Shown: in pieces, positions 1-64,000 of the stretch | Layout: each line of letters starts with the position of its first letter | Position numbering within the stretch: position 1 is the first letter of the stretch | NCBI RefSeq assembly: GCF_000760695.4 | Contig: NZ_JHEG04000001.1 | Coordinates: forward strand, 7,849,123 to 7,913,122 | Reading direction: 5' to 3' | Source: Tolypothrix bouteillei VB521301 | GTDB taxonomy: Bacteria; Cyanobacteriota; Cyanobacteriia; Cyanobacteriales; Nostocaceae | DNA length: 64,000 bases | Notes under the pieces: model-generated | What the model was told of the DNA's origin: nothing | Seen by the model: the letters and a program-made list of their open reading frames with translations, nothing else | Databases searched by the model: none | Made by a program: the position numbers and the translations under genes

Positions 1-160
1 TTCCCTACGGCGGGAAACCCGCCTGCAGGACTGGATTCACCACCTACGTGGACTTCTTATTAAGTCCGCGTAGGCGGACTTTGTTTGTGTAGCCCCAGAA
101 TTCTATTCTGAGGGCAATTGCGCTCTTTGGGATGCTCCCGTAGCTTTTTAAGGGAGGCTT
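1..160. repeat. Interspersed cyanobacterial repeat (GC-rich palindrome plus EcoRI-like palindrome)
   Basis: Non-coding stretch. It contains a palindrome around 61-83 (AAGTCCGCGTAGGCGGACTT), then a TTTGTTTGTGTAGCC core, then a CAGAATTCTATTCTG palindrome and a GGGATGCTCC end. The same modules recur at about 6983-7142, 9325-9419, 27475-27641 and 59590-59935, in either orientation. This is therefore one dispersed repeat family that sits between genes. Confidence 0.75.
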
Positions 161-187
161 TGCGTCAGCCCTGAATTACTACTTACT

Positions 188-1186
188 TCATCTTTTTTTC
201 TGAGTCAGCTTATTAAAGATTCGCTGACTATTTAATATTAACAAACGCGTTTTCGTCAAATCTTTAATATTGGATGGATAATGCATTTTGTGGTCGTAGA
301 AATTATTTAAATCATCCAGAATCACCTTCAATCTTTGAATAATATTATCCGTTCTGTATTCCGCAAAAAATTCTTCTGACAAATTGGATGGGCTCCAAGA
401 TTTCAATACCTTTAGAATACGCTGAACATCATATGCTCTAGAGTAACCAGCAATTTTATAGCTATTAAATGCAGGGTCTAAATAATCAGATAATCCCCCA
501 TTAAGACTAGAAAATACCTGACAACCACAAGCAAGTGCTTCCATGGGTTGGAGACCGAACCCTTCACTTACACCCTGCTGCGCCCAGTATTCTGCTGAAT
601 CATAGAGGTAAACTTTAGCTCGATTGAATAAACCAGTTATATCCTCAACGTAGGAATTAACAATTGTCACTTTGCATTGTTGCTGCAATTCTGGAATCAG
701 TTCCTGAATTAAATATTGAGAAGATTTACGGGTTTGAATTAAAACATCAATATCTCTTTCAATGTTGAGATTTTGAAATTCATTGGAAATTTGATTGGGC
801 AAATAATAAATTAGAGAATTTGGAGCTTTTTGTCCCCAATATCCCATAGTATTTCGACTGACAGCAATTATGGGAATACTTGAAGGCAAACTAAAGCCAT
901 AACCTGCGCTATGGGCGTGATAGACAACATTATATTGCTTGAGTTTTGCCACAAGTCGAGCTACATCAAATCCCCAACTAACGACAAAAATAACATCATC
1001 TAATTTTTTGCCTCTCAGTAGATCGTCTAAAAAAAGCTTATCTTTTTCCCTTTGGCGATAAGTCACAACATCAGCACTACAGATTTCCTGAGCCAGCGTT
1101 AATGTTTTTAACTCTGCCCACAGCCCTCCGCAGGCAAACTTACCATATGTTCCGGGTAGTAAGAAATAGAGTTTTCTCATATTCAT
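188..1186 (-). CDS. GT4-like glycosyltransferase
   Basis: This 332-residue protein resembles GT-B fold, family 4/1 glycosyltransferases, which move a sugar from a nucleotide donor to an acceptor in exopolysaccharide, glycan or glycolipid synthesis. The best landmark is E208-GFGLQPM-E216-ALACG, the E-x7-E donor-site motif of GT4 enzymes. It is followed by a GGLSDYLDP segment typical of the loop that contacts the donor phosphate. The N-terminal half has a short Rossmann-like start (KLYFLLPG) and an H-x-H segment near residue 90. No signal peptide or membrane helix is visible, so it is probably cytoplasmic. Two ATG codons stand six bases apart (residues 1 and 3) and either could be the start. 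It is not in an obvious operon: repeats lie downstream and a run of purine-rich tandem repeats lies upstream. The acceptor sugar cannot be inferred. Confidence 0.72.
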   Translation of the reverse strand: MNMRKLYFLLPGTYGKFACGGLWAELKTLTLAQEICSADVVTYRQREKDKLFLDDLLRGKKLDDVIFVVSWGFDVARLVAKLKQYNVVYHAHSAGYGFSLPSSIPIIAVSRNTMGYWGQKAPNSLIYYLPNQISNEFQNLNIERDIDVLIQTRKSSQYLIQELIPELQQQCKVTIVNSYVEDITGLFNRAKVYLYDSAEYWAQQGVSEGFGLQPMEALACGCQVFSSLNGGLSDYLDPAFNSYKIAGYSRAYDVQRILKVLKSWSPSNLSEEFFAEYRTDNIIQRLKVILDDLNNFYDHKMHYPSNIKDLTKTRLLILNSQRIFNKLTQKKR

Positions 1187-1199
1187 TCATTAATTAATA

Positions 1200-1308
1200 G
1201 GGATTGGGGGAGTAGGGGAGTGAGGGAGTGAGGATACGGATCGTATGGAAGTATTTTCTCCCTTGTCTACCCCCTCTCCCTTGTCTCCCTTGTCCTCCCT
1301 ATTTCTTC
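1200..1308. repeat. Short tandem purine/pyrimidine repeats
   Basis: G-rich runs (GGGGGAGTAGGGGAGTGAGGGAGTG) face C-rich runs (CCCCTCTCCCTTGTCTCCCTTGTCC) on either side of about 1245. They can fold back on each other. Similar blocks occur at 2870-2925, 11120-11260 and 36655-36740. This is the STRR type common in filamentous cyanobacteria, and it lies here between the DUF6391 gene and the glycosyltransferase. Confidence 0.7.
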
Positions 1309-1968
1309 CTAATCTCTCCATCGCACTTTGATAAAATGTGCGTCGCGTCCCCAAATATCTCGCGTGCGCGTAATACTATCGATTTCTAAGTTGAAGGGAA
1401 TGGAAGTTGTTAGGTATCGCTGTACCGAAGCACCTACGTCAGGAGCAAGTTCACACGCAGTGGTTGCTGCTAACCCCAAACCTATAAGTTGCTCAATAGG
1501 TCCCCGTGGTAGTAGCAGATGCATTCCCACAGCTAACCCAGCTGTAAGCACCATCGCTACTGAAAGATTTGTACCACAACGAGGATGAACGGCTAAATCC
1601 CCTTCACCATGAGTCAGGCGGTGTAGAGCCAGCATCGCTGCTCGCCGTAAATCGCTAATGTTTACCTCTCCATAAAGATAAAATCCTTTTTCAGTAGATA
1701 AACCACCTAACAATTCGTTGTCAAGTTGAACGGGGCTTGTTGCTTTAGTAGGAGAAGCAGAAGCAGTTTTTGCTCCACTGAGAACCCAAACTGTAGCGTG
1801 CTCCAAAGCATGAACTTGGCGTAAAATCAGAATTTCTTTCAACCCTGGAACAAATGATAAATGCCTGAGTAAATCGGCATCTTGCATTGGTTGGGCTGCT
1901 GTAATATCAATAAAGAAAAGAGAAGAAGTATCCATAGCAACACTGCTCTTGAGACTGTGGAGCAACAT
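1309..1968 (-). CDS. DUF6391 family membrane protein
   Basis: The 219-residue product matches the DUF6391 family, conserved in cyanobacteria but without a known function. The recognisable part is HALEHA at residues 53-58 inside QVHALEHATVWVL, a possible metal-binding H-x-x-E-H pattern. A glycine-rich hydrophobic segment at about 134-160 (SVAMVLTAGLAVGMHLLLP) is probably membrane-embedded. The C-terminus (FNLEIDSITRTRDIWGRDAH) is hydrophilic and conserved-looking. An internal ATG at residue 12 (position 1935) is an equally good start, because neither start has a strong ribosome-binding site. No neighbour suggests a role. Peptidase-like activity would be a guess from the HxxEH pattern alone. 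Confidence 0.7.
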   Translation of the reverse strand: MLLHSLKSSVAMDTSSLFFIDITAAQPMQDADLLRHLSFVPGLKEILILRQVHALEHATVWVLSGAKTASASPTKATSPVQLDNELLGGLSTEKGFYLYGEVNISDLRRAAMLALHRLTHGEGDLAVHPRCGTNLSVAMVLTAGLAVGMHLLLPRGPIEQLIGLGLAATTACELAPDVGASVQRYLTTSIPFNLEIDSITRTRDIWGRDAHFIKVRWRD

Positions 1969-2449
1969 AGATTTCTTTTAAATGTAACGTTTCAATCTCT
2001 CGATTGTTGCTAATTTTTGTTGACTGTATAGAGCGACTTCAGTTTCCTATGGCAAAATTTTTATCTTTTCTTCCTGAATTACCCTACCTACTGGGGTCCT
2101 CCCGCGTACACACAAGCTAATTTCTTGTGGGCTGGTATCGTTCCCGCTCCATACACTGGGCTAGGGAGGATGTCCACCCCACAAGAAGGATAACTTATTC
2201 CTTAACAGTTCTTGAGAGAAACGCAGCAAGTGTAGTTAGTCTGTTACTGGTTAGATAAAAAATGAAAATAGGGATCGGGGTAGAACAACCGATCGCCAAT
2301 CGCATTTTTATCTGTTTTGGTGTATGAAAATACATAAGAACTACTTAAATTCGCCTCTGCCTTACTTGATTTTTCAAGGTTTACACCTTCAAATCTAAAT
2401 TGTGAGGAGGAAACTATAAGCAACCAGTCAAAATTAGCTTGACAGAATG
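1969..2449. other. Intergenic region without a recognised gene
   Basis: I see no credible reading frame. A perfect 10-bp inverted repeat (TTCTTGTGGG at 2122-2131, CCCACAAGAA at 2178-2187) and a 7-bp one (TCCTCCC at 2097-2103, GGGAGGA at 2165-2171) cross each other rather than nest. This looks like repeat debris rather than one hairpin. Confidence 0.5.
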
Positions 2450-2746
2450 CTAGACATTGGTTGAGTTTGCCGAACTTGTTGAATCATTGTTGAAATTAGG
2501 CAGAGGACAGCAATTTACATCATTCAAGCAGACTTTGCCCCAGTGTAATGCCCAACGGACAAGAGCAACTCGGTTGTCTGTGCCTGTCTTGGTGAGAATA
2601 TTGCTGATATGGTTGTCAACGGTTCGCTTGCTTATTTCCAACTTTGCTGCAATCTCTTGGTTAGTTAAGCCAGCAGCCACTAAATCAATAATTTGCAGTT
2701 CTCTGTCTGACAGACTAACAGGGGTCTGAGACTCGCCACCAGCCAT
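2450..2746 (-). CDS. Small LuxR/GerE-type HTH regulator, PedR-like
   Basis: This 98-residue protein is almost only a GerE DNA-binding domain: LSDRELQIIDLVAAGLTNQ, then the recognition helix EISKRTVDNHISNI at about residues 37-50. There is no receiver domain. In size and in the C-terminal tail (WALHWGKVCLNDVNCC) it resembles PedR, the short cyanobacterial LuxR regulator that follows photosynthetic electron transport through a thioredoxin-sensitive cysteine. Cysteines are visible at 73, 79 and 80, and from memory Cys80 is the redox residue in Synechocystis PedR. The family call is firm; the PedR assignment is inference. The asparagine/serine-rich end (about 85-98) is not part of the fold. The gene is single, with G-rich tandem repeats upstream. 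Confidence 0.82.
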   Translation of the reverse strand: MAGGESQTPVSLSDRELQIIDLVAAGLTNQEIAAKLEISKRTVDNHISNILTKTGTDNRVALVRWALHWGKVCLNDVNCCPLPNFNNDSTSSANSTNV

Positions 2747-3118
2747 GAGTTTTTTTCCTCTTTAGTATATGTACTTAATCACTCTTTCTCATTCTAGAAG
2801 ATTCTTTTGGAGGTAGATGCTTAAAGTATAGGCAGAAATACTATTTTTATGAGAAGTAGGGCAGAAGGATGAGGGGAGGAGGGGATGGGGGATAAGGAAG
2901 ACAAGGGGGACAAGAAAAGACCACTATTTGTTTTTTTTGTTACTATATACTTATGTATAAATAAGTATAAAGATAAGTAGAAATACTATTAAACAGGAGT
3001 ACTTACAACTAAGTTTGGTAGCAAAAATTGCTATTTAATTGTATGAACGAACGCCAACAAATTGGCAGAAATGTTGTAATTTTATACTGGAAATTCCTAA
3101 GCCAACATCCAAAATTCA
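2747..3118. other. Intergenic region with G-rich tandem repeats
   Basis: This is the divergent region between the LuxR-type gene and the sugar kinase. About 2865-2925 is a GGGGAGG/GGGGATG/GACAAGG short tandem repeat. The rest is A+T rich, with TAAGTATA-like repeats at about 2945-2985 that could carry promoters. I cannot call exact -10/-35 boxes. Confidence 0.5.
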
Positions 3119-4096
3119 ATGAGTAATCCCCGTGTTTTGTGCCTGGGTGAAGTTTTGTTTGACCGATTAGCTGACCAATTGGGGCGAAAGCTAGAAGAAG
3201 TTGAGTCTTGGACAGCTTATCCTGGAGGAGCACCCGCTAACGTAGCCTGTGCTTTAATGAAGTTGGGAACATCTACAGGATTTGTCGGTTGTGTGGGTGA
3301 GGACGCACCAGGTAATGAACTGGTGGAACTGTTTGAAAAGGTGGGTGTAAATACAACAGGAATACAGCGTCATCCCACAGCACCAACAAGGCAAGTTAAT
3401 GTTGTACGCTCGCTCTTAGGCGATCGCTCTTTTGCTGGCTTTAAAGACTTTGAAACCACAGAGTTTGCGGACACTTACCTAAAAGCTGACAAATTACCAA
3501 TAGAGTTATTTGAAGCAGCAGATTTTCTAGTTTTAGGGACTTTGGAGTTAGCTTATCCGGAAAGCGGACAAGCTATTTACCGCGCTTTAGAGCTAGCAGA
3601 ACATTATGATATTAAGGTGCTTCTAGATATCAATTGGCGTCCCGTGTTCTGGACAAATCCCGATATTGCTCCTCAAAAAATTCAAGAATTATTTAAACAA
3701 GTTGATTTTCTCAAACTTTCTAAAGAAGAAGCTGAGTGGCTATTTAATACAGCTGATGCAGGTGCAATCACTTACCGCCTCAATTCGGTTGAAGGAGTTT
3801 TGATCACAGATGGAGAAAACGGCTGTGCTTATTGTCTTGGTGAAAACGAAGGCAAACTCCCCGCTTTTTCCGTCCCTGTCGTTGATACAACTGGTGCAGG
3901 GGATAGTTTTGTCGCTGGCTTTATTCACCAAATACTGACTTATGGTATCCAGAGCTTGAACGACAAAGAAACTGTCACAAAAATTCTGAATTATGCCAGT
4001 GCAGCAGGAGCATTAACGACAATGAAAGCAGGTGCGATCGCATCTCAACCCACTGCAGCCGAAGTAGAAGCTTTTCTCACTTCTCACTCTAGCTAA
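3119..4096 (+). CDS. PfkB-family carbohydrate kinase (fructokinase-like)
   Basis: Predicted cytoplasmic sugar kinase of 325 residues, a normal length for the ribokinase/PfkB family. It phosphorylates a sugar, most likely fructose, with ATP. The family signatures are YPGGAPANVACAL near residues 34-46 (substrate side) and DTTGAGDSF at 256-264, which carries the catalytic Asp262 and the anion hole. DINWRPVFW at about 170-178 is the segment seen in bacterial fructokinases. Fructose-6-phosphate production would link to sucrose breakdown, but no sucrose gene is beside it. Other PfkB substrates such as adenosine, ribose or 2-keto-3-deoxygluconate are less likely. The start ATG has no strong ribosome-binding site, but no alternative start lies upstream in frame. 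A strong hairpin follows the stop. Confidence 0.85.
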   Translation: MSNPRVLCLGEVLFDRLADQLGRKLEEVESWTAYPGGAPANVACALMKLGTSTGFVGCVGEDAPGNELVELFEKVGVNTTGIQRHPTAPTRQVNVVRSLLGDRSFAGFKDFETTEFADTYLKADKLPIELFEAADFLVLGTLELAYPESGQAIYRALELAEHYDIKVLLDINWRPVFWTNPDIAPQKIQELFKQVDFLKLSKEEAEWLFNTADAGAITYRLNSVEGVLITDGENGCAYCLGENEGKLPAFSVPVVDTTGAGDSFVAGFIHQILTYGIQSLNDKETVTKILNYASAAGALTTMKAGAIASQPTAAEVEAFLTSHSS

Positions 4097-4112
4097 CAAA
4101 GATGGGCTGCAA

Positions 4113-4143
4113 GATCCCCGACTTTATCAAGAAGTTGGGGATC
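4113..4143 (+). terminator. Strong hairpin after the sugar kinase
   Basis: A perfect 12-bp stem (GATCCCCGACTT / AAGTTGGGGATC) with a 7-base loop starts 17 bases after the kinase stop. No T-run follows, so it may be a dispersed palindrome acting as a 3'-end stabiliser rather than a classical intrinsic terminator. Confidence 0.55.
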
Positions 4144-4242
4144 TAACCAACGTAACATTTATAGATAACTTTATATGTCAATCAACCGACTCAGCCAACA
4201 AATACAGTTCATTATCGAAATTGACGATTGTGTAGCTGAAGG

Positions 4243-4959
4243 TTACTTGCAAGAAGCACCCGCTACAATTGCCTCCCACTCAGATTGAGAAAGAGGTTGC
4301 TCCTTAAAGTCGGTATCAAAACAACGGCTAGCAGCCGCAATTAATGCTGTCACAATCTCTTTAATATCTAATTGAGGAAGTCTCACGGGTGTAAATGTTT
4401 CCCCAGGAAAAACCCGAGCAAATAACTCACCATCTGGTTGCAAACGAATAGAACCATGCTGTAGGGTCGCTACTCCCCTTCGCAGTTGGGCGCTACCAAT
4501 AAATTTTGTTCCATTTGGCAAAACAAGATCGGCACCAGTCGCAGTACCAAAACAATTGGGGTTGTGGATATAACCTCGCCCTGCTGTTCCGTAGTGCAAT
4601 TCTACACCAAGCGCTCGCCACCCTTGAATCAAAAACTCACAAATTTTCTGGTAGATCTCAACACGGTTTCCCGTCAGATTGGATGTCACTACAGTGTAAG
4701 TTAAATCACCTTGATGCAATACCGCCCGCCCCCCTGTTGGACGCTGCACCAAGTTGATTTTTTGTCCCTGCCAAACCAGATTTTGCCAGTGTTCTGGATA
4801 TTTGTGTTGGTGGTATCCCAAGGAAATAGTCAGTGGCGACCAAGTATAAAATCGCAAAGTAGGCGGATGCGATCGCAACAGGTGCTGTTCTAGCAACCAA
4901 CGATCGATTGCCATTTGCGAGTCACCAGAAGCTTCTAACAACGGAATCAGTCGCCACAT
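4243..4959 (-). CDS. Lipoate/biotin protein ligase family (LplA-like)
   Basis: Member of the BPL/LplA acyl-ligase fold (238 residues from the chosen start). These enzymes attach or transfer lipoyl or octanoyl groups to lysines of the E2 subunits of 2-oxoacid dehydrogenases and GcvH. The typical motif is RPTGGRAVLHQGDLTYTVV, followed by CFGTATGADLV and GTKFIGSAQ, whose lysine lies where LplA/LipM enzymes bind the acyl-adenylate. I chose the ATG at 4959 (MWRLIPLL) because the 22 codons upstream of it are TCTAAAATCCAAAATT-type short tandem repeat. Whether it uses free lipoate, octanoyl-ACP or a relay from GcvH cannot be decided from sequence. It is transcribed with, or just after, the YbjN gene on the same strand, with the repeat between them. 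Confidence 0.8.
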   Translation of the reverse strand: MWRLIPLLEASGDSQMAIDRWLLEQHLLRSHPPTLRFYTWSPLTISLGYHQHKYPEHWQNLVWQGQKINLVQRPTGGRAVLHQGDLTYTVVTSNLTGNRVEIYQKICEFLIQGWRALGVELHYGTAGRGYIHNPNCFGTATGADLVLPNGTKFIGSAQLRRGVATLQHGSIRLQPDGELFARVFPGETFTPVRLPQLDIKEIVTALIAAASRCFDTDFKEQPLSQSEWEAIVAGASCK

Positions 4960-5043
4960 AGAATTTTGGATTTTAGATTTTGGATTGAGGGTTTGGGATT
5001 GGGGAATTTTCAGCTGACTTCCCATCTAAAATCTAAAATTTCT
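4960..5043. repeat. Short tandem repeat (TCTAAAATC/GATTTTAGA type)
   Basis: Repeated GATTTTAGATTTTGG and TCTAAAATCTAAAATT units lie between the YbjN and ligase genes. The two ends are complementary and could form a loose stem. Confidence 0.6.
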
Positions 5044-5592
5044 TCAATAAGCTACACCATACTCAGCTTGTAACACTTCGTCATTGTTATCAGCAATAGT
5101 GGCTACAACCGTAATCAGACGAGAAACCTCACCTGGGGATAAATCTGTTAGAGTCCGGGTTCCCATAACAACTACTTGGTTTTCAATGATGGCAAAATGG
5201 GATTCAAAGGTACTTGATGCATTCATTTCCAAGAGTTTTTGCATTAACTTGGATTCATCCTTAGCGGGTAATTTCAGCACTGGAGACCAAACGGTGATGG
5301 TATCCTCATCAGTTGTACCAGTCAGCTGGACAAAGACTTCTACCGTACCATAGTGAAACTTCCAACGATAACCTCCTTCTGAAGGATGGCTTACCATTGC
5401 ACTGTCATCTTGCTCTAAAGTGTCGATGACGTTTTCAACAATCTCTATATAGTTGATACTCGTTGTCTCAGCGATAAATTCGTTGATGAGTTCTGCATCT
5501 GACATGGATTCAGTTGCGGGCTTTTCTTGCTGTGATTGGGAGCTTGTCATACAGATTTTTGCCTCAGCAGCATCATTATTACATCTAGACAT
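5044..5592 (-). CDS. YbjN domain protein
   Basis: A 182-residue acidic, soluble protein of the YbjN / type III secretion chaperone-like fold. Members are common in cyanobacteria, and in enterobacteria YbjN affects motility and stress phenotypes; its biochemical role is unknown. The domain covers about residues 45-170 and alternates beta strands and helices (YRWKFHYGTVEVFVQL, ITVWSPVLKLPAKDESKLMQKLLEMN). The first 40 residues are polar, low-complexity and probably disordered. An internal ATG at residue 15 (position 5550) is an alternative start; neither has a clear ribosome-binding site. It is divergent from the Rieske oxygenase gene, with an ATTCATA tandem repeat in the shared upstream region. 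Confidence 0.78.
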   Translation of the reverse strand: MSRCNNDAAEAKICMTSSQSQQEKPATESMSDAELINEFIAETTSINYIEIVENVIDTLEQDDSAMVSHPSEGGYRWKFHYGTVEVFVQLTGTTDEDTITVWSPVLKLPAKDESKLMQKLLEMNASSTFESHFAIIENQVVVMGTRTLTDLSPGEVSRLITVVATIADNNDEVLQAEYGVAY

Positions 5593-5619
5593 ACTTTATA
5601 AAGGATAAAAGATGAAAAA

Positions 5620-5664
5620 TACTTACTTCATCCTTCATAATTCATAATTCATAATTCATAAGGT
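5620..5664. repeat. ATTCATA heptamer repeat
   Basis: Four near-perfect ATTCATA units lie in the divergent promoter region between the YbjN and Rieske genes. Confidence 0.7.
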
Positions 5665-5672
5665 GTGAGTTT

Positions 5673-6737
5673 ATGTCCTCTGTTTCCGAAGCATCTCAAA
5701 TTCGAGATATTCGTCAGCTAAGTATTAATCTCGATCGCTGGTACGTTGTTGCTCGTAGCAGCGAGGTCAATACTCAGCCCATAGGTGTAACGCTATGGAA
5801 ACAAGCAATCGTACTTTATCGCGATCGCAACGAACAAATCCATGCTTTAGAAGATCGATGTCCCCATCGACTTGTTAAACTCAGTCACGGGCGAGCGATC
5901 GATAGCGAATTGGAATGCGCTTATCATGCTTGGCGCTTTAACGCTCGAGGCGAATGTGTAGCAGTACCTTATTTAGCAGACAATCAAAAACTCCCCAGTT
6001 GTAAAATTCGTCATTACCCCGTACAGGAACAAGACGGGTTTATTTGGCTTTTCCCTGGAAATGCACAAACCAAGCATCACGAGTCAGTACATCCAATGGG
6101 CGTTCCCGAATGGGAACACTTGAATTATATTGCTACAGTGTCAGTCATTCACTGTCAAGCACACTATTCTTATTTGATAGAAAACCTGATGGATATGTAC
6201 CACGGGCATTTACATCAAGATTACCAAGCTTGGGCAGAACCATCCCTCAAAGATATTTACGAAGATAGCGATCGCGTTGACGCTCATTATAACGCTCAAA
6301 GTTATTACAAGATTGATAAAATTTGGTCTATTTCCCAGTTATTTTTTCCTGCTTTGCGCCGACTGCATCCCGAACCATTAAATGTTAGTTATATATATCC
6401 TCATTGGGCTTCAACATTAGGCAAAGATTTTAAAATTTATTGTTTGTTATGTCCTGTCAATGAGATAGAAACAAAAGCATATTTAGTTCATTTTACATCA
6501 CTCAATGCTTTTTGGCGCTTGCATAAATTACCCGTATGGTTTCGACGGTTTGTGAAAAATAGTTTGTTTGGTTCGGCGCAGAAATTGTTGGATGGATTGG
6601 TGAAACAAGATGTACTGATGATCGAAGAGGAACAGCAAGCGTATTTGGAAAATCCTCAGAGGCGGGGTTATGAGTTAAACCGGGTAATAGCCAGCGTGCA
6701 GAGGTTAATGAGAAATCAGGTGGAAAAGCTAAAGTAA
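5673..6737 (+). CDS. Rieske-type aromatic ring-hydroxylating oxygenase
   Basis: Oxygenase alpha-subunit type protein of 354 residues. The N-terminal Rieske domain shows C63-P-H65 and C82-A-Y-H85, the ligands of a [2Fe-2S] cluster. The C-terminal part carries N171-x2-D174-x2-H177-x3-H181, the usual mononuclear iron site where O2 is activated. The enzyme should hydroxylate or demethylate an aromatic, tetrapyrrole or terpenoid compound with electrons from a ferredoxin or reductase. The length fits single-component cyanobacterial and plastid types related to pheophorbide a oxygenase and Tic55, but it lacks an obvious C-terminal membrane anchor. No partner reductase or substrate gene lies beside it. 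Substrate unknown. Confidence 0.85.
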   Translation: MSSVSEASQIRDIRQLSINLDRWYVVARSSEVNTQPIGVTLWKQAIVLYRDRNEQIHALEDRCPHRLVKLSHGRAIDSELECAYHAWRFNARGECVAVPYLADNQKLPSCKIRHYPVQEQDGFIWLFPGNAQTKHHESVHPMGVPEWEHLNYIATVSVIHCQAHYSYLIENLMDMYHGHLHQDYQAWAEPSLKDIYEDSDRVDAHYNAQSYYKIDKIWSISQLFFPALRRLHPEPLNVSYIYPHWASTLGKDFKIYCLLCPVNEIETKAYLVHFTSLNAFWRLHKLPVWFRRFVKNSLFGSAQKLLDGLVKQDVLMIEEEQQAYLENPQRRGYELNRVIASVQRLMRNQVEKLK

Positions 6738-6792
6738 TATGAAATATTTCCTTAAACTCTAAGCTTGAGGTTGTATCTGTAGTAAAAGATTC

Positions 6793-6909
6793 TATAGCAA
6801 TCCTAAATCATTTGTAAAAAATTTGAATTGCTAATGGCTAATGGCTAATTGACCATTAGCCATTAGCAGTCTTCACGCTTATTCTTATATTTCATTTAGG
6901 ACTGCTATA
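6793..6909. mobile_element. MITE-like element with TATAGCARTCCTAAAT inverted ends
   Basis: The left end TATAGCAATCCTAAATCATT at 6793 is matched by the reverse complement of the right end (TATAGCAGTCCTAAATGA, read leftward from 6909). The interior holds a 15-bp perfect hairpin built from GCTAATG repeats (6830-6844 and 6853-6867). There is no coding capacity. A second copy with the same ends is at 21484-21802 and a single end lies near 44050. It is probably mobilised by a transposase not present here. Confidence 0.6.
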
Positions 6910-6982
6910 TACCTCAGCCATTAGTATGAACGCTAGCAACTGCATGAATCCGAATTGCCTAAGTCTGAAAACTTTTTAGCAA

Positions 6983-7142
6983 GGGAGCATCTCAAATTTG
7001 CAATTGCCCTCAGAATAGAATTCTGGGGCTACACAAACAAAGCCTGCCTACGCAGGCTTTAAATAAGTCCGCACAGGCAGACGAGCGTTTGTATAGGCGT
7101 GATTTCAATCACAATCTTGTTTTTTCCAAACTGGGATGAGCC
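6983..7142. repeat. Interspersed repeat, inverted copy of the family at the window start
   Basis: Contains CAATTGCCCTCAGAATAG, then GAATTCTGGGGCTACACAAA, the palindromic AAAGCCTGCCTACGCAGGCTTT and the TTTTTTCCAAACTGGGATG end. All are also found, in the other orientation, at 1-160 and 27475-27641. Confidence 0.7.
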
Positions 7143-7234
7143 CATAATTCGTAGTGTGATACTTTAGAATGCTCTTCTAGTATCTATTAAAGCAAAAATG
7201 CTAGAATACATTAAATACTTATAGATAAAGCAGT

Positions 7235-7489
7235 GTGAATACAATAGAACTCGAACTAGATGAGAAAACCCTGAACAAAGCACTTTTGCTGGCAAAAGTA
7301 CGGCATTGTGATTTGTCAGACTTAATTGCATATGCAATCGACCAGCTGGCGTTAACTGAAACGCCAAAAGACCGATTGTTAGGGCTATTTGCTGACGATC
7401 CTAAGTCAGTAGATGAGATGTTAGCAGAAGTTATGAAGGATAGGGAAGCGCACTCACTCAATCAACGTTTTGGAAAAAGCACTACTTGA
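7235..7489 (+). CDS. Putative antitoxin of a VapBC-like pair
   Basis: Small acidic protein of 84 residues starting with GTG. It has a predicted helix-rich body (NKALLLAKVRHCDLSDLIAYAIDQL) and an acidic middle (DDPKSVDEMLAEVMKDRE), typical of antitoxins that wrap round a PIN toxin with their C-terminus. The start MNTIELELDEKTLNKALLLA resembles the first strand-helix of a ribbon-helix-helix DNA-binding domain. It precedes the PIN-domain gene and overlaps it by 20 bases, the usual antitoxin-first, translationally coupled order. The call rests mainly on this arrangement; the fold is inferred. The pair would autoregulate its own promoter. Confidence 0.65.
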   Translation: MNTIELELDEKTLNKALLLAKVRHCDLSDLIAYAIDQLALTETPKDRLLGLFADDPKSVDEMLAEVMKDREAHSLNQRFGKSTT

Positions 7490-7889
7490 CACGGATATTT
7501 TTTCTGAACTTTTAAAGGGCCTTAATCAGAGAGGTGTGGCTAGAGCTTCAGCTTACCATTCTGCACTTGGTTGCTACACAATCTCTACCATCACTGTGTT
7601 GGAAATTGTCAAAGGTTGGCATAAGCTTCAACGTGAAGACAAGATTCAGCATTTATTTTCGGAAATTATTAATATAGAAGTGTTAGCACTTGAACTAAGT
7701 GATGCTCAATTAGCAGGACGCATTTATGCTGATTTGGAACGCACTGGGCAACCGATAGGACTCGCCGATGCCATGATTGCTGCGATCGCAGTACAAAAGA
7801 ATTTAATTTTAGTTAGTGGTAATTTGTCGCATTATCAGCGAACTCAAGGGCTGGGTTACAGCTTAAAGCTGGATAATTGGCGAATATAA
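7470..7889 (+). CDS. vapC: PIN-domain ribonuclease toxin (VapC-like)
   Basis: PIN-fold RNase of 139 residues. The acidic metal-binding residues are visible: D7 in LLDTDIFSE, E45 in TVLEIVKG and D100 in IGLADAMIAA, followed by the LVSGNLSHY strand that ends VapC proteins. Such toxins cleave tRNA or rRNA when the antitoxin is degraded. The most likely start is TTG at 7470, which overlaps the antitoxin stop by 20 bases; a rare start here would keep toxin expression low relative to antitoxin. No internal ATG keeps the first aspartate. It lies in a repeat-rich zone, which fits horizontal spread. An alternative would be a non-toxin PIN protein, but the gene pair argues against it. Confidence 0.85.
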   Translation: MEKALLDTDIFSELLKGLNQRGVARASAYHSALGCYTISTITVLEIVKGWHKLQREDKIQHLFSEIINIEVLALELSDAQLAGRIYADLERTGQPIGLADAMIAAIAVQKNLILVSGNLSHYQRTQGLGYSLKLDNWRI

Positions 7890-7893
7890 CAGT

Positions 7894-7952
7894 ACCTTTG
7901 CCAAGTTCTCAAAAGCCCCACTCATCTCAAGTGAGGGGATTTCGGCAAAGGT
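7894..7952. terminator. Inverted-repeat element after the toxin gene
   Basis: ACCTTTGCC (7894-7902) pairs perfectly with GGCAAAGGT (7944-7952), and an inner C-rich/G-rich pair (CCCCACTC, GAGGGG) extends the hairpin. It starts 5 bases after the vapC stop and could end its transcript. Confidence 0.45.
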
Positions 7953-8052
7953 ATTGTATGAAGCACCATTTTATTTAACATGGCAGAATAAAGATAACTG
8001 AGAGCGGACTCTCAACACAACAAGAAGTTCGTCACTGTACGATCGCTTTAAC

Positions 8053-9231
8053 ATGAGCTATTGCCTAAATCCTTTTTGTCCCAACCCCCAGCATACCAAT
8101 GATGGCAAGTTTTGCTTGACTTGCGGTTCCAAACTACTCCTGAAAGAACGATATCGTGCAATTAAACCATTAGGGCAAGGAGGTTTTGGCAGAACCTTCT
8201 TAGCTGTGGATGAGGATAAACCGTCTAAGCCACGTTGTGTTATCAAACAATTTTTTCCCCAAGCCCAAGGCACGAGTACAGTAGAGAAGGCTGTTGAGTT
8301 GTTTACTCAAGAAGCAATGCGCCTTGACGAACTGGGGAAACATCCACAAATCCCGGAACTCCTTGCTTATTTTACTCAAGACGATCGGCAGTATCTTGTA
8401 CAAGAATTTATTGATGGGCTAAATTTGGCTGAAGAATTGGCACAAAGGGGTGCTTTTAATGAGGCGGAAATTCGGCACTTACTCAACGACTTACTGCCAG
8501 TGTTGCAGTTTTGTCATGAAAGACAAGTCATTCACAGAGATATTAAACCAGAAAATATCATTCAACGCAGATCTACAGCCTCAGCTATTGGAAATCTTGT
8601 TTTGGTAGACTTTGGAGCTGCAAAAGCAGCGACTTACACCGCCTTAAACAGGACTGGTACTAGTATTGGTAGCCCGGAATATGTTGCACCCGAACAAATC
8701 AGAGGAAAAGCCGTTTTTGCCAGTGACATATTTAGTTTGGGCGTGACTTGCATTCATCTCCTCACTCAGTGTTCTCCCTTTGACATATACGACACTTATA
8801 ATGCGACTTGGGTTTGGCAGCAGCATCTTAAAACTCCCGTCAGTAATGAATTGAGATACATTCTTGACAAAATGTTGGAACCTACTGTTGCCCAACGCTA
8901 TCAAACAGTCAACGCAGTCCTCACGGATTTGAATCGCCAACAGCAAGTCGCCCTCGCATCACCAACACCAGTCACTCCTGTCAGTACACCTCCTGCTCCA
9001 CAGAAATCGACTTCTGCCAACTCCACGAATGACATTATTGATAAAGAATTGCAAGAAATAAAAACAAAGCTGTTGGGGGGTCGCAGTGGTGGGAACTCAA
9101 ACAATGTAAATAAAAATACCCAATTCCAGCCTACACAAAAACCTCAGCCTTCTAGTAAAAGTATTATTGATGATGAATTAGAGGAATTAAAAGCTAAGTA
9201 TAAAAATGCGAACCCAGACTCAGCAGATTAA
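8053..9231 (+). CDS. Ser/Thr protein kinase with N-terminal zinc ribbon
   Basis: Hanks-type kinase of 392 residues. Residues 1-30 hold four cysteines (C4, C9, C21, C24; last pair CLTC), a probable zinc ribbon of a kind often seen in front of cyanobacterial kinases. The kinase domain runs from about 34 to 300 with the glycine loop GQGGFGRT, lysine K65 in VIKQF, HRDIKPEN at 161-168 and DFGAAK from 186, so it should be active. The tail (about 305-392) is proline/serine/threonine-rich and has two copies of an I-I-D-x-E-L-x-E-[IL]-K motif near residues 327 and 374. No transmembrane helix is visible, so it is cytoplasmic. The target is unknown. Confidence 0.9.
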   Translation: MSYCLNPFCPNPQHTNDGKFCLTCGSKLLLKERYRAIKPLGQGGFGRTFLAVDEDKPSKPRCVIKQFFPQAQGTSTVEKAVELFTQEAMRLDELGKHPQIPELLAYFTQDDRQYLVQEFIDGLNLAEELAQRGAFNEAEIRHLLNDLLPVLQFCHERQVIHRDIKPENIIQRRSTASAIGNLVLVDFGAAKAATYTALNRTGTSIGSPEYVAPEQIRGKAVFASDIFSLGVTCIHLLTQCSPFDIYDTYNATWVWQQHLKTPVSNELRYILDKMLEPTVAQRYQTVNAVLTDLNRQQQVALASPTPVTPVSTPPAPQKSTSANSTNDIIDKELQEIKTKLLGGRSGGNSNNVNKNTQFQPTQKPQPSSKSIIDDELEELKAKYKNANPDSAD

Positions 9232-9324
9232 ATTGAACAAAGTTATTTTAGGTAAAGTGGATTTAAAATAACAAAGGTAAAGTGAATTTAAAAGAGTATA
9301 AAGCTCAAAAAACTACGGGAGATT

Positions 9325-9419
9325 TCGTTTAATTGAAGCCTGCGTAGGCAGGCTTTGTTTGTGTAGCCGCGATTTCCAATCGTCGGCGTTTTTTCATTCA
9401 TTGGGATGCTCTCCTAATG
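9325..9419. repeat. Interspersed repeat copy
   Basis: GAAGCCTGCGTAGGCAGGCT palindrome, then TTTGTTTGTGTAGCCGCG, TTTCCAATCGTCGGCG and GGGATGCTC. Nearly the same sequence occurs at 59845-59935. Non-coding. Confidence 0.7.
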
Positions 9420-9454
9420 TGCGTGATTATTTGCCATTTAGTTGCCTGAAATTA

Positions 9455-9478
9455 GGGGTAGGCAAGAACGCCTACCCC
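9455..9478 (-). terminator. Hairpin downstream of gnd
   Basis: Perfect 9-bp GC-rich stem (GGGGTAGGC / GCCTACCCC, loop of 6), 35 bases after the gnd stop on its strand. There is no long T-run. Confidence 0.5.
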
Positions 9479-9512
9479 ACATGAATTTCATTCCTAAAAA
9501 ACAGGTTGGAAT

Positions 9513-10943
9513 TTAGCTGTTCTTTTCAGTAATGGGAACCCACTCAGTGTGGAAAACACCAGGTTTATCTACACGCTCGTAGGTATGTGCTCCAAAGTAG
9601 TCGCGTTGTGCTTGAGTCAGGTTTTGAGGTAGGCGATCGCGACGGTAGCTATCAAAGTAATCCAAGGAAGCGCTGAACGCGGGTACTGGGATACCTAGTT
9701 TTGCTGCGGTTACTAAAACGTCCCGCCAAGCATTTTGCCTGTCAAGAATTGTCTGTTTAAATTCAGGGGCTAAGAGCAGGTTGGGTAGAGATGAATTTTC
9801 GCCAAAAGCATTCTTGATCTTGTTCAAAAATCCAGCCCGAATGATACAGCCACCCTTCCAAATCCGAGCCAATTCACCCAGTTTTAAGTTCCAGTTATAT
9901 GTTTGGGAAGCTCTGGATAGCAAAGCCATTCCTTGAGCGTAGGAACAGATTTTTGAGCAGTAGAGAGCATCTCGAACTTTGTTGATAAACTCTTTGCTAT
10001 CACCCTCATACTTGCCTGTTGGACCTGTGAGGATCTTAGATGCTGCAATACGTTCTTGCTTGTAGGAAGACATGATTCGACCATTAACTGCGGCGGTAAT
10101 GGTCGGAATGGCAACACCCAATTCCAAAGCAGTTTGTACTGTCCAACGTCCGGTTCCCTTTTGACCTGCTGAGTCAACAATCAAATCTACCAAAGGTAAA
10201 TGTGTATCTTGGTCAACATAGGGGAAGATATTGGCAGTAATTTCAATCAAGAAAGAATTTAGTTCGTCGGTGGTGTTCCACTCACTAAAAACTTGATGTA
10301 GCTGATTGTGATCCAGTCCTGCAGCATTTTTCAGCAAATCGTAGGCTTCTGCAATTAGCTGCATATCACCATACTCAATGCCGTTATGTACCATTTTCAC
10401 GTAGTGACCGGAACCACCGGGACCGACGTAGGTTACGCAAGCACCATCATCGACTTGAGCCGCAATTTTTGTAAAAATCGGCTCCAAATACTGGTAAGAG
10501 CTTTGTGTCCCTCCTGGCATGAGTGAAGGACCATTGAGTGCTCCTTCTTCACCACCACTGACGCCCATTCCAATGAATCGAAAACCAGCAGGTTCCAATT
10601 CTTGAGTGCGCCGATCTGTATCTTCAAACCAAGAGTTGCCACCGTCGATAATGATGTCGCCTTCGTCTAGCAAAGGTCTCAGCTGACTAATCACTGCGTC
10701 TACAGGCTTACCAGCTTGAACCATAATCAAAATTCGTCTGGGACGTTCCAAGGCAGCTACAAACTCTTCCAGAGTAAACGCGGCTTTGACGTTTCTTCCG
10801 TTAGCACGCTCCGCCATGAATTTATCGGTCTTATCGCGCGAGCGGTTGTAAACTGCGATTGGAAAGCCGTTTCGCTCAACGTTTAGAGCGATGTTCTCGC
10901 CCATGACGGCTAGACCAATCACACCAAAGCTTTGCTGTGTCAT
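9513..10943 (-). CDS. gnd: 6-phosphogluconate dehydrogenase, decarboxylating
   Basis: The 476-residue enzyme converts 6-phosphogluconate plus NADP+ to ribulose 5-phosphate, CO2 and NADPH, the second oxidative step of the pentose phosphate pathway. That pathway is the main source of reductant in darkness and in heterocysts. The N-terminal Rossmann domain starts FGVIGLAVMGENIALN and continues with NRSRDKTD. Catalytic landmarks are GVSGGEEGALNGPSLMPGG, KMVHNGIEYGDMQ and DSAGQKGTGRW. The C-terminal tail YFGAHTYERVD closes the neighbouring active site in the dimer. Full length. The start ATG follows a short A-rich leader. A hairpin follows the stop, and no zwf or opcA is adjacent. Confidence 0.97.
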   Translation of the reverse strand: MTQQSFGVIGLAVMGENIALNVERNGFPIAVYNRSRDKTDKFMAERANGRNVKAAFTLEEFVAALERPRRILIMVQAGKPVDAVISQLRPLLDEGDIIIDGGNSWFEDTDRRTQELEPAGFRFIGMGVSGGEEGALNGPSLMPGGTQSSYQYLEPIFTKIAAQVDDGACVTYVGPGGSGHYVKMVHNGIEYGDMQLIAEAYDLLKNAAGLDHNQLHQVFSEWNTTDELNSFLIEITANIFPYVDQDTHLPLVDLIVDSAGQKGTGRWTVQTALELGVAIPTITAAVNGRIMSSYKQERIAASKILTGPTGKYEGDSKEFINKVRDALYCSKICSYAQGMALLSRASQTYNWNLKLGELARIWKGGCIIRAGFLNKIKNAFGENSSLPNLLLAPEFKQTILDRQNAWRDVLVTAAKLGIPVPAFSASLDYFDSYRRDRLPQNLTQAQRDYFGAHTYERVDKPGVFHTEWVPITEKNS

Positions 10944-11282
10944 AATTTTTTGGCTAACTCTTGCAGATTCTCTTTATCTTTAGGTTAGTCCGAGATTTTC
11001 CCTTCTCTCCTAAAGAAGACATTAAGACTTCACAAACAGAGTCAAAATACACAAAGATACAAATAATTAATTTTAATTTGTATCTATCTCAACATTTTCC
11101 GGACAAATTTTGCAAAATTAGGGGATGGGGGATTGGGAACCGGGGATCGGGGATAGGAGATAGGGGATAGAAAATAGAAAGTATAATATCTTTGCTCCTC
11201 ATCCCCAAGTCCTTAATCCCTAAGCCCCGCTTCCCAGTCCCGAGTCCCCTATCCCTAGTCAAAAGAAAGGAGTAACCACAAG
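10944..11282. other. Divergent gnd/ycf66 intergenic region with GGGGAYN repeats
   Basis: About 11118-11170 has GGGGATGGGGGATTGGGAACC-like heptamers and 11200-11255 has the complementary CCCCAAGTCCTTAATCCC type. They form an interrupted foldback typical of STRRs. AAAGAAAGGAG at about 11263-11273 is a good ribosome-binding site for ycf66. Promoters for both genes should be here. Confidence 0.6.
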
Positions 11283-12050
11283 ATGCTGGCACACGTCCTA
11301 GCGTTGACAGTCGGTCTGGGTAGTATAGCGCTTTACTTAGCAGCTTTCTTTTTCCCAGAAATCCACCGCAAGAATGATTTTATCTGGAGCGGTGTAGGGC
11401 TGTTCTACGCCTTGGTTTTATGGATATTCGCACCACGCATTACTGGAGGTCTTTTGCTGGGTCATGTGGCTAGTGTCGCTCTTTTGGGATGGTTTGGCTG
11501 GCAAACACTCTCACTGCGCCGTCAACTGACGCCTACGGCTCAACAAACCCAAATACCAAATGCCGAAGAGGTCAAAACGAACCTTGGAAGCTCGGTTTCT
11601 AAGCTGTCACTGCAAGAACGATTCGCCCCGTTGCAACAGTGGTTGAGCCGCACCTTCTCTCGTCCAAAAGATAAGGTTCAACACACTGGAGTCACGAAAA
11701 CCCCCGAAACTTCAAACGCTGCAGTATCTCCTACAGCAGCGCCAAAGGTTGAGATTGTTGACCAACGCAGTGCGATCGCACAACCGCCTGTCACTGTTAC
11801 TGAAACTACAACCCCAACATACGAACAACCAGCAGAACCAGTCACACCCGTTGATTCGGAAGCAAAAACCAAGCTGGTTACAGAACCAATTCCACCAAAT
11901 CCCCCATCTCCAGAATTGGTGGAAGCCGCTCGAGAGAGTGCTGAGGATAAAACACCCCCTCTTCCTGTAGTAGAAGTTGCTCCCGATGCTGTACTGGCTC
12001 CGCCTGCTGAAGAACCTCCCGAACAAGTTCCACCCAATCCATCAACTTAG
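11283..12050 (+). CDS. ycf66: Ycf66 family membrane protein
   Basis: Protein of 255 residues. Its first about 80 residues match Ycf66, a family found in cyanobacteria and some plastids with unknown function. Three hydrophobic segments are visible: residues 5-22 (VLALTVGLGSIALYLAAFFF), 33-51 (FIWSGVGLFYALVLWIFA) and 55-76. A long proline/threonine/alanine/glutamate-rich tail of about 150 residues follows, probably disordered. The tail, far longer than in plastid Ycf66, explains several long open frames on other strands that are not genes. The start follows a strong AAGGAG site. A thylakoid or plasma membrane location is likely. Confidence 0.85.
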   Translation: MLAHVLALTVGLGSIALYLAAFFFPEIHRKNDFIWSGVGLFYALVLWIFAPRITGGLLLGHVASVALLGWFGWQTLSLRRQLTPTAQQTQIPNAEEVKTNLGSSVSKLSLQERFAPLQQWLSRTFSRPKDKVQHTGVTKTPETSNAAVSPTAAPKVEIVDQRSAIAQPPVTVTETTTPTYEQPAEPVTPVDSEAKTKLVTEPIPPNPPSPELVEAARESAEDKTPPLPVVEVAPDAVLAPPAEEPPEQVPPNPST

Positions 12051-12349
12051 GGTTGGCAATCAACATATACGATCGCTAACTGAGGATTCCCCAGAAATAA
12101 ATGATTCGGATTGTGGGATAGGCGTCTCTTAGCTCAAGTTTCTTGTGGTGCAGACCGAACAGCCGATCTTTGTATGAAAAGCGAGCTTTCGACCCGCACT
12201 ACAAGAGTTCAAAAGTTCTATGATGGTATTTCAGACGGCATCTTGGTGTCGTCTGCTATTGTGATGCCAAGTATCATAGTAAAAATAACAGAAATTCTCT
12301 CAAGTAGATCGAGAGAATAATAAACCTTTATTTCTAGACATTCAGCACT

Positions 12350-15262
12350 GTGACAGAACCTGGAAGCTACAAAGACACTGTAAACTTACCTAAGACCAAC
12401 TTTGATATGCGGGCAAACGCTATCAAGCGCGAACCTGAAATCCAAAAGTTTTGGGAAGAAAATAAGATTTATGAACGCCTGTCTGAAGAAAATCCAGGCG
12501 ACTTATTTATATTGCATGATGGGCCACCTTATGCTAATGGTTCCCTGCATATCGGTCACGCTCTAAATAAAATTCTTAAAGACATTATTAATCGCTACCA
12601 ACTGCTGCGCGGTCGTAAGGCTCGTTACGTACCTGGTTGGGACTGTCACGGTTTGCCTATCGAATTGAAAGTTTTGCAGAATATGAAGCAAGCAGAACGG
12701 CAAAACTTGACGCCTTTGCAACTGCGTCAGAAAGCGAAGGAATTTGCCCTGTCTGCAGTCGATGAACAACGAGACAGTTTCAAACGATACGGTGTGTGGG
12801 GTGATTGGGGACATCCCTATCTCACGCTAAAGCCAGAATATGAAGCAGCGCAAATTGGTGTTTTCGGTCAAATGGTCCTCAAAGGCTACATCTATCGAGG
12901 ATTGAAACCAGTACACTGGAGCCCAAGTTCTAAAACAGCTTTAGCAGAAGCTGAGTTGGAATATCCGGAAGGTCACACTTCGCGGAGTATCTACGCTGCG
13001 TTTAAAATGACAAGTTTGTCGGAAGCAGTGAAACCAGTTTTGGGTGAGTTTTTACCTGAGTTAGCTGTTGCTATCTGGACTACCACTCCTTGGACTATTC
13101 CAGGTAACTTGGCTGTTGCACTCAATCCAGAACTCAATTACGCAGTAGTGGAAGTGTCACGCCAAGATGCGAAGACGCAAAGCGATCCTGGCAATGTTGC
13201 GCCTTTAGGTGAGGCAAATTTCAAATATCTTATCGTTGCTGCGGATTTGGTAGAACGTCTCTCTACGGTTCTTGAGGCGCAATTAACTGTCAAAGCAACC
13301 GTCAAAGGAAAAGATTTAGAGTATTCTACCTACCGTCATCCTCTCTTCGATCGCGAAAGTCCAATAGTCATTGGTGGAGATTATGTCACCACTGACTCCG
13401 GTACTGGATTGGTACACACGGCTCCCGGTCACGGTCAAGAAGACTACATTGTAGGTCAACGCTACAGTTTACCTGTCCTTGCACCTGTGGATGATAACGG
13501 TAATTTTACTAAGGAAGCGGGAGAGTTTGCTGGGTTAAATGTTCTTGGGGATGGCAATCAAGCTATCATTGATGCGCTAACTGCGGCTGGTTCTCTGCTG
13601 AAGGAGGAAGCTTACGTCCACAAGTATCCCTACGATTGGCGGACTAAGAAACCTACCATTTTCCGGGCTACAGAACAGTGGTTTGCTTCGGTGGAAGGAT
13701 TTAGGGATGAAGCACTCAAAGCGATCGCATCTGTAAAATGGATTCCCTCCCAAGGTGAAAATCGCATTACCCCAATGGTAGCCGAACGTTCTGATTGGTG
13801 TATCTCCCGTCAGCGCAGTTGGGGTGTACCGATCCCCGTATTCTACGATGAAGAAACGGGAGAACCTTTACTGAATGAAGAAAGCATCTCCCACGTACAA
13901 GCAATATTTGCTGAAAAAGGGTCTGATGCTTGGTGGGAACTATCAGTAGAAGAGTTGTTACCAGAAAAAGAGCGCAACAACGGTCGGTCTTACCGGAAAG
14001 GAACTGACACCATGGATGTGTGGTTTGACTCTGGTTCCTCTTGGGCGGCTGTAGCGAACCAGCGATCGCAACTCGACTATCCTGTTGATATGTATTTGGA
14101 AGGTTCCGACCAACATCGCGGTTGGTTTCAATCGAGTTTGCTTACAAGTGTAGCGGTTAATAATTGTGCGCCTTACAAAACTGTATTAACTCACGGTTTT
14201 GTCTTGGATGAACAAGGTCGCAAAATGAGTAAATCATTAGGAAATGTGGTAGACCCAGCGACTGTCATCTTGGGGGGGAAAGACCAGAAAAAAGAACCGG
14301 GCTACGGTGCTGATGTTGTAAGGTTGTGGGTCTCTTCTGTAGACTACTCTGCCGATGTACGCTTGGGCAATAACATCATCAAGCAACTAGCAGATATTCG
14401 CAACAAGATTCGCAATACTGCGAGGTTCTTACTGGGTAATCTGCACGATTTTGACCCGGAAAAAGATGCTGTACCCCTAGAAGAATTGCCTTCTCTTGAC
14501 CGCTATATGCTGCACCGCATGACAGAAGTGTTTCAGGAAGTGACGGAAGCGTTTGACAGCTTTCAGTTTTTCCGCTTTTTCCAAACGGTGCAGAATTTTT
14601 GCGTGGTGGATTTGTCCAACTTCTATCTGGATGTGGCAAAAGACAGGCTGTATATCAGTGCGCCAAACGCGTTCCGCCGCCGCAGCTGTCAGACAGTCTT
14701 GAGGATTGCTTTGGAAAATTTAGCACGTGCGATCGCTCCCGTACTGTGTCATATGGCAGAAGATATTTGGCAGTTCCTCCCCTACAAAACGCCTTATAAA
14801 TCTGTATTTGAAGCGGGTTGGGTGCAGTTAGAGGAGGGATGGAAAAACCCAGAACTAGCAGCATGCTGGCAACAATTGCGACAACTTCGCACAGATGTTA
14901 ACAAGGTGCTCGAAGAAGCAAGGGTCGCCAAAACCATCGGTTCTTCCTTAGAAGCCAAGGTATTGTTATGTATACTCGATGAGCAGTTGCGTTCTTCTGT
15001 GACAGCCCTAAATGCCAGCCAGAATGGAATAGATGAGTTACGTTATCTATTTTTAACTTCTCAGGTCGATTTACTTGATTCTCCAGAAACGGCTCAAAGC
15101 TCGAAGTACAACTTACAGTCAGAGACATGGGCTTTAGGTGTAGCTGACGCAGATGGACATAAGTGCGATCGATGTTGGAACTACTCCACTCGAGTGGGAG
15201 AATTTACCGAACATCCTCTCATTTGCGAACGTTGTGTTTCAGCTTTAGCAGGGGAATTTTAA
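12350..15262 (+). CDS. ileS: Isoleucine-tRNA ligase
   Basis: Class I aminoacyl-tRNA synthetase of 970 residues that charges tRNA-Ile and edits misactivated valine. Landmarks: PYANGSLHIGH with HIGH at 67-70; WTTTPWTIPGNLAVALNP and the editing-domain segment TDSGTGLVHTAPGHGQEDY; KMSKS at 625-629; an anticodon-binding domain; and a C-terminal zinc module CDRCW...CERC near residues 943-964, as in bacterial-type IleRS. Length is normal. The start is GTG at 12350, as the first Met downstream (residue 20) would cut the conserved N-terminus. The preceding 300 bases show no gene. A 10-bp hairpin follows the stop. Confidence 0.97.
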   Translation: MTEPGSYKDTVNLPKTNFDMRANAIKREPEIQKFWEENKIYERLSEENPGDLFILHDGPPYANGSLHIGHALNKILKDIINRYQLLRGRKARYVPGWDCHGLPIELKVLQNMKQAERQNLTPLQLRQKAKEFALSAVDEQRDSFKRYGVWGDWGHPYLTLKPEYEAAQIGVFGQMVLKGYIYRGLKPVHWSPSSKTALAEAELEYPEGHTSRSIYAAFKMTSLSEAVKPVLGEFLPELAVAIWTTTPWTIPGNLAVALNPELNYAVVEVSRQDAKTQSDPGNVAPLGEANFKYLIVAADLVERLSTVLEAQLTVKATVKGKDLEYSTYRHPLFDRESPIVIGGDYVTTDSGTGLVHTAPGHGQEDYIVGQRYSLPVLAPVDDNGNFTKEAGEFAGLNVLGDGNQAIIDALTAAGSLLKEEAYVHKYPYDWRTKKPTIFRATEQWFASVEGFRDEALKAIASVKWIPSQGENRITPMVAERSDWCISRQRSWGVPIPVFYDEETGEPLLNEESISHVQAIFAEKGSDAWWELSVEELLPEKERNNGRSYRKGTDTMDVWFDSGSSWAAVANQRSQLDYPVDMYLEGSDQHRGWFQSSLLTSVAVNNCAPYKTVLTHGFVLDEQGRKMSKSLGNVVDPATVILGGKDQKKEPGYGADVVRLWVSSVDYSADVRLGNNIIKQLADIRNKIRNTARFLLGNLHDFDPEKDAVPLEELPSLDRYMLHRMTEVFQEVTEAFDSFQFFRFFQTVQNFCVVDLSNFYLDVAKDRLYISAPNAFRRRSCQTVLRIALENLARAIAPVLCHMAEDIWQFLPYKTPYKSVFEAGWVQLEEGWKNPELAACWQQLRQLRTDVNKVLEEARVAKTIGSSLEAKVLLCILDEQLRSSVTALNASQNGIDELRYLFLTSQVDLLDSPETAQSSKYNLQSETWALGVADADGHKCDRCWNYSTRVGEFTEHPLICERCVSALAGEF

Positions 15263-15327
15263 GGAATTCCACGGTATTTTCTACTTCGCGATTGGGTTAG
15301 CGATCGCTTGCCGAGCGTATAAACTAT

Positions 15328-15356
15328 CCACCCTTCTGCCGTTAGGAGAAGGGTGG
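15328..15356 (+). terminator. Hairpin after ileS
   Basis: Perfect 10-bp stem CCACCCTTCT / AGAAGGGTGG with a 9-base loop, 65 bases after the ileS stop. No T-run follows. Confidence 0.45.
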
Positions 15357-15370
15357 AAGATGCAATAGTT

Positions 15371-15458
15371 GTCGGTTAAGCCGTTTTTTCCTCCCCTGCA
15401 CAAAGGTGCATCCCCTGCTTGTCTCCCGCGACAATTTTCGAGAGCCCTTGCCGTATTG
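15371..15458 (-). repeat. Dispersed 80-90 bp repeat (copy 1)
   Basis: The reverse complement of this stretch matches 21241-21320: CAATACGGCAAGGGCTCTCG, then AAAATTGTCGCG, GACAAGCA and GGGGAGGAAAAAACGGCTTA. Copy 1 has a 7-9 base insertion (GGGGATGCACC against GCACC). It lies just after the parA stop. It reads as an open frame in both copies, but this is a repeat and not a gene end. Confidence 0.7.
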
Positions 15459-15475
15459 GTGGAGGATGAAGAAAT

Positions 15476-16414
15476 TTAAGTGGTGGCAAATTGCAAGTTA
15501 CCTTGTTGCTGGTTTTCCACCTTAGCTTTTTCCAACTTCTGCAACAACTCTTGTGTGAGTTGAGTAAACGCTTTTGAACCTGCTGATTGAGGAGTGTGTA
15601 AGACAGCTGGCATAAAAGTATCAACAGCCTTTGCAACATTCACGTCAGTTGGTATTTGCGTCTGGCAAACTTTTTCGTCGCCAAAATCTTGATGAACGCG
15701 TTGTATAACTTGTTTGTAGTACCTACCACTGAGAAAGTTGGCGTTAGACATTGTAAAAACAATTCCCAGCATTTGTATGCCCAGATTGGCTTCCTGTTCG
15801 TGACTTTCTTTCAACTGAGCAATGCGCCGTTCTAACAGTTGAATTCCTACCACAGATAAGGGTTCTGGTTTTGCAGGAAGTATGTAGAAGTTACTGGTTG
15901 CTAAAGCACTGCGAGTCAAAAGGTTATATCCAGGAGCGCAATCTAAGAGAATAAAATCATATTCTTGAAGAACGGGTTCTAAAACTTTCCCCAGTAACAC
16001 TCTTTCAAACCGATTCCAAATATTTTCAAACTCGTTTTCACCCAAATTGACTGCTTGCTGATACAGCATTTCCGAGACAACAAATTCATCATATAGGTCA
16101 ATATCTCCTGGCAATAAGTCTAATCCTGGAAGATTGCAAACCTGATGTTGAATAATATCTTGAATTGTCAATTTTTTTCTTGACGATGAATTGATAATTT
16201 GGTCGAGTAAATACCTCAGCGTCCGTTGTTGCTTTCGGAGTTTGGCAAAGTCCACAGGCGACATCAGACTGAGTGTAGCGCTGATTTGACTATCTAAATC
16301 CAGAACGAGGACTCGCTTACCATGATTTTTGGTTAAACAAGTCGCCATATTGACTGTAAGAGTGGTTTTGCCAACGCCGCCCTTCATATTTGCAGTAGCA
16401 ATGATATGTCCCAT
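15476..16414 (-). CDS. ParA/MinD-family ATPase
   Basis: Deviant Walker A ATPase of 312 residues with K11-GGVGKTT, Walker A' in RVLVLDLDSQ and Walker B in FILLDCAPG. This is the ParA/Soj pattern, whose proteins dimerise on ATP and bind DNA non-specifically to move plasmids, chromosome origins or protein cargo such as carboxysomes. The insertion between residues 75 and 150 is longer than in minimal ParAs and the C-terminus is glutamine-rich. No parB or small cargo-adaptor gene lies next to it. It is therefore an orphan, and plasmid partition is unlikely to be its role here. The start MGHIIATANMKGG is clear. A 785-base gap precedes it. Confidence 0.88.
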   Translation of the reverse strand: MGHIIATANMKGGVGKTTLTVNMATCLTKNHGKRVLVLDLDSQISATLSLMSPVDFAKLRKQQRTLRYLLDQIINSSSRKKLTIQDIIQHQVCNLPGLDLLPGDIDLYDEFVVSEMLYQQAVNLGENEFENIWNRFERVLLGKVLEPVLQEYDFILLDCAPGYNLLTRSALATSNFYILPAKPEPLSVVGIQLLERRIAQLKESHEQEANLGIQMLGIVFTMSNANFLSGRYYKQVIQRVHQDFGDEKVCQTQIPTDVNVAKAVDTFMPAVLHTPQSAGSKAFTQLTQELLQKLEKAKVENQQQGNLQFATT

Positions 16415-17199
16415 TTGTTGTTTCCTCTAATAGCACATCAGCCCTATTTTTACCCGCGTCCTATTTTGCCTTTCTTTCGATCGGGCATTCTTTGCGATTT
16501 TACATTAGCGTAAACATTTCATCATTTTTACTACAGAATTTTAATTTTTTTCACTGTGGCTCTGTAATTCATTCTTTCAATAAAGTAGTGAGCATTATAG
16601 CAGTCTCAGGTGTGTTATTGCGCGATCGCCTGACAAACCTCATTGATTCTTTGTCATTAGCTTGAGATTTTAGTGACAGTTACATTCCTTAATCTAGCTG
16701 TTGTTATTTCCGTCTATTCAATCTAGAATGTGAGTAAATTTATATACTTGATGAAGTCAATATTAAGACATCTTCAGAATTTCCAAACAATAAATTATTT
16801 ATCTTGTAGGATTGGCGTCCTCGTTTGTCCTGTATAAGTGACAGCCTAGAAGCCTCCTACACAACAAGCAATTTTGGCAGATTTTTTATTTGAAAGTCCT
16901 CCAGTCGTCTGTGTCTTAAGTTCCGATGGGTAACTTTGCTTAGTCTTCCCAATTCTTCAAAGAAATTGGAGAGCTTACAGCCTCGTGAATGCAATCGAGC
17001 GCGGACTCAATGATGTAACTTTACTTTTAGTTACACCATTTATTATGTATTGAAGGCAAATGTAAAAAATTGATCGTACACCAAAAATTCCAGAAGAACA
17101 ATCTAGGATGGAAAGTATAACTTTTAAAGTGGAGGTCGTAGAAAATAATCGCATCAGGCATTGGGGATAAAAAGACTGTTAAGAAATAATAAATGAAAA
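16415..17199. other. Intergenic region, 785 bases, no gene recognised
   Basis: Divergent region between parA and the hybrid kinase. It contains HIP1 GCGATCGC at 16622 and an A+T-rich body. I find no tRNA-like cloverleaf or plausible small ORF. It may hold two promoters with long leaders. Confidence 0.5.
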
Positions 17200-19209
17200 A
17201 TGCTAAAGGACAAAGATTCTACTGATAAGGGTGCGATCTTAATTGTCGATGACACACCCACTAATTTAGAAATACTGTTTGATTTACTATCCAACTCTGG
17301 ATTTACGGTTTTGATTGCTGAAGATGGGGAGAGCGCGATCGAAAGAGCGGTATATTCTCCACCCGATCTCATTCTCTTAGATGTTCTGATGCCAGGAATG
17401 GATGGCTTTGAAACTTGCCGTCGTTTAAAAGCCAATGAATCAACAAAAGATATTCCTGTCATTTTTATGACCGCACTGTCTGAAGCAATAGACAAGGTCA
17501 AAGGTTTAAGCCTCGGTGCGGTGGACTACGTCACTAAACCTCTCATGCATGAAGAGGTTTTAGCCCGGATCGAACTCCATTTAAGACTTCGGAATCTAAC
17601 GAAGACGCTCTTGCAGCAAAATTTGCGTTTGGAAGAGGAAATTTCCGAGCGCAAACAAGCAGAACACAAAATTCACGAACAAGCTGCTTTATTGGATATC
17701 ACCACAGACGCAATTCTTGTTCGAGATTTAAATAATGAAATTCATTATTGGAATAAAGGTGCCGAACACTTGTATGGCTGGACAGCAACAGAAGCAATAA
17801 GTAAAAATGCTAACGAGCTTTTGTATCAGCCAGAAACAGTATCTCAACTTCAAGAAATTCAAAAAAAGCTAGCTGAAAGTGGCACCTGGCAAGGTGAGTT
17901 GAATCAGGTTCATAAGGAAGGTCAACGCATTATTGTTGCGAGTCGTTGGACGCTGATACGCCATAAAAACGGACAACCCAAGTCAATTCTTGTAGTTAAC
18001 ACCGACATTACAGAGAAAAAACAGCTAGAAAGCCAATTGTTACGCGCTCAAAGACTGGAAAGTATTGGAACACTCGCCGGTGGTATTGCCCACGATTTGA
18101 ATAATATATTTACTCCTATCTTGGCTTCAGCACAACTGCTACAGATTAAACTCCCTGATATTGATGAGCGAAACTCGCAAGTCTTAAAAATTATCGAAAA
18201 TAACACCAAACGAGGTGCTGCATTGGTCAAACAAGTGTTGCAATTTGCACGGGGAGTCGAAGGCAAGCGTACAATTGTGCAAATTAGCTCTTTGTTTTTG
18301 GAAATTGAGCAGATCGTTCGAGAAACATTTCCCAAATCTATTGAATTTTTTACGAGTGTAAAACCAGACCTCTGGGCTGTTTTTGGGGATGCTACACACC
18401 TGCATCAAGTTCTGATGAACTTAATTGTGAATGCTCGTGATGCTATGGCGAACGGCGGTGTTCTGAACCTACAAGCCGAAAACCAATTTATTGACGATCG
18501 TTACGCTCGTATTAATTTGGATGCGAGTGTTGGTCCTTACGTTGCGATCGCAGTGACTGATTCAGGAATTGGGATGTCGTCCGAAATTGCCGACAGAATA
18601 TTCGAGCCTTTCTTTACTACAAAAGAGTTTGGCAAAGGAACGGGGCTGGGTCTTTCAACAGTCAGGGGTATCATTAAAAGTCATGGCGGTTTTGTCACCG
18701 TCGATAGCAAGGTTGGAGTAGGAACTGAGTTTAAGATATTTTTGCCTGCAGTGGCAGTCACAGCGACCCCATATGTGGAAGATCTCGAACTACCAAAGGG
18801 CAATGGAGAATTGATTCTCGTCATAGATGACGAAGTCAATATTCTCGAGACGACCAAAATTTCATTAGAAGCTTATAATTACAAAGTGTTAACAGCTAGC
18901 AATGGGATTGATGCGATCGCACTTTATGCCCAACAAAAACACGAAATTAACTTGGTATTAGTGGACATGATGATGCCAATGATGGATGGTGCAGTCACCA
19001 TTCGCACAATACAAAAACTAAATCCAAATGCTTTGATTGTTGCGGTAAGTGGTTTATCAGGCGATAAATTAGCAGGGACTACTGGAGTGAAAGCATTTAT
19101 ATCCAAACCTTACATGGCTGAAGATTTATTGCAAACACTACACAATGTTCTGCGCCATAAATCGAGCAACTCGATTTCATACCAAAACTCTTATGATAAA
19201 TCGCCGTGA
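17200..19209 (+). CDS. Hybrid sensor histidine kinase (REC-PAS-HisKA-HATPase-REC)
   Basis: Cytoplasmic hybrid kinase of 669 residues. Domain order: receiver at about 13-130 with phospho-acceptor D61 (LLDVLMPGMDG); coiled linker; PAS at about 158-275; HisKA with H298 in GGIAHDLNNIF, the H-D-L-N-N type seen in NtrB/CckA-like kinases; ATPase with N-box NLIVNARDAM, G1 DSGIGM and G2 GTGLGLS; and a second receiver with D589 in VLVDMMMPMMDG. Both receivers look intact, so this can be a phosphorelay with input from an upstream kinase. No membrane segment. Its stop codon lies 17 bases inside the LD-carboxypeptidase gene, so the two are probably co-translated. The signal is unknown. Confidence 0.93.
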   Translation: MLKDKDSTDKGAILIVDDTPTNLEILFDLLSNSGFTVLIAEDGESAIERAVYSPPDLILLDVLMPGMDGFETCRRLKANESTKDIPVIFMTALSEAIDKVKGLSLGAVDYVTKPLMHEEVLARIELHLRLRNLTKTLLQQNLRLEEEISERKQAEHKIHEQAALLDITTDAILVRDLNNEIHYWNKGAEHLYGWTATEAISKNANELLYQPETVSQLQEIQKKLAESGTWQGELNQVHKEGQRIIVASRWTLIRHKNGQPKSILVVNTDITEKKQLESQLLRAQRLESIGTLAGGIAHDLNNIFTPILASAQLLQIKLPDIDERNSQVLKIIENNTKRGAALVKQVLQFARGVEGKRTIVQISSLFLEIEQIVRETFPKSIEFFTSVKPDLWAVFGDATHLHQVLMNLIVNARDAMANGGVLNLQAENQFIDDRYARINLDASVGPYVAIAVTDSGIGMSSEIADRIFEPFFTTKEFGKGTGLGLSTVRGIIKSHGGFVTVDSKVGVGTEFKIFLPAVAVTATPYVEDLELPKGNGELILVIDDEVNILETTKISLEAYNYKVLTASNGIDAIALYAQQKHEINLVLVDMMMPMMDGAVTIRTIQKLNPNALIVAVSGLSGDKLAGTTGVKAFISKPYMAEDLLQTLHNVLRHKSSNSISYQNSYDKSP

Positions 19210-20236
19210 CTTTCTGATTGGACTAGCCGCTAGTTCTTCCGTATTCGCGTCTCCATTGAAGTTGGGGATAGCAGCTAGTCAACCACTGTTAAAACCCAAA
19301 CGCTTGCAAGCCGGATCTGGTGTGGGAATAGTTAGCCCCGCTGGTGCTACATTTGTTCGCGAACAACTTAATATAGTTGTAGATGCAGTCAAAGCCTTAG
19401 GATTAGTTCCCAAACTCGCACCTCATGTTCTAGAACGGTATGGTTATTTAGCAGGTAAAGACAAAGATCGCGCCTCTGACATCAATCAATTTTTTGCCGA
19501 TCCTTCCGTAGCAGCGATTTTACCAATTCGCGGTGGATGGGGATGCAGCCGAATGTTGCCTTATCTAGATTACGATCGCATTCGCAAAAATCCCAAAATT
19601 GTAGTTGGTTTCAGCGATATCACGTCATTAATCCTCGGCTTGAATGCGAAAACTAATCTTGTGACATTTCACGGTCCCAACGGACTCAGTTCTTGGAGAA
19701 CAACTCAAACAGAATCTTTTCGGCGCGTTTTGTTTAATGCTGAAACTGTCACCTTTAAAAATGAGAAAGATAGCGGTGATTCTGACCGCTTGATGCAAGT
19801 TAAATACCGAGTTCAAACTATTTCTTCTGGTAAAGCCAAAGGTAAGCTGATTGGAGGGAACCTTTCCGTTTTATCAGCAATTGTTGGCTCTCCTTATTTA
19901 CCCAATTTTAATGGTGCTATTTTATTTTTGGAGGATTTGAACGAGAATGTATATCGTATAGATCGGATGATGACTCAGTTAAAAATAGCGGGTTTATTTG
20001 ATAAACTAGCTGGTTTTATTTTTGGGCAATGCTCTGATTGTTTGCCTGATGCAGACTATGGCTCTTTGACCTTTGAAGAGGTTTTATGGGATCATATCAA
20101 ACCCTTGGGCATTCCTGCATGGTCTGGTGCTGCGATCGGACATCTTGAAAATGTGCTGACATTGCCTCTTGGTCTGGATGTGGAAATAGATGCTGATGCT
20201 GGGACAATTCGGATGTTAGAACCTGCTGTTCGGTAA
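19193..20236 (+). CDS. LD-carboxypeptidase (peptidase S66), Tat-exported
   Basis: Serine peptidase of the S66 family (347 residues from this start), which removes the terminal D-alanine of murein tetrapeptides in cell-wall recycling. MINRRDFLIGLAASSSVFA is a twin-arginine signal (RRDFLIG), which argues for export and for the start at 19193 rather than the in-frame ATG at 19145. Landmarks: GVGIVSPAG; RGGWGCSRMLPYLDYD; the nucleophile S141 in GFSDITS; FLEDLNENVYRIDRM; and the C-terminal GHLENVLTLPLG carrying the catalytic His. Classical LdcA is cytoplasmic, so a Tat-exported enzyme is a notable variant, though not unique in cyanobacteria. It overlaps the hybrid kinase gene by 17 bases. Confidence 0.9.
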   Translation: MINRRDFLIGLAASSSVFASPLKLGIAASQPLLKPKRLQAGSGVGIVSPAGATFVREQLNIVVDAVKALGLVPKLAPHVLERYGYLAGKDKDRASDINQFFADPSVAAILPIRGGWGCSRMLPYLDYDRIRKNPKIVVGFSDITSLILGLNAKTNLVTFHGPNGLSSWRTTQTESFRRVLFNAETVTFKNEKDSGDSDRLMQVKYRVQTISSGKAKGKLIGGNLSVLSAIVGSPYLPNFNGAILFLEDLNENVYRIDRMMTQLKIAGLFDKLAGFIFGQCSDCLPDADYGSLTFEEVLWDHIKPLGIPAWSGAAIGHLENVLTLPLGLDVEIDADAGTIRMLEPAVR

Positions 20237-20299
20237 ACAGTTATGCGGGCAATGGCAGCCATTCTATTCCGATGAGCATTGCCCACCCTAACATGAGTT

Positions 20300-20548
20300 C
20301 TAAACCATCACTTGATAAGTGAGAGCAAAATTTGAAAGTGCAAATTGTTTAAGTTTCTCTTTAACTCTTGCTGGCAAGGAATTAAAAGCGCTCCCCCGCC
20401 AACCTTTTTTATCTTGATATTCTAGTAGTCCACAATACATATCTTTCTTGTGAATATGCCATCCCCAATTTGCGGGAATTACTTCATATTCACTCAAAGT
20501 TTGTGTCAGGTATAGTGTTATTTCGTCAAGTTTCTGTTGGGTTTTCAT
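20300..20548 (-). CDS. Unknown 82-residue protein next to nblA
   Basis: I do not recognise this family. The product (82 residues) is soluble and basic, with an aromatic centre (PANWGWHIHKKDMYCGLLEY), then KGWRGSAFNSLPARVKEKLK. It may form a small alpha/beta fold. It follows nblA by 54 bases on the same strand, so co-transcription and a role during nutrient stress are possible, but this is only positional. Codon use looks native. The chance that it is a real gene is good because it fills the space between nblA and the LD-carboxypeptidase and has a clear ATG. Confidence 0.55.
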   Translation of the reverse strand: MKTQQKLDEITLYLTQTLSEYEVIPANWGWHIHKKDMYCGLLEYQDKKGWRGSAFNSLPARVKEKLKQFALSNFALTYQVMV

Positions 20549-20602
20549 AGGTTTTTGCGTTATTTATGAATAATTACTTATCGAACACAGAGTGCAGTTG
20601 CT

Positions 20603-20800
20603 TTACATAAAGATTTGGTCTGCGCTAATTCCCCAGTCTTGCTTTAGCAAAGTTTTGTACATATTTTCCTTGAGCATCATGTGCTCTTGCATCTCAATGA
20701 GAAAATCTTGTGCCTGTTCGCGAGACATCTGCCTTACATAATCTTCAAAGATTCTTAGATTAAATTGTTGCTCTAGAGATAATTCCATAGACTTATTCAT
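20603..20800 (-). CDS. nblA: NblA phycobilisome degradation adaptor
   Basis: A 65-residue protein of the NblA/Ycf18 family. Members bind phycobiliproteins and the Clp chaperone and bring phycobilisomes to proteolysis when nitrogen or sulfur runs out, causing bleaching. The signature is MELSLEQQFNLRIFEDYVRQ, then MSREQAQDFLIEMQEHMMLKE and the LLKQDWGI end, giving two helices that form a dimeric bundle. Length fits the family (about 60-65). It starts with ATG after GGTTAAAG; ATG at residue 5 is a second choice. A 12-bp inverted repeat lies 50-130 bases upstream and may be regulatory. I see no canonical NtcA site (GTA-N8-TAC) upstream. Confidence 0.93.
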   Translation of the reverse strand: MNKSMELSLEQQFNLRIFEDYVRQMSREQAQDFLIEMQEHMMLKENMYKTLLKQDWGISADQIFM

Positions 20801-20850
20801 CTTTAACCTACCTTGTCTAATTCGTTTTTACAAATTCAATTATTTATATG

Positions 20851-20928
20851 TTCATAATAGTCTTCCTTCACTCGATAATGACCTGTCTGGAGGTTTAAAT
20901 TAGAGGCAATCTTAAGGACTATTATGAA
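20851..20928. promoter_or_regulatory. Inverted repeat upstream of nblA
   Basis: TTCATAATAGTC at 20851-20862 is the exact reverse complement of GACTATTATGAA at 20917-20928. The two arms are 54 bases apart, upstream of the nblA start. They could be paired operator half-sites or the ends of a small foldback element. The sequence alone does not decide. Confidence 0.35.
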
Positions 20929-21240
20929 TGTACAAAATTTATCTGTGGGAATATATCAATTAATAACAAGCATCTTGCATATTCTGTCCTACTACTCCCC
21001 TCAAATCTCTCTGATGGATTAGGAAGAAATCAAATTTATATTTCCATCCATGAGTGCAAGGGGAGGGTTAGAGTGAGGTAAAAGCAACGCTAAAACATCA
21101 ATTTATGTGCTACTTGAGACTTGTGTACAATAGCGTGTTAGGAGATCGAAGCACACCAACGCGTGCGATCGCCCTTGGCGCAAGCCGAAAGAGTGCTTAT
21201 CGCGCTTTTGAAGCCTCTCTCCTGCAAGGAGCTACGGTGG

Positions 21241-21320
21241 CAATACTGCAAGGGCTCTCGAAAATTGTCGCGAAAGACAAGCACCTTTGTACAGGGGAGG
21301 AAAAAACGGCTTAACCGAGA
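21241..21320 (+). repeat. Dispersed 80-90 bp repeat (copy 2)
   Basis: Matches the reverse complement of 15371-15458 over nearly its whole length (CAAGGGCTCTCGAAAATTGT, then CACCTTTGTACAGGGGAGGA). Both copies end in AAAAAACGGCTTAACCGA. Confidence 0.7.
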
Positions 21321-21483
21321 AGTATTGGCTACGGTGGTATACAGATCTCTAGAAAAGAGATGAAACATTGTGAAAAGGGAGAATTGGAATTAAGTTCCCC
21401 CTTTTTTAAGGGGGGTTAGGGGGGATCGAAACGGGAGTATCTTAATTTGGAAAAAACACGCCTGCGATGTTCGTAATCGCAGC

Positions 21484-21802
21484 TATAGCAGTCCTATTTG
21501 ATTTATAAAATTATGAACCACAAAGACGAGCCAGTGCGTTGCGGTGAATCCAGAGAAAGTAGGCGGTGAGACCATTGCTGTAGGCGGGTTTCCCACGCCC
21601 TGGTAACTGACGAACAAGGGAGGTGTTTCCCGCGACCACCGGGACTGGTGAACAAGGGAGGGGGGTTCCCCCTATAAAAGCACCAGGCGTCGCAAAGAGC
21701 AAGTATAGCCCTAGCGGGCATAGCTTACAGCATCGCGTAGCGTCTCCGTCAGGAGAAGAAAAGAGAAAAGAGGAATTTTACAAATGATTTAGGATTGCTA
21801 TA
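21484..21802. mobile_element. MITE-like element, larger copy, with nested repeats
   Basis: The ends TATAGCAGTCCTATTTGATT (21484) and the reverse complement of the right end (TATAGCAATCCTAAATCATT, from 21802) are inverted and match the element at 6793-6909. The interior is different: it holds GGGTTTCCCACGCCCTGG-type and AACAAGGGAGG-type repeat units, so one element seems to have been invaded by others. No transposase. Confidence 0.6.
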
Positions 21803-22193
21803 TACAAACCAAGTCCACCTACGTGGACATAGATAACAATATTAATTTTTCATTAGTGATGAAAACGCAAGTATATGCAATAGGTAATTAATGAGCGAAT
21901 GTACAGTAATAAAGCCGCGTCTTGGTCTAGTAGACCCAACCAAAAATATTTTTAAAACAACATTATTCTTGTCATTAATGACTTACACTATTCATTCAAA
22001 GCTTTTATGGCTGTCTATTTACGGCAAAATAGGTATTACTTAGAGTAGTTTTTCAATCACTTTTTTTTATCAATTTAAAAAAAAAGAATATTTGCTGTGA
22101 TTTTAGGAAAGGCATAATATGAAAACCATGCGCTGCTAAGGTACCTGGCGGAAACAAACACTGTCTTGATTTTAAGAATAGCGAGTAATAACT

Positions 22194-22871
22194 GTGAATT
22201 GGCTAATTACTACACTCATTGTTGGCATCTCTGCTGCCTTTGCAACTACCTTTGATGACAATCTATATTTGACAGCTTTCTTTGGAAAAGTCAATCACGC
22301 TTTTCGCCCGAAGCACATTATTCTTGGTGAGTTTGTTGGATTCACTGCGTTAGTTTTAGCTAGTCTACCCGGTTTCTTTGGCGGTTTAGTTCTTCCTGCA
22401 AGCTGGATTGGTTTATTGGGTTTCCTTCCTATCGCTATTGGTATCAGTCATCTCTTGAGTCGAGACGACGGGGATGAGGCAGTAGAATCTATCGCGGTTA
22501 ACTTGTCATCTTCTCCCACTCGCTCAAAGCGCCACAAAAAATCACTCTTGGCAACTCTCCGCGATCCTCAAACCTATAGAGTGTCCGCAGTGACTATTGC
22601 AAATGGAGGTAATAACATTGGAATTTACGTACCTTTGTTTGCGAGTAGCAATCTCCCAAGTTTAGGAGTCATTTTATGTGTTTGCTACCTTACTGTTGGG
22701 GTATGGTGCTGTCTCTCATACTTCCTGACTCGCAATCCCCTCATGGCACCGCTTCTCACTCGCTATGGTCGCAAAGTCTTTCCCTTTGTTTTAATTTGGT
22801 TGGGACTCTCTATCCTAATTAAGAGCGAAACATATCAACTTTTACCCAGTCTGGCAATGTTCCATCATTAA
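22194..22871 (+). CDS. CadD-family cadmium/cation transporter
   Basis: Integral membrane protein of 225 residues in the cadmium resistance transporter (CadD) family of the LysE superfamily. It is proposed to export or bind cadmium or other cations. It has about five or six hydrophobic segments. The conserved start ATTFDDNLYLTAFF (acidic pair near residues 21-22 in the first helix) and the internal ANGGNNIGIYVPLFA motif are the family landmarks; the two copies of a D/N-rich motif probably form the ion path. The central loop (about 90-120) is charged and cytoplasmic. It starts with GTG at 22194. No metal-responsive regulator such as SmtB/ArsR lies next to it. Confidence 0.85.
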   Translation: MNWLITTLIVGISAAFATTFDDNLYLTAFFGKVNHAFRPKHIILGEFVGFTALVLASLPGFFGGLVLPASWIGLLGFLPIAIGISHLLSRDDGDEAVESIAVNLSSSPTRSKRHKKSLLATLRDPQTYRVSAVTIANGGNNIGIYVPLFASSNLPSLGVILCVCYLTVGVWCCLSYFLTRNPLMAPLLTRYGRKVFPFVLIWLGLSILIKSETYQLLPSLAMFHH

Positions 22872-22873
22872 GT

Positions 22874-22930
22874 TATGCGTGCGCTTGCTCTTAGCGCAAG
22901 CTGAAAGAGTGTTTATCGCACTCCAGGCGA
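22874..22930. repeat. GCGCAAGC repeat unit
   Basis: GCTCTTAGCGCAAGCTGAAA followed by GAGTGTTTATCGCACT resembles 21172-21215 (CCTTGGCGCAAGCCGAAA, then GAGTGCTTATCGCGCT). It shares the CTCTTAGCGCAAGCTG core with the 54-bp tandem array at 24519-24740. Confidence 0.6.
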
Positions 22931-23139
22931 TCCTTTCTAATACTTGACTGAGGCATCATTGCTCTCGCACTTCAGCCTCACTCATGTCCATCCCAAATGC
23001 CGAATGCACTATGCGTAAACAAGCAGGGATACACAAGTCAATAGAAAAACTCATTCGCAGTTTTATGACTCCTCGCACTATCAATTGATAGGCGAGGTTT
23101 CATTATTTTTCTCTCTAGTGTGTGTAAACTACTTACATA

Positions 23140-24486
23140 TTAAGTTACAGATGCAGTTGCAGTCTCAAAGAAGCGATTAGCAGGGCGAGCCAGTCCCAGA
23201 TTTTCGCGCAGCGTCTTGCCCTCGTAGTCCTGGCGAAAGATCCCACGCCGTTGGAGTTCTGGCACAACCCTGTCTACAAAATCATTTAGCCCTTCTGGAA
23301 CAAAAGGGAACATGATGTTGAATCCGTCAGATCCTTCCTCAGTCAGCCATTGCTCCATTTCATCGGCAATGGTTTGGGGTGTACCGACAAACGCCAATCC
23401 GCCGTAACTGCCAATGCGTTGAGCTAGCTGTCGAATGGTCAAATTCTCGCGTTGGGAAAGCGCTATTACTCGTTCTCGTGCGCTCTTACCAGCGTTAGTC
23501 TGTGGAATTATCGGCAAAGGACCATCGGGATCGAAGCCCGAAACGTCATAACCAAGTGCGCTATTCAGGCTAGCGATCCCGCTGTCATAATGCACGAGGC
23601 TATCCAAATGGGTACGCTTGGCGCGTGCTGCTTCTACGGTTTCACCTACGATAACTAAGGCACCCGGAAGAATTTTGATGGTTTCTGGATCGCGTCCGAT
23701 CGCCCGCGCACGACTCTTAATGTCAGCAAAGAAGACTTTGCCTGCTTCCAAACTGCTGGCGGATGCAAACACGATTTCAGCGGTTTCGGCAGCCAGCTGA
23801 CGCCCCGCTTCAGACGCACCTGCCTGAACTATGACTGGCCAACCCTGAACGGGTCTGGCGATGTTTAATGGTCCCCGTACCGAGAGATATTTTCCCTGAT
23901 GACCCAGAACGTGAATTTTTGAGGGATCGAAATAAATTCCCGATCCCACGTCTCGGATGAATGCATCGTCAGCAAAGGAATCCCAAAGTCCCGTTACGAC
24001 ATCATAGAATTCTCTAGCTCGTGCGTAGCGTTCGTCATGCTCCACTTCCTCTTTTAAACCGAAGTTAAGTGCTGCGTCTGGATTGGCTGTGGTAACGATG
24101 TTCCAACCAGCGCGACCGCCGCTGATATGATCTAGGGACGCGAAGCGGCGAGCAATGTGGTAAGGCTGGTCGTAAGTTGTGGAAGCGGTGGCTATCAACC
24201 CGATATGTTCGGTGACGCTTGCGAGGGCAGAAAGCAGAGTGAAAGGCTCGAACGAGGTTACGGTGTGACTGCGCTTTAAAGCATTGAGCGGCATATTGAG
24301 TACCGCTAAGTGATCGGCCATGAAGAATGCATCGAACTTGCCCTGCTCTAGTTTCTGGATAAATCGTTTCAGTGCTGGGAAGTTAAAATTGGCATCAGGT
24401 AAAGCCCCAGGATAGCGCCAAGCACCTGTATGTATGCTGACAGGACGCATGAACGCACCCAGTTTCAATTGTTTTTTACCGCTCAT
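23140..24486 (-). CDS. LLM-class flavin-dependent monooxygenase (NtaA/SnaA/DszA type)
   Basis: FMN-dependent monooxygenase of 448 residues in the bacterial-luciferase-like superfamily, NtaA/SnaA/SoxA subgroup. Such enzymes use FMNH2 from a partner reductase and O2 to cleave C-S or C-N bonds (sulfones, DMS, nitrilotriacetate). Family landmarks are the start KLGAFMRPVSIHTGAWRYPG, FDAFFMADHLAVL, RFASLDHISGGRAGWNIVTT, and VQAGASEAGRQLAAETAEIVF. It lies downstream of a ferredoxin and an FAD flavoprotein on the same strand, which suggests use of an organosulfur source. A 54-bp tandem repeat array separates it from them. Its relatives are mostly proteobacterial, so horizontal transfer is likely. The substrate is not determinable. 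Confidence 0.9.
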   Translation of the reverse strand: MSGKKQLKLGAFMRPVSIHTGAWRYPGALPDANFNFPALKRFIQKLEQGKFDAFFMADHLAVLNMPLNALKRSHTVTSFEPFTLLSALASVTEHIGLIATASTTYDQPYHIARRFASLDHISGGRAGWNIVTTANPDAALNFGLKEEVEHDERYARAREFYDVVTGLWDSFADDAFIRDVGSGIYFDPSKIHVLGHQGKYLSVRGPLNIARPVQGWPVIVQAGASEAGRQLAAETAEIVFASASSLEAGKVFFADIKSRARAIGRDPETIKILPGALVIVGETVEAARAKRTHLDSLVHYDSGIASLNSALGYDVSGFDPDGPLPIIPQTNAGKSARERVIALSQRENLTIRQLAQRIGSYGGLAFVGTPQTIADEMEQWLTEEGSDGFNIMFPFVPEGLNDFVDRVVPELQRRGIFRQDYEGKTLRENLGLARPANRFFETATASVT

Positions 24487-24518
24487 TAGCCCTCCGTAGG
24501 CGTGGTCTTATATGCGAT

Positions 24519-24740
24519 CGCGAAGCGGCTGCTTTGCAGCATCGCTCTTAGCGCAAGCTGTACCCAGCTTCTCGCGAAGCGGCTGCTTTGCAGCATCGCT
24601 CTTAGCGCAAGCTGTACCCAGCTTCTCGCGAAGCGGCTGCTTTGCAGCATCGCTCTTAGCGCAAGCTGTACCCAGCTTCTCGCGAAGCGGCTGCTTTGCA
24701 GCATCGCCCTTGGCGCAAGCTGTACTCAGCTTCTCGCCAA
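24519..24740. repeat. 54-bp tandem repeat array, four units
   Basis: Four head-to-tail units of 54 bases, each CGCGAAGCGGCTGCTTTGCA, then GCATCGCTCTTAGCGCAAGC, then TGTACCCAGCTTCT. The first three are almost identical and the last has CCCTTGG for CTCTTAG and TACTC for TACCC. Because 54 is divisible by three, long frames stay open on both strands (18-residue peptide repeats), but they have no start signals and are not genes. The units contain the palindromes CTGCTTTGCAGCA and CTTCTCGCGAAGC. No unique spacers, so this is not a CRISPR array. Confidence 0.9.
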
Positions 24741-24789
24741 CCCTGTTGCTAAAAGTATATTACGATAAATGGATAAATAAACAGTAGTA

Positions 24790-24822
24790 TTAACTCATCA
24801 TAGCAATTGTATGATGAGTTAA
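24790..24822 (-). terminator. 13-bp hairpin downstream of the ferredoxin gene
   Basis: Perfect stem TTAACTCATCATA / TATGATGAGTTAA with a 7-base loop. A second, G/U-tolerant hairpin (CCTCAACCT / AGGTTGGGG) lies at about 24849-24874. Either may end the flavoprotein-ferredoxin transcript before the LLM gene. Confidence 0.45.
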
Positions 24823-24840
24823 TCCAGTAAAAGACTAGAA

Positions 24841-24900
24841 GTGTGAAGTACCTCAACCTGCTTGGCCGAGGTTGGGGCTTGCTACTTCAGCCTGTCAATG
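24841..24900. other. Spacer with a G/U-tolerant hairpin
   Basis: GAAGTACCTCAACC, then CCGAGGTTGGGGCTTGCTAC and TTC. The arms CCTCAACCT and AGGTTGGGG pair with one wobble, flanked by GAAGTA / TACTTC. It lies between the 54-bp array and the ferredoxin gene. Role not clear. Confidence 0.35.
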
Positions 24901-24935
24901 ACTGAGTGCAGTTGCACTCTCGATTACACACATAA

Positions 24936-25277
24936 TTAACTTTGATAGGGGCGCGGTAGTTGGCGCAGTTTATGAGCAGTATCCAAGTCACTATTGTTTT
25001 TTCTGCCATACCCCCAACCCAAGATGCGACGATATTCACCCATGATGCCACTTTCAATTAATTCATCCTCATTGACTGCAACATTAGTATGAGATTCAGG
25101 CGCAACATAGAGTGCATCAGCAGGACAATATGCCTCACACATGAAACACGTTTGGCAGTCTTCTTTTCTGGCGATCGCGGGTGGTTGGTTGGGTACGGAG
25201 TCAAAGACATTGGTAGGACAAACTTGGACGCAAACATTGCAGTTGATACAAAGTTTATGGCTGACAAGCTCGATCAT
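24936..25277 (-). CDS. Two-cluster [4Fe-4S] ferredoxin-like protein
   Basis: A 113-residue iron-sulfur protein with two classical ferredoxin motifs: C10-x2-C13-x2-C16-x3-C20-P and C41-x2-C44-x2-C47-x3-C51-P, enough for two [4Fe-4S] clusters. The C-terminal half (about 60-113) has no cysteine and is charged. I chose the ATG at 25277 because CAGGAGCC stands just upstream and the longer frame would run back into the flavoprotein gene. It follows that gene by 13 bases. The pair looks like an APS-reductase- or fumarate-reductase-type flavoprotein with its electron carrier, as found in sulfur-compound gene clusters. It probably passes electrons to or from the flavoprotein. Confidence 0.9.
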   Translation of the reverse strand: MIELVSHKLCINCNVCVQVCPTNVFDSVPNQPPAIARKEDCQTCFMCEAYCPADALYVAPESHTNVAVNEDELIESGIMGEYRRILGWGYGRKNNSDLDTAHKLRQLPRPYQS

Positions 25278-25290
25278 TATAAGGCTCCTG

Positions 25291-26955
25291 CTATGACTTT
25301 GATGTAGAGGTTGTAGTTTGATTGGTGAGTGTTGGAGGCGTGGCGCAAATGCTTTGCGGCTTGTCGTCAGACATCGCATCCGTTATCCAATCACGCCTCA
25401 CCCAAAGCTTTTCTAAACCACCAGTGGCTTGATAATAACGCTGATTTGGATCGGTTTGGGGATAGTCCACGCGAATATGTTCGCTGCGTGTTTCCGTGCG
25501 ATGTAAAGCGCTAAAATACGCCCATCGCGCTACAGCCGTGAGAGCAGCCGCCCGACGAGAAAATTCCACATCGCGCACGGTATTTTGTTTTGGGTTTGCT
25601 TGTACTTGCTGCCATAGCGTTTCTAATTTGGCGAGTGAATCCAAAAGCCCTTGCTCGCTACGCCAGTAATTTTTCTCTAATGGGAACATCTGGGCTTGTA
25701 CCCCCCGCACAATTGCCTCGCTATCAAATGTTTCAAAAGTGCTTGAGTGCGAGCGCAATCCGGCTTGACCTACAGGACGCACAACCCGTTCGCAAGCATG
25801 AGCGCCCAGACTCTTCGCAAAAGCAGCTGCTCCAACTCCTGCCCATTGTCCTGTAGAGATCGCCCAAGCGGCATTGGGACCACCACCGCCAGAAGCCAAA
25901 CCAGATAAAAACTCCCGTGATGCAGCATCACCAGCGGCGTAAAGTCCGGGAACCTTTGTACCGCAACTATCATTCACAATCCGAATTCCACCTGTACCAC
26001 GCACTGTACCTTCTAAAACTAGTGTTACGGGCACTCGTTCTGTATAGGGATCGATGCCAGCTTTTTTATAAGGTAGAAAAGCAATGAAATGAGACCTTTC
26101 AATCACTGCCTTGACTTCAGGTGTGGCTCGATCTAAACGGGCATAAACGGAGCCTTTTAGGAGAGCATTGGGGAGGAAGGATGGATCGCGACGACCATTG
26201 ATATAGCCACCCAGATCGATACCCGCTTCATTAGTGTAGCTAGCCCAGCCAAAAGGAACACCCCTTGTTACTGTGGCATTGAAAGCGGTCGAGATGGCAT
26301 AGTGATTGGAAGCTTCCATACTGGAAAGTTCAGCACCTGCTTCCACTGCCATCAGCAATCCATCACCTGTATTGGTATTGCAGCCCAATGCTTTGCTCAA
26401 GAATGCACAACCGCCATTTGCTAGGACTACTGCACCAGCACGAACGGTATAAGTACGATGATGCTGCCGTTGCACTCCTATTGCTCCAGCCACTGAGCCG
26501 TCCTCAGCTAATAAAAGCTCGAGAGCAGGACTTTGGTCGAGAATCTGAACGCCCACACGCAACAGGGTTTTGCGAAGTACCCGCATATATTCAGGACCGT
26601 AATAACTTTGGCGCACGGATTCCCCATTTTCTTTAGGGAAACGATAGCCCCAATCTTCCACGAGTGGCAAACTGAGCCAAGTTTTTTCAATCACCCGCTC
26701 GATCCAACGCAAGCTAGCTAGGTTGTTTCCTAAACAATAGCGCTCCGACAAAACTTTGTCCCAATTCTCGGGACAAGGAGCCATAATACCATTGCCACTA
26801 GCAGCAGCAGCACCGCTCGTACCTAAAAACCCTTTATCAACAATAATGACTTTGACACCCTGAGATGCGGCTGCCCATGCTGCCCATGCGGCGGCTGGAC
26901 CGCCACCAATTACCAGTACATCAGCGGCTAATTGTAGTTCATTTTCGCTTAGCAA
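25291..26955 (-). CDS. FAD-binding flavoprotein (fumarate reductase/APS reductase alpha-like)
   Basis: Soluble flavoprotein of 554 residues of the succinate dehydrogenase/fumarate reductase flavoprotein superfamily. The N-terminus has the dinucleotide fold ADVLVIGGGPAAAWAAWAAA with the acidic end VIIVDKG, then GTSGAAAASGNG. The later motif AGAVVLANGGCAFL and the C-terminal CGTKVPGLYAAGDAASREF, then SGLASGGGGPNAAWAI, bind FAD. The last 150 residues are helical and charged, as in APS reductase alpha. It is coupled to a two-cluster ferredoxin 13 bases downstream. The pair may oxidise or reduce a sulfur or carboxylate compound. True AprA is less likely because typical AprA motifs are not evident to me; that part is uncertain. 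Confidence 0.85.
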   Translation of the reverse strand: MLSENELQLAADVLVIGGGPAAAWAAWAAASQGVKVIIVDKGFLGTSGAAAASGNGIMAPCPENWDKVLSERYCLGNNLASLRWIERVIEKTWLSLPLVEDWGYRFPKENGESVRQSYYGPEYMRVLRKTLLRVGVQILDQSPALELLLAEDGSVAGAIGVQRQHHRTYTVRAGAVVLANGGCAFLSKALGCNTNTGDGLLMAVEAGAELSSMEASNHYAISTAFNATVTRGVPFGWASYTNEAGIDLGGYINGRRDPSFLPNALLKGSVYARLDRATPEVKAVIERSHFIAFLPYKKAGIDPYTERVPVTLVLEGTVRGTGGIRIVNDSCGTKVPGLYAAGDAASREFLSGLASGGGGPNAAWAISTGQWAGVGAAAFAKSLGAHACERVVRPVGQAGLRSHSSTFETFDSEAIVRGVQAQMFPLEKNYWRSEQGLLDSLAKLETLWQQVQANPKQNTVRDVEFSRRAAALTAVARWAYFSALHRTETRSEHIRVDYPQTDPNQRYYQATGGLEKLWVRRDWITDAMSDDKPQSICATPPTLTNQTTTSTSKS

Positions 26956-27790
26956 TTCCTTGTCCTCCTTTTTGGGCAGTCAGCTTCATACTTTGCCACT
27001 GTAAGCGGCTTCTACAGGCAAAAATCCACCTGCCTGCATTTTCCATAACCTATTAGTCAGCACCAAGTTTTGCCAGTCATTCATTAATTGGTGCTATCTT
27101 CGACAATGCGACCTCGATCGAACACTAAATTAGGTGGGAAACAGTGGAAAACTGATGAGCTACTACATATCATGTTTTACTCATCTGCTTTTTTATCTGT
27201 AAAATTGCGCTTGCTGATTTGTTTGGGACTCATGACTGCTGCTTTATTTGACTGCTCATGCAGTAGATAGAGTTTGCATAATGTGTATAAAGGGCGTATA
27301 CGGCAAATAATAGTTAATATGATACTCTAATTGTTAGTGTTTCAAACACTAAAGATAACAAATTAATCTTTTAGCCAGACTCCATATTCATGCAAGCCTT
27401 GAGAACGGGCAATAGTATGCAACATTGCAAGCGGTGACTCCGCGTTAGAGAGAATAATACAGAAGCGATCGCAAAAGCATCCCAAAGAGTGCCAATTGCC
27501 TTCAGAATTCTATTCTGAAGCTATACCAACCAAGTCCGACGATGCGGACTTCATATTAAAGTCCACTTTAAATAGACTTTGTTTGTGTAGCGGCGATTTC
27601 AATCGCGGTCATGTTTTTTCCAAATTGGGATGCTCCTGCGATCGCGGCGCTGGTTTGTAGAATCAGTCATAACGGTTTCAATGTGCTCTCTTTGTTCTCA
27701 TACCAATTCCCGCGCATCTTTGAGACAAATACGATCCCCCCAACCCCTTTTAATAAGGCAATTATTTGGTAAGAATGATATCAAGCGTAA
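26956..27790. other. Intergenic region, 835 bases, mostly repeats
   Basis: No supported gene. 27475-27641 is another copy of the dispersed palindromic family (GAATTCTATTCTGAAGC, then AAGTCCGACGATGCGGACTT, then TTTGTTTGTGTAGCGGCG, ending GGGATGCTCC). 27740-27762 has the CGATCCCCCCAACCCC repeat, related to 21405-21430. Confidence 0.6.
27475..27641. repeat. Interspersed repeat copy
   Basis: Same module order as 1-160 in part, but with the parts rearranged (EcoRI-like palindrome first, GC palindrome next, then the TTTGTTTGTGTAG core and TTTTTTCCAAATTGGGATG end). Non-coding. Confidence 0.7.
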
Positions 27791-28585
27791 CTATTGTCCA
27801 AGCTCTTTCATATTATTCATCACTTCTTGATACAATTGCTGATTGTCTTGTTTTTCAAAAATTTTGGCTGCTCGTTGCAAATCAGCCATAGCACCCTCTT
27901 TGTCTCCTAATGCAGCCCGAGCATTACCCCGATTATTGTATGCTGCAGCAAAGTTGGGGGATAGACGAATGGCTTCGTCGTAATCTGCAATTGCTCCCTC
28001 TCTATCTCCTAAAATGGTGCGGGCGTTCCCTCTATTATTATATGCGACGGCGTATTTGGGATTGAGGCGAATCGCTTCACTGTAATCGTCTACGGCTGCA
28101 TTTCTATCTCCAGTCGCTGCTCTAGCATTTCCTCGATTATTGTATGCTTCAGCATAATTAGGATTAATGCGAATCGCTTGATTGTAATCTGCGATCGCAT
28201 CTCGTGTTGCTCCCTCTGCTATATAAACATTCCCCCTATTATTATAAGCTTGAGTATCATTAGAATTTATTTGCAGGGCTTGATTGTAGTCTGCGATCGC
28301 TTGCTGTCTGTTTCCTAACTTAAAGTAGGCTAACCCTCGCTTATTGTAAGCTTCTCCATAATCGGGATTAAGACCGAGCGCTTTATTGTATGCAGCGATC
28401 GCGCCTTGAGAGTCTCCTTTTGTTTGCCTGTACTGACCCTGAATATAAAAGTCTCTAGCACTAGATGGTCTAGCTACCGAACGCAAGACAGGACGAGATT
28501 GAATATCTGTTACAAATACTTCTTTAGTATTGTTACAACCCACGATTGCCAAAAACACAAATACAGCCAGCAACAGATTTTTCAT
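27791..28585 (-). CDS. TPR-repeat lipoprotein
   Basis: Secreted lipoprotein of 264 residues. MKNLLLAVFVFLAIVGCNN is a lipoprotein signal with the lipobox IVGC (Cys17). From about residue 45 on, six 34-residue tetratricopeptide repeats follow with the Nostoc-type consensus GDxxGAIADYNxAIRLNPNxAxAYNNRGNA. They form a superhelical protein-binding scaffold. It should sit on the periplasmic side of a membrane. It lies 17 bases after the RNase D-like gene on the same strand, probably as one transcript. Partner proteins are unknown. The repeats are highly similar at DNA level, so copy number may vary between strains. Confidence 0.88.
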   Translation of the reverse strand: MKNLLLAVFVFLAIVGCNNTKEVFVTDIQSRPVLRSVARPSSARDFYIQGQYRQTKGDSQGAIAAYNKALGLNPDYGEAYNKRGLAYFKLGNRQQAIADYNQALQINSNDTQAYNNRGNVYIAEGATRDAIADYNQAIRINPNYAEAYNNRGNARAATGDRNAAVDDYSEAIRLNPKYAVAYNNRGNARTILGDREGAIADYDEAIRLSPNFAAAYNNRGNARAALGDKEGAMADLQRAAKIFEKQDNQQLYQEVMNNMKELGQ

Positions 28586-28602
28586 TCTTCATCCTTTATA
28601 CT

Positions 28603-29529
28603 TTATTCTTCATCCTGTCCTGCATCACTTTCTTGATTTTTCGATGTTAGTTGCCAGTAAGTTTTTTTCTCAACGTCTACTGACAGTTGTTCTAAATTTT
28701 CTCCTAAATCTTTTTGTAATTTTTGAGTCAATGCAATCGGAAAATCAAAATCAAGAGATTGATTTTGTACCAACTGTACCAGTTCCATAAACGCAACTTT
28801 TACAGATGTGCGTTCGTAAGAAGACAGTTTTAAATATGGTGTCTCAGATACATTTTGCAATTGCATGGCTTTTTTGATGCGCTCCCGCAAATGCTCGTAC
28901 TCTGAATTGAGCACCTTCCACTGTTCCTCAATCTGCGCGTATCTTGCATTTAGGGCTGTTATGTCTTCCGCAGCAGGTTCTGGATTAATTTCTTTATTTA
29001 ATTCTATCAAATTTAAATGGACTTGAGCAAGATAAATACAGTCTAAGTAAGCATACTCTATTTGGTCTTCAGTTAAGGGTCGCCGTCCCCAATCACTTTT
29101 CTGTTCTTGCTTTTCTATATTCTGGAAATCACAAAGTTCTTCAGCTAACGTTTTCAATTGATAGTTAGGAACTGGTAAAGCATAATAAGGAATTTTTTTT
29201 GCCAATTCTAAAGTACAAGTAATATTTTTTGCTTTCTTTCCACCTAAAAATTTTAAATCGTAGCTGGCATTATGAAAAACTTTTTCAATTTTGGAATTAA
29301 CCATAATTTTGTCAATAAACTCAGCGACAGTGTGGGGCTGGTTGAGAACATCCAAAATAAAAGTGCGTTCCCCGCTCAAATCTGCTGGCTCATCCAAGAC
29401 TTGAATCAGCGATAATCTCGGATTGCGAGTGTTGTACTCAGCAACTTCGGTATCAATCCATAAAGTACTGGCTTTTGTATATTCAGCAATCAGAGAACGA
29501 ATCGTACTTTCTGAAGTCAGGTATGGCAT
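28603..29529 (-). CDS. rnd: Ribonuclease D-like 3'-5' exonuclease
   Basis: DEDD-family exonuclease (308 residues from this start). Motifs: Exo I WIDTEVAEY (D and E), Exo II VFHNASYDLKFLGG (D), Exo III YAYLDCIYLAQVH (Y-x3-D). In the RNase D family this domain trims the 3' ends of tRNAs and small RNAs with two metal ions. The C-terminal 120 residues are helical and charged (YAQIEEQWKVLNSEYEHLR) rather than a clear HRDC domain, so it may be a cyanobacterial variant. The start at 29529 (MPYLTSES) has AAGGAAAA upstream, while the longer frame adds 20 unconserved residues. It is upstream of the TPR lipoprotein. Confidence 0.88.
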   Translation of the reverse strand: MPYLTSESTIRSLIAEYTKASTLWIDTEVAEYNTRNPRLSLIQVLDEPADLSGERTFILDVLNQPHTVAEFIDKIMVNSKIEKVFHNASYDLKFLGGKKAKNITCTLELAKKIPYYALPVPNYQLKTLAEELCDFQNIEKQEQKSDWGRRPLTEDQIEYAYLDCIYLAQVHLNLIELNKEINPEPAAEDITALNARYAQIEEQWKVLNSEYEHLRERIKKAMQLQNVSETPYLKLSSYERTSVKVAFMELVQLVQNQSLDFDFPIALTQKLQKDLGENLEQLSVDVEKKTYWQLTSKNQESDAGQDEE

Positions 29530-29771
29530 TTGTGATTTTTCCTTGTGATGGCCAACAGTAAATTCTGTTATAACTTTCCAAGGTACCATTTTCAGCCCCG
29601 TGTAAGAAAATACAAAACTTGAGCTATGAGGTATATTGCAGATACTGACTTTCTAAATCTCACCCTTGATTGATAGAGTATTTATTTCCCAGGCTGGATT
29701 TCTTCAGTCTCAGACTCAAGTCATTTTATTTGTGTACACATATGTTTTAAATCTACTTCTAATAATTAACT

Positions 29772-31484
29772 ATGCGCTACTTTGTCTTAGCCACTGACTA
29801 TGATGGTACGCTAGCAACTGACGGTCGCGTAAGCGATGAAACTATAGCAGCTTTAAAACGCCTGCGCCTTTCTGGTAGAAAATTGATATTAGTGACAGGT
29901 CGCGAACTAGAAGATTTGCAGCGTGCATTTCCAGAATTGGATTTATTTGATTGGGTGGTGGTAGAAAATGGCGCTTTGTTGTACTCTCCTGCTTCCCGTC
30001 AGGAGAAACCATTAGGCTCAAAACCGCCCGAAGAGTTTATCAAAGCATTACGCGATCGCAAAGTAGATCCTTTGTCAGTTGGTCGAGTCATTGTTGCCAC
30101 TTGGCATCCCAACGAAACAACAGTACTGCAAACAATTCGGGAGTTGGGTTTGGAATTGCAAGTCATTTTTAATAAAGGTGCAGTTATGATACTGCCTTCC
30201 GGTATCAACAAAGCAGTAGGATTGACTGCTGCTTTAGATGAAATGAAGTTATCACCGCATAATGTTGTAGCTGTAGGTGATGCTGAAAATGACCATGCTT
30301 TCTTAGAATTGTGTCAGTGTTCTGTCGCTGTTGCAAACGCTTTACCGGTGGTAAAAGAACGAGTAGATTTTGTCACTGAAAACAGTCGCGGTGCTGGTGT
30401 TGTCGAACTGATCGATCGATTGCTGGCTTCAGATTTGACTGAGATAAACATCCAAAGGGAACAACACAATATTTTATTGGGTACGAGAGAAGATGATTCT
30501 CTCGTAAATATCCAGGCTTACGGCTCAAATCTTTTACTAACTGGTACTTCTGGTGGTGGTAAATCGACTTTGGCAACGGCTGTACTGGAGCGCATTGCAG
30601 AGCAAAATTATCAATTCTGTATCATCGATCCTGAAGGCGATTACGAAAACTTTGAAGATGCAGTTATTTTAGGTGATACTAACAGAGCGCCAAGGATACA
30701 AGAAATTTTAGATTTACTAGAGCAACCGCACCAAAATGTGATTGTTAACTTACTGGGCGTTGCTTTAGCAGATCGTCCCGCCTTTTTTGCCGAATTTTTA
30801 CCCCAATTGCAGGAATTAAGAGCGCGTACCGGTCGTCCTCATTGGATAGTGGTAGATGAAGCCCATCACCTCATGCCTGCTTCTTGGAATCCTGCTTCCC
30901 TAACACTACCCCAAAAGCTTGATTGCATGATGTTTATTACCGTCCATCCCGACCAAGTTGCCCCCGCAGCACTATCTTTGGTAGATGCTATCATTACTGT
31001 AGGTTTGTCACCAGAGAAAAATATTGAGCAATTCTGTTCTGTTGTGGGTCATTGTCCCCCACAACTGGCTCCTCAAAAACTCGAACCAGGAGAGGCGATG
31101 GTATGGTTCCGCGAATCTGAGACCGAACCATTCCGCTTCCGCATCACTCCCGGAAATACAGAACGCCGCCGTCATGTACGCAAGTATGCTCAAGGACAAT
31201 TGGGAGAAGATAAAAGCTTTTACTTTGTAGGACCATTGGGCAAACTCAATCTCCGCGCTCAAAACTTAATTTTGTTTACCCAAATTGCTGAAGGCGTTGA
31301 TGACGAAACCTGGTTGTACCATCTCAAGCAGGGAGACTATTCCCGTTGGTTCCAAGAAGCTATTAAGGATGATTCTTTAGCGGAGGAAGCTGAGAAGATA
31401 GAGAAAACTGCTAACGGTTCAGCCAGAGAAAGCCGTGCGGCTATTAAAGCTGCTATTGAACAGCGTTATACTCTACCAGCTTAA
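29772..31484 (+). CDS. HAD-IIB phosphatase fused to a HerA-like ATPase
   Basis: Two enzyme domains in one chain of 570 residues. Residues 1-225 form a HAD-IIB (Cof-like) phosphatase: D8-YDGTL (motif I), LVTGRELEDL (II), the conserved Lys region near INKAVGL (III) and VAVGDAENDHAFL (IV). Residues 235-500 form a DUF87/HerA-type P-loop ATPase: Walker A TGTSGGGKST near 257-266 and Walker B WIVVDEAHHLMP near 355. The acidic C-terminal tail is helical. The two catalytic sites appear intact. Function is not assigned: a sugar-phosphate or nucleotide phosphatase joined to a DNA- or protein-translocating ATPase is unusual but, as far as I recall, recurrent in cyanobacteria. It is a single gene with a weak hairpin after it. 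Confidence 0.85.
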   Translation: MRYFVLATDYDGTLATDGRVSDETIAALKRLRLSGRKLILVTGRELEDLQRAFPELDLFDWVVVENGALLYSPASRQEKPLGSKPPEEFIKALRDRKVDPLSVGRVIVATWHPNETTVLQTIRELGLELQVIFNKGAVMILPSGINKAVGLTAALDEMKLSPHNVVAVGDAENDHAFLELCQCSVAVANALPVVKERVDFVTENSRGAGVVELIDRLLASDLTEINIQREQHNILLGTREDDSLVNIQAYGSNLLLTGTSGGGKSTLATAVLERIAEQNYQFCIIDPEGDYENFEDAVILGDTNRAPRIQEILDLLEQPHQNVIVNLLGVALADRPAFFAEFLPQLQELRARTGRPHWIVVDEAHHLMPASWNPASLTLPQKLDCMMFITVHPDQVAPAALSLVDAIITVGLSPEKNIEQFCSVVGHCPPQLAPQKLEPGEAMVWFRESETEPFRFRITPGNTERRRHVRKYAQGQLGEDKSFYFVGPLGKLNLRAQNLILFTQIAEGVDDETWLYHLKQGDYSRWFQEAIKDDSLAEEAEKIEKTANGSARESRAAIKAAIEQRYTLPA

Positions 31485-31509
31485 AAAACCACCTACCACT
31501 GCCGCGATC

Positions 31510-31530
31510 GTCCGTATCATCCTTACGGAC
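31510..31530 (+). terminator. Weak hairpin after the HAD-ATPase gene
   Basis: 7-bp stem GTCCGTA / TACGGAC with a 7-base loop, 26 bases after the stop codon. No T-run. Confidence 0.35.
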
Positions 31531-31658
31531 TTCGCCAGTATCATAACTTTTCACAATCCCCTCCTAATTAGCTTTGATATGTCTGCCAGATCCAAAACTT
31601 AACTAAGATGGCAACAGAAAACATCTGGCATAAGAGTTATGCACAAAGACTGAAATAA

Positions 31659-34241
31659 TTATAAATTTCCGGATAATGCCAAGTCAGTTAATTGCATGAT
31701 TTTTTCAAAGTAGAAATTGTGAGCTAAATCAGTTAAAGCAGATGCTAAGAGAGCATATTCAGCAGGAATCTGCTCTATAAATTTAAGAATTAACTCATCA
31801 CTACATTGTGCTGCTGCATGGTTTAATTCTCTTAACCATTCAGGGGACATCTGACATAATTCCAGAAAAAAATCCTCAGATACATAATTATTTACATCCT
31901 CTACAGAGCTATTTTCTTCTTCATAAAGGTATTGCAGACCCAAATATTGCTTTAATTTTTCTAGTAAAAATTCTTCTCGAAACGGCTTTTTAATAAAATC
32001 ATTACAGCCTGCTTGAATCATAAACGTACTTTGTTCTTCAAAGGCACTAGCCGTGAGGGCGATGATAATAGTTGGGAATTGACGATTGCGGTTCGGGGTT
32101 TGAGAGTGACTCATTCCAAGTGTCTTTTCCCTTGCCTTAATCTGTCTTGTTGCTTCATAACCATCCATGACTGGCATTCGCATATCCATAAAAATGATCT
32201 GTGGGTGCCAAGATTCCCACTCCAAAATAGCTTGTGTTCCATTGTTTGCTTCGCGGACTTTAAATCCGATCGCTGACAGTAATTTCACTAACAATAAACG
32301 ACTGTCGCTTGCATCATCTACCACTAAGATACGGTACTCCGGTTGATTGGGTGCCAAACCGATGACTCGCTTCGGTACTGGGCTAATGATATTTTCGCTT
32401 TGACAAGTTAATTCAATAGGGATGTGAAAAGCAAAGGTACTACCCTCGCCTAAAGTACTGCGAACGCCAATCTCACCACCCATAAGATGCAGGTATTTAC
32501 GGCAAATAGCTAATCCCAGCCCCGTTCCTTGTTGTGATTCTCTACCGGTTTCTGTTTGCCCAAATGGTTCAAACAGCAAATCCATTTCATGAGGTGCAAT
32601 TCCAAGCCCAGTGTCTTGAACCTCAAAGATGAGGGATTGGGAGGTTTCTTTCCCAGATCCCAAGCCCCAGATCCCAGCCTCCAATCTTGCACGCAATGTC
32701 ACGCGCCCACTGTTAGTAAACTTGATGGCATTACCTAAGAGGTTGAGCAAAACTTGACGCAGCTTACTGGCATCGGTTTTTACGTTTTGGGGAAGGTTTG
32801 CATCTAACTCAAACACCAGTTCTAAACCTTTTGAAACTGCACGTAAATGCAGCATTTGTTGCAAGTTATTCAAGAGGTGATATAGATCGAAAGAGTTGAT
32901 GTTGAGGGTTGTCCTACCTGCTTCAATTTTAGACATTTCCAAAATGTCATTGATTAAGCTAAGTAGGTGTTCTCCCGCACGATTAATGATTTCTAGATTC
33001 TGCTGAGTTTCTCGGGATAATTTGCGATCGCGACTCATCAATTGGGTAAAGCCAAGAATAGCATTGAGTGGCGTCCGCAGCTCGTGACTCATGTTTGCTA
33101 GAAATTCACTTTTGGCATGATTGGCAGCATCAGCAGCAATAACAGCCTGTTGCAATGCTGTTGACTGTTCTTGAGTTTTTGCCAGGAGTTCTACTTGCTG
33201 TAGTGCAACTCCCAACTGATTGCCTATTTGCACAACAATATTAATTTCTCCTGTTTTCCAGTTTCGAGTATTGGAATTTTGATAACTTGCAAGCAGTCCC
33301 CAAAGTTGCTGACCGCAAAATATGGGAACGGTAATATAAGCTTTGGCTTGAAAGCGTTCCAAAAGATTAATATAACAAGAGTCAAAATCGGCTTTGTAAA
33401 TATCGGGAACACACAAGAAACTCGTACCCTGGTTGTATACGCCGCCTTGAGTTTCTTGCATATAAGTATCTAAAACTTGATTATCTTGACTGTTAAATAG
33501 TTGAATGATGCAACGTTCGTTTTCTAAAGCATTTTTAGTCAGATCGGGGTTACTTTGATTTGCTTCAATGATAGACGCCCAGCTTTTGCCTACAGACTCC
33601 GCGATGAACTCTCCACTCCAATCTGGATTAAAACGGTACACAACAACGCGATCGCAATTAAGGACTTGTCGCAATTCTTGTGTTGTGGCAGCAAAAATTG
33701 TTTTTAAATCTAACGATTGCCGCATACTTTGAATCACGTGGGATATGGCTCGTTCCCTTTCTGCACTTTCCCTTAATTCAATTTCTGCAAACTCGCGAGA
33801 TTTAATTTCATTTTGTAGTTGGAGATTTTGCTCTTTTAGTTGTTTTTGCCATTTTTGAGTCTTGAGTTGATTTTCTATACGCAATAAAATCTCTTCTTCA
33901 GTAGTCGGTTGCGTAATATAATCAAAAATACCCAATCTCAAATATTTTAATTTTTCATGAATATTATTTATAAAGTTAATAAAAATTATTGGTATATTTT
34001 CAGTTCTCTCATTTGATTTTAAATGGTGGCAAATTGTATATGTTTCTGTTTCTCGAAGTGTAACATTTAACACAATTATATCGGGTACTTCCAGAAGAAC
34101 GCGAGGGAGTATCTCTTCTGGTTGAAAATTACTTCTTTGAACACTGTAACCTTTATGGATAAGGATGTTAAATAGCTCCTGTAGCTGTTCTGGTCGATCG
34201 TCAAAAAATAAGATTTTTGTTTCCCGGACATCCTTTTCCAT
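31659..34241 (-). CDS. Hybrid histidine kinase with degenerate N-terminal receiver (REC-GAF-HisKA-HATPase-REC)
   Basis: Cytoplasmic kinase of 860 residues. The N-terminal receiver (about 8-125) keeps the acidic pair FFDDRP (D14, D15), but the phospho-acceptor position is N59 in IIVLNVTLRE, so it probably cannot be phosphorylated. A phytochrome-type GAF domain follows (about 165-335; VVVYRFNPDWSGEFIAESVG), but I see no typical bilin-attachment Cys-His pair. HisKA has H386 in NMSHELRTPLNAILGF. The ATPase has QVLLNLLGNAIKFT, DTGLGIA and GTGLGLAI. The C-terminal receiver is normal (FMDMRMPVMDGYEAT). The last about 70 residues are helical. It is downstream of a tiny membrane protein gene on the same strand. 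Confidence 0.92.
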   Translation of the reverse strand: MEKDVRETKILFFDDRPEQLQELFNILIHKGYSVQRSNFQPEEILPRVLLEVPDIIVLNVTLRETETYTICHHLKSNERTENIPIIFINFINNIHEKLKYLRLGIFDYITQPTTEEEILLRIENQLKTQKWQKQLKEQNLQLQNEIKSREFAEIELRESAERERAISHVIQSMRQSLDLKTIFAATTQELRQVLNCDRVVVYRFNPDWSGEFIAESVGKSWASIIEANQSNPDLTKNALENERCIIQLFNSQDNQVLDTYMQETQGGVYNQGTSFLCVPDIYKADFDSCYINLLERFQAKAYITVPIFCGQQLWGLLASYQNSNTRNWKTGEINIVVQIGNQLGVALQQVELLAKTQEQSTALQQAVIAADAANHAKSEFLANMSHELRTPLNAILGFTQLMSRDRKLSRETQQNLEIINRAGEHLLSLINDILEMSKIEAGRTTLNINSFDLYHLLNNLQQMLHLRAVSKGLELVFELDANLPQNVKTDASKLRQVLLNLLGNAIKFTNSGRVTLRARLEAGIWGLGSGKETSQSLIFEVQDTGLGIAPHEMDLLFEPFGQTETGRESQQGTGLGLAICRKYLHLMGGEIGVRSTLGEGSTFAFHIPIELTCQSENIISPVPKRVIGLAPNQPEYRILVVDDASDSRLLLVKLLSAIGFKVREANNGTQAILEWESWHPQIIFMDMRMPVMDGYEATRQIKAREKTLGMSHSQTPNRNRQFPTIIIALTASAFEEQSTFMIQAGCNDFIKKPFREEFLLEKLKQYLGLQYLYEEENSSVEDVNNYVSEDFFLELCQMSPEWLRELNHAAAQCSDELILKFIEQIPAEYALLASALTDLAHNFYFEKIMQLTDLALSGNL

Positions 34242-34285
34242 AAAATTAAGTTTTTCCTTTTCCTGAGGTGATTAAAACAATCAAA

Positions 34286-34480
34286 TTAGAATCGCCACCA
34301 AGTCTTCTGCACGTAACTTAGGACACCCATAGCTACTGCTGCTAGAAGCAACAGCCAAATAACCCCTCCAGGAAGAAAAGTGATCGCACCAAAACCTCTC
34401 AAAACCCAGACAGCGATCGCAACACCAAGAAAAATACCTAGAGATTGGTTTAACCTGCGATTTAACTTAGAAGAATTCAT
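34286..34480 (-). CDS. Small two-helix membrane protein
   Basis: Protein of 64 residues from the ATG at 34480, preceded by GGAGCACTAGAA (ribosome-binding site). A longer frame to 34651 adds 57 polar residues with no start signal of note. Two hydrophobic helices (SLGIFLGVAIAVWVLRGFGA and GGVIWLLLLAAVAMGVLSYV) are separated by a short FLPGG turn. The end KTWWRF is basic and aromatic. I do not recognise the family. It lies 44 bases before the hybrid kinase gene on the same strand, so it could be co-transcribed; whether it links the kinase to the membrane is unknown. Confidence 0.55.
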   Translation of the reverse strand: MNSSKLNRRLNQSLGIFLGVAIAVWVLRGFGAITFLPGGVIWLLLLAAVAMGVLSYVQKTWWRF

Positions 34481-34651
34481 TTCTAGTGCTCCAACATCAA
34501 AAGTTTGTTGTAAGTTAGCTTTTTTTATTTTATCTTGACAAGATTTTACAAATCCTGAAAGACTCATAAATTGTATGGGGTCGGCTATAGACGCATTATT
34601 TTCTGCTATTGAAGATTTAAAAGGAATTTTCAGTATTTCTACTGAATGCAA

Positions 34652-35089
34652 TCAGTGAATACTCGTGAACAATTTAAGAATATCTTTAAAAAGTTTTGGG
34701 CGAAGGTAATTCACCCTTTGGGTATCTCTGTATATCCCAAGGACATAGAGCTATAGGCTCGCTCTTTTCAGTTGGGAAATCTGCTGGCTTTCCCTAGACC
34801 CGCCATCTAGGTAAACTAGTGAATTTTAAACCGTTTTAGTAGCTTCTGGGCTCTCTGATGCTGAGGGGAGAACACATTATATGAAATAAGAATTCTAGAA
34901 ATTTTAATTTTAGCGATAAGAAGAGGCTAGTTTTTATGAAGTTTTGGTAATAATTGCAAACACGTGGTAATTTCCGGAAAACTTGTAGATCGGATTGGAA
35001 CTAAAATTGGCATATTTGGCTCGATTGAGACCTATATCCAGTTATAGACCTTTAAGTTGTAGGTGTTTTGAGGAGTGATTGAAAGTAAT
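34652..35089. other. Intergenic region without a recognised gene
   Basis: Divergent region between the small membrane protein gene and the SRPBCC gene. Apart from A+T-rich stretches and an imperfect GGGTATCTCTGTATATCCC foldback near 34719-34740, I see nothing to call. Confidence 0.45.
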
Positions 35090-35647
35090 ATGAGGGCATC
35101 GTCAACATCAGATACAGTTATTACTGGTTCAAATATGGTTTGGAATCAAGATCAACAAAGATTGTTGATGCAAGGCGAAATATTAGTACAGACAAGCTCG
35201 CATACAGCCTGGGGCGGTGCTGTGACAGCCACAATGTACGTACCATTGATGCGATCGCAAGTGTGGCAGCAAATTACAGATTATCCCCGTTGGGTGCAAT
35301 ATTTTCCGGATGTGACCAAAAGTGAAGTGTTGCAACGAGGAGAAGCCAAGCGTCTGTATCAAGCAGCACAAAAAGCTTTCTTATTTTTTACAGCTCAAGT
35401 CGAAATTTACCTTAACGTTGTAGAAGAAATTGGACAGCGGATACAATTTCGACTGGAAAAAGGCACATTTCACGATTTTACGGCTAACTTAGAGCTAAAA
35501 GATTGTGGTAATGGCACTTTACTGACTTATGGAGTGGCAGCAACTCCGACCATACCCGTACCATCTATTTTTATACAACAAGCAATGAACTTTGAATTGC
35601 CAACAAATATGCGTAAAATGCGACAAGTGCTTTGTAAGGGTCAGTAA
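35090..35647 (+). CDS. SRPBCC (START/Bet v1-like) family protein
   Basis: Small soluble protein (185 residues) of the SRPBCC fold with the family pattern MRSQVWQQITDYPRWVQYFPDVTKSEVL, then GTFHDFTANLELKDCGNGTLLTYG. Members bind hydrophobic ligands such as polyketides, lipids or cofactors, or act as cyclases. The start is probably ATG at 35090, after AGGAG at 35071; the in-frame GTG at 35075 is less likely because it has no site upstream. Its stop is 5 bases before the DUF924 gene, so the two are one operon. Cyanobacteria have many paralogues of this type, mostly unassigned. The ligand is unknown. Confidence 0.8.
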   Translation: MRASSTSDTVITGSNMVWNQDQQRLLMQGEILVQTSSHTAWGGAVTATMYVPLMRSQVWQQITDYPRWVQYFPDVTKSEVLQRGEAKRLYQAAQKAFLFFTAQVEIYLNVVEEIGQRIQFRLEKGTFHDFTANLELKDCGNGTLLTYGVAATPTIPVPSIFIQQAMNFELPTNMRKMRQVLCKGQ

Positions 35648-35652
35648 AAGCG

Positions 35653-36228
35653 ATGTCACAGGCAACTGAAATTTTAGACTTTTGGTTTGGCAAACCAGAT
35701 GAACCGGGTTATGGAAAACCAAAATCTTCATGGTTTAGTAAAAAACCGGAATTTGACGAAGAACTTCGCGTCCGGTTTTTAACAGCTTATCAAAAAGCAG
35801 CAGCAGGAAATCTCGACGAATGGCTTGATGCCCCTGAGAGCTGTTTGGCTCTCATTTTGCTGCTCGATCAATTTCCCCGAAACGTTTTCCGAGATACTCC
35901 CGAAGCCTTTTTAACAGACTGGGAAGCACTCTCCGCAGCGCATCATGCCATTGCCCATGGCTATGACAAAGCACTTCTACCTGTCCAACGCTGGTTTATT
36001 TATCTCCCATTTGAACACAGCGAAAACTTGGAACATCAGCGTAAGTCGGTTCAGTTGTTTGAGCAACTCACCAACGATCCTGACAGTGCCAGTTGTATTG
36101 ATTATGCTATTCGCCATATGAAAGTCATAGAGCGTTTTGGTCGCTTTCCCCATCGCAATGCGATTTTGGGAAGAACTTCAACACCAGAAGAAAAAGAGTT
36201 TTTAAAACAGACAGGGTCTTCTTTTTAA
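35653..36228 (+). CDS. DUF924 family protein
   Basis: Soluble, all-helical protein of 191 residues of DUF924, whose fold is TPR-like. Recognised by ILDFWFGKPDEPGYGKPKSS, then ALILLLDQFPRNVFRDTPEAF, then RWFIYLPFEHSENLEHQ. The family is widespread in bacteria and fungi and its biochemical role is unknown. It follows the SRPBCC gene with a 5-base gap and is probably translated with it. A hairpin formed by GTGACCGA / TCGGTCAC lies just after the stop and reaches the stop of the convergent Nif11 gene. Confidence 0.88.
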   Translation: MSQATEILDFWFGKPDEPGYGKPKSSWFSKKPEFDEELRVRFLTAYQKAAAGNLDEWLDAPESCLALILLLDQFPRNVFRDTPEAFLTDWEALSAAHHAIAHGYDKALLPVQRWFIYLPFEHSENLEHQRKSVQLFEQLTNDPDSASCIDYAIRHMKVIERFGRFPHRNAILGRTSTPEEKEFLKQTGSSF

Positions 36229-36237
36229 GAATAATCG

Positions 36238-36269
36238 GTGACCGATGAGCACCAACCAGCGTCGGTCAC
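36238..36269. terminator. Possible bidirectional terminator between convergent genes
   Basis: 8-bp stem GTGACCGA (36238-36245) / TCGGTCAC (36262-36269). The right arm covers the stop codon of the Nif11 gene. No T-run on either side. Confidence 0.4.
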
Positions 36270-36526
36270 TGAAATACGTACTGTTTATATTCTGATAAAT
36301 TTATTGAATCTTGAAGAACAATTGGTTCACTGCCAAACAAGACAGCGTCTAATTCGCTTTCCGTAAAAGAATAGCCTAAAGTAGTAGCAAAATTAACAAT
36401 TTTTGTTTTATCCCAATCCCAAATACCAAATAATCCGCGAACGCAGCACTGACGGTAGTATTGCTCGTAAATTGCTCGATCCGACATCAACGTGTCATAA
36501 AAAGCATTCACTTGCTCTAGTGCCAT
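36266..36526 (-). CDS. Nif11 domain protein
   Basis: An 86-residue protein with the Nif11 domain. The hallmark is F-Y-D-x-L near the start, then the IVNFATTLGYSFTESEL end of the helix-turn-helix-like motif (about residues 41-57). Nif11 proteins were named from cyanobacterial nitrogen-fixation regions, and the same domain serves as a leader peptide of nitrile-hydratase-like and lanthipeptide precursors. Here the C-terminus (DSINLSEYKQYVFQ) lacks a Gly-Gly cleavage site and a Cys/Ser/Thr-rich core, so it is more likely a free-standing Nif11 protein than a peptide precursor. No modification enzyme lies nearby. The start ATG follows AAAGGGAGAT. Confidence 0.85.
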   Translation of the reverse strand: MALEQVNAFYDTLMSDRAIYEQYYRQCCVRGLFGIWDWDKTKIVNFATTLGYSFTESELDAVLFGSEPIVLQDSINLSEYKQYVFQ

Positions 36527-36654
36527 AGCATTTTATCTCCCTTTAGTATGATTTGTAGCATTTAGACAAAGCTACATAGATCCACCAGTTAATTCCGGTT
36601 ACATACATTATTCAAAAGATTTGTGTTCTGCCAAGGATAAATTTAGAAAAAGCG

Positions 36655-36740
36655 ATCGGGGACAAGGGGGATAAGGGAGACAAGGGAGACAAGGAAGAAT
36701 TCTACCTTGTCTACCCCCTCTACCTTGTCCCCGATCCCTT
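36655..36740. repeat. Foldback of short tandem repeats
   Basis: GATCGGGGACAAGGGGGATA, then GGGAGACAAGGGAGACAAGG, face CCTTGTCTACCCCCTCTACC and TTGTCCCCGATCCC across a GAATTC centre. They form a long imperfect hairpin after the kinase-FHA gene. Confidence 0.75.
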
Positions 36741-36742
36741 CT

Positions 36743-38455
36743 TTATCCTTTCTTCGATGCAATACAACGTCGGATCTCATCATTAAAAAGCCAGCCTTGG
36801 CTACCATCAGGTAGTTGAACTTCTGTAAAATCACCGCGCGATCGCAAAAACAAAACCCTTTCGCCTAGCTTGAGTTGTTTGATTGCACCAACTTCTGTTC
36901 CCGGTTCGGGTCGTAATTTAGCCGTAAACCTACCACCAGGAGGGGAAATAATACGACAAAGCTGGGGTTTTTCAGATAGCCAACTCTGTTGTGCGTTACT
37001 TCCGCTTGTGTTGTCAGCGTTAAAAAAGACCAATCCACCGATCGCACTCGCACAGACGGCAAAACTGACTCCCAAGAGGCGTGGCACTTTGCTGGGTATT
37101 GAAGCAATTGTAGATCGACCCGACCGCACAATCAGCTTTGAGTGTTCTTTAAAGCTGTTCACTTTGGGCATGCGTATCGTTTTCACGACGGGTTGTTGCG
37201 GGGCGATCGGTACAAGTGCGAATTCAATTGGAACATACCCTACAGGATAATCCTTGCTTGCGATCGCACTCACCCTAACATTGACTTGTCCCAAACGTAT
37301 ACTGCTACCAATAAAAAGAGGTATTTCACCAGCTAAAAGTAATTGACCATCAACAATAGGAGGGTTCCTTTGGCGTAAATTCCGCAAATAAAATCTTTCC
37401 TTAGCTTGATGAAAAAAGATTTCAATATGCAGCCCTGACACGGTTGGATCGTTCAAAACAATATCGCACTCTTCGGGATTGCGACCAACACGAACTCTAC
37501 CGGGCTTCTTGCTATGTTGCTTCTCAGTAATTTTGCGATTCTTAGCTAATTCTCCTTCTTCCCATTCCAAAGTCAGTTCGTGTAAAGTCGTAGTTGTGAC
37601 AGTCGCCTCAACACCTGAAAGTTGGTTGGGGTAAGCCGCTAATTCTCGAAGCGCACACAAAGCCTCTGTTGCTGTCTGATAACGATCCTTGAAGTGATAG
37701 CGTGTCATTTGAGTTAAGACAGCAGATAATCCCGGACTCACACAAGCTAGATGTTGCCACAAAATTTCTCCTGTGTTCGGATCGTCTTGGAGTTTGTGCG
37801 GATACATCCCCGTGAGTGCTTGAATACCCATCATCCCCAAGGCGTAGATATCGCTGCTAGGGCGCGGTAAGCGTCTAATTTGTTCGGAAGGCATATATCC
37901 GCGAGTTCCGACGATCAGAGTCAGATTATTATGCCCCGTGCGAGTTGCTGTTTGACTTCGCAATTGTTTAATTGCGCCAAAGTCAATCAGAACTAATTTG
38001 TTATCTGAAGCGCGTCTGATAAGATTGCTGGGTTTAATATCACGATGAATGACTCCTTGGCTGTGGACAAACTCTAAAATGCTCAGTACCTCAATGAGCA
38101 ATTGGATAACTTGGCTTTCTGTCCATCTCAACCCCAAAGTTATTTCTTTGTTGAGAGAGTATCCATCAATAAATTCTTGTACCAAATAAAATTCTTGGTT
38201 CTCTTCAAAATATGCAAACAGTCGGGGAATTTGGTCGTGGCTACCCAACTTTTGCAACGTTTCAGCTTCTTTTTGAAATAACCTTCTAGCAGTTTCTAAA
38301 ATTTCAGGGTCTGTACTAGAAGATTTAAGATGTTTGAGGACGCATTTAGGGTTTCCTGGGAGGTGGCTGTCCTCAGCAACGTAAGTTTGCCCAAAACCTC
38401 CTTCACCCAATACTTCAAGGACTTTGTAATGTCCTGCTAGTAACTGCCCAATCAT
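36743..38455 (-). CDS. Ser/Thr kinase with FHA and SH3 domains, one membrane helix
   Basis: Hanks-type kinase (570 residues from ATG 38455, the usual M-I-G-Q-L-L start; an upstream ATG adds 11 residues). The kinase domain at about 10-275 has K41 (VLKHLK), HRDIKPSN at 137-144 and DFGAIK from 158. An FHA domain at about 318-400 (VRVGRNPEECDIVLNDPTVS) binds phosphothreonine. A single hydrophobic helix near 457-475 (LGVSFAVCASAIGGLVFF) puts the C-terminal bacterial SH3 domain (about 500-565; FTAKLRPEPGTEVGAIKQLKLGE... GSQGWLFNDEIRRC) outside. It can therefore sense the cell wall and signal inside. The upstream GGATAAA tandem repeat lies in its promoter region. Confidence 0.92.
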   Translation of the reverse strand: MIGQLLAGHYKVLEVLGEGGFGQTYVAEDSHLPGNPKCVLKHLKSSSTDPEILETARRLFQKEAETLQKLGSHDQIPRLFAYFEENQEFYLVQEFIDGYSLNKEITLGLRWTESQVIQLLIEVLSILEFVHSQGVIHRDIKPSNLIRRASDNKLVLIDFGAIKQLRSQTATRTGHNNLTLIVGTRGYMPSEQIRRLPRPSSDIYALGMMGIQALTGMYPHKLQDDPNTGEILWQHLACVSPGLSAVLTQMTRYHFKDRYQTATEALCALRELAAYPNQLSGVEATVTTTTLHELTLEWEEGELAKNRKITEKQHSKKPGRVRVGRNPEECDIVLNDPTVSGLHIEIFFHQAKERFYLRNLRQRNPPIVDGQLLLAGEIPLFIGSSIRLGQVNVRVSAIASKDYPVGYVPIEFALVPIAPQQPVVKTIRMPKVNSFKEHSKLIVRSGRSTIASIPSKVPRLLGVSFAVCASAIGGLVFFNADNTSGSNAQQSWLSEKPQLCRIISPPGGRFTAKLRPEPGTEVGAIKQLKLGERVLFLRSRGDFTEVQLPDGSQGWLFNDEIRRCIASKKG

Positions 38456-39104
38456 GTTGTAACGGTGATTGTAAAAAGATTTCCGCAATGATTCCCCACG
38501 TAAAGAAAGGATAAAGGATAAAGGATGAAGGATGAAAAGAACAATGAAGAATCAAGGGTCATAAATAACGACTTTTCATACTTTACACTTGAGACTTCAC
38601 ACTTTATCTAACATATTTTTCTAATAAATAGGGAAGTCTAAATAGAGAAGAGTTTTGTATGGTTTGTTGCACTTTACTTGAAGTGCTCTAGTGTCGCTTA
38701 TTTGGTAGATATCAATAAAACGACCCCAGTACATAAATGAATATCAAATCTAATAAACCATTGTTGCCATTTTGGCAGATTTACTCAAAACCTAATTCAA
38801 TCTTTTTCGATATTTTTATTTAATCTTTTAGTCAAATTCATATCGATTTAAATTAGGAGAATTAACTACGGTGAGCCAGATTAACATAAAAAGACGAAAC
38901 TAAAAGTTTACAATAAACATTAATAGTTTATTGGAAAAATACTCTAAAAAGTTAGAGCCTATACAGACGTACAAATATGTTGCTCTATGAACTAAGTACA
39001 GTATATTAAAAAAGTTACGTTTATAAAAATTTTGAAAAAAAGCTTTTTATACAGATAATTCTACGGTAAAAGATAATTTATGTCTGAGTGAGGGCATCCC
39101 TATT
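38456..39104. other. Intergenic region, 650 bases
   Basis: 38506-38536 is a GGATAAA/GGATGAA short tandem repeat. The rest is A+T rich with no ORF or RNA gene I can support. Divergent promoters of the kinase and the lipoprotein are expected here. Confidence 0.5.
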
Positions 39105-39506
39105 ATGAAGAACTCTTTTCGGTTAGAATTTGGTACGATTTGTATCACTGTACTCTTGACATTATGTGGATGTGTGTCTCCAAAGGATTTAGATAATGTC
39201 AAATTTGAATTGCAAGATACGCAACAACAACTTCAAGAGGCGCAGAGACAGCTCAAGGATAGCGAACAACAAATTCAAATCCTGCAACAGCAACTCAAAC
39301 AAAAAAATTCTGATATTGTAATAATGAACACTTGTTTGCAAGGTGTCGGGCGGGCGTTATCTGATATGGGAGATGGAAACAGTTCCGGGGCTTTTACGAA
39401 TTTATCGTCAGTAGCGCAAGAATGCCGTCAATCGGATAGTATTGCAGAAAAAGTTCGCGTTGAGAAAAACAAAATATCCACCATAACAGTAACCACCAAC
39501 AACTAA
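39105..39506 (+). CDS. Coiled-coil lipoprotein
   Basis: Protein of 133 residues with a lipoprotein signal: a hydrophobic stretch at about 10-21 and the lipobox LCGC (Cys23 or so). Residues 28-68 are a coiled coil with many Q/E heptads (LQDTQQQLQEAQRQLKDSEQ), and the remaining part is polar with two more cysteines (NTCLQGVGRALSD, AQECRQSD). It is probably anchored to a membrane and extends outward. No family recognised. The methyltransferase gene follows after 81 bases on the same strand. Confidence 0.75.
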   Translation: MKNSFRLEFGTICITVLLTLCGCVSPKDLDNVKFELQDTQQQLQEAQRQLKDSEQQIQILQQQLKQKNSDIVIMNTCLQGVGRALSDMGDGNSSGAFTNLSSVAQECRQSDSIAEKVRVEKNKISTITVTTNN

Positions 39507-39587
39507 CAACTAACCTTGAGCTACCTCAAAGACAGAGGAAGAAATTTTTGACAAAGTAGGGATAGCATTCAATCGGGAGTTAAAGAC

Positions 39588-40364
39588 ATGAGCAATGCTA
39601 CCCTCAATTTCCAAACAGCAGCCGGACACCAAGTGCTAGCTGCTGCAGGTAAAAAATATTTACGTCCGGGTGGACGATTAGCAACAGAGCAATTACTCCA
39701 ATGGGCTAATTTTCAGCCCGGAGAGACGGTTTTAGAATTAGCCTCTAGTTTTGGCTACAGCGCCATAGAACTGGCAAAACGTTATAACGTGAAAGTTGTT
39801 GGTGTAGAAAAAAATCCTGAAAGTGCTCTTCGTGCTCGTGCTAATATCCGTAACGCAGGCTTAGAAAACCAAATCGAAATTATTGAGGGTGATATTTTTC
39901 AATTAAATAAAATACCGGGTAAGTTCGATTACGTTTTAGCAGAAGCGATTTTGACCATGCAATCGCCCCCTGGCAAAGCTAAAATTTTATCTCAAATACA
40001 CAACAAACTTAAAACTAAAGGTCTATTTCTCAGCCATGAATTACTAGCCAATGGCAAAGAAGAAGAAATTCATACCGATCTGGCAAGAGTGTTAAGATAT
40101 AATTCCAAGCCACTTTCACAAGCTAACTGGAACGCTGTGTTTGCCTCTGCAGGATTGCAACTGCAGCAGCAAAAAATTGGAAAAATGTCCTTATTAAATT
40201 TAGGGCAGATGTTTCAAGATGAAGGTGTATTAAGTACTATTCGGATTTTATGGAACATTTTTACCCATAAGCCTATTCGCCAACGAGTTTGGGAAATGCG
40301 CCGGATTTTCCATAAATACAACAACGAACTAGGCTATATTATCATTTGCGCGATCGCCCAATAA
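39588..40364 (+). CDS. Class I SAM-dependent methyltransferase
   Basis: Soluble methyltransferase of 258 residues. The SAM-binding motif I is PGETVLELASSFGYSAIELA (about 45-64), a variant of D-x-G-x-G-x-G where L-A-S-S-F-G replaces the usual C-G-x-G. Then comes VVGVEKNPESALRAR (motif II acidic residue), IEIIEGDIFQLNK and DYVLAEAILTM. Substrate type cannot be read. The start ATG is clear. It is followed by a repeat element and a cupin gene. Small molecule methylation (lipid, quinone-like) is the usual role of such proteins; that is inference. Confidence 0.85.
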   Translation: MSNATLNFQTAAGHQVLAAAGKKYLRPGGRLATEQLLQWANFQPGETVLELASSFGYSAIELAKRYNVKVVGVEKNPESALRARANIRNAGLENQIEIIEGDIFQLNKIPGKFDYVLAEAILTMQSPPGKAKILSQIHNKLKTKGLFLSHELLANGKEEEIHTDLARVLRYNSKPLSQANWNAVFASAGLQLQQQKIGKMSLLNLGQMFQDEGVLSTIRILWNIFTHKPIRQRVWEMRRIFHKYNNELGYIIICAIAQ

Positions 40365-40410
40365 TCTCAAAAGAGGAGAGAAAGCAAGAGTATTTTGTTG
40401 AAAACAGTTC

Positions 40411-40515
40411 ATATCAAATCCGTTTATATCGGAATTATTTCTCTTTCCTCTCTCTCTCTGCGCTCTCTGCGTCTCTGCGGTTTTTTAATCATTCATATCC
40501 TACCGGATTTGATAT
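40411..40515. mobile_element. Small MITE-like element with ATATCAAATCCG ends
   Basis: ATATCAAATCCG (40411-40422) and its exact reverse complement CGGATTTGATAT (40504-40515) bound a 105-bp stretch. The interior contains CTCTCTCTGCGCTCTCTGCG, then TCTCTGCGGTTTTTTAA, a sequence I associate with dispersed repeats of Nostocales genomes. No coding capacity. Confidence 0.55.
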
Positions 40516-40575
40516 CAAATACAAAGCTTTGCAATCCACAATATAAACTCCACGCATCCAAAATCTAAAATTCCT

Positions 40576-40899
40576 ATGATGAATACTACCAAATCCAACA
40601 TCCAATTGTATTCAGAAATTGAATACCCCTGTGACGGAGTTCTGAGCAAAGTGTTAATCAAAGATAAAACTTGTCAATACACGCTCTTTTGTTTAGCAGC
40701 TGACACGGAAATTTCCGAGCATACCTCTACCCGCAATGCCACAATAAACGTTATCCAAGGAAAGGGTTTCCTGACTTTATCAGGAGAAGAGATCGCACTA
40801 GAACCTGGTGTTTTTGTCTTTATGCCTGCAAATGCTCCCCATGCATTGAAAGCCACGGATAATTTAGCATTTTTACTAACTCTTTGTAACAGAGATTAA
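40576..40899 (+). CDS. Cupin domain protein
   Basis: Single-cupin protein of 107 residues. The barrel motifs are visible: SEHTSTRNATINVIQGKGFLTL (motif 1 with H and the later acidic residue) and PGVFVFMPANAPHALKA (motif 2 with H). Single cupins of this length often bind a metal and act as sensors or small-molecule enzymes. Only some canonical metal ligands are present: H and E are there in motif 1, and the second H of the H-x-H pair appears as T. Function unknown. A short ATG pair begins the frame. Confidence 0.82.
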   Translation: MMNTTKSNIQLYSEIEYPCDGVLSKVLIKDKTCQYTLFCLAADTEISEHTSTRNATINVIQGKGFLTLSGEEIALEPGVFVFMPANAPHALKATDNLAFLLTLCNRD

Positions 40900-40925
40900 A
40901 AAAGGATTGGGAGATACCTGAAAAG

Positions 40926-41621
40926 TTACTGCTCTCCATTAGCGATCGCGTCTAATTTCTTCGTATCCAGAATCGTTATTTTGCCTCCGCGACTGTAATC
41001 AATAACTGAGTTCACACTTTTGATCAAACGGACACATTCTTCATAAGTGATGCCAATACTTCGAGCCATGCGATAGTAAGGCAATTGAATTTTCAACGCT
41101 ACTCCTTGTTCGGTTGGCTCCGTACCATCATGAGTCGCAAAATATTGAATTAATCTTGCAAGACGGACAATAGCTCTTTCAGAGACTAACCCATGAACTG
41201 TTTCATGTAGTTGCTGAATGCGAGAGTTAAAAACCACGAGCATACGCAGAGCAATATCAGGATTTTGCTGAATAGCTTTCAGTAAAGCATCTCTTGCTAC
41301 CGTCAAAATCTCGCAATCACTCTGCGCCGTCACAGTCGCAGGTGCAACACCATCTCCAAGTAAAGCAGGAGCCGCAAAAATATCCCCAGTAGAAAGAGTG
41401 CGAAGAATTGTTTCTTTCCCTGTTGATGCTGTTTTAGTTATTTGAATTGAACCACCCACCACAGCGTATAACTTTGCTGGTAAACGATCTCCTTCATGCA
41501 GGATAATTTCACCATTCCGGTAGGAATGTACTTGAGTGTGAGGTTGCAAATTCAATTTATCTGCTGTTTCCAAATCGGCTAGTACGCTAACTTTTGAAAG
41601 CTGTTCTACACTTGCCTGCAT
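40926..41621 (-). CDS. Crp/Fnr-family transcription regulator
   Basis: Regulator of 231 residues with an N-terminal cyclic-nucleotide-binding-like barrel (about 15-125; NGEIILHEGDRLPAKLYAVV, then LSTGDIFAAPALLGDG) and a C-terminal winged helix (about 150-215; QLPYYRMARSIGITYEECVR). The residues that bind cAMP in E. coli Crp (the R-x-A-[ST]-A loop) are not conserved here, so it may sense another signal. The recognition helix TYEECVRLIKS keeps the E-x2-R pattern of the Crp group. It starts 7 bases after the amidase stop on the same strand, hence one operon, with the amidase perhaps under its own control. Confidence 0.88.
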   Translation of the reverse strand: MQASVEQLSKVSVLADLETADKLNLQPHTQVHSYRNGEIILHEGDRLPAKLYAVVGGSIQITKTASTGKETILRTLSTGDIFAAPALLGDGVAPATVTAQSDCEILTVARDALLKAIQQNPDIALRMLVVFNSRIQQLHETVHGLVSERAIVRLARLIQYFATHDGTEPTEQGVALKIQLPYYRMARSIGITYEECVRLIKSVNSVIDYSRGGKITILDTKKLDAIANGEQ

Positions 41622-41628
41622 AATTGGA

Positions 41629-43038
41629 TTACTGGTTACCAGTCACCGTTAACGATGGACGGTGCTGAATCCATGGCTTTGCAACTTCCAGTTGTGCTGC
41701 TAGGCTAATTAAGGTAGCTTCTGCTGCGGGGCGTCCTATCAATTGCACGCCTATAGGTAAACCATTGCTGTCAAAACCCACAGGAAGTGCGATCGCAGGT
41801 TGTCCTGTCGCATTAGCGGGCGGACAGGGTGCAACCCAGTCAATAATTTTTTGGAATGTCTCTTCTGGGCTTAAGTCTGCCCATTCTCCAACACGAATGG
41901 GAGAATGGAGGTAAACTGGCAATACCAGTACATCCACCGTATCAAAAAATGCCACAATTTGTCGGGATACAACTTGCATTTGAGAAACTGCTTTCAAGTA
42001 TTCCCCAGCAGAACCGCTTCTTTCAAACAACCATTGGGTAAATGGCTGTAAAATCTCATAAGGAAGCCCCGAAGAAGCTGGTGCAGTTTGCCAAACAATT
42101 TTAAACGGTTCTACGATCCCACTAAAATCAGGGCATTTTTCTTCCACAACATGACCGAGTTGTTCTAATAACTCGACTGTTTGCAAGACTCCTTGCTTGC
42201 AGTTGCTATCTGCTTCTCCAATGGGAAGGATTTTTGTAGAATAAGCAATCCGCAACCGTCCTGGTTTGATTTGAGTCGCAGCAAGAAATGATGGTTCGGG
42301 ATTGGGAAGCCAATATGGATCGCCCGTGACATAGCCAGACATCACATCTAAAAGTGCAGCCGCATCTGCAACAGTACGTCCCAGGGGACCGTTCATTGCA
42401 ATACCATTCATGCGATCGCCCACGGGTGCGTGAGTTACGCGTCCCCGTGATGGCTTGATTCCCACCAAACCACAACAAGCTGCTGGTCCCCGCACCGAAC
42501 CGCCACCATCAGAACCTTGGGCGATCGCGCACAACCCTGCTGCTACGGCTGCGGCTGCACCACCACTCGAACCACCGGGAGTGTATTCCAAATTCCAGGG
42601 ATTTCTAGCAGGAGGAAAGCCCCTCGGTTCCGTATAGGGACACGCACCTAGTTCTGAAGTTGCTGTTTTACCGAGAATAATAAATCCAGCGTGCTTAATG
42701 CGCGTAACCACACCATCATCATAATTAGGAATATTATTTAATAATGCCGGATTTCCAAAAGTACAAGGGACACCTGCAAGGGGGTTCAAGTCTTTGATAG
42801 AAATTGGCACGCCAAAAAATGGTGGCAATTCGGAAGCACTTGCGAGAATCTCTGTTTTAGCTTTAGCATCTGCAATAGCTTGCTCTGCCAACACTGTAAA
42901 ATAACTTCCCAACTGAGGATTGAACTGTTGAATGCGTTCTAGGTAGACTTGTACTAAGTCTAGGGGAGAAACTTCCCGACGACGAACTAACTGCGCCTGT
43001 TCTAGGGCTGGAGTAAAAGCTAGATCCACTTGATTCAT
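41629..43038 (-). CDS. Amidase-signature family enzyme
   Basis: Amidase of 469 residues with the Ser-cisSer-Lys triad: Lys in [12 protein letters not shown], the glycine/serine-rich [14 protein letters not shown] segment and the nucleophile Ser in [20 protein letters not shown]. The family includes GatA and also amide-, aryl-acylamide- and nitrile-processing amidases. The usual GatA companions (gatB, gatC) are absent and the sequence differs at the C-terminus, so I call it a stand-alone amidase, perhaps for ammonia release. It is followed by a Crp-type regulator after 7 bases. The start ATG lies 91 bases from the divergent MpaB-like gene. Confidence 0.88.
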
Positions 43039-43128
43039 TGTGTTTTTTGAGGGTTTAGTTGTATTTATTCCTAGCGTTTTCTATCATTTTTTTTACTACC
43101 AGTTCATTCTAGAACAGGAGATACTCGC

Positions 43129-43992
43129 ATGCGTCTTCACCGTTACAACAACCTACAGCAGATTCAGCAACTCAACCCACTGCAAGACCACTGTCAAATT
43201 TATCATCTGATGTTGGGCTACGAGTTTCCATGGGACATAACGAGAGCACTAGAAGTTGCACTTATGAAAACTTATTGTGTTCCGAGTATTTCTAAGTTAT
43301 TAGATAAAACGGGGGAGTTTCACAAACGTCCTCAAAAACGCTACGATGATACAGCAATAATTATTGTAGAGTTTTGTAAATGGGGTTATGACAGCGATCG
43401 CGGTTGTCAGGCAATTCAGCGCATGAATGCCATTCACTCTCGTTTCAAAATTCAAAATGCTGATTTTCTCTATGTTCTGTCAACCTTTATTTTTGAACCT
43501 ATCCGTTGGAATAGCCGTTTTGGTTGGAGGTTGATGTCGGAACAAGAAAGGCTCGCCTCTTTTTATTTCTGGCGGGAAGTGGGCAATCGGATGCACATTG
43601 AAGGGATTCCTGCAACTTACGAGGAATTGGAACAATACAATATTGAGTACGAACGAACGCACTTTCACTATGCAGAAACCAATCGTTCCGTTGGTGAAGC
43701 AACTCGTGATTTATTTTTGAGTTGGTACCCCAAGTGGATGTCTCCTCTTTTAAAACCTGCAATATACGCCTTACTTGATGACGCAATGCTAGATGCTTTT
43801 GGTTTTGAACATCCCTCCCAATGGCTGCGTCAAAGTGTTGAAAAAACTCTGCAAATCCGGGGTAGAATACAGCGTTTCTTACCACCCCTCAAGCAGTCAA
43901 AGTTTTTTATCGACTCTCCAACCCGCACCTATCCTCATGGCTATGCGATCGCAAATCTCGGATCGAAAGAAAAAGTTATCAATCACGACTAA
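43129..43992 (+). CDS. MpaB/rubber-oxygenase-like family protein (DUF2236)
   Basis: Soluble all-helical protein of 287 residues. FIFEPIRWNSRFGWRLMSEQ, then FYFWREVGNRMHIEGIPATY and EELEQYNIEYERTHF, match the oxygenase MpaB / latex-clearing protein catalytic domain family. Lcp members bind one heme b through a histidine and split polyisoprene. In MpaB of mycophenolic acid synthesis the family cleaves a prenyl chain. Candidate heme-binding residues are the histidines at HIEG and THFHY, but I cannot choose. In a cyanobacterium the substrate may be a terpenoid or carotenoid-like chain, but that is not shown. The gene stands alone, divergent from the amidase. Confidence 0.72.
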   Translation: MRLHRYNNLQQIQQLNPLQDHCQIYHLMLGYEFPWDITRALEVALMKTYCVPSISKLLDKTGEFHKRPQKRYDDTAIIIVEFCKWGYDSDRGCQAIQRMNAIHSRFKIQNADFLYVLSTFIFEPIRWNSRFGWRLMSEQERLASFYFWREVGNRMHIEGIPATYEELEQYNIEYERTHFHYAETNRSVGEATRDLFLSWYPKWMSPLLKPAIYALLDDAMLDAFGFEHPSQWLRQSVEKTLQIRGRIQRFLPPLKQSKFFIDSPTRTYPHGYAIANLGSKEKVINHD

Positions 43993-44045
43993 AAACTTTG
44001 TTTGGTAGGTGTTATCAGCTTTACAATCATTAAAATTTATTCCAA

Positions 44046-44100
44046 AGGATTTAGGGCTGCTATATATTATCGGAATCTTTTGTCAAAGATTTCCAAACAA
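44046..44100. repeat. Single MITE end
   Basis: GGATTTAGGGCTGCTATATA (about 44049-44068) resembles the right end of the elements at 6793-6909 and 21484-21802. No partner end is visible, so it is a fragment or a solo end. Confidence 0.45.
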
Positions 44101-44114
44101 AATGTAATATAGCT

Positions 44115-45266
44115 TTACTCTTGTTCTTTTAAAGCCCGTCGTGCCAATTTCGCATAAGTCTTGACTGTTTCATAAGGCATCTCCAAATCTTGTGCCACTA
44201 CCTGCAAAGACTCTCCCATCTCCCGCCTTGCCAAGATAGTTGCCCATTTCGAGGCTATTTCATCCGCACGATCTCCTCCAGTTCGCTTGCGTTGTGCCCT
44301 AAAAATTTCTACCAAATCCTCAATTCGTTTTGCCAACACACTTTCTACATCAGGTATATCTTGCGGAACTTCAGATGACCAACCCAAACGTGTTTGTCCC
44401 AAGCCAAAAGTAGTTTTATGACCGGTTCCGCAATAAAATGCGAGTTTCCCCAAAGCATAAAATAACTGCTCGAACTCTGGTTCTTGTGCTGCTTCTTTCT
44501 TCAAACTTAACTCAATTGCCCCAGTAAATCCCGTAACTGCACCTTTTTTACCTGCTAATACCTTTACAGTTGTTACCTGACAACGATTAATCAAGACATT
44601 GTCGTCTACCCAAGCCAGAAAAGCATCTTGGTCAACAGGTATCCCGGAAAAGTCGTTCCAACGCCTTAGGTAGCTGTGAAAAATGTTAACTGGAACGGGT
44701 AGAGGTAAATGATGACCTTTGCGACGGAAACTAGTAGGGCTCAGAAATGTTAAGGAGATCGTTCCACCGTACTCAGAATCTAACAGTGCGGCATAAGTTG
44801 TAGGAGGATGTGAAATTTGACAGGAAGCTATAGTTAAGGGGGCGTCTCGCAAATCAACTGAAGAAGGTAACTTTTTTACCCACTGCGCCATCCACTTTTG
44901 TACTCTACTGGATAAAGCTGTGACGTACCAATGATAAGAAGTGTTTGCAAGTAGTCGTATTTGTCTGCCGCTACTGGTTATCTCTCCATCTAATGCTGAG
45001 ATAGTAAACGGTTTTTCGGATTCTCCATCATGCAAGTATGCTGACAGTTCAGGGTCTGTAGAACGCACGCGATCGAGAAACCAGGCATGAAGTCCGATAG
45101 TGTATTGGGCGTAAAGATAAGAATCTTTTTGGGGAACTAACTCAAACATCAAGCCCATCAATTCTGTGTCTGGCGACCATTTTGGGCGAGACTGAGGTTT
45201 ACTTGGCTTTGTTGGAGAGCGTTGGGGCATGATGGTATTTGAGTTTTTTTGTATTTTATCTTGCAT
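44115..45266 (-). CDS. cas6: CRISPR-associated endoribonuclease Cas6 (orphan) with C-terminal HTH-like extension
   Basis: Cas6 RAMP protein of 383 residues, which cuts pre-crRNA at the repeat hairpin. Landmarks: the N-terminal ferredoxin-like fold YTIGLHAWFLDRVRSTDPEL, then LHDGESEKPFTISALDG; the second fold; and the glycine-rich loop GTGHKTTFGLGQTRLG near residues 282-297. Residues 303-383 form an extra helical domain (IASKWATILARREMGESLQV, then AQDLEMPYETVKTYAKLARR) that looks like a helix-turn-helix. No cas1, cas2, interference gene or array is in the window, so it may process RNA from distant arrays. A stem-loop with a G-rich arm stands just before the start codon. ATG at residue 13 (45230) is an alternative start. 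Confidence 0.85.
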   Translation of the reverse strand: MQDKIQKNSNTIMPQRSPTKPSKPQSRPKWSPDTELMGLMFELVPQKDSYLYAQYTIGLHAWFLDRVRSTDPELSAYLHDGESEKPFTISALDGEITSSGRQIRLLANTSYHWYVTALSSRVQKWMAQWVKKLPSSVDLRDAPLTIASCQISHPPTTYAALLDSEYGGTISLTFLSPTSFRRKGHHLPLPVPVNIFHSYLRRWNDFSGIPVDQDAFLAWVDDNVLINRCQVTTVKVLAGKKGAVTGFTGAIELSLKKEAAQEPEFEQLFYALGKLAFYCGTGHKTTFGLGQTRLGWSSEVPQDIPDVESVLAKRIEDLVEIFRAQRKRTGGDRADEIASKWATILARREMGESLQVVAQDLEMPYETVKTYAKLARRALKEQE

Positions 45267-45268
45267 TC

Positions 45269-45284
45269 ATCCCCTGCTGGGGAT
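45269..45284 (-). promoter_or_regulatory. Hairpin immediately upstream of the cas6 start codon
   Basis: On the cas6 strand, ATCCCC-AGCA-GGGGAT forms a perfect 6-bp stem two bases before ATG. The GGGGAT arm lies where the ribosome-binding site should be, so folding would mask it. ATCCCC/GGGGAT stems are also the type found in many cyanobacterial CRISPR repeats, so Cas6 could bind it and regulate itself. Observation is certain; the regulatory role is inference. Confidence 0.5.
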
Positions 45285-45326
45285 AAAGTAATAAATTTTT
45301 ATTGACAAGCCCTACAGACTGGAAGT

Positions 45327-45403
45327 CTGTGGCTACATAAAGGAAGCCCACCTGCGTGGGCTAAAACCCAGAGCCCATGCAGGTGGGCTTTGTTTGTATA
45401 GCC
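45327..45403. repeat. Module A, left copy, flanking the DUF262/AAA operon
   Basis: GTGGCTACATAAAGG, then the palindrome AGCCCACCTGCGTGGGCT, a loop, CCATGCAGGTGGGCTTTG and TTTGTATAGCC. Module A is also at 49153-49230 on the other side of the operon in the same orientation. Related palindromes occur elsewhere in the window. Confidence 0.8.
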
Positions 45404-45647
45404 GAGGCAGCGCGTTGCCCAGAGCAGCGCCGTGCCCAGAGAAGTTGCGGTTTGGGGGTTTCCACGTCAGATGCTTCACTTGGGTAAAGACGACAGGTGC
45501 TTCAACGGAGGAAACCTCCGCAACGCACTGTCTCCCCAATAGCAAACTTCGGGGGGTTTCCGCCCAACCCCACTTCGTGGGGAACCCAATGCCCCCCGTT
45601 GAGGCGACTGCTCTGCTCTGGGTTCCCCCCGTTGTAGCGCCTGCCGT
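45404..45647. repeat. Inserted repeat between modules A and B
   Basis: 244 bases of GC-rich repeat (GCAGCGCGTTGCCCAGAGCA, GGGGTTTCC, CGGAGGAAACCTCCG palindrome, CCCCACTTCGTGGGG palindrome, GGGTTCCCCCCGTTG). On the other side of the operon A and B are directly joined, so this is a later insertion. The open frames over it are not genes. Confidence 0.7.
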
Positions 45648-45704
45648 CCACTCTTCTAGAGTGAGGGTGTTTTGGCAAAGGTTTTATTAAGGAAATTACA
45701 TAAT
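45648..45704. repeat. Module B, left copy, exact 57-bp direct repeat
   Basis: From CCACTCTTCTAGAGTGAGGG to GGAAATTACATAAT. It is identical to 49231-49287. Its right end includes the last two codons and the stop of the third gene of the operon. Confidence 0.9.
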
Positions 45705-46646
45705 TTTCAGTCCAATGTAGCCAATGATGATTTTTCCTGGTCCTAAGTCCACGGAAAAGTGAAGTCGCCAAGCCCCTGGTGTCATGCGAACGTGCAAACT
45801 GAAAACACGCTCGTTGCCATCAGGACATTTAAAAGTTAATTCCTTTTTCAATCGCTTCAGCCTTGAGTCACTTTCCGGAGAAACCTTGCAAGGAAGACTG
45901 TCCATATCAAATACTCCATCTGTCCAGTTTTTGCAGGTTTCTTCCATTTCAAACAAACGCTTTATGACTTGCCGTAGTATTGGGTTACCACTGTTAAGGC
46001 TTTGTACTTGCTTATAGACATCATCGCAAAATACAAGATTTGGGAAGAGATCCTCTCTTAAATTCCAAATATCTAATCCGTCCAGAACTGTGGTACGAAT
46101 ACGGTATTTAAACCATTCACTATGTTTTTGTATGTGCTCTTTACAACTAGCATGAACGATTTTTACAACCTCATCAATCAACTCTCCATCTTCATCTATC
46201 CTTCTAAATTCTAAATTTACGTATCTGCAATTCCACTTCTCGTCTGAAAGTAAGCTGACTGATATTGTGTCAAGAATATGAGCAACTCCAAGTCCAATAA
46301 CTTGCTCTCCTTGATAGCAAAATTCAGATAAACCTATGTTATTCTCAATGTTCAAAATCGCTGAATTTATGAGATCTGTTGAAAAAGGGCTTTTAGTTGC
46401 AAGAGTTTTGATAAAACCTCGCTCTATTTGGTCTACTTCTTTATCATTCAGCCAGCGGCGAAGAGGGTAATTAGGCGCAAGTAAGGTAGTATGAAAATCA
46501 TCCTTAGTGCGAAGACTTACCTTTATCCCTCTATCCTTGATTGCCTTTATAGTGCTAATAAAATTAGACATCCATTGTCGTGCTATTGCTTCATTAGGTG
46601 CAGGATTTTGTAAAGACAATTCATTTAATATGACATCAAAATCCAC
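45696..46646 (-). CDS. Third gene of the DUF262/AAA operon, unknown protein
   Basis: Unrecognised 316-residue protein. It is mixed alpha/beta with an N-terminal helical part (ISTIKAIKDRGIKVSLRTKD), a middle alpha/beta part (CYQGEQVIGLGVAHILDTIS), and a C-terminal beta-rich part (KKELTFKCPDGNERVFSLHV, then MTPGAWRLHFSVDLGPGKII) ending with IGYIGLKIM. The last part resembles the small beta fold seen in some RelE/ParE-type proteins, but I do not claim it. No signal peptide and no HNH, TOPRIM or PD-(D/E)XK motif is visible. It starts with GTG 3 bases after the ATPase stop, behind CAGGAGAATG, a strong ribosome-binding site. It is the likely effector or specificity part of the operon, by position only. 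Confidence 0.7.
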   Translation of the reverse strand: MDFDVILNELSLQNPAPNEAIARQWMSNFISTIKAIKDRGIKVSLRTKDDFHTTLLAPNYPLRRWLNDKEVDQIERGFIKTLATKSPFSTDLINSAILNIENNIGLSEFCYQGEQVIGLGVAHILDTISVSLLSDEKWNCRYVNLEFRRIDEDGELIDEVVKIVHASCKEHIQKHSEWFKYRIRTTVLDGLDIWNLREDLFPNLVFCDDVYKQVQSLNSGNPILRQVIKRLFEMEETCKNWTDGVFDMDSLPCKVSPESDSRLKRLKKELTFKCPDGNERVFSLHVRMTPGAWRLHFSVDLGPGKIIIGYIGLKIM

Positions 46647-46649
46647 GTC

Positions 46650-47759
46650 TCATTCTCCTGCTGGTTCTAACAATGCATCCAAGCTTTTTTCCCACTCGTC
46701 AAAGAAGCCATCTGGCCATTTGTCAATTCGTCCGTTTCTATCAATTCTTGGTGAAACGACTTCAGTAAAGGCTAGTCCCTCTTTTTCTCGACGTTGAAAG
46801 TAGTGCAACTGAACATCTTCAGGAGCAAGCTTACCGCTATGAACAGCAAGACGAATGCCATTTAAAACATGATCGCTATGAGTTTCAATTACTGCTTGAA
46901 CACCACAACTAGCTGCAAGCGCCAGTAACTCCCCCATCTTTGCTTGTCCTTTTGGATGCAGATGTGCTTCTGGATTCTCAATTAAAATTAATGTACCAGG
47001 TTCAGATGCCAGTATAGCTACAATAATAGGTAAGGTATATGTAATTCCGAAACCAACGTTGGTCGCTCGGTGAGGGTTTCCCAATCCATAAGAATATTGA
47101 AAGCTTACCAAATCCATATCTGGGTTCGATTGAATCTCTATGCGTGTTCCTGGGCTTACTTCTCCTATCCATGCCTCCACTTGATCTCTCAAATTAAGTG
47201 ACTTGGCTAAGGAATGGCTCAAACGAGAGATGGGAATCTCTTTGTCCCTATATACTGAAAGAAAATGAGCAGTATACTCACCTCTACTTCCTATTTGTTG
47301 ATGTTGCCGTACTTGATAATCTGATATTTCAAAGTATGTGCGAGGTCCAACACGTTCTGCTTGAAGATAATGGAAGTTATCATTGAAAAGATTTGATTTA
47401 TAAACATCAAGAGGGGCTGGTTCTGAGGTTAGAGTTAGGACATCTCCGGCTGGATTATAATTAAAAACCCATATTCCCTTCTTGCCGTCTTCCCAAATCA
47501 GTTCAAAACTAATAGAATCGTCTTGTGCTCCTTGGAAGAGAGCATCTTGAGCTGTACCAATACAGACCAGTTCACCGTTAAGAGCTAACCCTCTCATTGG
47601 TAATAAATCTTGTTGGTATGCTTGGCGTAGCAGACCAAATGCTTGAAGAACAGAAGATTTGCCAGTACTGTTAAGACCAGAAAGTAATGTAAGATTTCTG
47701 AAATGAAGAAATTGCTCTTCAAAAGGTTTGAAGTTTTTTAAGCGGATCGAACAAATCAT
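46650..47759 (-). CDS. AAA family ATPase with DUF3696 tail
   Basis: ABC/SMC-like ATPase of the AAA_15/OLD-related group, 369 residues. Walker A is GLNSTGKSS at about 28-36 after LKNFKPFEEQ, and Walker B is LILIENPEAHLHPKGQ. The C-terminus IDKWPDGFFDEWEKSLDALL is the DUF3696 signature. It lacks a TOPRIM nuclease domain, so nuclease activity must come from partners if there is any. Its ATG overlaps the TGA of the DUF262 gene (ATGA), so the two are translationally coupled. ATPases of this kind occur with DUF262, HNH or other partners in phage-defence loci; the role here is inferred from that context. Confidence 0.9.
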   Translation of the reverse strand: MICSIRLKNFKPFEEQFLHFRNLTLLSGLNSTGKSSVLQAFGLLRQAYQQDLLPMRGLALNGELVCIGTAQDALFQGAQDDSISFELIWEDGKKGIWVFNYNPAGDVLTLTSEPAPLDVYKSNLFNDNFHYLQAERVGPRTYFEISDYQVRQHQQIGSRGEYTAHFLSVYRDKEIPISRLSHSLAKSLNLRDQVEAWIGEVSPGTRIEIQSNPDMDLVSFQYSYGLGNPHRATNVGFGITYTLPIIVAILASEPGTLILIENPEAHLHPKGQAKMGELLALAASCGVQAVIETHSDHVLNGIRLAVHSGKLAPEDVQLHYFQRREKEGLAFTEVVSPRIDRNGRIDKWPDGFFDEWEKSLDALLEPAGE

Positions 47760-48910
47760 AACAATACTTCTTGGATTAATTGTTCAATTATTCTAAACCT
47801 ATACTTGACTTTGGTAATACTATCAGTTCCTTGAGAAATCGATCCCATAAATTCTTTATCATTATCCATGATATCGATAAATCTATCTATTAAATCTTCT
47901 TTTCGCTCTTTTAAATTATAAATTTGTTGCTCTTGAAGATGACTGAGATTGACTGCCCAAGCATCAAACAATGCTTTATTAATGGGATTTTTTTGAGTAA
48001 GTTTATCTTTTGAACGTTTGCGAAAAGCATATTCACCGAAAATGTCAAATGCTACTTTCATTGCTCGTATAAAATTTTGTTCTAACAAATTTATCTCTTG
48101 CTGAGACATTTGATTTATACTAGACATTGTTTCATTCAGAAAAACGTCTAAACTTTTAGCTTGATAATTATTATATGGAGTAAGCATAAAAGCTAAAAAT
48201 CGAAGGACAAAATTTCGATCTTCCATACGAAGATATTTTCGAGTTTTTGTCTTTTGAAGACCTGTTACTAGCTTGAACTCTGCTGAATCTGCAAGTTTAG
48301 CCAAAAGGTTGGCTGCTTGTCCTTGATTCAAAGCATGACGGATTTCTTGTAGTGATAGCGGTAACCCACCAGTATTAATACGTTTGAAAATGTTAAATTT
48401 GACTTCGGGAGGTGTACCTTTTTCGATTAAATAAACTGTAATGACAGTCTCTTTAATTCGACGTTGATAGTGTCGGGGTAGCTCATTATAATTTTTATTT
48501 TTTAAATTAGTAAGAAACTCTAGCCCTTTTAATCTGAGATCGTTATCAATAACAAATCTCTTAATAGCTGTTAAGCGTTGCAGGCCATCTATGACTAACC
48601 ATTTATCATCATCTGTTGCATCCAAATAAAAAGCAGGTAGTGGAATCCGGATAAGAATAGATTCTATAAGCCTACTTTTAGAAATATCCGTCCAAATGTC
48701 AGCGTGACGTTGAAAATCAGGAGTTAAATTAATTTCTTCATATTTAATTCTATCAAGAACAAGATCGATAGTCATTGGTCTAGTATCTACTCTAATTTGT
48801 GTAGGATCAAATGGTTCAGTAATTTCCTCTTCTTGGTCAATATCTGTGTCTTCTTCAAAATCCATGTTCTCATCAAAAAGCTCTGGATTGGATGTTTGGG
48901 TCTTAATCAC
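47756..48910 (-). CDS. DUF262 (ParB/GmrS-like) protein
   Basis: First gene of the three-gene operon: 384 residues from GTG at 48910, chosen because AAAGGAG lies 8 bases upstream; the frame opens 24 codons earlier with TTG without such a site. The DUF262 domain covers about 45-215 with PDFQRHADIW at about 64-73 and DGLQRLTAIKRF at 108-119, a form of the D-G-x-Q-R motif of ParB/Srx-fold NTP-binding proteins such as the GmrS half of type IV GmrSD restriction enzymes. The C-terminal half is helical and lacks the H-N-H nuclease (DUF1524) found in GmrD. It may bind or hydrolyse nucleotide and act as sensor. The TGA overlaps the ATPase ATG. Confidence 0.88.
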   Translation of the reverse strand: MIKTQTSNPELFDENMDFEEDTDIDQEEEITEPFDPTQIRVDTRPMTIDLVLDRIKYEEINLTPDFQRHADIWTDISKSRLIESILIRIPLPAFYLDATDDDKWLVIDGLQRLTAIKRFVIDNDLRLKGLEFLTNLKNKNYNELPRHYQRRIKETVITVYLIEKGTPPEVKFNIFKRINTGGLPLSLQEIRHALNQGQAANLLAKLADSAEFKLVTGLQKTKTRKYLRMEDRNFVLRFLAFMLTPYNNYQAKSLDVFLNETMSSINQMSQQEINLLEQNFIRAMKVAFDIFGEYAFRKRSKDKLTQKNPINKALFDAWAVNLSHLQEQQIYNLKERKEDLIDRFIDIMDNDKEFMGSISQGTDSITKVKYRFRIIEQLIQEVLL

Positions 48911-49076
48911 AAAGGTAACTCCTTTAGTATTAACACTTACTAGTCTCTCATAATGAAAAACAAAGAGATCAAAATCATACAAGTTGAATTTGCTTATAAG
49001 ACTTAGTTATTCTAGCAATTTTGTTAATAAACAGATACCCTCAGAATTAATTGTGGATTATATTTCACCCTTATAA

Positions 49077-49096
49077 AGACGCGCCATAGCGCGTCT
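49077..49096. repeat. AGACGCGC palindrome
   Basis: 8-bp stem AGACGCGC / GCGCGTCT with loop CATA, followed by CTACATC. It is a dispersed palindrome of a sort common in these genomes, located upstream of the DUF262 gene. Confidence 0.6.
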
Positions 49097-49130
49097 CTAC
49101 ATCATTTTTGGAGATGTTTAGTATATAGCC

Positions 49131-49156
49131 TTACTTAGATACAACTAAATTCACTG
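49131..49156. repeat. Duplicate of the last 26 bases of metF
   Basis: TTACTTAGATACAACTAAAT followed by TCACTG is identical to 49347-49372, the stop codon and last eight codons of metF. It lies between the DUF262 promoter region and module A. Confidence 0.85.
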
Positions 49157-49230
49157 TGGCTACATAAATGTTGCCCACCTGCGTGGGCTCTAGGTTTTAG
49201 CCCACGCAGGTGGGCTTTGTTTGTATAGCC
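49153..49230. repeat. Module A, right copy
   Basis: ACTGTGGCTACATAAATG, then GCCCACCTGCGTGGGC, GCCCACGCAGGTGGGC and TTTGTTTGTATAGCC. The two palindromes can pair with each other. It matches 45327-45403 at both ends, with a different loop. Confidence 0.8.
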
Positions 49231-49287
49231 CCACTCTTCTAGAGTGAGGGTGTTTTGGCAAAGGTTTTATTAAGGAAATTACATAAT
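49231..49287. repeat. Module B, right copy, exact 57-bp direct repeat
   Basis: Identical to 45648-45704. It contains the remnant ATTATGTAA (reverse strand), the end of the third operon gene, although no such gene ends here. It is directly joined to module A. Confidence 0.9.
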
Positions 49288-49299
49288 CTCATATACAAA

Positions 49300-49322
49300 A
49301 GCAGCTAGTTATTCTAGCTGCT
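49300..49322 (-). terminator. Intrinsic terminator of metF
   Basis: On the metF strand a 9-bp stem AGCAGCTAG / CTAGCTGCT with a 5-base loop is followed by TTTTGT. It lies 25-47 bases after the metF stop. Confidence 0.7.
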
Positions 49323-49346
49323 CTACTAAAAAATCTATTGACCAGT

Positions 49347-50276
49347 TTACTTAGATACAACTAAATTCACTGGCGCAACTCCTGCCAAATCCAAAATTTG
49401 TGGAATCAAATCTTCACGCTTCACTGCCATCATGTGAACTCCATGACACAATTGACGCGCTACTTGCACTTGTTCGGCTGCAATTTTCATCCCTTCTTCT
49501 AAAGGTTTTTTAGCTTTTGCCAATCGATCGATGATGTCTTGGGGAATATTTACACCCGGTACGCATCGATTGATAAATTGAGCGTTCTTAGCTGATTTTA
49601 AAAGAAAAATTCCAGCTAAAATCGGTTTGTTACAACCACCAGCTATTTGATCCATAAACTTTTCCAGCCGTTCAAAATCTGTAATTAACTGACTTTGAAA
49701 GAATTGCGCTCCTGCTTCTAGTTTGCGATCAAATCGGCTTTGCAATCCGGACCAACTGTTACATTGCGGGTCAACAGCTGCACCGGGAAATAAGTTTAGC
49801 GCTCCATCTGTTAAAGGTTGCTCGTTGCAATCAACACCGTGATTGAGTTTCTGTATCATTTGTAGCAAGCGTATTGACTCTAAATCAAAAACTCCTTTGG
49901 CTTCTGGGTGGTCTCCTGCTTTCACGGGGTCACCAGTCAAAGCGAGGATATTATGAATACCCAAAGCGTGAGCACCCATAAGGTCGGCTTGCAAACCAAT
50001 CCGGTTGCGATCGCGACACGCAATCTGACAAATCGGCTCAATTCCATTCTGTAACAAAATAGCTGATGCCACAAGCGAAGACATCCGCAGCACAGCACGG
50101 CTACCATCTGTGATGTTGACGGCATGAACCCTCCCCTTAAGGGTCGCCGCCATTTCAATCATATGTGTTGGATCTCCCCCTTTAGGAGGCGCAACCTCAG
50201 CAGTCACGAGAAACTCCCCCGCTTGTGCGGCTGCGCGAAATGAACTTAAGGGAGTGGTTGTCAAGATGTTGTGCAT
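49347..50276 (-). CDS. metF: Methylenetetrahydrofolate reductase
   Basis: FAD-dependent enzyme of the MTHFR family, 309 residues. It reduces 5,10-methylene-THF to 5-methyl-THF, which supplies the methyl group for methionine. Landmarks: FLVTAEVAPPKGGDPTHMIE at the N-terminus, HAVNITDGSRAVLRMSSLVA, HNILALTGDPVKAGDHPEAK (conserved LTGDP), FFQSQLITDFERLEKF, and the PILAGIFLLKS strand. The sequence is a single barrel without an extra regulatory domain. TrpS lies 75 bases upstream on the same strand with a foldback repeat between, so the two may form one transcript. The last 26 bases are duplicated at 49131-49156. A clear terminator follows. Confidence 0.9.
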   Translation of the reverse strand: MHNILTTTPLSSFRAAAQAGEFLVTAEVAPPKGGDPTHMIEMAATLKGRVHAVNITDGSRAVLRMSSLVASAILLQNGIEPICQIACRDRNRIGLQADLMGAHALGIHNILALTGDPVKAGDHPEAKGVFDLESIRLLQMIQKLNHGVDCNEQPLTDGALNLFPGAAVDPQCNSWSGLQSRFDRKLEAGAQFFQSQLITDFERLEKFMDQIAGGCNKPILAGIFLLKSAKNAQFINRCVPGVNIPQDIIDRLAKAKKPLEEGMKIAAEQVQVARQLCHGVHMMAVKREDLIPQILDLAGVAPVNLVVSK

Positions 50277-50291
50277 AAAAATTGGAAGAGG

Positions 50292-50338
50292 TTAATTTTA
50301 GACCTTAGATGTACAGTCCATCTAAAATCTAAAATTAA
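50292..50338. repeat. Imperfect foldback between metF and trpS
   Basis: TTAATTTTAGACCTTAGATG and CCATCTAAAATCTAAAATTA form an imperfect hairpin of the TCTAAAATC repeat type, as near 4960-5043. Confidence 0.5.
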
Positions 50339-50351
50339 ATATGTAAAACTG

Positions 50352-51365
50352 CTACAGTGGTAATGAGTAACCCATGGCTTTCTTAACCTGTGTAACTGTT
50401 TCGTTGGCAGCAGATTCAGCTTTCTGCTTGCCTTCGCGCAATACGGACTCAAGGTAGCCTTTATCATCAACTATTGCGCGGTACTTATCCTGAATGGGTT
50501 TCAACGCTGCATTGACCACATCCGTAAACAAAGGCTTAAATTGCCCCCAGCCCATATCCCGACATTCAGCCGCAACCTCTTCCTTGGTCTTGCCAGAAAG
50601 CAGCATATACAGCGTTAACAAATTGTTACTTTCAGGACGTTCTGGATTATCAAACTCCAAACCTCGAACTGGATCTGTTTTACACCGCTTAATTTTCTTG
50701 GCAATCTCATCAGGAGAATCTAACAGATTAATCCGGCTCAATTCTGATGGATCGGACTTTGACATTTTCTTTGTACCATCTGTCAAACTCATGACCCTAG
50801 CGCCTTCTTTACGGATTAAGGGTTCTGGTAACTTCAGCACGGGACGATCCGGTTTGGCAAACAAGTGGTTAAATCGGTTGACAATATCCCGTGTCAATTC
50901 CAAATGTTGCTTTTGGTCCTCACCGACTGGAACTTTATCTGTTTGGTAGAGTAAAATATCGGAAGCCATTAACACTGGGTAGTCTAACAAACCCGTATTA
51001 ACGTTTTCTCCCTGCTTCACTGCCTTTTCTTTAAACTGAATCATATCTTCCAGCCAGTTTAGGGGAGTGATACAGTTAAGCAACCAAGTCAGTTCGCTAT
51101 GGGCAGATACGTGAGATTGTATAAAGATAGTAGAGTGGCTTAGATCGATACCACACGCAAGATAGAGAGCTGCGATCGTGTAGCTATCTGATGCCAGGGT
51201 TGCTGGATTGTGCGGTGCTGTGATGGCATGTAAATCTACCACACAAAAGAAATTATCGTACTGGTTTTGGATTTCCACCCAGTTATTGATAGCACCTAAG
51301 TAGTTACCCAAATGTAGATTGCCCGTAGGTTGAACGCCAGAAAAGACTCGTTGCTTGTTGCTCAT
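50352..51365 (-). CDS. trpS: Tryptophan-tRNA ligase
   Basis: Class Ic aminoacyl-tRNA synthetase of 337 residues, normal length for bacterial TrpRS. Landmarks: FSGVQPTGNLHLGNYLGAIN with the HIGH-like HLGN, PVGEDQKQHLELTRDIVNRF for ATP/tryptophan recognition, KKMSKSDPSELSRINLLDSP with KMSKS, and the C-terminal helical anticodon-binding half. Start ATG at 51365. Divergent from the radical SAM gene with an inverted STRR between the two. It may be co-transcribed with metF. Confidence 0.97.
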   Translation of the reverse strand: MSNKQRVFSGVQPTGNLHLGNYLGAINNWVEIQNQYDNFFCVVDLHAITAPHNPATLASDSYTIAALYLACGIDLSHSTIFIQSHVSAHSELTWLLNCITPLNWLEDMIQFKEKAVKQGENVNTGLLDYPVLMASDILLYQTDKVPVGEDQKQHLELTRDIVNRFNHLFAKPDRPVLKLPEPLIRKEGARVMSLTDGTKKMSKSDPSELSRINLLDSPDEIAKKIKRCKTDPVRGLEFDNPERPESNNLLTLYMLLSGKTKEEVAAECRDMGWGQFKPLFTDVVNAALKPIQDKYRAIVDDKGYLESVLREGKQKAESAANETVTQVKKAMGYSLPL

Positions 51366-51450
51366 GAATTTTACTTTAGTTAGTAGTTAGTGGTTAGCGG
51401 TTAGTGGAAGCATAAATAGCAACTAACGACTAACCACTAACAATTAGTTT
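51366..51450. repeat. Inverted TTAGTGGTTAG repeat between divergent genes
   Basis: GTTAGTGGTTAGCGGTTAGT and ACTAACGACTAACCACTAAC are almost perfect reverse complements, separated by about 18 bases. They make a long hairpin in the shared promoter region of trpS and the radical SAM gene. Confidence 0.7.
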
Positions 51451-51539
51451 ACAAAAATAGACAAAACGTAAGCTCTTTTGAAGCAAAGTAGCAGTAACCT
51501 AAAGTTTAAGTATTTTGAACACTCCGAGGTGTGTGCTCT

Positions 51540-53111
51540 ATGAAAGCTTTACTCCTCTGGCCAATAATGCCTAATTCTTTCTGGTCTTACCAGGAAACAC
51601 TCAAGTTGTCAGGTTTACGCACTACAAATCCGCCCTTGGGCTTAATTACAGTAGCTGCATTGTTGCCTGCTGATTGGGAAATTCGGTTGGTAGACCGTAA
51701 TATCCGTCTGGAGACAGATGATGATTGGGCATGGTGCGATCTGGTGATTATCTCTGCAATGATAATCCAAAAACAGGATTTTCAGGAATTGATTCAAAAA
51801 GGAATTGCGTTAGGTAAAAAAGTTGCAGTTGGCGGACCATTCCCCACATCAGTACCGGAATTTGCTCTGGAAGCAGGAGCTAATTATCTTATTTTGGATG
51901 AAGGGGAATGCACTATTCCCATGTTTTTGCAAGCTTTAGCACGGGGAGACGAAGGGGGAATTTTCCGCGCTACAGAAAAACCGGATGTGACGCAAACTCC
52001 CATAGCCCGCTTTGACTTACTGGATTTAAACGCGTACCTAGCCATTACCGTACAGTTTTCACGCGGTTGTCCTTTTCAGTGCGAGTTTTGCGACATCATC
52101 AACTTGTATGGACGTAAGCCCCGTACAAAAACACCAGAACAGATGCTGAGGGAGTTTCAAGTCCTCTACGATCTGGGTTGGCGGCGGTATGTGTTTGTTG
52201 TAGATGACAATTTTATTGGGAACAAACGCAACGCTAAAGTATTTTTGCGATCGCTTATCCCTTGGATGGAACAACACAATTATCCTTTTATCTTGGTCAC
52301 AGAAGCTTCTTTGAACTTGGCAGAAGACGATGAACTCATTGAGTTAATGGTGAAAGCTGGTTTCACTGTTGTATTCATGGGTATTGAAACACCAGATACA
52401 GATAGCCTATTGGGCATTCACAAAGTTCAGAACACGCGTCAAAGTTTAGTTGAGTCATGCCATAAAATTACGCGAGCAGGATTGCAGATCATGTCTGGTT
52501 TCATTATGGGCTTTGACAACGAACGTCCTGGTGCAGGTAAAAGGATTCGGGAGTTTATCGAAGAGACAGGAATTCCCCAAGGACAATTTAGCTTGCTACA
52601 AGCATTGCAAAATACTGCTATGTGGAACCGCTTGCAGCAAGAAGGACGACTGCTGGATGGGTTGGGGACATTTCATCAAGGTGCAATTATGAATTTTGTA
52701 CCAACACGCCCAGTCGAAGAAATTACTGAGGAATACATCGACGCGTTTTGGTCTATTTACGAACCCATGCCCTATCTCAAACGAACTTTCCGTCACATGA
52801 TGATGATGAAGGGCTGGCGTGGAAAAACCAATCGTCCGATAACATGGCCTGAAATCCGCTTATTTGCAGCATTGTGCTGGCGTCAGGGTGTAGTGCGTTC
52901 TACAAGGTTTAGGTATTGGTGGCAATTAATAGCGATCGCTCTTGCCAAACCCCGTCTTATCTATGATTATTTAACAGCTTTAGGTATTGGAGAGCACTTT
53001 TTTACCTACAGACATCAAGTTAAAGCGCAGTTACAGGCGCAGCTAGCTGCATTACGCCGTGCAAAGGAGACACACCAGAAGGAAAAAAGTTATGAGCTAA
53101 AAACGGTTTAG
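51540..53111 (+). CDS. B12-binding radical SAM protein (DUF4070 type)
   Basis: Class B-like radical SAM enzyme of 523 residues from ATG 51540 (a GTG three codons before is also in frame). N-terminal cobalamin-binding-like domain (about 1-150; LGLITVAALLPADWEIRLVD). The [4Fe-4S]-SAM motif C-P-F-Q-C-E-F-C lies in FSRGCPFQCEFCDIINLYGR at about 175-194, giving C-x3-C-x2-C. Later MGIETPDTDSLLGIHKVQN and a C-terminal region of the DUF4070 type follow. Related enzymes methylate unactivated carbons (for example HpnP in 2-methylhopanoid synthesis), but I do not assign this one to a pathway. It ends 4 bases inside the convergent giant kinase gene. Confidence 0.88.
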   Translation: MKALLLWPIMPNSFWSYQETLKLSGLRTTNPPLGLITVAALLPADWEIRLVDRNIRLETDDDWAWCDLVIISAMIIQKQDFQELIQKGIALGKKVAVGGPFPTSVPEFALEAGANYLILDEGECTIPMFLQALARGDEGGIFRATEKPDVTQTPIARFDLLDLNAYLAITVQFSRGCPFQCEFCDIINLYGRKPRTKTPEQMLREFQVLYDLGWRRYVFVVDDNFIGNKRNAKVFLRSLIPWMEQHNYPFILVTEASLNLAEDDELIELMVKAGFTVVFMGIETPDTDSLLGIHKVQNTRQSLVESCHKITRAGLQIMSGFIMGFDNERPGAGKRIREFIEETGIPQGQFSLLQALQNTAMWNRLQQEGRLLDGLGTFHQGAIMNFVPTRPVEEITEEYIDAFWSIYEPMPYLKRTFRHMMMMKGWRGKTNRPITWPEIRLFAALCWRQGVVRSTRFRYWWQLIAIALAKPRLIYDYLTALGIGEHFFTYRHQVKAQLQAQLAALRRAKETHQKEKSYELKTV

Positions 53112-56100
53112 CATGGAAAGTGCTCTGTATTTTTAGCTGATTGACTTGTACTGACTGACATGGGAATTTCAATAAGAAATTCTGTCCCCTTTCCAAGAAC
53201 AGAATTGCAACTCAATTTGCCACCGTGCGTTTCTTCAACAATTTGCCGAGCGATCGCCAATCCCAACCCCGTTCCTTTTCCCACAGCTTTCGTAGTAAAT
53301 AAATGGTCAAATATCTTCTGTCTGACTGATTCACTCATCCCCTTGCCATTATCAGCAATAGCAATTTTAACCAGATTATTTTCTACTAAAGTTGTAACAG
53401 TAATTTGGTTGGGTTGAGCTTTAGTTTCTTCAAGATTCTGTCCGCGATTCGACTCCTCTAATGCATCAATAGCATTAGCTAAAATATTCATAAATACCTG
53501 ATTTAATTGTCCTGGAAAACATTCAATTTGAGGTAAATTACCGTAGTGAGTCACGACTTCAATGGCAGGACGGTATTCGTTAGCTTTGAGACGGTGTTTG
53601 AGAATGAGAAGAGTGCTATCAATGCCTTCATGAATGTAAAACGGTACTTTGTAATCTTTATCGGCACGGGAAAAAGTACGTAAACTGGTGCTGATATTTT
53701 TGAGCCTGTCGCATGCTACAGTCATGGAATCAAGCATTTTGGGCAAGTCTTCTAAGCTATATTCCAAGTCGATTTCTGATTCGTGGTTGAGAATTTCTTC
53801 ACTCTTGTTCGGTAAAGTTTTTTGATAGAGTTTCAAGTGTTCCACAATATCGACGAAGGTAGGTTTAGCTTGTTTGAGACTGGCAAAAATAAAACCTAAA
53901 GGATTATTCATTTCGTGAGCAACACCAGCAACTAAGTTACCCAAAGCAGACATTTTCTCACTTTGGATGATGTGTAATTGTGCTTGTTGCAGGTTTTGTA
54001 AAGCAGTTTCTAGTTGTTGGGCATATTCCTGAGAACGTTCATAAAGTCGAGCATTTTCTAAAGAAATAGCAGCTTGAGAGCAGAGTAAGTTGAGCAGTTC
54101 GACGCGATCGCTTGTGAAAGCTCCCATTGCTAAATTATTTTCTAGATATAAAATGCCCATCAACTTCCCCTGATGCAAAATCGGGCTACATAAGATACTT
54201 TTAGGTTGCTGACGAACAATATAGGAGTCGTCGGCTAAGGTAGGATCTGCTGTCGCATCCACCAGGACAACCGTCTGCTTGTTGTTCTTGACTTTGTAAA
54301 TCAGCTTCAGGGGAATGTCTTGGCTATCTTCAACCGGAAGTTGCTGCAATACGACGGGGTGTGTTTCCCCGTTCATTGAGCCTTTGATTAGCAAGCGGTT
54401 GTCTCGCAAGAGCATTAACACGCATTTATCAGCCCCTGCATTTTCAATGACGATAGAAAGTAACGATGAAAACAGTTTTTCGAGTTCGATTTCACCTGAA
54501 AGAGTCTGGGAAGCTTTGAGAGTAGCTTTTAAATCTAGGATATCTGAGAGATTGTTGCTAGAAGTGCCCGAACTAGTGGATGTAACACTCCCCAAGACAA
54601 AGGTAGTTTCGTTAGTGTAAAGGGGAGAACAAGTTTCCTGTAACAGAATGGGGACAAGCAGTTGGGGATAGCGTTTTTCCAAGTCAGTGACTTTGGCTTT
54701 TGCTTCCCAACGGACATAGCCATAGTAGGCTTGAGTCATATACTCCTGAGCAATGCGATCCTTACCCCATTCCAAGTAAAACTTTGCTGCTAGTTCGTTG
54801 GCAAGTGCTTCAATATGGGTAAAGTGATTTTCTTTGGCTGCGGTAATAGCGCGATCGTAACAGACGATCGCATCTACGTAGTTACCTGAAACTCTCGCCA
54901 TTTCAGCCGCCAGCAACAGTGATTGATGCAAAAAGTTCTCAGGACAGGTTTGCGTCCAGGTTTCTAGAAGTTTTCGCTGCTGCAGCATCACATCCCAGTA
55001 GTGCTGTTGATTCTCTGGTGTTGCTTGAGGATAAAGCGCGGCTAAACTAAGCGGGTAATAAAAGTGGAATAAAATGATGGGAAAAAGACCAAGATTAGAA
55101 GCTAGCGTTTTTTCAGCAATATGAGCGACTTCCAGGGCTTCGGCATAGCGACCATACAAGTACAATAGTTGGATTTTTAAGAAGCAATACCAATTGATAC
55201 CACTTTCAAAATTATTCTTCTGCCAAACATCAAGGCAAACAATGTCCCGCTCTGTACCATTAACTAGGAGATCCGGTTCTTCCAACAAACCTTGCAGGTG
55301 TAAGAGAAATTGCCGCTGTAAGGTAAATCCATGCGACATATTCACATTATTTACTTGTTGCACGTAGCTCAAGTATTTCTCGGTTTCGGCATACACCTCT
55401 GATAGGCGATCGCCTTTCAACAACATCGTCCAAATAATACAGACTACTGCCCAAATGCCAAACCCAATGTCACCCGTTTCATAACTGGCTTGAAGGGTTT
55501 GTTGGTAAACTGTCACGTTTTTAACCAGGGGTCTGTTGTAGGGATTGATTGTATGACCAAAAACGTTATTGGTTTTGGGAATGAACTTGATGCTATTGAA
55601 TTGACGATCGAGCTTTCGTCCCAACCTACCAAACTCATACGCATTTCGATAGTCTCCTTGAATCGCGAGCATCATCCCATACAAGCAGTAAGCACAGCCC
55701 GAACTTTCGGTATTGCCATAGATTAATGAAGTATGAAGCATTAAGAGGATGCTCAAAATTGTAAGCAGTTGTTTGCCACCAACATAAGCAGCTCCCCATA
55801 GATCGGGGAGGATTGACATACATACTTTCTTTGCTGGATCGGTCATCACAGGCAGATCGAATAGATCGGCGGGTTGCACGGTTTCTAGTTTGTCCTGGAT
55901 CTCCTTGAGTGTGGTTTCGATCAGCGCTTGCTGACCTTCATCGGTTGCTGGGATGTTCATTCCCAAAACACTCAAGCCACTCAGTGCAGCCTCATGACTG
56001 GCAGGTAAATTCTCGCCGTGATTGGATCTTAGAGCTAGTTGAAGGCCATAAATCTCTGCTAGATCGAATTTATTTTTGGCATACTGTAATGCTCGCTCGA

Positions 56101-58564
56101 AGAGCCATTCTGCTTTGTCAATGCTCCCTGTGATATATTCGCACTCTGCACATTCCCGATACAACTTAAATGTAAGGTCGTAAGCAGTTTCCCAACTATC
56201 TTTGGGAAGTATTTCAATCCCGATCGTGCAGTATTTAACTGCTGCTTTATAAGCTGTAGAAACTTTTGCTTTTTTGCCAGCGATCAGATTCAACTGAGCT
56301 AACTCATATCGCTCGGCGATACAATGGATCAAATCGATTCCATTGTTCAACTGATTGGTAATATCAAAAACTTTGAGTTCTACGGTTTCAGGTGCCGTAT
56401 TTTGCAACAGCAATTGCCCAATTTTAAGATGAGTGGCTTGCTGTTGGTCATCGGGAATCAGGGAGTAAGCGGCTTGCTGAACGCGATCGTGCAAAAAGCG
56501 GTAGGTGGGATTCACCGTATTCTCTGCCTCAAACTGTTCCGCACCTTGAAAAAACTTGTAAATCTGACTTGTGGGTAAAACCAAGCCTTCCTGCAAGGCT
56601 TTCCACAATGCTGTCGCTGCATCGGTTGGTGATTCTTCTGAAACAATCGCCAATGTTTCCAGATCGAACTGCGCCCCCACACAAGCAGCTAACTTGAGTA
56701 TCTCTTGAGTGGTTTGTGGCAACTTTTGTAATTGCAGCGCCATAAACTGAACCACATCATCAGTAAGCGAGAGCGATCGCACTGCTATCATATCGCACTG
56801 CCAGTGTCCTATATTGAAGTCATAGACAATGCAGCCTTCATGATGCAAGGCTTTCAGAAACTGCGTGACAAAGAAGGGGTTGCCTTTGGTTTTTTGATAA
56901 ACTAACTCTGTCAGTGGTTGTGCTAAAACTTTTGAACAGCTGAGGGTATCGGCAACCAAATCATTGATGTGAGATTGACTTAACGGAGCTAGGGTGAGAG
57001 TGCTGATAGTTGCTGAGGCTTTCTTTATCTCTTCAAGTGTCAGCATTAGGGGATGAGCGGGAAAGACTTCGTTATCTCGATATGCCCCAATCATTAGCAA
57101 ATAGCCCACTGCATTTTGGCTCATCAACACTTGCACCAAGTTTAGTGAAGCTGAATCTGCCCACTGCAAGTCATCGAGGAACATGACTAACGGATGTTCT
57201 GCTGTGGTGAAGATGGCAATGAATTTCTGAAAGAGCAAGTTGAAGCGGTTCTGTGCAGCACTGCCATTCAGTTCTGGGGCTACGGGTTGTTTGCCAATAA
57301 TCTGTTCGAGTTCGGGGATGACTTCAATGAGGACTTGTCCGTTCTCACCCAAAGTACAGAGGATTTTGTCTTTCCACTGTGCTAGCTGAGTATCATTTTC
57401 ACTCAAGAGTTGTCCCATCAAGTGCCGAAAGGCTTGTACAAAGGCACTGAAGGGAATGTTACGGTTAAACTGGTCGTATTTTCCTTTGATGAAGTAACCG
57501 CGTTGCTGCACAATGGGTTTATGAACTTCGTTGATAACGGCGGTTTTGCCAATCCCGGAAAAGCCCGCAACTAGCATCATTTCTGTTGCACCAAGGCTGA
57601 CTCTTTTAAAGGCTTGGAGCAGACTTGATGCTTCAGTTTCTCGTCCGTAAAGTTTGTCAGGGATAATGAAGCGATCGCAAACATCTCTCCGTGCAATTTC
57701 AAAGTCTTCGACCTTACCGTCAACTTGCAGCTGATGCAAACATTTTTCTAAATCAAACTTCAGTCCTAATGCACTTTGATATCTATCTTCAGCATTCTTT
57801 GCCATCAATTTACTAACAATTTTTGAGAGCACAGATGGAATTTTTGAATTAATTTTATCTACCAAGGGTGCGGTTTTAGCAATATGACAATGCACCAATT
57901 CCATTGCCTCATGTGCTGTAAATGGCAATTTTCCTGTCAGTAATTCGTAGAAAGTAACACCCAAAGAATAAAAATCTGTGCGATAATCTATCCCGCGATT
58001 CATTCTTCCCGTTTGTTCTGGAGAGATATAATTCAGCGTCCCTTCTATTACATTAGGATTGACAAGAGTTTGGGTTTCTCTCGGGAGTAGAGAAGCGATA
58101 CTAAAATCAATTAATTTGACTTGTTTGGTTTCGGGGTTAATTAAAATATTGCTGGGTTTTATATCTTTGTGTATAATGCGCTCTTGATAGAGTAAATTTA
58201 AGGTATGGCATAAGGCGATCGCTACTTGTAAAAATTCCCTTAACGAGAGTGTTACTTCCCCTTCCCTAATCCAGTCTTTTAAAGAAATCGCGCCGTAATC
58301 TTCCATCACCAACCCATAGCTATTTTGATAAGGTTCTAGGTTATAAGTTTGGACAATGAAGGGTGAGTTAAGATTTTTGGCAATGGTATACTGATTGCGA
58401 AATTGTACTAGTTCATTGAAGCTGGGATAAGGATTTTTCAGCAGTTTAATGACTACAGGTAATGAGTCTATCTCTCGATATCCTCGATAAACTAGAGTTC
58501 TCGAACCATTGTAGATTTCTTCAGTTATGTTGTATCCGGGAATTCTTACAAGAGTGTCAGCCAT
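53108..58564 (-). CDS. HstK-type giant kinase: Ser/Thr kinase, AAA ATPase, GAF, histidine kinase
   Basis: A protein of 1818 residues. Order: Ser/Thr kinase-like domain at about 8-275 (K40; HKDIKPSN with H-K-D at 132-134 in place of H-R-D; D-F-S at 153-155 in place of D-F-G); AAA ATPase with Walker A GFSGIGKT at 334-341 and downstream MFLDDLQWAD; a long helical TPR-like region (about 720-1300); GAF at about 1340-1500; HisKA with H1550 in VAGVAHEMNNPLGF; HATPase with ILANAIDAL, DNGKGM and GTGLGLAI. No transmembrane helix. This is the HstK family, which combines two kinase types in heterocystous cyanobacteria. The 3' end overlaps the radical SAM gene by 4 bases. Confidence 0.93.
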   Translation of the reverse strand: MADTLVRIPGYNITEEIYNGSRTLVYRGYREIDSLPVVIKLLKNPYPSFNELVQFRNQYTIAKNLNSPFIVQTYNLEPYQNSYGLVMEDYGAISLKDWIREGEVTLSLREFLQVAIALCHTLNLLYQERIIHKDIKPSNILINPETKQVKLIDFSIASLLPRETQTLVNPNVIEGTLNYISPEQTGRMNRGIDYRTDFYSLGVTFYELLTGKLPFTAHEAMELVHCHIAKTAPLVDKINSKIPSVLSKIVSKLMAKNAEDRYQSALGLKFDLEKCLHQLQVDGKVEDFEIARRDVCDRFIIPDKLYGRETEASSLLQAFKRVSLGATEMMLVAGFSGIGKTAVINEVHKPIVQQRGYFIKGKYDQFNRNIPFSAFVQAFRHLMGQLLSENDTQLAQWKDKILCTLGENGQVLIEVIPELEQIIGKQPVAPELNGSAAQNRFNLLFQKFIAIFTTAEHPLVMFLDDLQWADSASLNLVQVLMSQNAVGYLLMIGAYRDNEVFPAHPLMLTLEEIKKASATISTLTLAPLSQSHINDLVADTLSCSKVLAQPLTELVYQKTKGNPFFVTQFLKALHHEGCIVYDFNIGHWQCDMIAVRSLSLTDDVVQFMALQLQKLPQTTQEILKLAACVGAQFDLETLAIVSEESPTDAATALWKALQEGLVLPTSQIYKFFQGAEQFEAENTVNPTYRFLHDRVQQAAYSLIPDDQQQATHLKIGQLLLQNTAPETVELKVFDITNQLNNGIDLIHCIAERYELAQLNLIAGKKAKVSTAYKAAVKYCTIGIEILPKDSWETAYDLTFKLYRECAECEYITGSIDKAEWLFERALQYAKNKFDLAEIYGLQLALRSNHGENLPASHEAALSGLSVLGMNIPATDEGQQALIETTLKEIQDKLETVQPADLFDLPVMTDPAKKVCMSILPDLWGAAYVGGKQLLTILSILLMLHTSLIYGNTESSGCAYCLYGMMLAIQGDYRNAYEFGRLGRKLDRQFNSIKFIPKTNNVFGHTINPYNRPLVKNVTVYQQTLQASYETGDIGFGIWAVVCIIWTMLLKGDRLSEVYAETEKYLSYVQQVNNVNMSHGFTLQRQFLLHLQGLLEEPDLLVNGTERDIVCLDVWQKNNFESGINWYCFLKIQLLYLYGRYAEALEVAHIAEKTLASNLGLFPIILFHFYYPLSLAALYPQATPENQQHYWDVMLQQRKLLETWTQTCPENFLHQSLLLAAEMARVSGNYVDAIVCYDRAITAAKENHFTHIEALANELAAKFYLEWGKDRIAQEYMTQAYYGYVRWEAKAKVTDLEKRYPQLLVPILLQETCSPLYTNETTFVLGSVTSTSSGTSSNNLSDILDLKATLKASQTLSGEIELEKLFSSLLSIVIENAGADKCVLMLLRDNRLLIKGSMNGETHPVVLQQLPVEDSQDIPLKLIYKVKNNKQTVVLVDATADPTLADDSYIVRQQPKSILCSPILHQGKLMGILYLENNLAMGAFTSDRVELLNLLCSQAAISLENARLYERSQEYAQQLETALQNLQQAQLHIIQSEKMSALGNLVAGVAHEMNNPLGFIFASLKQAKPTFVDIVEHLKLYQKTLPNKSEEILNHESEIDLEYSLEDLPKMLDSMTVACDRLKNISTSLRTFSRADKDYKVPFYIHEGIDSTLLILKHRLKANEYRPAIEVVTHYGNLPQIECFPGQLNQVFMNILANAIDALEESNRGQNLEETKAQPNQITVTTLVENNLVKIAIADNGKGMSESVRQKIFDHLFTTKAVGKGTGLGLAIARQIVEETHGGKLSCNSVLGKGTEFLIEIPMSVSTSQSAKNTEHFPC

Positions 58565-58927
58565 ACTGCTTTATCATGATTTCTGAATTTAGTTTTCCCA
58601 CATTGGTAACATCTGTTTAGTATTAATTGCTAAATTTTGTTAAAGTTCTAGTAATAGTTGCTTGTGGTTGAAGAAGTAGAGCCTGCTTATAGACTGCAAA
58701 ATTACAAAAAAAGGAACAGGGAACGCCTGTAGGAAATCGCGTGGCTGAGAACTTCGATCGCTCTTGGGGATTGCCACAAACTGAATTAGAAAATGATATC
58801 TATCATCTTTAAATAGTTCGACGATCTTGCAGTAGAATTATTATTCTTCTATAACTAAGTACAGCTTTAAAAAACGACTTAAGCGTTAAATTATTTCATT
58901 CGTAGACCCCTCCAAGGAAGATAAGAC
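58565..58927. other. Intergenic region with a decayed gene fragment
   Basis: Divergent region between the giant kinase and the GNAT gene. 58750-58856 holds the PilZ-like pseudogene remnant. The rest is A+T rich; a GGAAG site precedes the GNAT start. Confidence 0.6.
58750..58856 (-). pseudogene. Remnant of a PilZ domain C-terminus (cyclase paralogue)
   Basis: Read on the minus strand, E-E-stop-stop-F-Y-C-K-I-V-E is followed by a segment ending DDRYHFLIQFVAIPKSDR. It aligns with the C-terminus of the CHASE2 cyclase at 59927-62152 (EEKYFYAKVI, then GYHFLIRFTAIPPRAI). Two adjacent stop codons and loss of everything upstream show decay. DNA similarity (ATTTCTAATT/GCAATCCCC region) supports common origin. 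Confidence 0.7.
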
Positions 58928-59458
58928 ATGAACAAAGCTGCGATTAGCTTGGATCTAGAAAAAGTGACGGAAGACCACGCCGAGATGCTGTACTCACATC
59001 TAAGTGACCCTATTTTATATGAATATTTAGAAGATGAGATACCGACTCTCTCGGATTTGAAGCACAAGTTCAAGTTTGCTGCACTGGAAAAATCACCTGA
59101 TAACGATACTATGACTTGGCTCAAGTGGGCGGCGGTACTTCCCCAACGCCAGTTTGTTGGAGTTGTCGAGATAGGTATTTTCGATGACGCTTACGCAGAA
59201 ATTGGTCTCATGACTTTTGCAAACTTTCAGAAACGGGGGTATGCGCCTGCTTACTGCTCAAAAGCGATCGCCCTTGCTCGCGAGCGCTTTGACTTTCCTG
59301 CTCTTTATGCTTCGGTGAACGAGCAAAACTATGGTTGTCGTAAGGTGCTTGAGAATCTTGATTTTGAGCTATATAGCGTTAATAAGACCGCAGAGTTTGT
59401 CAAAGGTAAATTTTCTGATGAACTTATTTACCGTTTGACCTTTTTGAAACCCAACTGA
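58928..59458 (+). CDS. GNAT-family N-acetyltransferase
   Basis: Acetyl-CoA-dependent acetyltransferase of 176 residues in the RimJ/RimL-like group. Landmarks: the N-terminal strand-helix with EDHAEMLYSHLSDPILYEYL; the strand LPQRQFVGVVEIGIFDDAYA; and the acetyl-CoA-binding region AEIGLMTFANFQKRGYAPAY, in which R/Q-x-x-G-x-[GA] appears as QKRGYAP. The end ALYASVNEQNYGCRKVLENL is typical for the family (N-x-x-S/C-x-x-[VL]-x-x-[KN]-x-G-F). The substrate is unknown: ribosomal protein N-termini, antibiotics or amino acids are all possible. Start ATG after GGAAGATAAGAC. Confidence 0.85.
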   Translation: MNKAAISLDLEKVTEDHAEMLYSHLSDPILYEYLEDEIPTLSDLKHKFKFAALEKSPDNDTMTWLKWAAVLPQRQFVGVVEIGIFDDAYAEIGLMTFANFQKRGYAPAYCSKAIALARERFDFPALYASVNEQNYGCRKVLENLDFELYSVNKTAEFVKGKFSDELIYRLTFLKPN

Positions 59459-59589
59459 GCCAGAAGCGATCTCCCGACTGCAACAAATAATCTTTCTTTT
59501 TCAAGATAATGCCATTAAGCCATGTGCTGTCATATAAACGGCGCATAACCGTGATAATACCAGTTCTATATGAAGTTGCGCTTAAAATT

Positions 59590-59935
59590 CCCTCACATTG
59601 GAAATGTGGGGCTATACAAACAAAGCCCGCCTGCGCGGGCTAAATTTTAAGTTTGCTGCACTTCATGCACCCCAATGAATGCACATTGCCCTCAAAACAG
59701 AATTCTAGGGCTATACGAACCAAGTCCCTTCGGGTTCGCCAGTCCCCAGGGCGCGGGAAACCCGCCTTCAGGGCTGGTCTCACCAGTCGCCAGGGCGTGG
59801 GAAACCCCCCTGTAGCGCTGGACTCACCGCCTGCGCGGACTTGATTGAAGCCTGCGTAGCTCCCTCTTTGTTTGTGTAGCCGCGATTTCCAATCGTCGGC
59901 GTTTTTTCTCTCATTGGAATGCTCCTTTATGATGT
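59590..59935. repeat. Composite interspersed repeat
   Basis: Contains GGGGCTATACAAACAAAGCC with a CCCGCCTGCGCGGGC palindrome, the CAGAATTCTAGGGCTATACG module, CCAGTCCCCAGGGCGCGGGA and CCAGTCGCCAGGGCGTGGGA tandem-like units, and then TTTGTTTGTGTAGCCGCG, TTTCCAATCGTCGGCG as at 9355-9395. It fills the space between the GNAT gene and the cyclase. ORFs in it are not genes. Confidence 0.75.
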
Positions 59936-62152
59936 ATTGCGTAGTGTATTGAGAACTGCGATCGCTCTTGGGGGAATAGCTGTAAACCGAATCAAAAAAT
60001 GATATCCGCTATCTCCCGATTGTTTGATGACTTTGGCATAGAAGTATTTTTCTTCTGTTTCCAGGTCTGCTTCAATTAATAATTTGAGTTTTAGATTGCT
60101 GAGGATGTCTAAAGAATGTGGCGATCGCAAATGCGCCCCTTTTTCTGAAAGACTCACTAATTCCCCCTGAAATACTGCTCCAACTGCGTGTTTTCCCTGC
60201 AAAACCGTATATTCCACTGGAACGACCTGCTCTAGATCGATGATGCCTTCATCATCTTGGGGTAAGAACAGGTTATAATCACCCCCAATGCCTCGAATTT
60301 CAAAAATTGTCACGGGTTCTTTCATGCCTTTAGGTTCTATTTGCAGCTGTCCGGTAACCTGGAGGTCAATATCAGCATCCTTGCGAGTATTTTCGGAAAT
60401 TAAAATTTGTCCCCCCACTGTATAAGATTCGATTCGAGCTGCCAAATTGACATGACTGCCAATAACTGTGTACTGGGCGCGTTTTTGAGAACCGATGTTC
60501 CCCGCCACAACCTCGCCTGTATTGATCCCAATTCCCATTTCGAGCATTGGTAAATTCATTTGCTGAATTTGTTCGTTCACGTGCTGCATTGCTAATTGCA
60601 TTCCTACAGCACAGGCGATGGCTCTTTGGGAATCATCATTACGATTTATGGGCGCACCAAACATGACAAAGATGCCATCACCCATAAAGTCACTAATTGT
60701 CCCTTTGTAGCGATCGATAACATCTGTCATGGCTCCTAAATAAAGATTGAGAACGTTGACGACTTGTTCGGGTGGTAATTGTTCGGAAAGAGCCGAGAAA
60801 CCTCTAAGGTCGGAGACAAGGACTGTGACTTTTTTTCGCTCTCCCCCTAACTTTAAACCAGAAGGAGTTTCTAATATATTTGCAAGTATTTCATTTGTCA
60901 GATAGCGACCGAGAGTTTTTCTCATTTCGGTAGCACTTTGGGCAAGATACTGGGTAACAGCGATCGCCGAGCCTGCTAATGCTAGCAGTGAAGGGACAAC
61001 GGGAATCCACCAACCAGCTAGAAACGCCATAAAGCTACCACCCAGCAGACAGCAACTGGCTAGGAAAATACTGACAATCGTGATATTTTTCTGAGTGTTA
61101 TTGTGTCGTTGCACCCAACACAAAGTGGCACCAAAGATTGCTGCAATTAAAATCAACAACCATTCTAGCACCTCAGGTAAGCATTTTATGAGTGGACGAT
61201 TATCCAAAGCCGCACTTAAAATTTGACTGATTAAATTAGCATGAATTGTTACACCCGCCATGCGTTTGGGGGAAGTTAATATATGACTGCTATAAGGCGT
61301 GTAGAATACATCTTTCAAACTTTCAGCAGATGCTCCAATTAATACCACCTTGCCACGCATTAAATCTGGCGGAATGCGGTCTTCTTGAACATTTGTGAGG
61401 GAAATTTTGGTAAACTGCTGTATCCCTCCCCGGTAATTTAACAGCACTTGGTAGCTACCAGCATCCGCTCGGACATAGCCCCCATCATTAGGTTCAAAAG
61501 TATAAAAAACACTTTCACCCAATTGCAAGTAATTGGAGTTACTTTTTGCTGGCTTTGCAGTAATCCCTTCAGGTTTTAAGTACAACAATGCGAGTTTTAA
61601 CCCAAAACTTTCAAGAGTCTCCTCCTCGTTTAAATTTAGATACAACAATCCGCGCCGAACTTTACCATCGCTGTCTAAGGGGAAATCGTTGGCTCCAATT
61701 TGCTGGCGTTGTTTGAGTATGGGAGAGGGATTGACCGCAGAACTGTCGGAAGTATCGGAAACTTTTTGTACTCCAATTATATTGGGAGTGGACTCAAAGA
61801 CCTCGCGCAGTTTTTGATGACCGGGCTCTACGGGTAAATCTCGATAGAGATCTAAACCTATGGCTCTAGGTTGCTGCTGTTTGATTTTCTCTAATACTCT
61901 AGCAAGCTCTCGATCGGATATGGGCCAATGACCTTGTTTGCGAATATCTGCTTCGTTAATATCAACTATCACAATACGTGTATCAACTGGCTCTCGAGGT
62001 CGGAGGAGAAAAAATTGATCCAGTGCTGCTAATTCTAATAATTGGAGTAATCCAGTTAAGCGGAGTGCGATTGTTAGGGCTGTAACACTGGGAAATGCAA
62101 ATAAAATAACCCGCCATTGCCAAATTCGCGGTTTCAGCTTTGTCCACATCAT
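59927..62152 (-). CDS. CHASE2-adenylate cyclase receptor with PilZ-like C-terminus
   Basis: Membrane receptor of 741 residues. Order: N-terminal helix (about 15-35), extracytoplasmic CHASE2 sensor (about 40-330), a set of about three membrane helices (about 330-405), class III cyclase domain (about 430-610) and a PilZ-like beta barrel (about 645-735; AVGAVFQGELVSLSEKGAHL). The metal-binding aspartates are D448 in VSDLRGFSAL and D492 in DFMGDGIFVMFGAP, 44 residues apart as in active cyclases, so cAMP production is expected. PilZ usually binds c-di-GMP through R-x4-R, which I do not see intact. It follows the divergent DUF928 gene on the same strand and a similar PilZ remnant lies 1.1 kb away. 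Confidence 0.92.
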   Translation of the reverse strand: MMWTKLKPRIWQWRVILFAFPSVTALTIALRLTGLLQLLELAALDQFFLLRPREPVDTRIVIVDINEADIRKQGHWPISDRELARVLEKIKQQQPRAIGLDLYRDLPVEPGHQKLREVFESTPNIIGVQKVSDTSDSSAVNPSPILKQRQQIGANDFPLDSDGKVRRGLLYLNLNEEETLESFGLKLALLYLKPEGITAKPAKSNSNYLQLGESVFYTFEPNDGGYVRADAGSYQVLLNYRGGIQQFTKISLTNVQEDRIPPDLMRGKVVLIGASAESLKDVFYTPYSSHILTSPKRMAGVTIHANLISQILSAALDNRPLIKCLPEVLEWLLILIAAIFGATLCWVQRHNNTQKNITIVSIFLASCCLLGGSFMAFLAGWWIPVVPSLLALAGSAIAVTQYLAQSATEMRKTLGRYLTNEILANILETPSGLKLGGERKKVTVLVSDLRGFSALSEQLPPEQVVNVLNLYLGAMTDVIDRYKGTISDFMGDGIFVMFGAPINRNDDSQRAIACAVGMQLAMQHVNEQIQQMNLPMLEMGIGINTGEVVAGNIGSQKRAQYTVIGSHVNLAARIESYTVGGQILISENTRKDADIDLQVTGQLQIEPKGMKEPVTIFEIRGIGGDYNLFLPQDDEGIIDLEQVVPVEYTVLQGKHAVGAVFQGELVSLSEKGAHLRSPHSLDILSNLKLKLLIEADLETEEKYFYAKVIKQSGDSGYHFLIRFTAIPPRAIAVLNTLRNTS

Positions 62153-62317
62153 TATTTTTTATCAAAAATTAGGAAACCGCAGATGCACGCAGATAAACCA
62201 ATTAAATGGAGTCATAAATAATACGATTTCCTGGAAAAAGTTAGACCATTTCTCCAAAATCAGACGACAGATTGAAAAAAGATTTGCAGTTGCAATAGGG
62301 GTGCTACTGTATCTCAA

Positions 62318-63088
62318 CTATTTCGGTGATGCATTTTCTGCCGTACAGCAATCGATCAATGGTTCTGAGGCGATCGCATTTAAACCAACTGATTTTAAAA
62401 ATTGTCTCCAATTCATCTTTACTTTTAAGTTTTGTGGCTCAGTACGGCGCAGCTGCACGAGAGTTGTTAATCCTTCATGCCAAATCCCTGCTTCTGCATA
62501 AATAGCAGGTAACTTCCACAAATCTGCCTTGGCTAAGGCTTCCGACAGGGGTAATTCTGCTTGAGTGCGTTCTACCCAGCCATCGACAAGAGGATTCTCG
62601 CTAGCGTCTTCAGCATTGCAAACAATGGTGAAATACCAGTGATAAGTTTTACCCACGGCAAGTGCGGGAGCACTATCGGGAATTTTAAAGCTAATGATTC
62701 CGGGTTTATTGGGAAGAGTCAGGGATGTTTCATATAATACTTCTCGATCTTTATCAGCTAGAAGTACAAACTTGGCTGTTTGGGCCGAAGATGAAGGTAC
62801 ATACCAAAAAAATGTTGGACGTTCAGCTAATGTCAGCCCCAATTTCTCTGAAGGCGTTAAGGGGGTTAGTTGTTTGTTTCCTTTTAGACAAGAGACACTG
62901 CGAGTCCCTCCACCAGCACTTGCAGGAGGTTTTCCCCGCTTTGGTGGCTTAAAAACTTGACTGATTTGCCATGTTTTAGGTGTGTGGTAACTCTGGTTCT
63001 GCGGTGTGAGAGCAGAGACCCGAAGGAAATTCCAACAAACAGGTAAGGAAAGGGCTGCAAGATACAAAGATGCTTGAATCCATTTCAT
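62318..63088 (-). CDS. DUF928 family exported protein
   Basis: Secreted protein of 256 residues with a signal peptide (KWIQASLYLAALSLPVCWNF, cleavage near residue 26). The DUF928 domain fills the rest: PPASAGGGTRSVSCLKGNKQ, the strand FFWYVPSSSAQTAKFVL, the middle GKTYHWYFTIVCNAEDASEN and the helical end ALAKADLWKLPAIYAEAGIW. In cyanobacteria the DUF928 gene is often beside a CHASE2 receptor and TPR/CHAT proteins; the cyclase is here 166 bases downstream on the same strand. The role is unknown. The start ATG is clear. Confidence 0.88.
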   Translation of the reverse strand: MKWIQASLYLAALSLPVCWNFLRVSALTPQNQSYHTPKTWQISQVFKPPKRGKPPASAGGGTRSVSCLKGNKQLTPLTPSEKLGLTLAERPTFFWYVPSSSAQTAKFVLLADKDREVLYETSLTLPNKPGIISFKIPDSAPALAVGKTYHWYFTIVCNAEDASENPLVDGWVERTQAELPLSEALAKADLWKLPAIYAEAGIWHEGLTTLVQLRRTEPQNLKVKMNWRQFLKSVGLNAIASEPLIDCCTAENASPK

Positions 63089-63215
63089 GTCGATATAAAT
63101 GCATGAGTTTTAGAGATTGACTCTATTATTGTTCCCAAAACTTGGGTCGAATATCGATCGTTCGAGGGCTTTTGGGAATGCTATAGCTAGTAAGCTAGAG
63201 AATAAAGGTGCTGTT

Positions 63216-64000
63216 ATGGCAAAATGGAGGGTATGTGATTTAATCCGATGGCATTCGCTTGTATTGCTAGCAGGTCGCACTAGTATTTTTTTTGCCAGCA
63301 TTTTGTTGTTTGTTGAATCAAGTTCTGTCACTGCCAAAGAATCTTGGGTAGTGAATGTTACACAACGATCGCAGACAAGTTTGCCAAATTCAACTCCTGC
63401 TGATGCTGAAAAATTGTTTCAAGAGGGAAAACAACTCTACGAGCAAGGAACAGCAGAATCTTTGCTACAAGCGATCGCCAAATTTGAAGCTGTACTTCCA
63501 CTGTATCGTAAATTGGGCGATCGCTCATCAGAAGCCTTCACCCTCGGTCATCTTGGTAAAATCTACTCAGATTTAGGACAGCAGAAAAAAGCACTGGATT
63601 ATTTAAATCAAACCCTATCACTGAGGCGACAGATAGGAGATAAAAAAGGACAAACGATTACTCTGAGTAACATTGGCAAAGTCTACTTAGATTCAGGAGA
63701 ACTCCAAAAAGCGTTGGACTATTTTCACCAAGCCCTGTTGCTCAAGCAACAGATGGGAGATAAAGCAGGAGAAGCTATCAGTCTTAACAACATTGGCAAT
63801 GTCTACTTAGATTTAGGCGATCCGCAAAAGGCATTGAATTATTTTCAACAATCTCTTTCCTTGAGGAAACAGGTGGGAGATAAACGAGGGGAAGCTCGTA
63901 CTCTTAATAATATTGGTTATGTCTACTTGGATTTTGGAGCACAGCAAAAAGCACTAGAATATTTCCGTCAATCTTTACCGTTGTATCAAAAAACAGGAGA
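63216..64000 (+). CDS. TPR-repeat protein, cut by the window end (probable CHAT-type)
   Basis: Starts at ATG 63216 (MAKWRVCDLIRWHSLVLLAG) and stays open to the last base, so the gene is partial (at least 261 residues). A hydrophobic signal segment (about 24-34; FFASILLFVESSSV) precedes a polar linker and then tetratricopeptide repeats of 40 residues from about residue 65, with the consensus N-I-G-x-V-Y-x-D-L-G-x-x-Q-K-A-L-x-Y-F-x-Q-[AS]-L. This repeat type is the usual N-terminal part of cyanobacterial CHAT-domain proteins; the CHAT part would lie beyond the window. It is divergent from the DUF928 gene and is probably functionally linked to it and to the CHASE2 cyclase. Confidence 0.85.
   Translation, partial: MAKWRVCDLIRWHSLVLLAGRTSIFFASILLFVESSSVTAKESWVVNVTQRSQTSLPNSTPADAEKLFQEGKQLYEQGTAESLLQAIAKFEAVLPLYRKLGDRSSEAFTLGHLGKIYSDLGQQKKALDYLNQTLSLRRQIGDKKGQTITLSNIGKVYLDSGELQKALDYFHQALLLKQQMGDKAGEAISLNNIGNVYLDLGDPQKALNYFQQSLSLRKQVGDKRGEARTLNNIGYVYLDFGAQQKALEYFRQSLPLYQKTG

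Follow-up and report, generated by a model that had tools for sequence, protein, structure and literature searches.

A Menshen operon in Tolypothrix bouteillei with a predicted RelE-like domain in its third protein

Menshen is reportedly known from phage assays, through the work of Millman in 2022. One review (PMC10952713) describes a DUF262 protein in the system whose mutation or deletion abolishes resistance, places an OLD/TOPRIM nuclease within Menshen and calls the associated protein a predicted OLD nuclease; a 2026 review (PMC12926258) groups the system with those of unknown mechanism. Li et al. 2025 (NAR gkaf357) deals with domain polymorphism in Menshen and may already report a polymorphic NsnC. 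A further system, ptuXYZ, consists, in Gerdes 2025 (PMC11980606), of a DUF262 protein for which a nuclease role is proposed, a PtuA-like ATPase and a third protein with a PIN-like N-terminus and a BECR C-terminus. The operon described here appears to have this architecture, the two domains of its third protein being predicted ones; the modelled PtuZ comes from Flavobacterium sp. 1. The word Menshen occurs 0 times in that paper; likening the two by architecture, not by sequence, we infer that Menshen and ptuXYZ are one system.

Other described systems resemble single components. GmrSD, BrxU and SspE have, according to the review (PMC10952713), a DUF262/GmrSD_N domain with DGxQR, as does NsnA, but they carry a DUF1524 HNH nuclease, and the OLD and Gabija nucleases a TOPRIM domain. 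Neither HNH/DUF1524 nor TOPRIM gave a match in NsnA, NsnB or NsnC (Pfam, E<=1), and on this ground a nuclease of either kind hidden in NsnA or NsnB was rejected.

Layout, identity and distribution of the operon

The window, the whole stretch of 64,000 nucleotides that was analysed, holds three adjacent genes on the minus strand. The first, nsnA (47756..48910), has a GTG start at 48910 with AAAGGAG 8 bases 5' of it, and encodes a DUF262/GmrSD_N (ParB/Srx-type) protein of 384 aa. The start of nsnB (46650..47759; ATG at 47759), which encodes an ABC/OLD-type ATPase of 369 aa with a C-terminal DUF3696, shares ATGA with the nsnA stop. Three bases separate the nsnB stop from the GTG start of nsnC (45696..46646; GTG at 46646), which has AGGAG 8 bases 5' of it; the product is a two-domain protein of 316 aa. 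A recheck of coordinates confirmed the single strand, the overlap, the gap and the third gene's ribosome-binding site as given in the original prediction; the D-G-x-Q-R motif that it reported in the first protein is present as DGLQR, and DGxQR occurs in 54 of 56 distinct NsnA-like frames of the fetched loci. GC content is 32.5, 40.5 and 37.9% in nsnA, nsnB and nsnC, against 43.6-45.3% in cas6, metF and trpS.

Pfam assigns GmrSD_N (1.5e-23) to NsnA and AAA_15 (2.4e-23), DUF3696 (5.1e-21) and also AAA_21 to NsnB, whose sequence contains GLNSTGKSS, ENPEAHLHP and ETHSDH; no Pfam family matched NsnC. PADLOC-DB models, by comparison, span nearly the whole of each protein: NsnA at 5.4e-143 (residues 14-383 of 384), NsnB at 1.3e-126 (residues 1-365 of 369) and NsnC, model PDLC03879, at 4.1e-112 (residues 1-315 of 316). 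The Nsn names (NsnA-NsnB-NsnC) we take to denote Menshen as described by Millman et al. 2022. By sequence, gene order and conservation of that order the operon is Menshen: the same three proteins, of similar lengths, with a DUF262/GmrSD_N NsnA, a DUF3696 ATPase NsnB and an NsnC as third protein, lie side by side on one strand in the order A-B-C. Nothing in the operon sets it outside Menshen, although the review ascribes an OLD/TOPRIM nuclease to one component (PMC10952713), whereas none was found here and the predicted effector is RelE-like. The original prediction had called the operon undescribed, and its novelty is refuted on the ground which that prediction itself named, because the system was already catalogued: NsnABC is present in PADLOC-DB 2023, where all three proteins find matches, and Menshen is in print.

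NsnB was matched in 37 of 195 genomes of the order (E<=1e-80) and NsnC in 32 of 195, the own genome counted in both. Across the phylum, the NsnB model was matched in at least 25 of 292 genomes (E<=1e-60, own genome counted; controls 0/14), a lower bound because 6 candidates per genome were scored. We surveyed the neighbourhoods of 39 of the 40 NsnB places in the order, all but that of the own genome; for G150 a contig with part of nsnC and the end of nsnB replaced the fragment originally listed. An adjoining nsnA is found at 37 of the 39 places, the exceptions being G044, where it was not found, and G150, where it would lie past the contig end. An NsnC of some type, whole or remnant, likewise occurs at 37 of 39; G101, whose nsnB is itself truncated, lacks it, and in G181:C21 it would lie past the contig end. 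The trio is therefore conserved as a unit in other genomes, as this survey shows. Among 64 distinct NsnB-like frames taken from the fetched loci, 60 keep a strict Walker A, 55 keep ENPExHLHP and 45 keep ETHSDH.

Some copies are damaged. At five of the 39 places (G074, G056, G071, G088, G093) nsnC is interrupted or shortened beside whole nsnA and nsnB genes, nsnB is interrupted or truncated at two (G153, G101), and nsnA is affected at two (split in G049, missing in G044). We dropped more frequent nsnC decay as proof of toxicity, these numbers being too few. Outside the sample, nsnC is reduced to 73 aa in the same-genus genome G195. At one locus (L049, 2181-3806) nsnB runs on into the first part of nsnC as a single open frame of 541 aa, after which a stop interrupts nsnC.

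The third protein and its predicted toxin tail

The AlphaFold model of NsnC (pLDDT 91.3, pTM 0.70) has two domains. Residues 1-186 (46089..46646, minus strand) may be PIN-like; N8, E9 and S11 are invariant. Residues 200-316 (45699..46049, minus strand) are predicted to adopt a RelE/YoeB/HigB-like (BECR) fold, as in the fold comparison of the model they resemble the RelE, YoeB and HigB type II toxins and Cami1. Unlike those proteins, with which NsnC has no detectable sequence similarity, the predicted RelE-type domain would sit at the end of a longer polypeptide whose operon also encodes an ATPase. Searches with Pfam and others gave no sequence support for a RelE family in the tail. Conserved polar residues are present in this domain, and R294 aligns with a conserved Arg of Gp49 in a non-significant local alignment. 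Folded alone, the domain reached a pLDDT of 54.4 from only 4 sequences, too poor for a fold search. The earlier statement that no nuclease is visible holds for motif and profile searches; the fold comparison points past it, to a RelE-type domain in NsnC.

NsnC has 292 relatives at E<=0.01, of which 120 were listed; relatives were found that share its N-terminal part and differ in their C-terminal parts. Of the 37 places with an NsnC, 27 have a protein like that of the window, although in two of these only a partly matching remnant is left. At 2 places (G049, G054) the similarity is confined to the N-terminal part, and at 8 the frame is of another type, 251-283 aa long. Two of these eight were scanned (L120, L131) and have PDLC03898 as best match, as has L117 of G313. 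The catalogue match, the fold comparison and the differing C-terminal parts on a common N-terminal part fit the proposal of the original prediction, a defence module in which the third protein may be the effector; we regard NsnC as the likely effector.

Several variant tails were seen. The third proteins of L112, L119 and L121 end in a WYVDN...HLEVFD tail that falls below every Pfam cut-off and may be another toxin; for L112 and L119 the best NsnC model is PDLC03889. A YGY...YHG-type tail occurs in L117, L120, L131, L171 and L172, the first three again below every Pfam cut-off and the last two similar to them.

The metF-cas6 slot

The operon lies between a metF-like gene (49347..50276, minus strand), named by sequence rather than by a family search, and a lone cas6 whose product carries a C-terminal HTH (44115..45266, minus strand; Pfam CRISPR_Cas6 4.4e-21; Cas6 and HTH in PADLOC). 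The metF gene was found in 21 of 21 relatives. Of the metF stretches fetched for 19 of the 20 others (G200 left out), three have nsn genes beside metF (G195, G197, G198), and the remaining 16 gave no nsn match in the fetched part, which extends ~3 to 9 kb downstream; L002 also has them there, and G203 has an nsnA homologue at another place in its genome.

Between the window and the same-genus L151, dS is 0.33 for cas6 (92% in L151), 0.30 for metF and 0.36 for trpS, whereas it reaches 1.26 for nsnB and 1.40 for nsnA, values above 1 being near saturation; nsnC is broken in L151. We interpret the higher dS of nsnA and nsnB to mean that one or the other of these same-genus lineages probably exchanged its operon while the conserved genes on either side stayed in place. 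Against Tolypothrix campylonemoides L002, dS is 0.82 for nsnC, 1.11 for nsnB, 1.40 for nsnA, 1.35 for metF and 1.50 for trpS. The nsn genes are under purifying selection (dN/dS between 0.10 and 0.28).

Repeats bracket the operon. One copy lies on its upstream side (49154..49287, plus strand); another on its downstream side (45648..45704, plus strand) is, over 57 nt, identical to 49231-49287 and enters the 3' end of nsnC by 9 bases, the last residue of NsnC being M in the window and Q in L002, L003 and L004. Two more repeat blocks stand in the same order at both edges, those downstream at 45327-45403. Over its first ~115 bases the repeat is a member of a dispersed family, for which scoring 40 of 183 candidates gave at least 60 matches in the own genome; true att sites were dropped as an explanation on this account. 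Among the matches listed, only the two at the operon reach base 134 and one other reaches base 126; no copy was found in L151 or L002 (E<=1e-3). The shared end fits a recombination junction at the operon edge, as a hint and not as proof. Elsewhere, an Rfam CRISPR-DR28 match (59619-59642) coincides with a dispersed palindromic repeat copy (59584-59644), so the CRISPR annotation is doubtful and the site is probably not an array. Just upstream of the cas6 start (window 44115-45300) is a CRISPR-repeat-like hairpin (z -2.98), found with a changed loop in L151 (z -6.88); it is possibly a Cas6 target in the gene's own leader.

Mechanism, alternatives and meaning

We consider it probable, at about 0.65, that this Menshen operon is a phage-triggered cell shutdown system in which NsnA and NsnB sense and restrain and the RelE-like tail of NsnC acts, likely by cutting mRNA. 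The DUF262 nucleotide pocket of NsnA and the ABC-type ATPase of NsnB would form a sensor or switch that detects infection, perhaps through modified DNA, DNA ends or a phage protein, and keeps the toxin in check, with the N-terminal domain of NsnC docked on them. On activation, the C-terminal domain, likely responsible for shutting down the infected cell if its predicted fold is right, would halt translation, and death or dormancy would come ahead of phage release. A wider picture, which we hold tentatively and at somewhat less than even odds, is of Menshen as an immune scaffold with interchangeable toxins. A degenerate PIN adaptor at its N-terminus would connect NsnC to a sensor made of the ParB-type protein and the ABC-ATPase. 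The toxin at the C-terminus would be exchanged between lineages, in this operon a cryptic RelE-type mRNA interferase that sequence searches fail to reveal; whole operon alleles would be swapped at the fixed metF-cas6 slot by edge recombination, and Menshen and ptuXYZ would be one system.

The tail could instead be ParE-like or another non-RNase toxin, such as a gyrase poison, arresting the cell at DNA and not at translation; we regard this as unlikely. Somewhat less likely still is a type IV restriction-like activity, in which NsnA with the NsnB ATPase attacks modified phage DNA directly, NsnC serving just for scaffolding or specificity. The GmrSD_N match of NsnA, the nuclease role proposed for the ptuXYZ DUF262 protein (PMC11980606) and the predicted OLD nuclease of the review (PMC10952713) speak for it, but DUF1524/HNH and TOPRIM matches are absent from all three proteins in Pfam, and the C-terminal parts of NsnC differ among relatives.

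Mobile elements carry NsnB relatives too: among 72,556 plasmid records 19 have one (E<=1e-40), and among 50,697 phage records 2 do (E<=1e-20). This would suit a module for conflict with plasmids or other elements rather than with phages. Such a role is very improbable, as the window sits at 7.85-7.91 Mb of the genome's large contig, not on a small replicon, and Menshen is said to be known from phage assays. The review (PMC10952713) points the same way. In two records of Vibrio phages, PQ189377.1 and OR762784.1, an NsnB relative (38% and 32%) is encoded under the label of a hypothetical protein.

Returning to the phage-triggered shutdown that we favour, the question raised by the original prediction has an answer: the operon is already known, and its missing effector can now be proposed. 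In a pair of same-genus genomes the defence operon has diverged as if replaced, while its flanking genes have not. The useful part of the analysis is the effector assignment: NsnC residues 200-316 as a putative RelE-type toxin constitute a testable prediction for Menshen, a system whose mechanism is listed as unknown in the 2026 review (PMC12926258).
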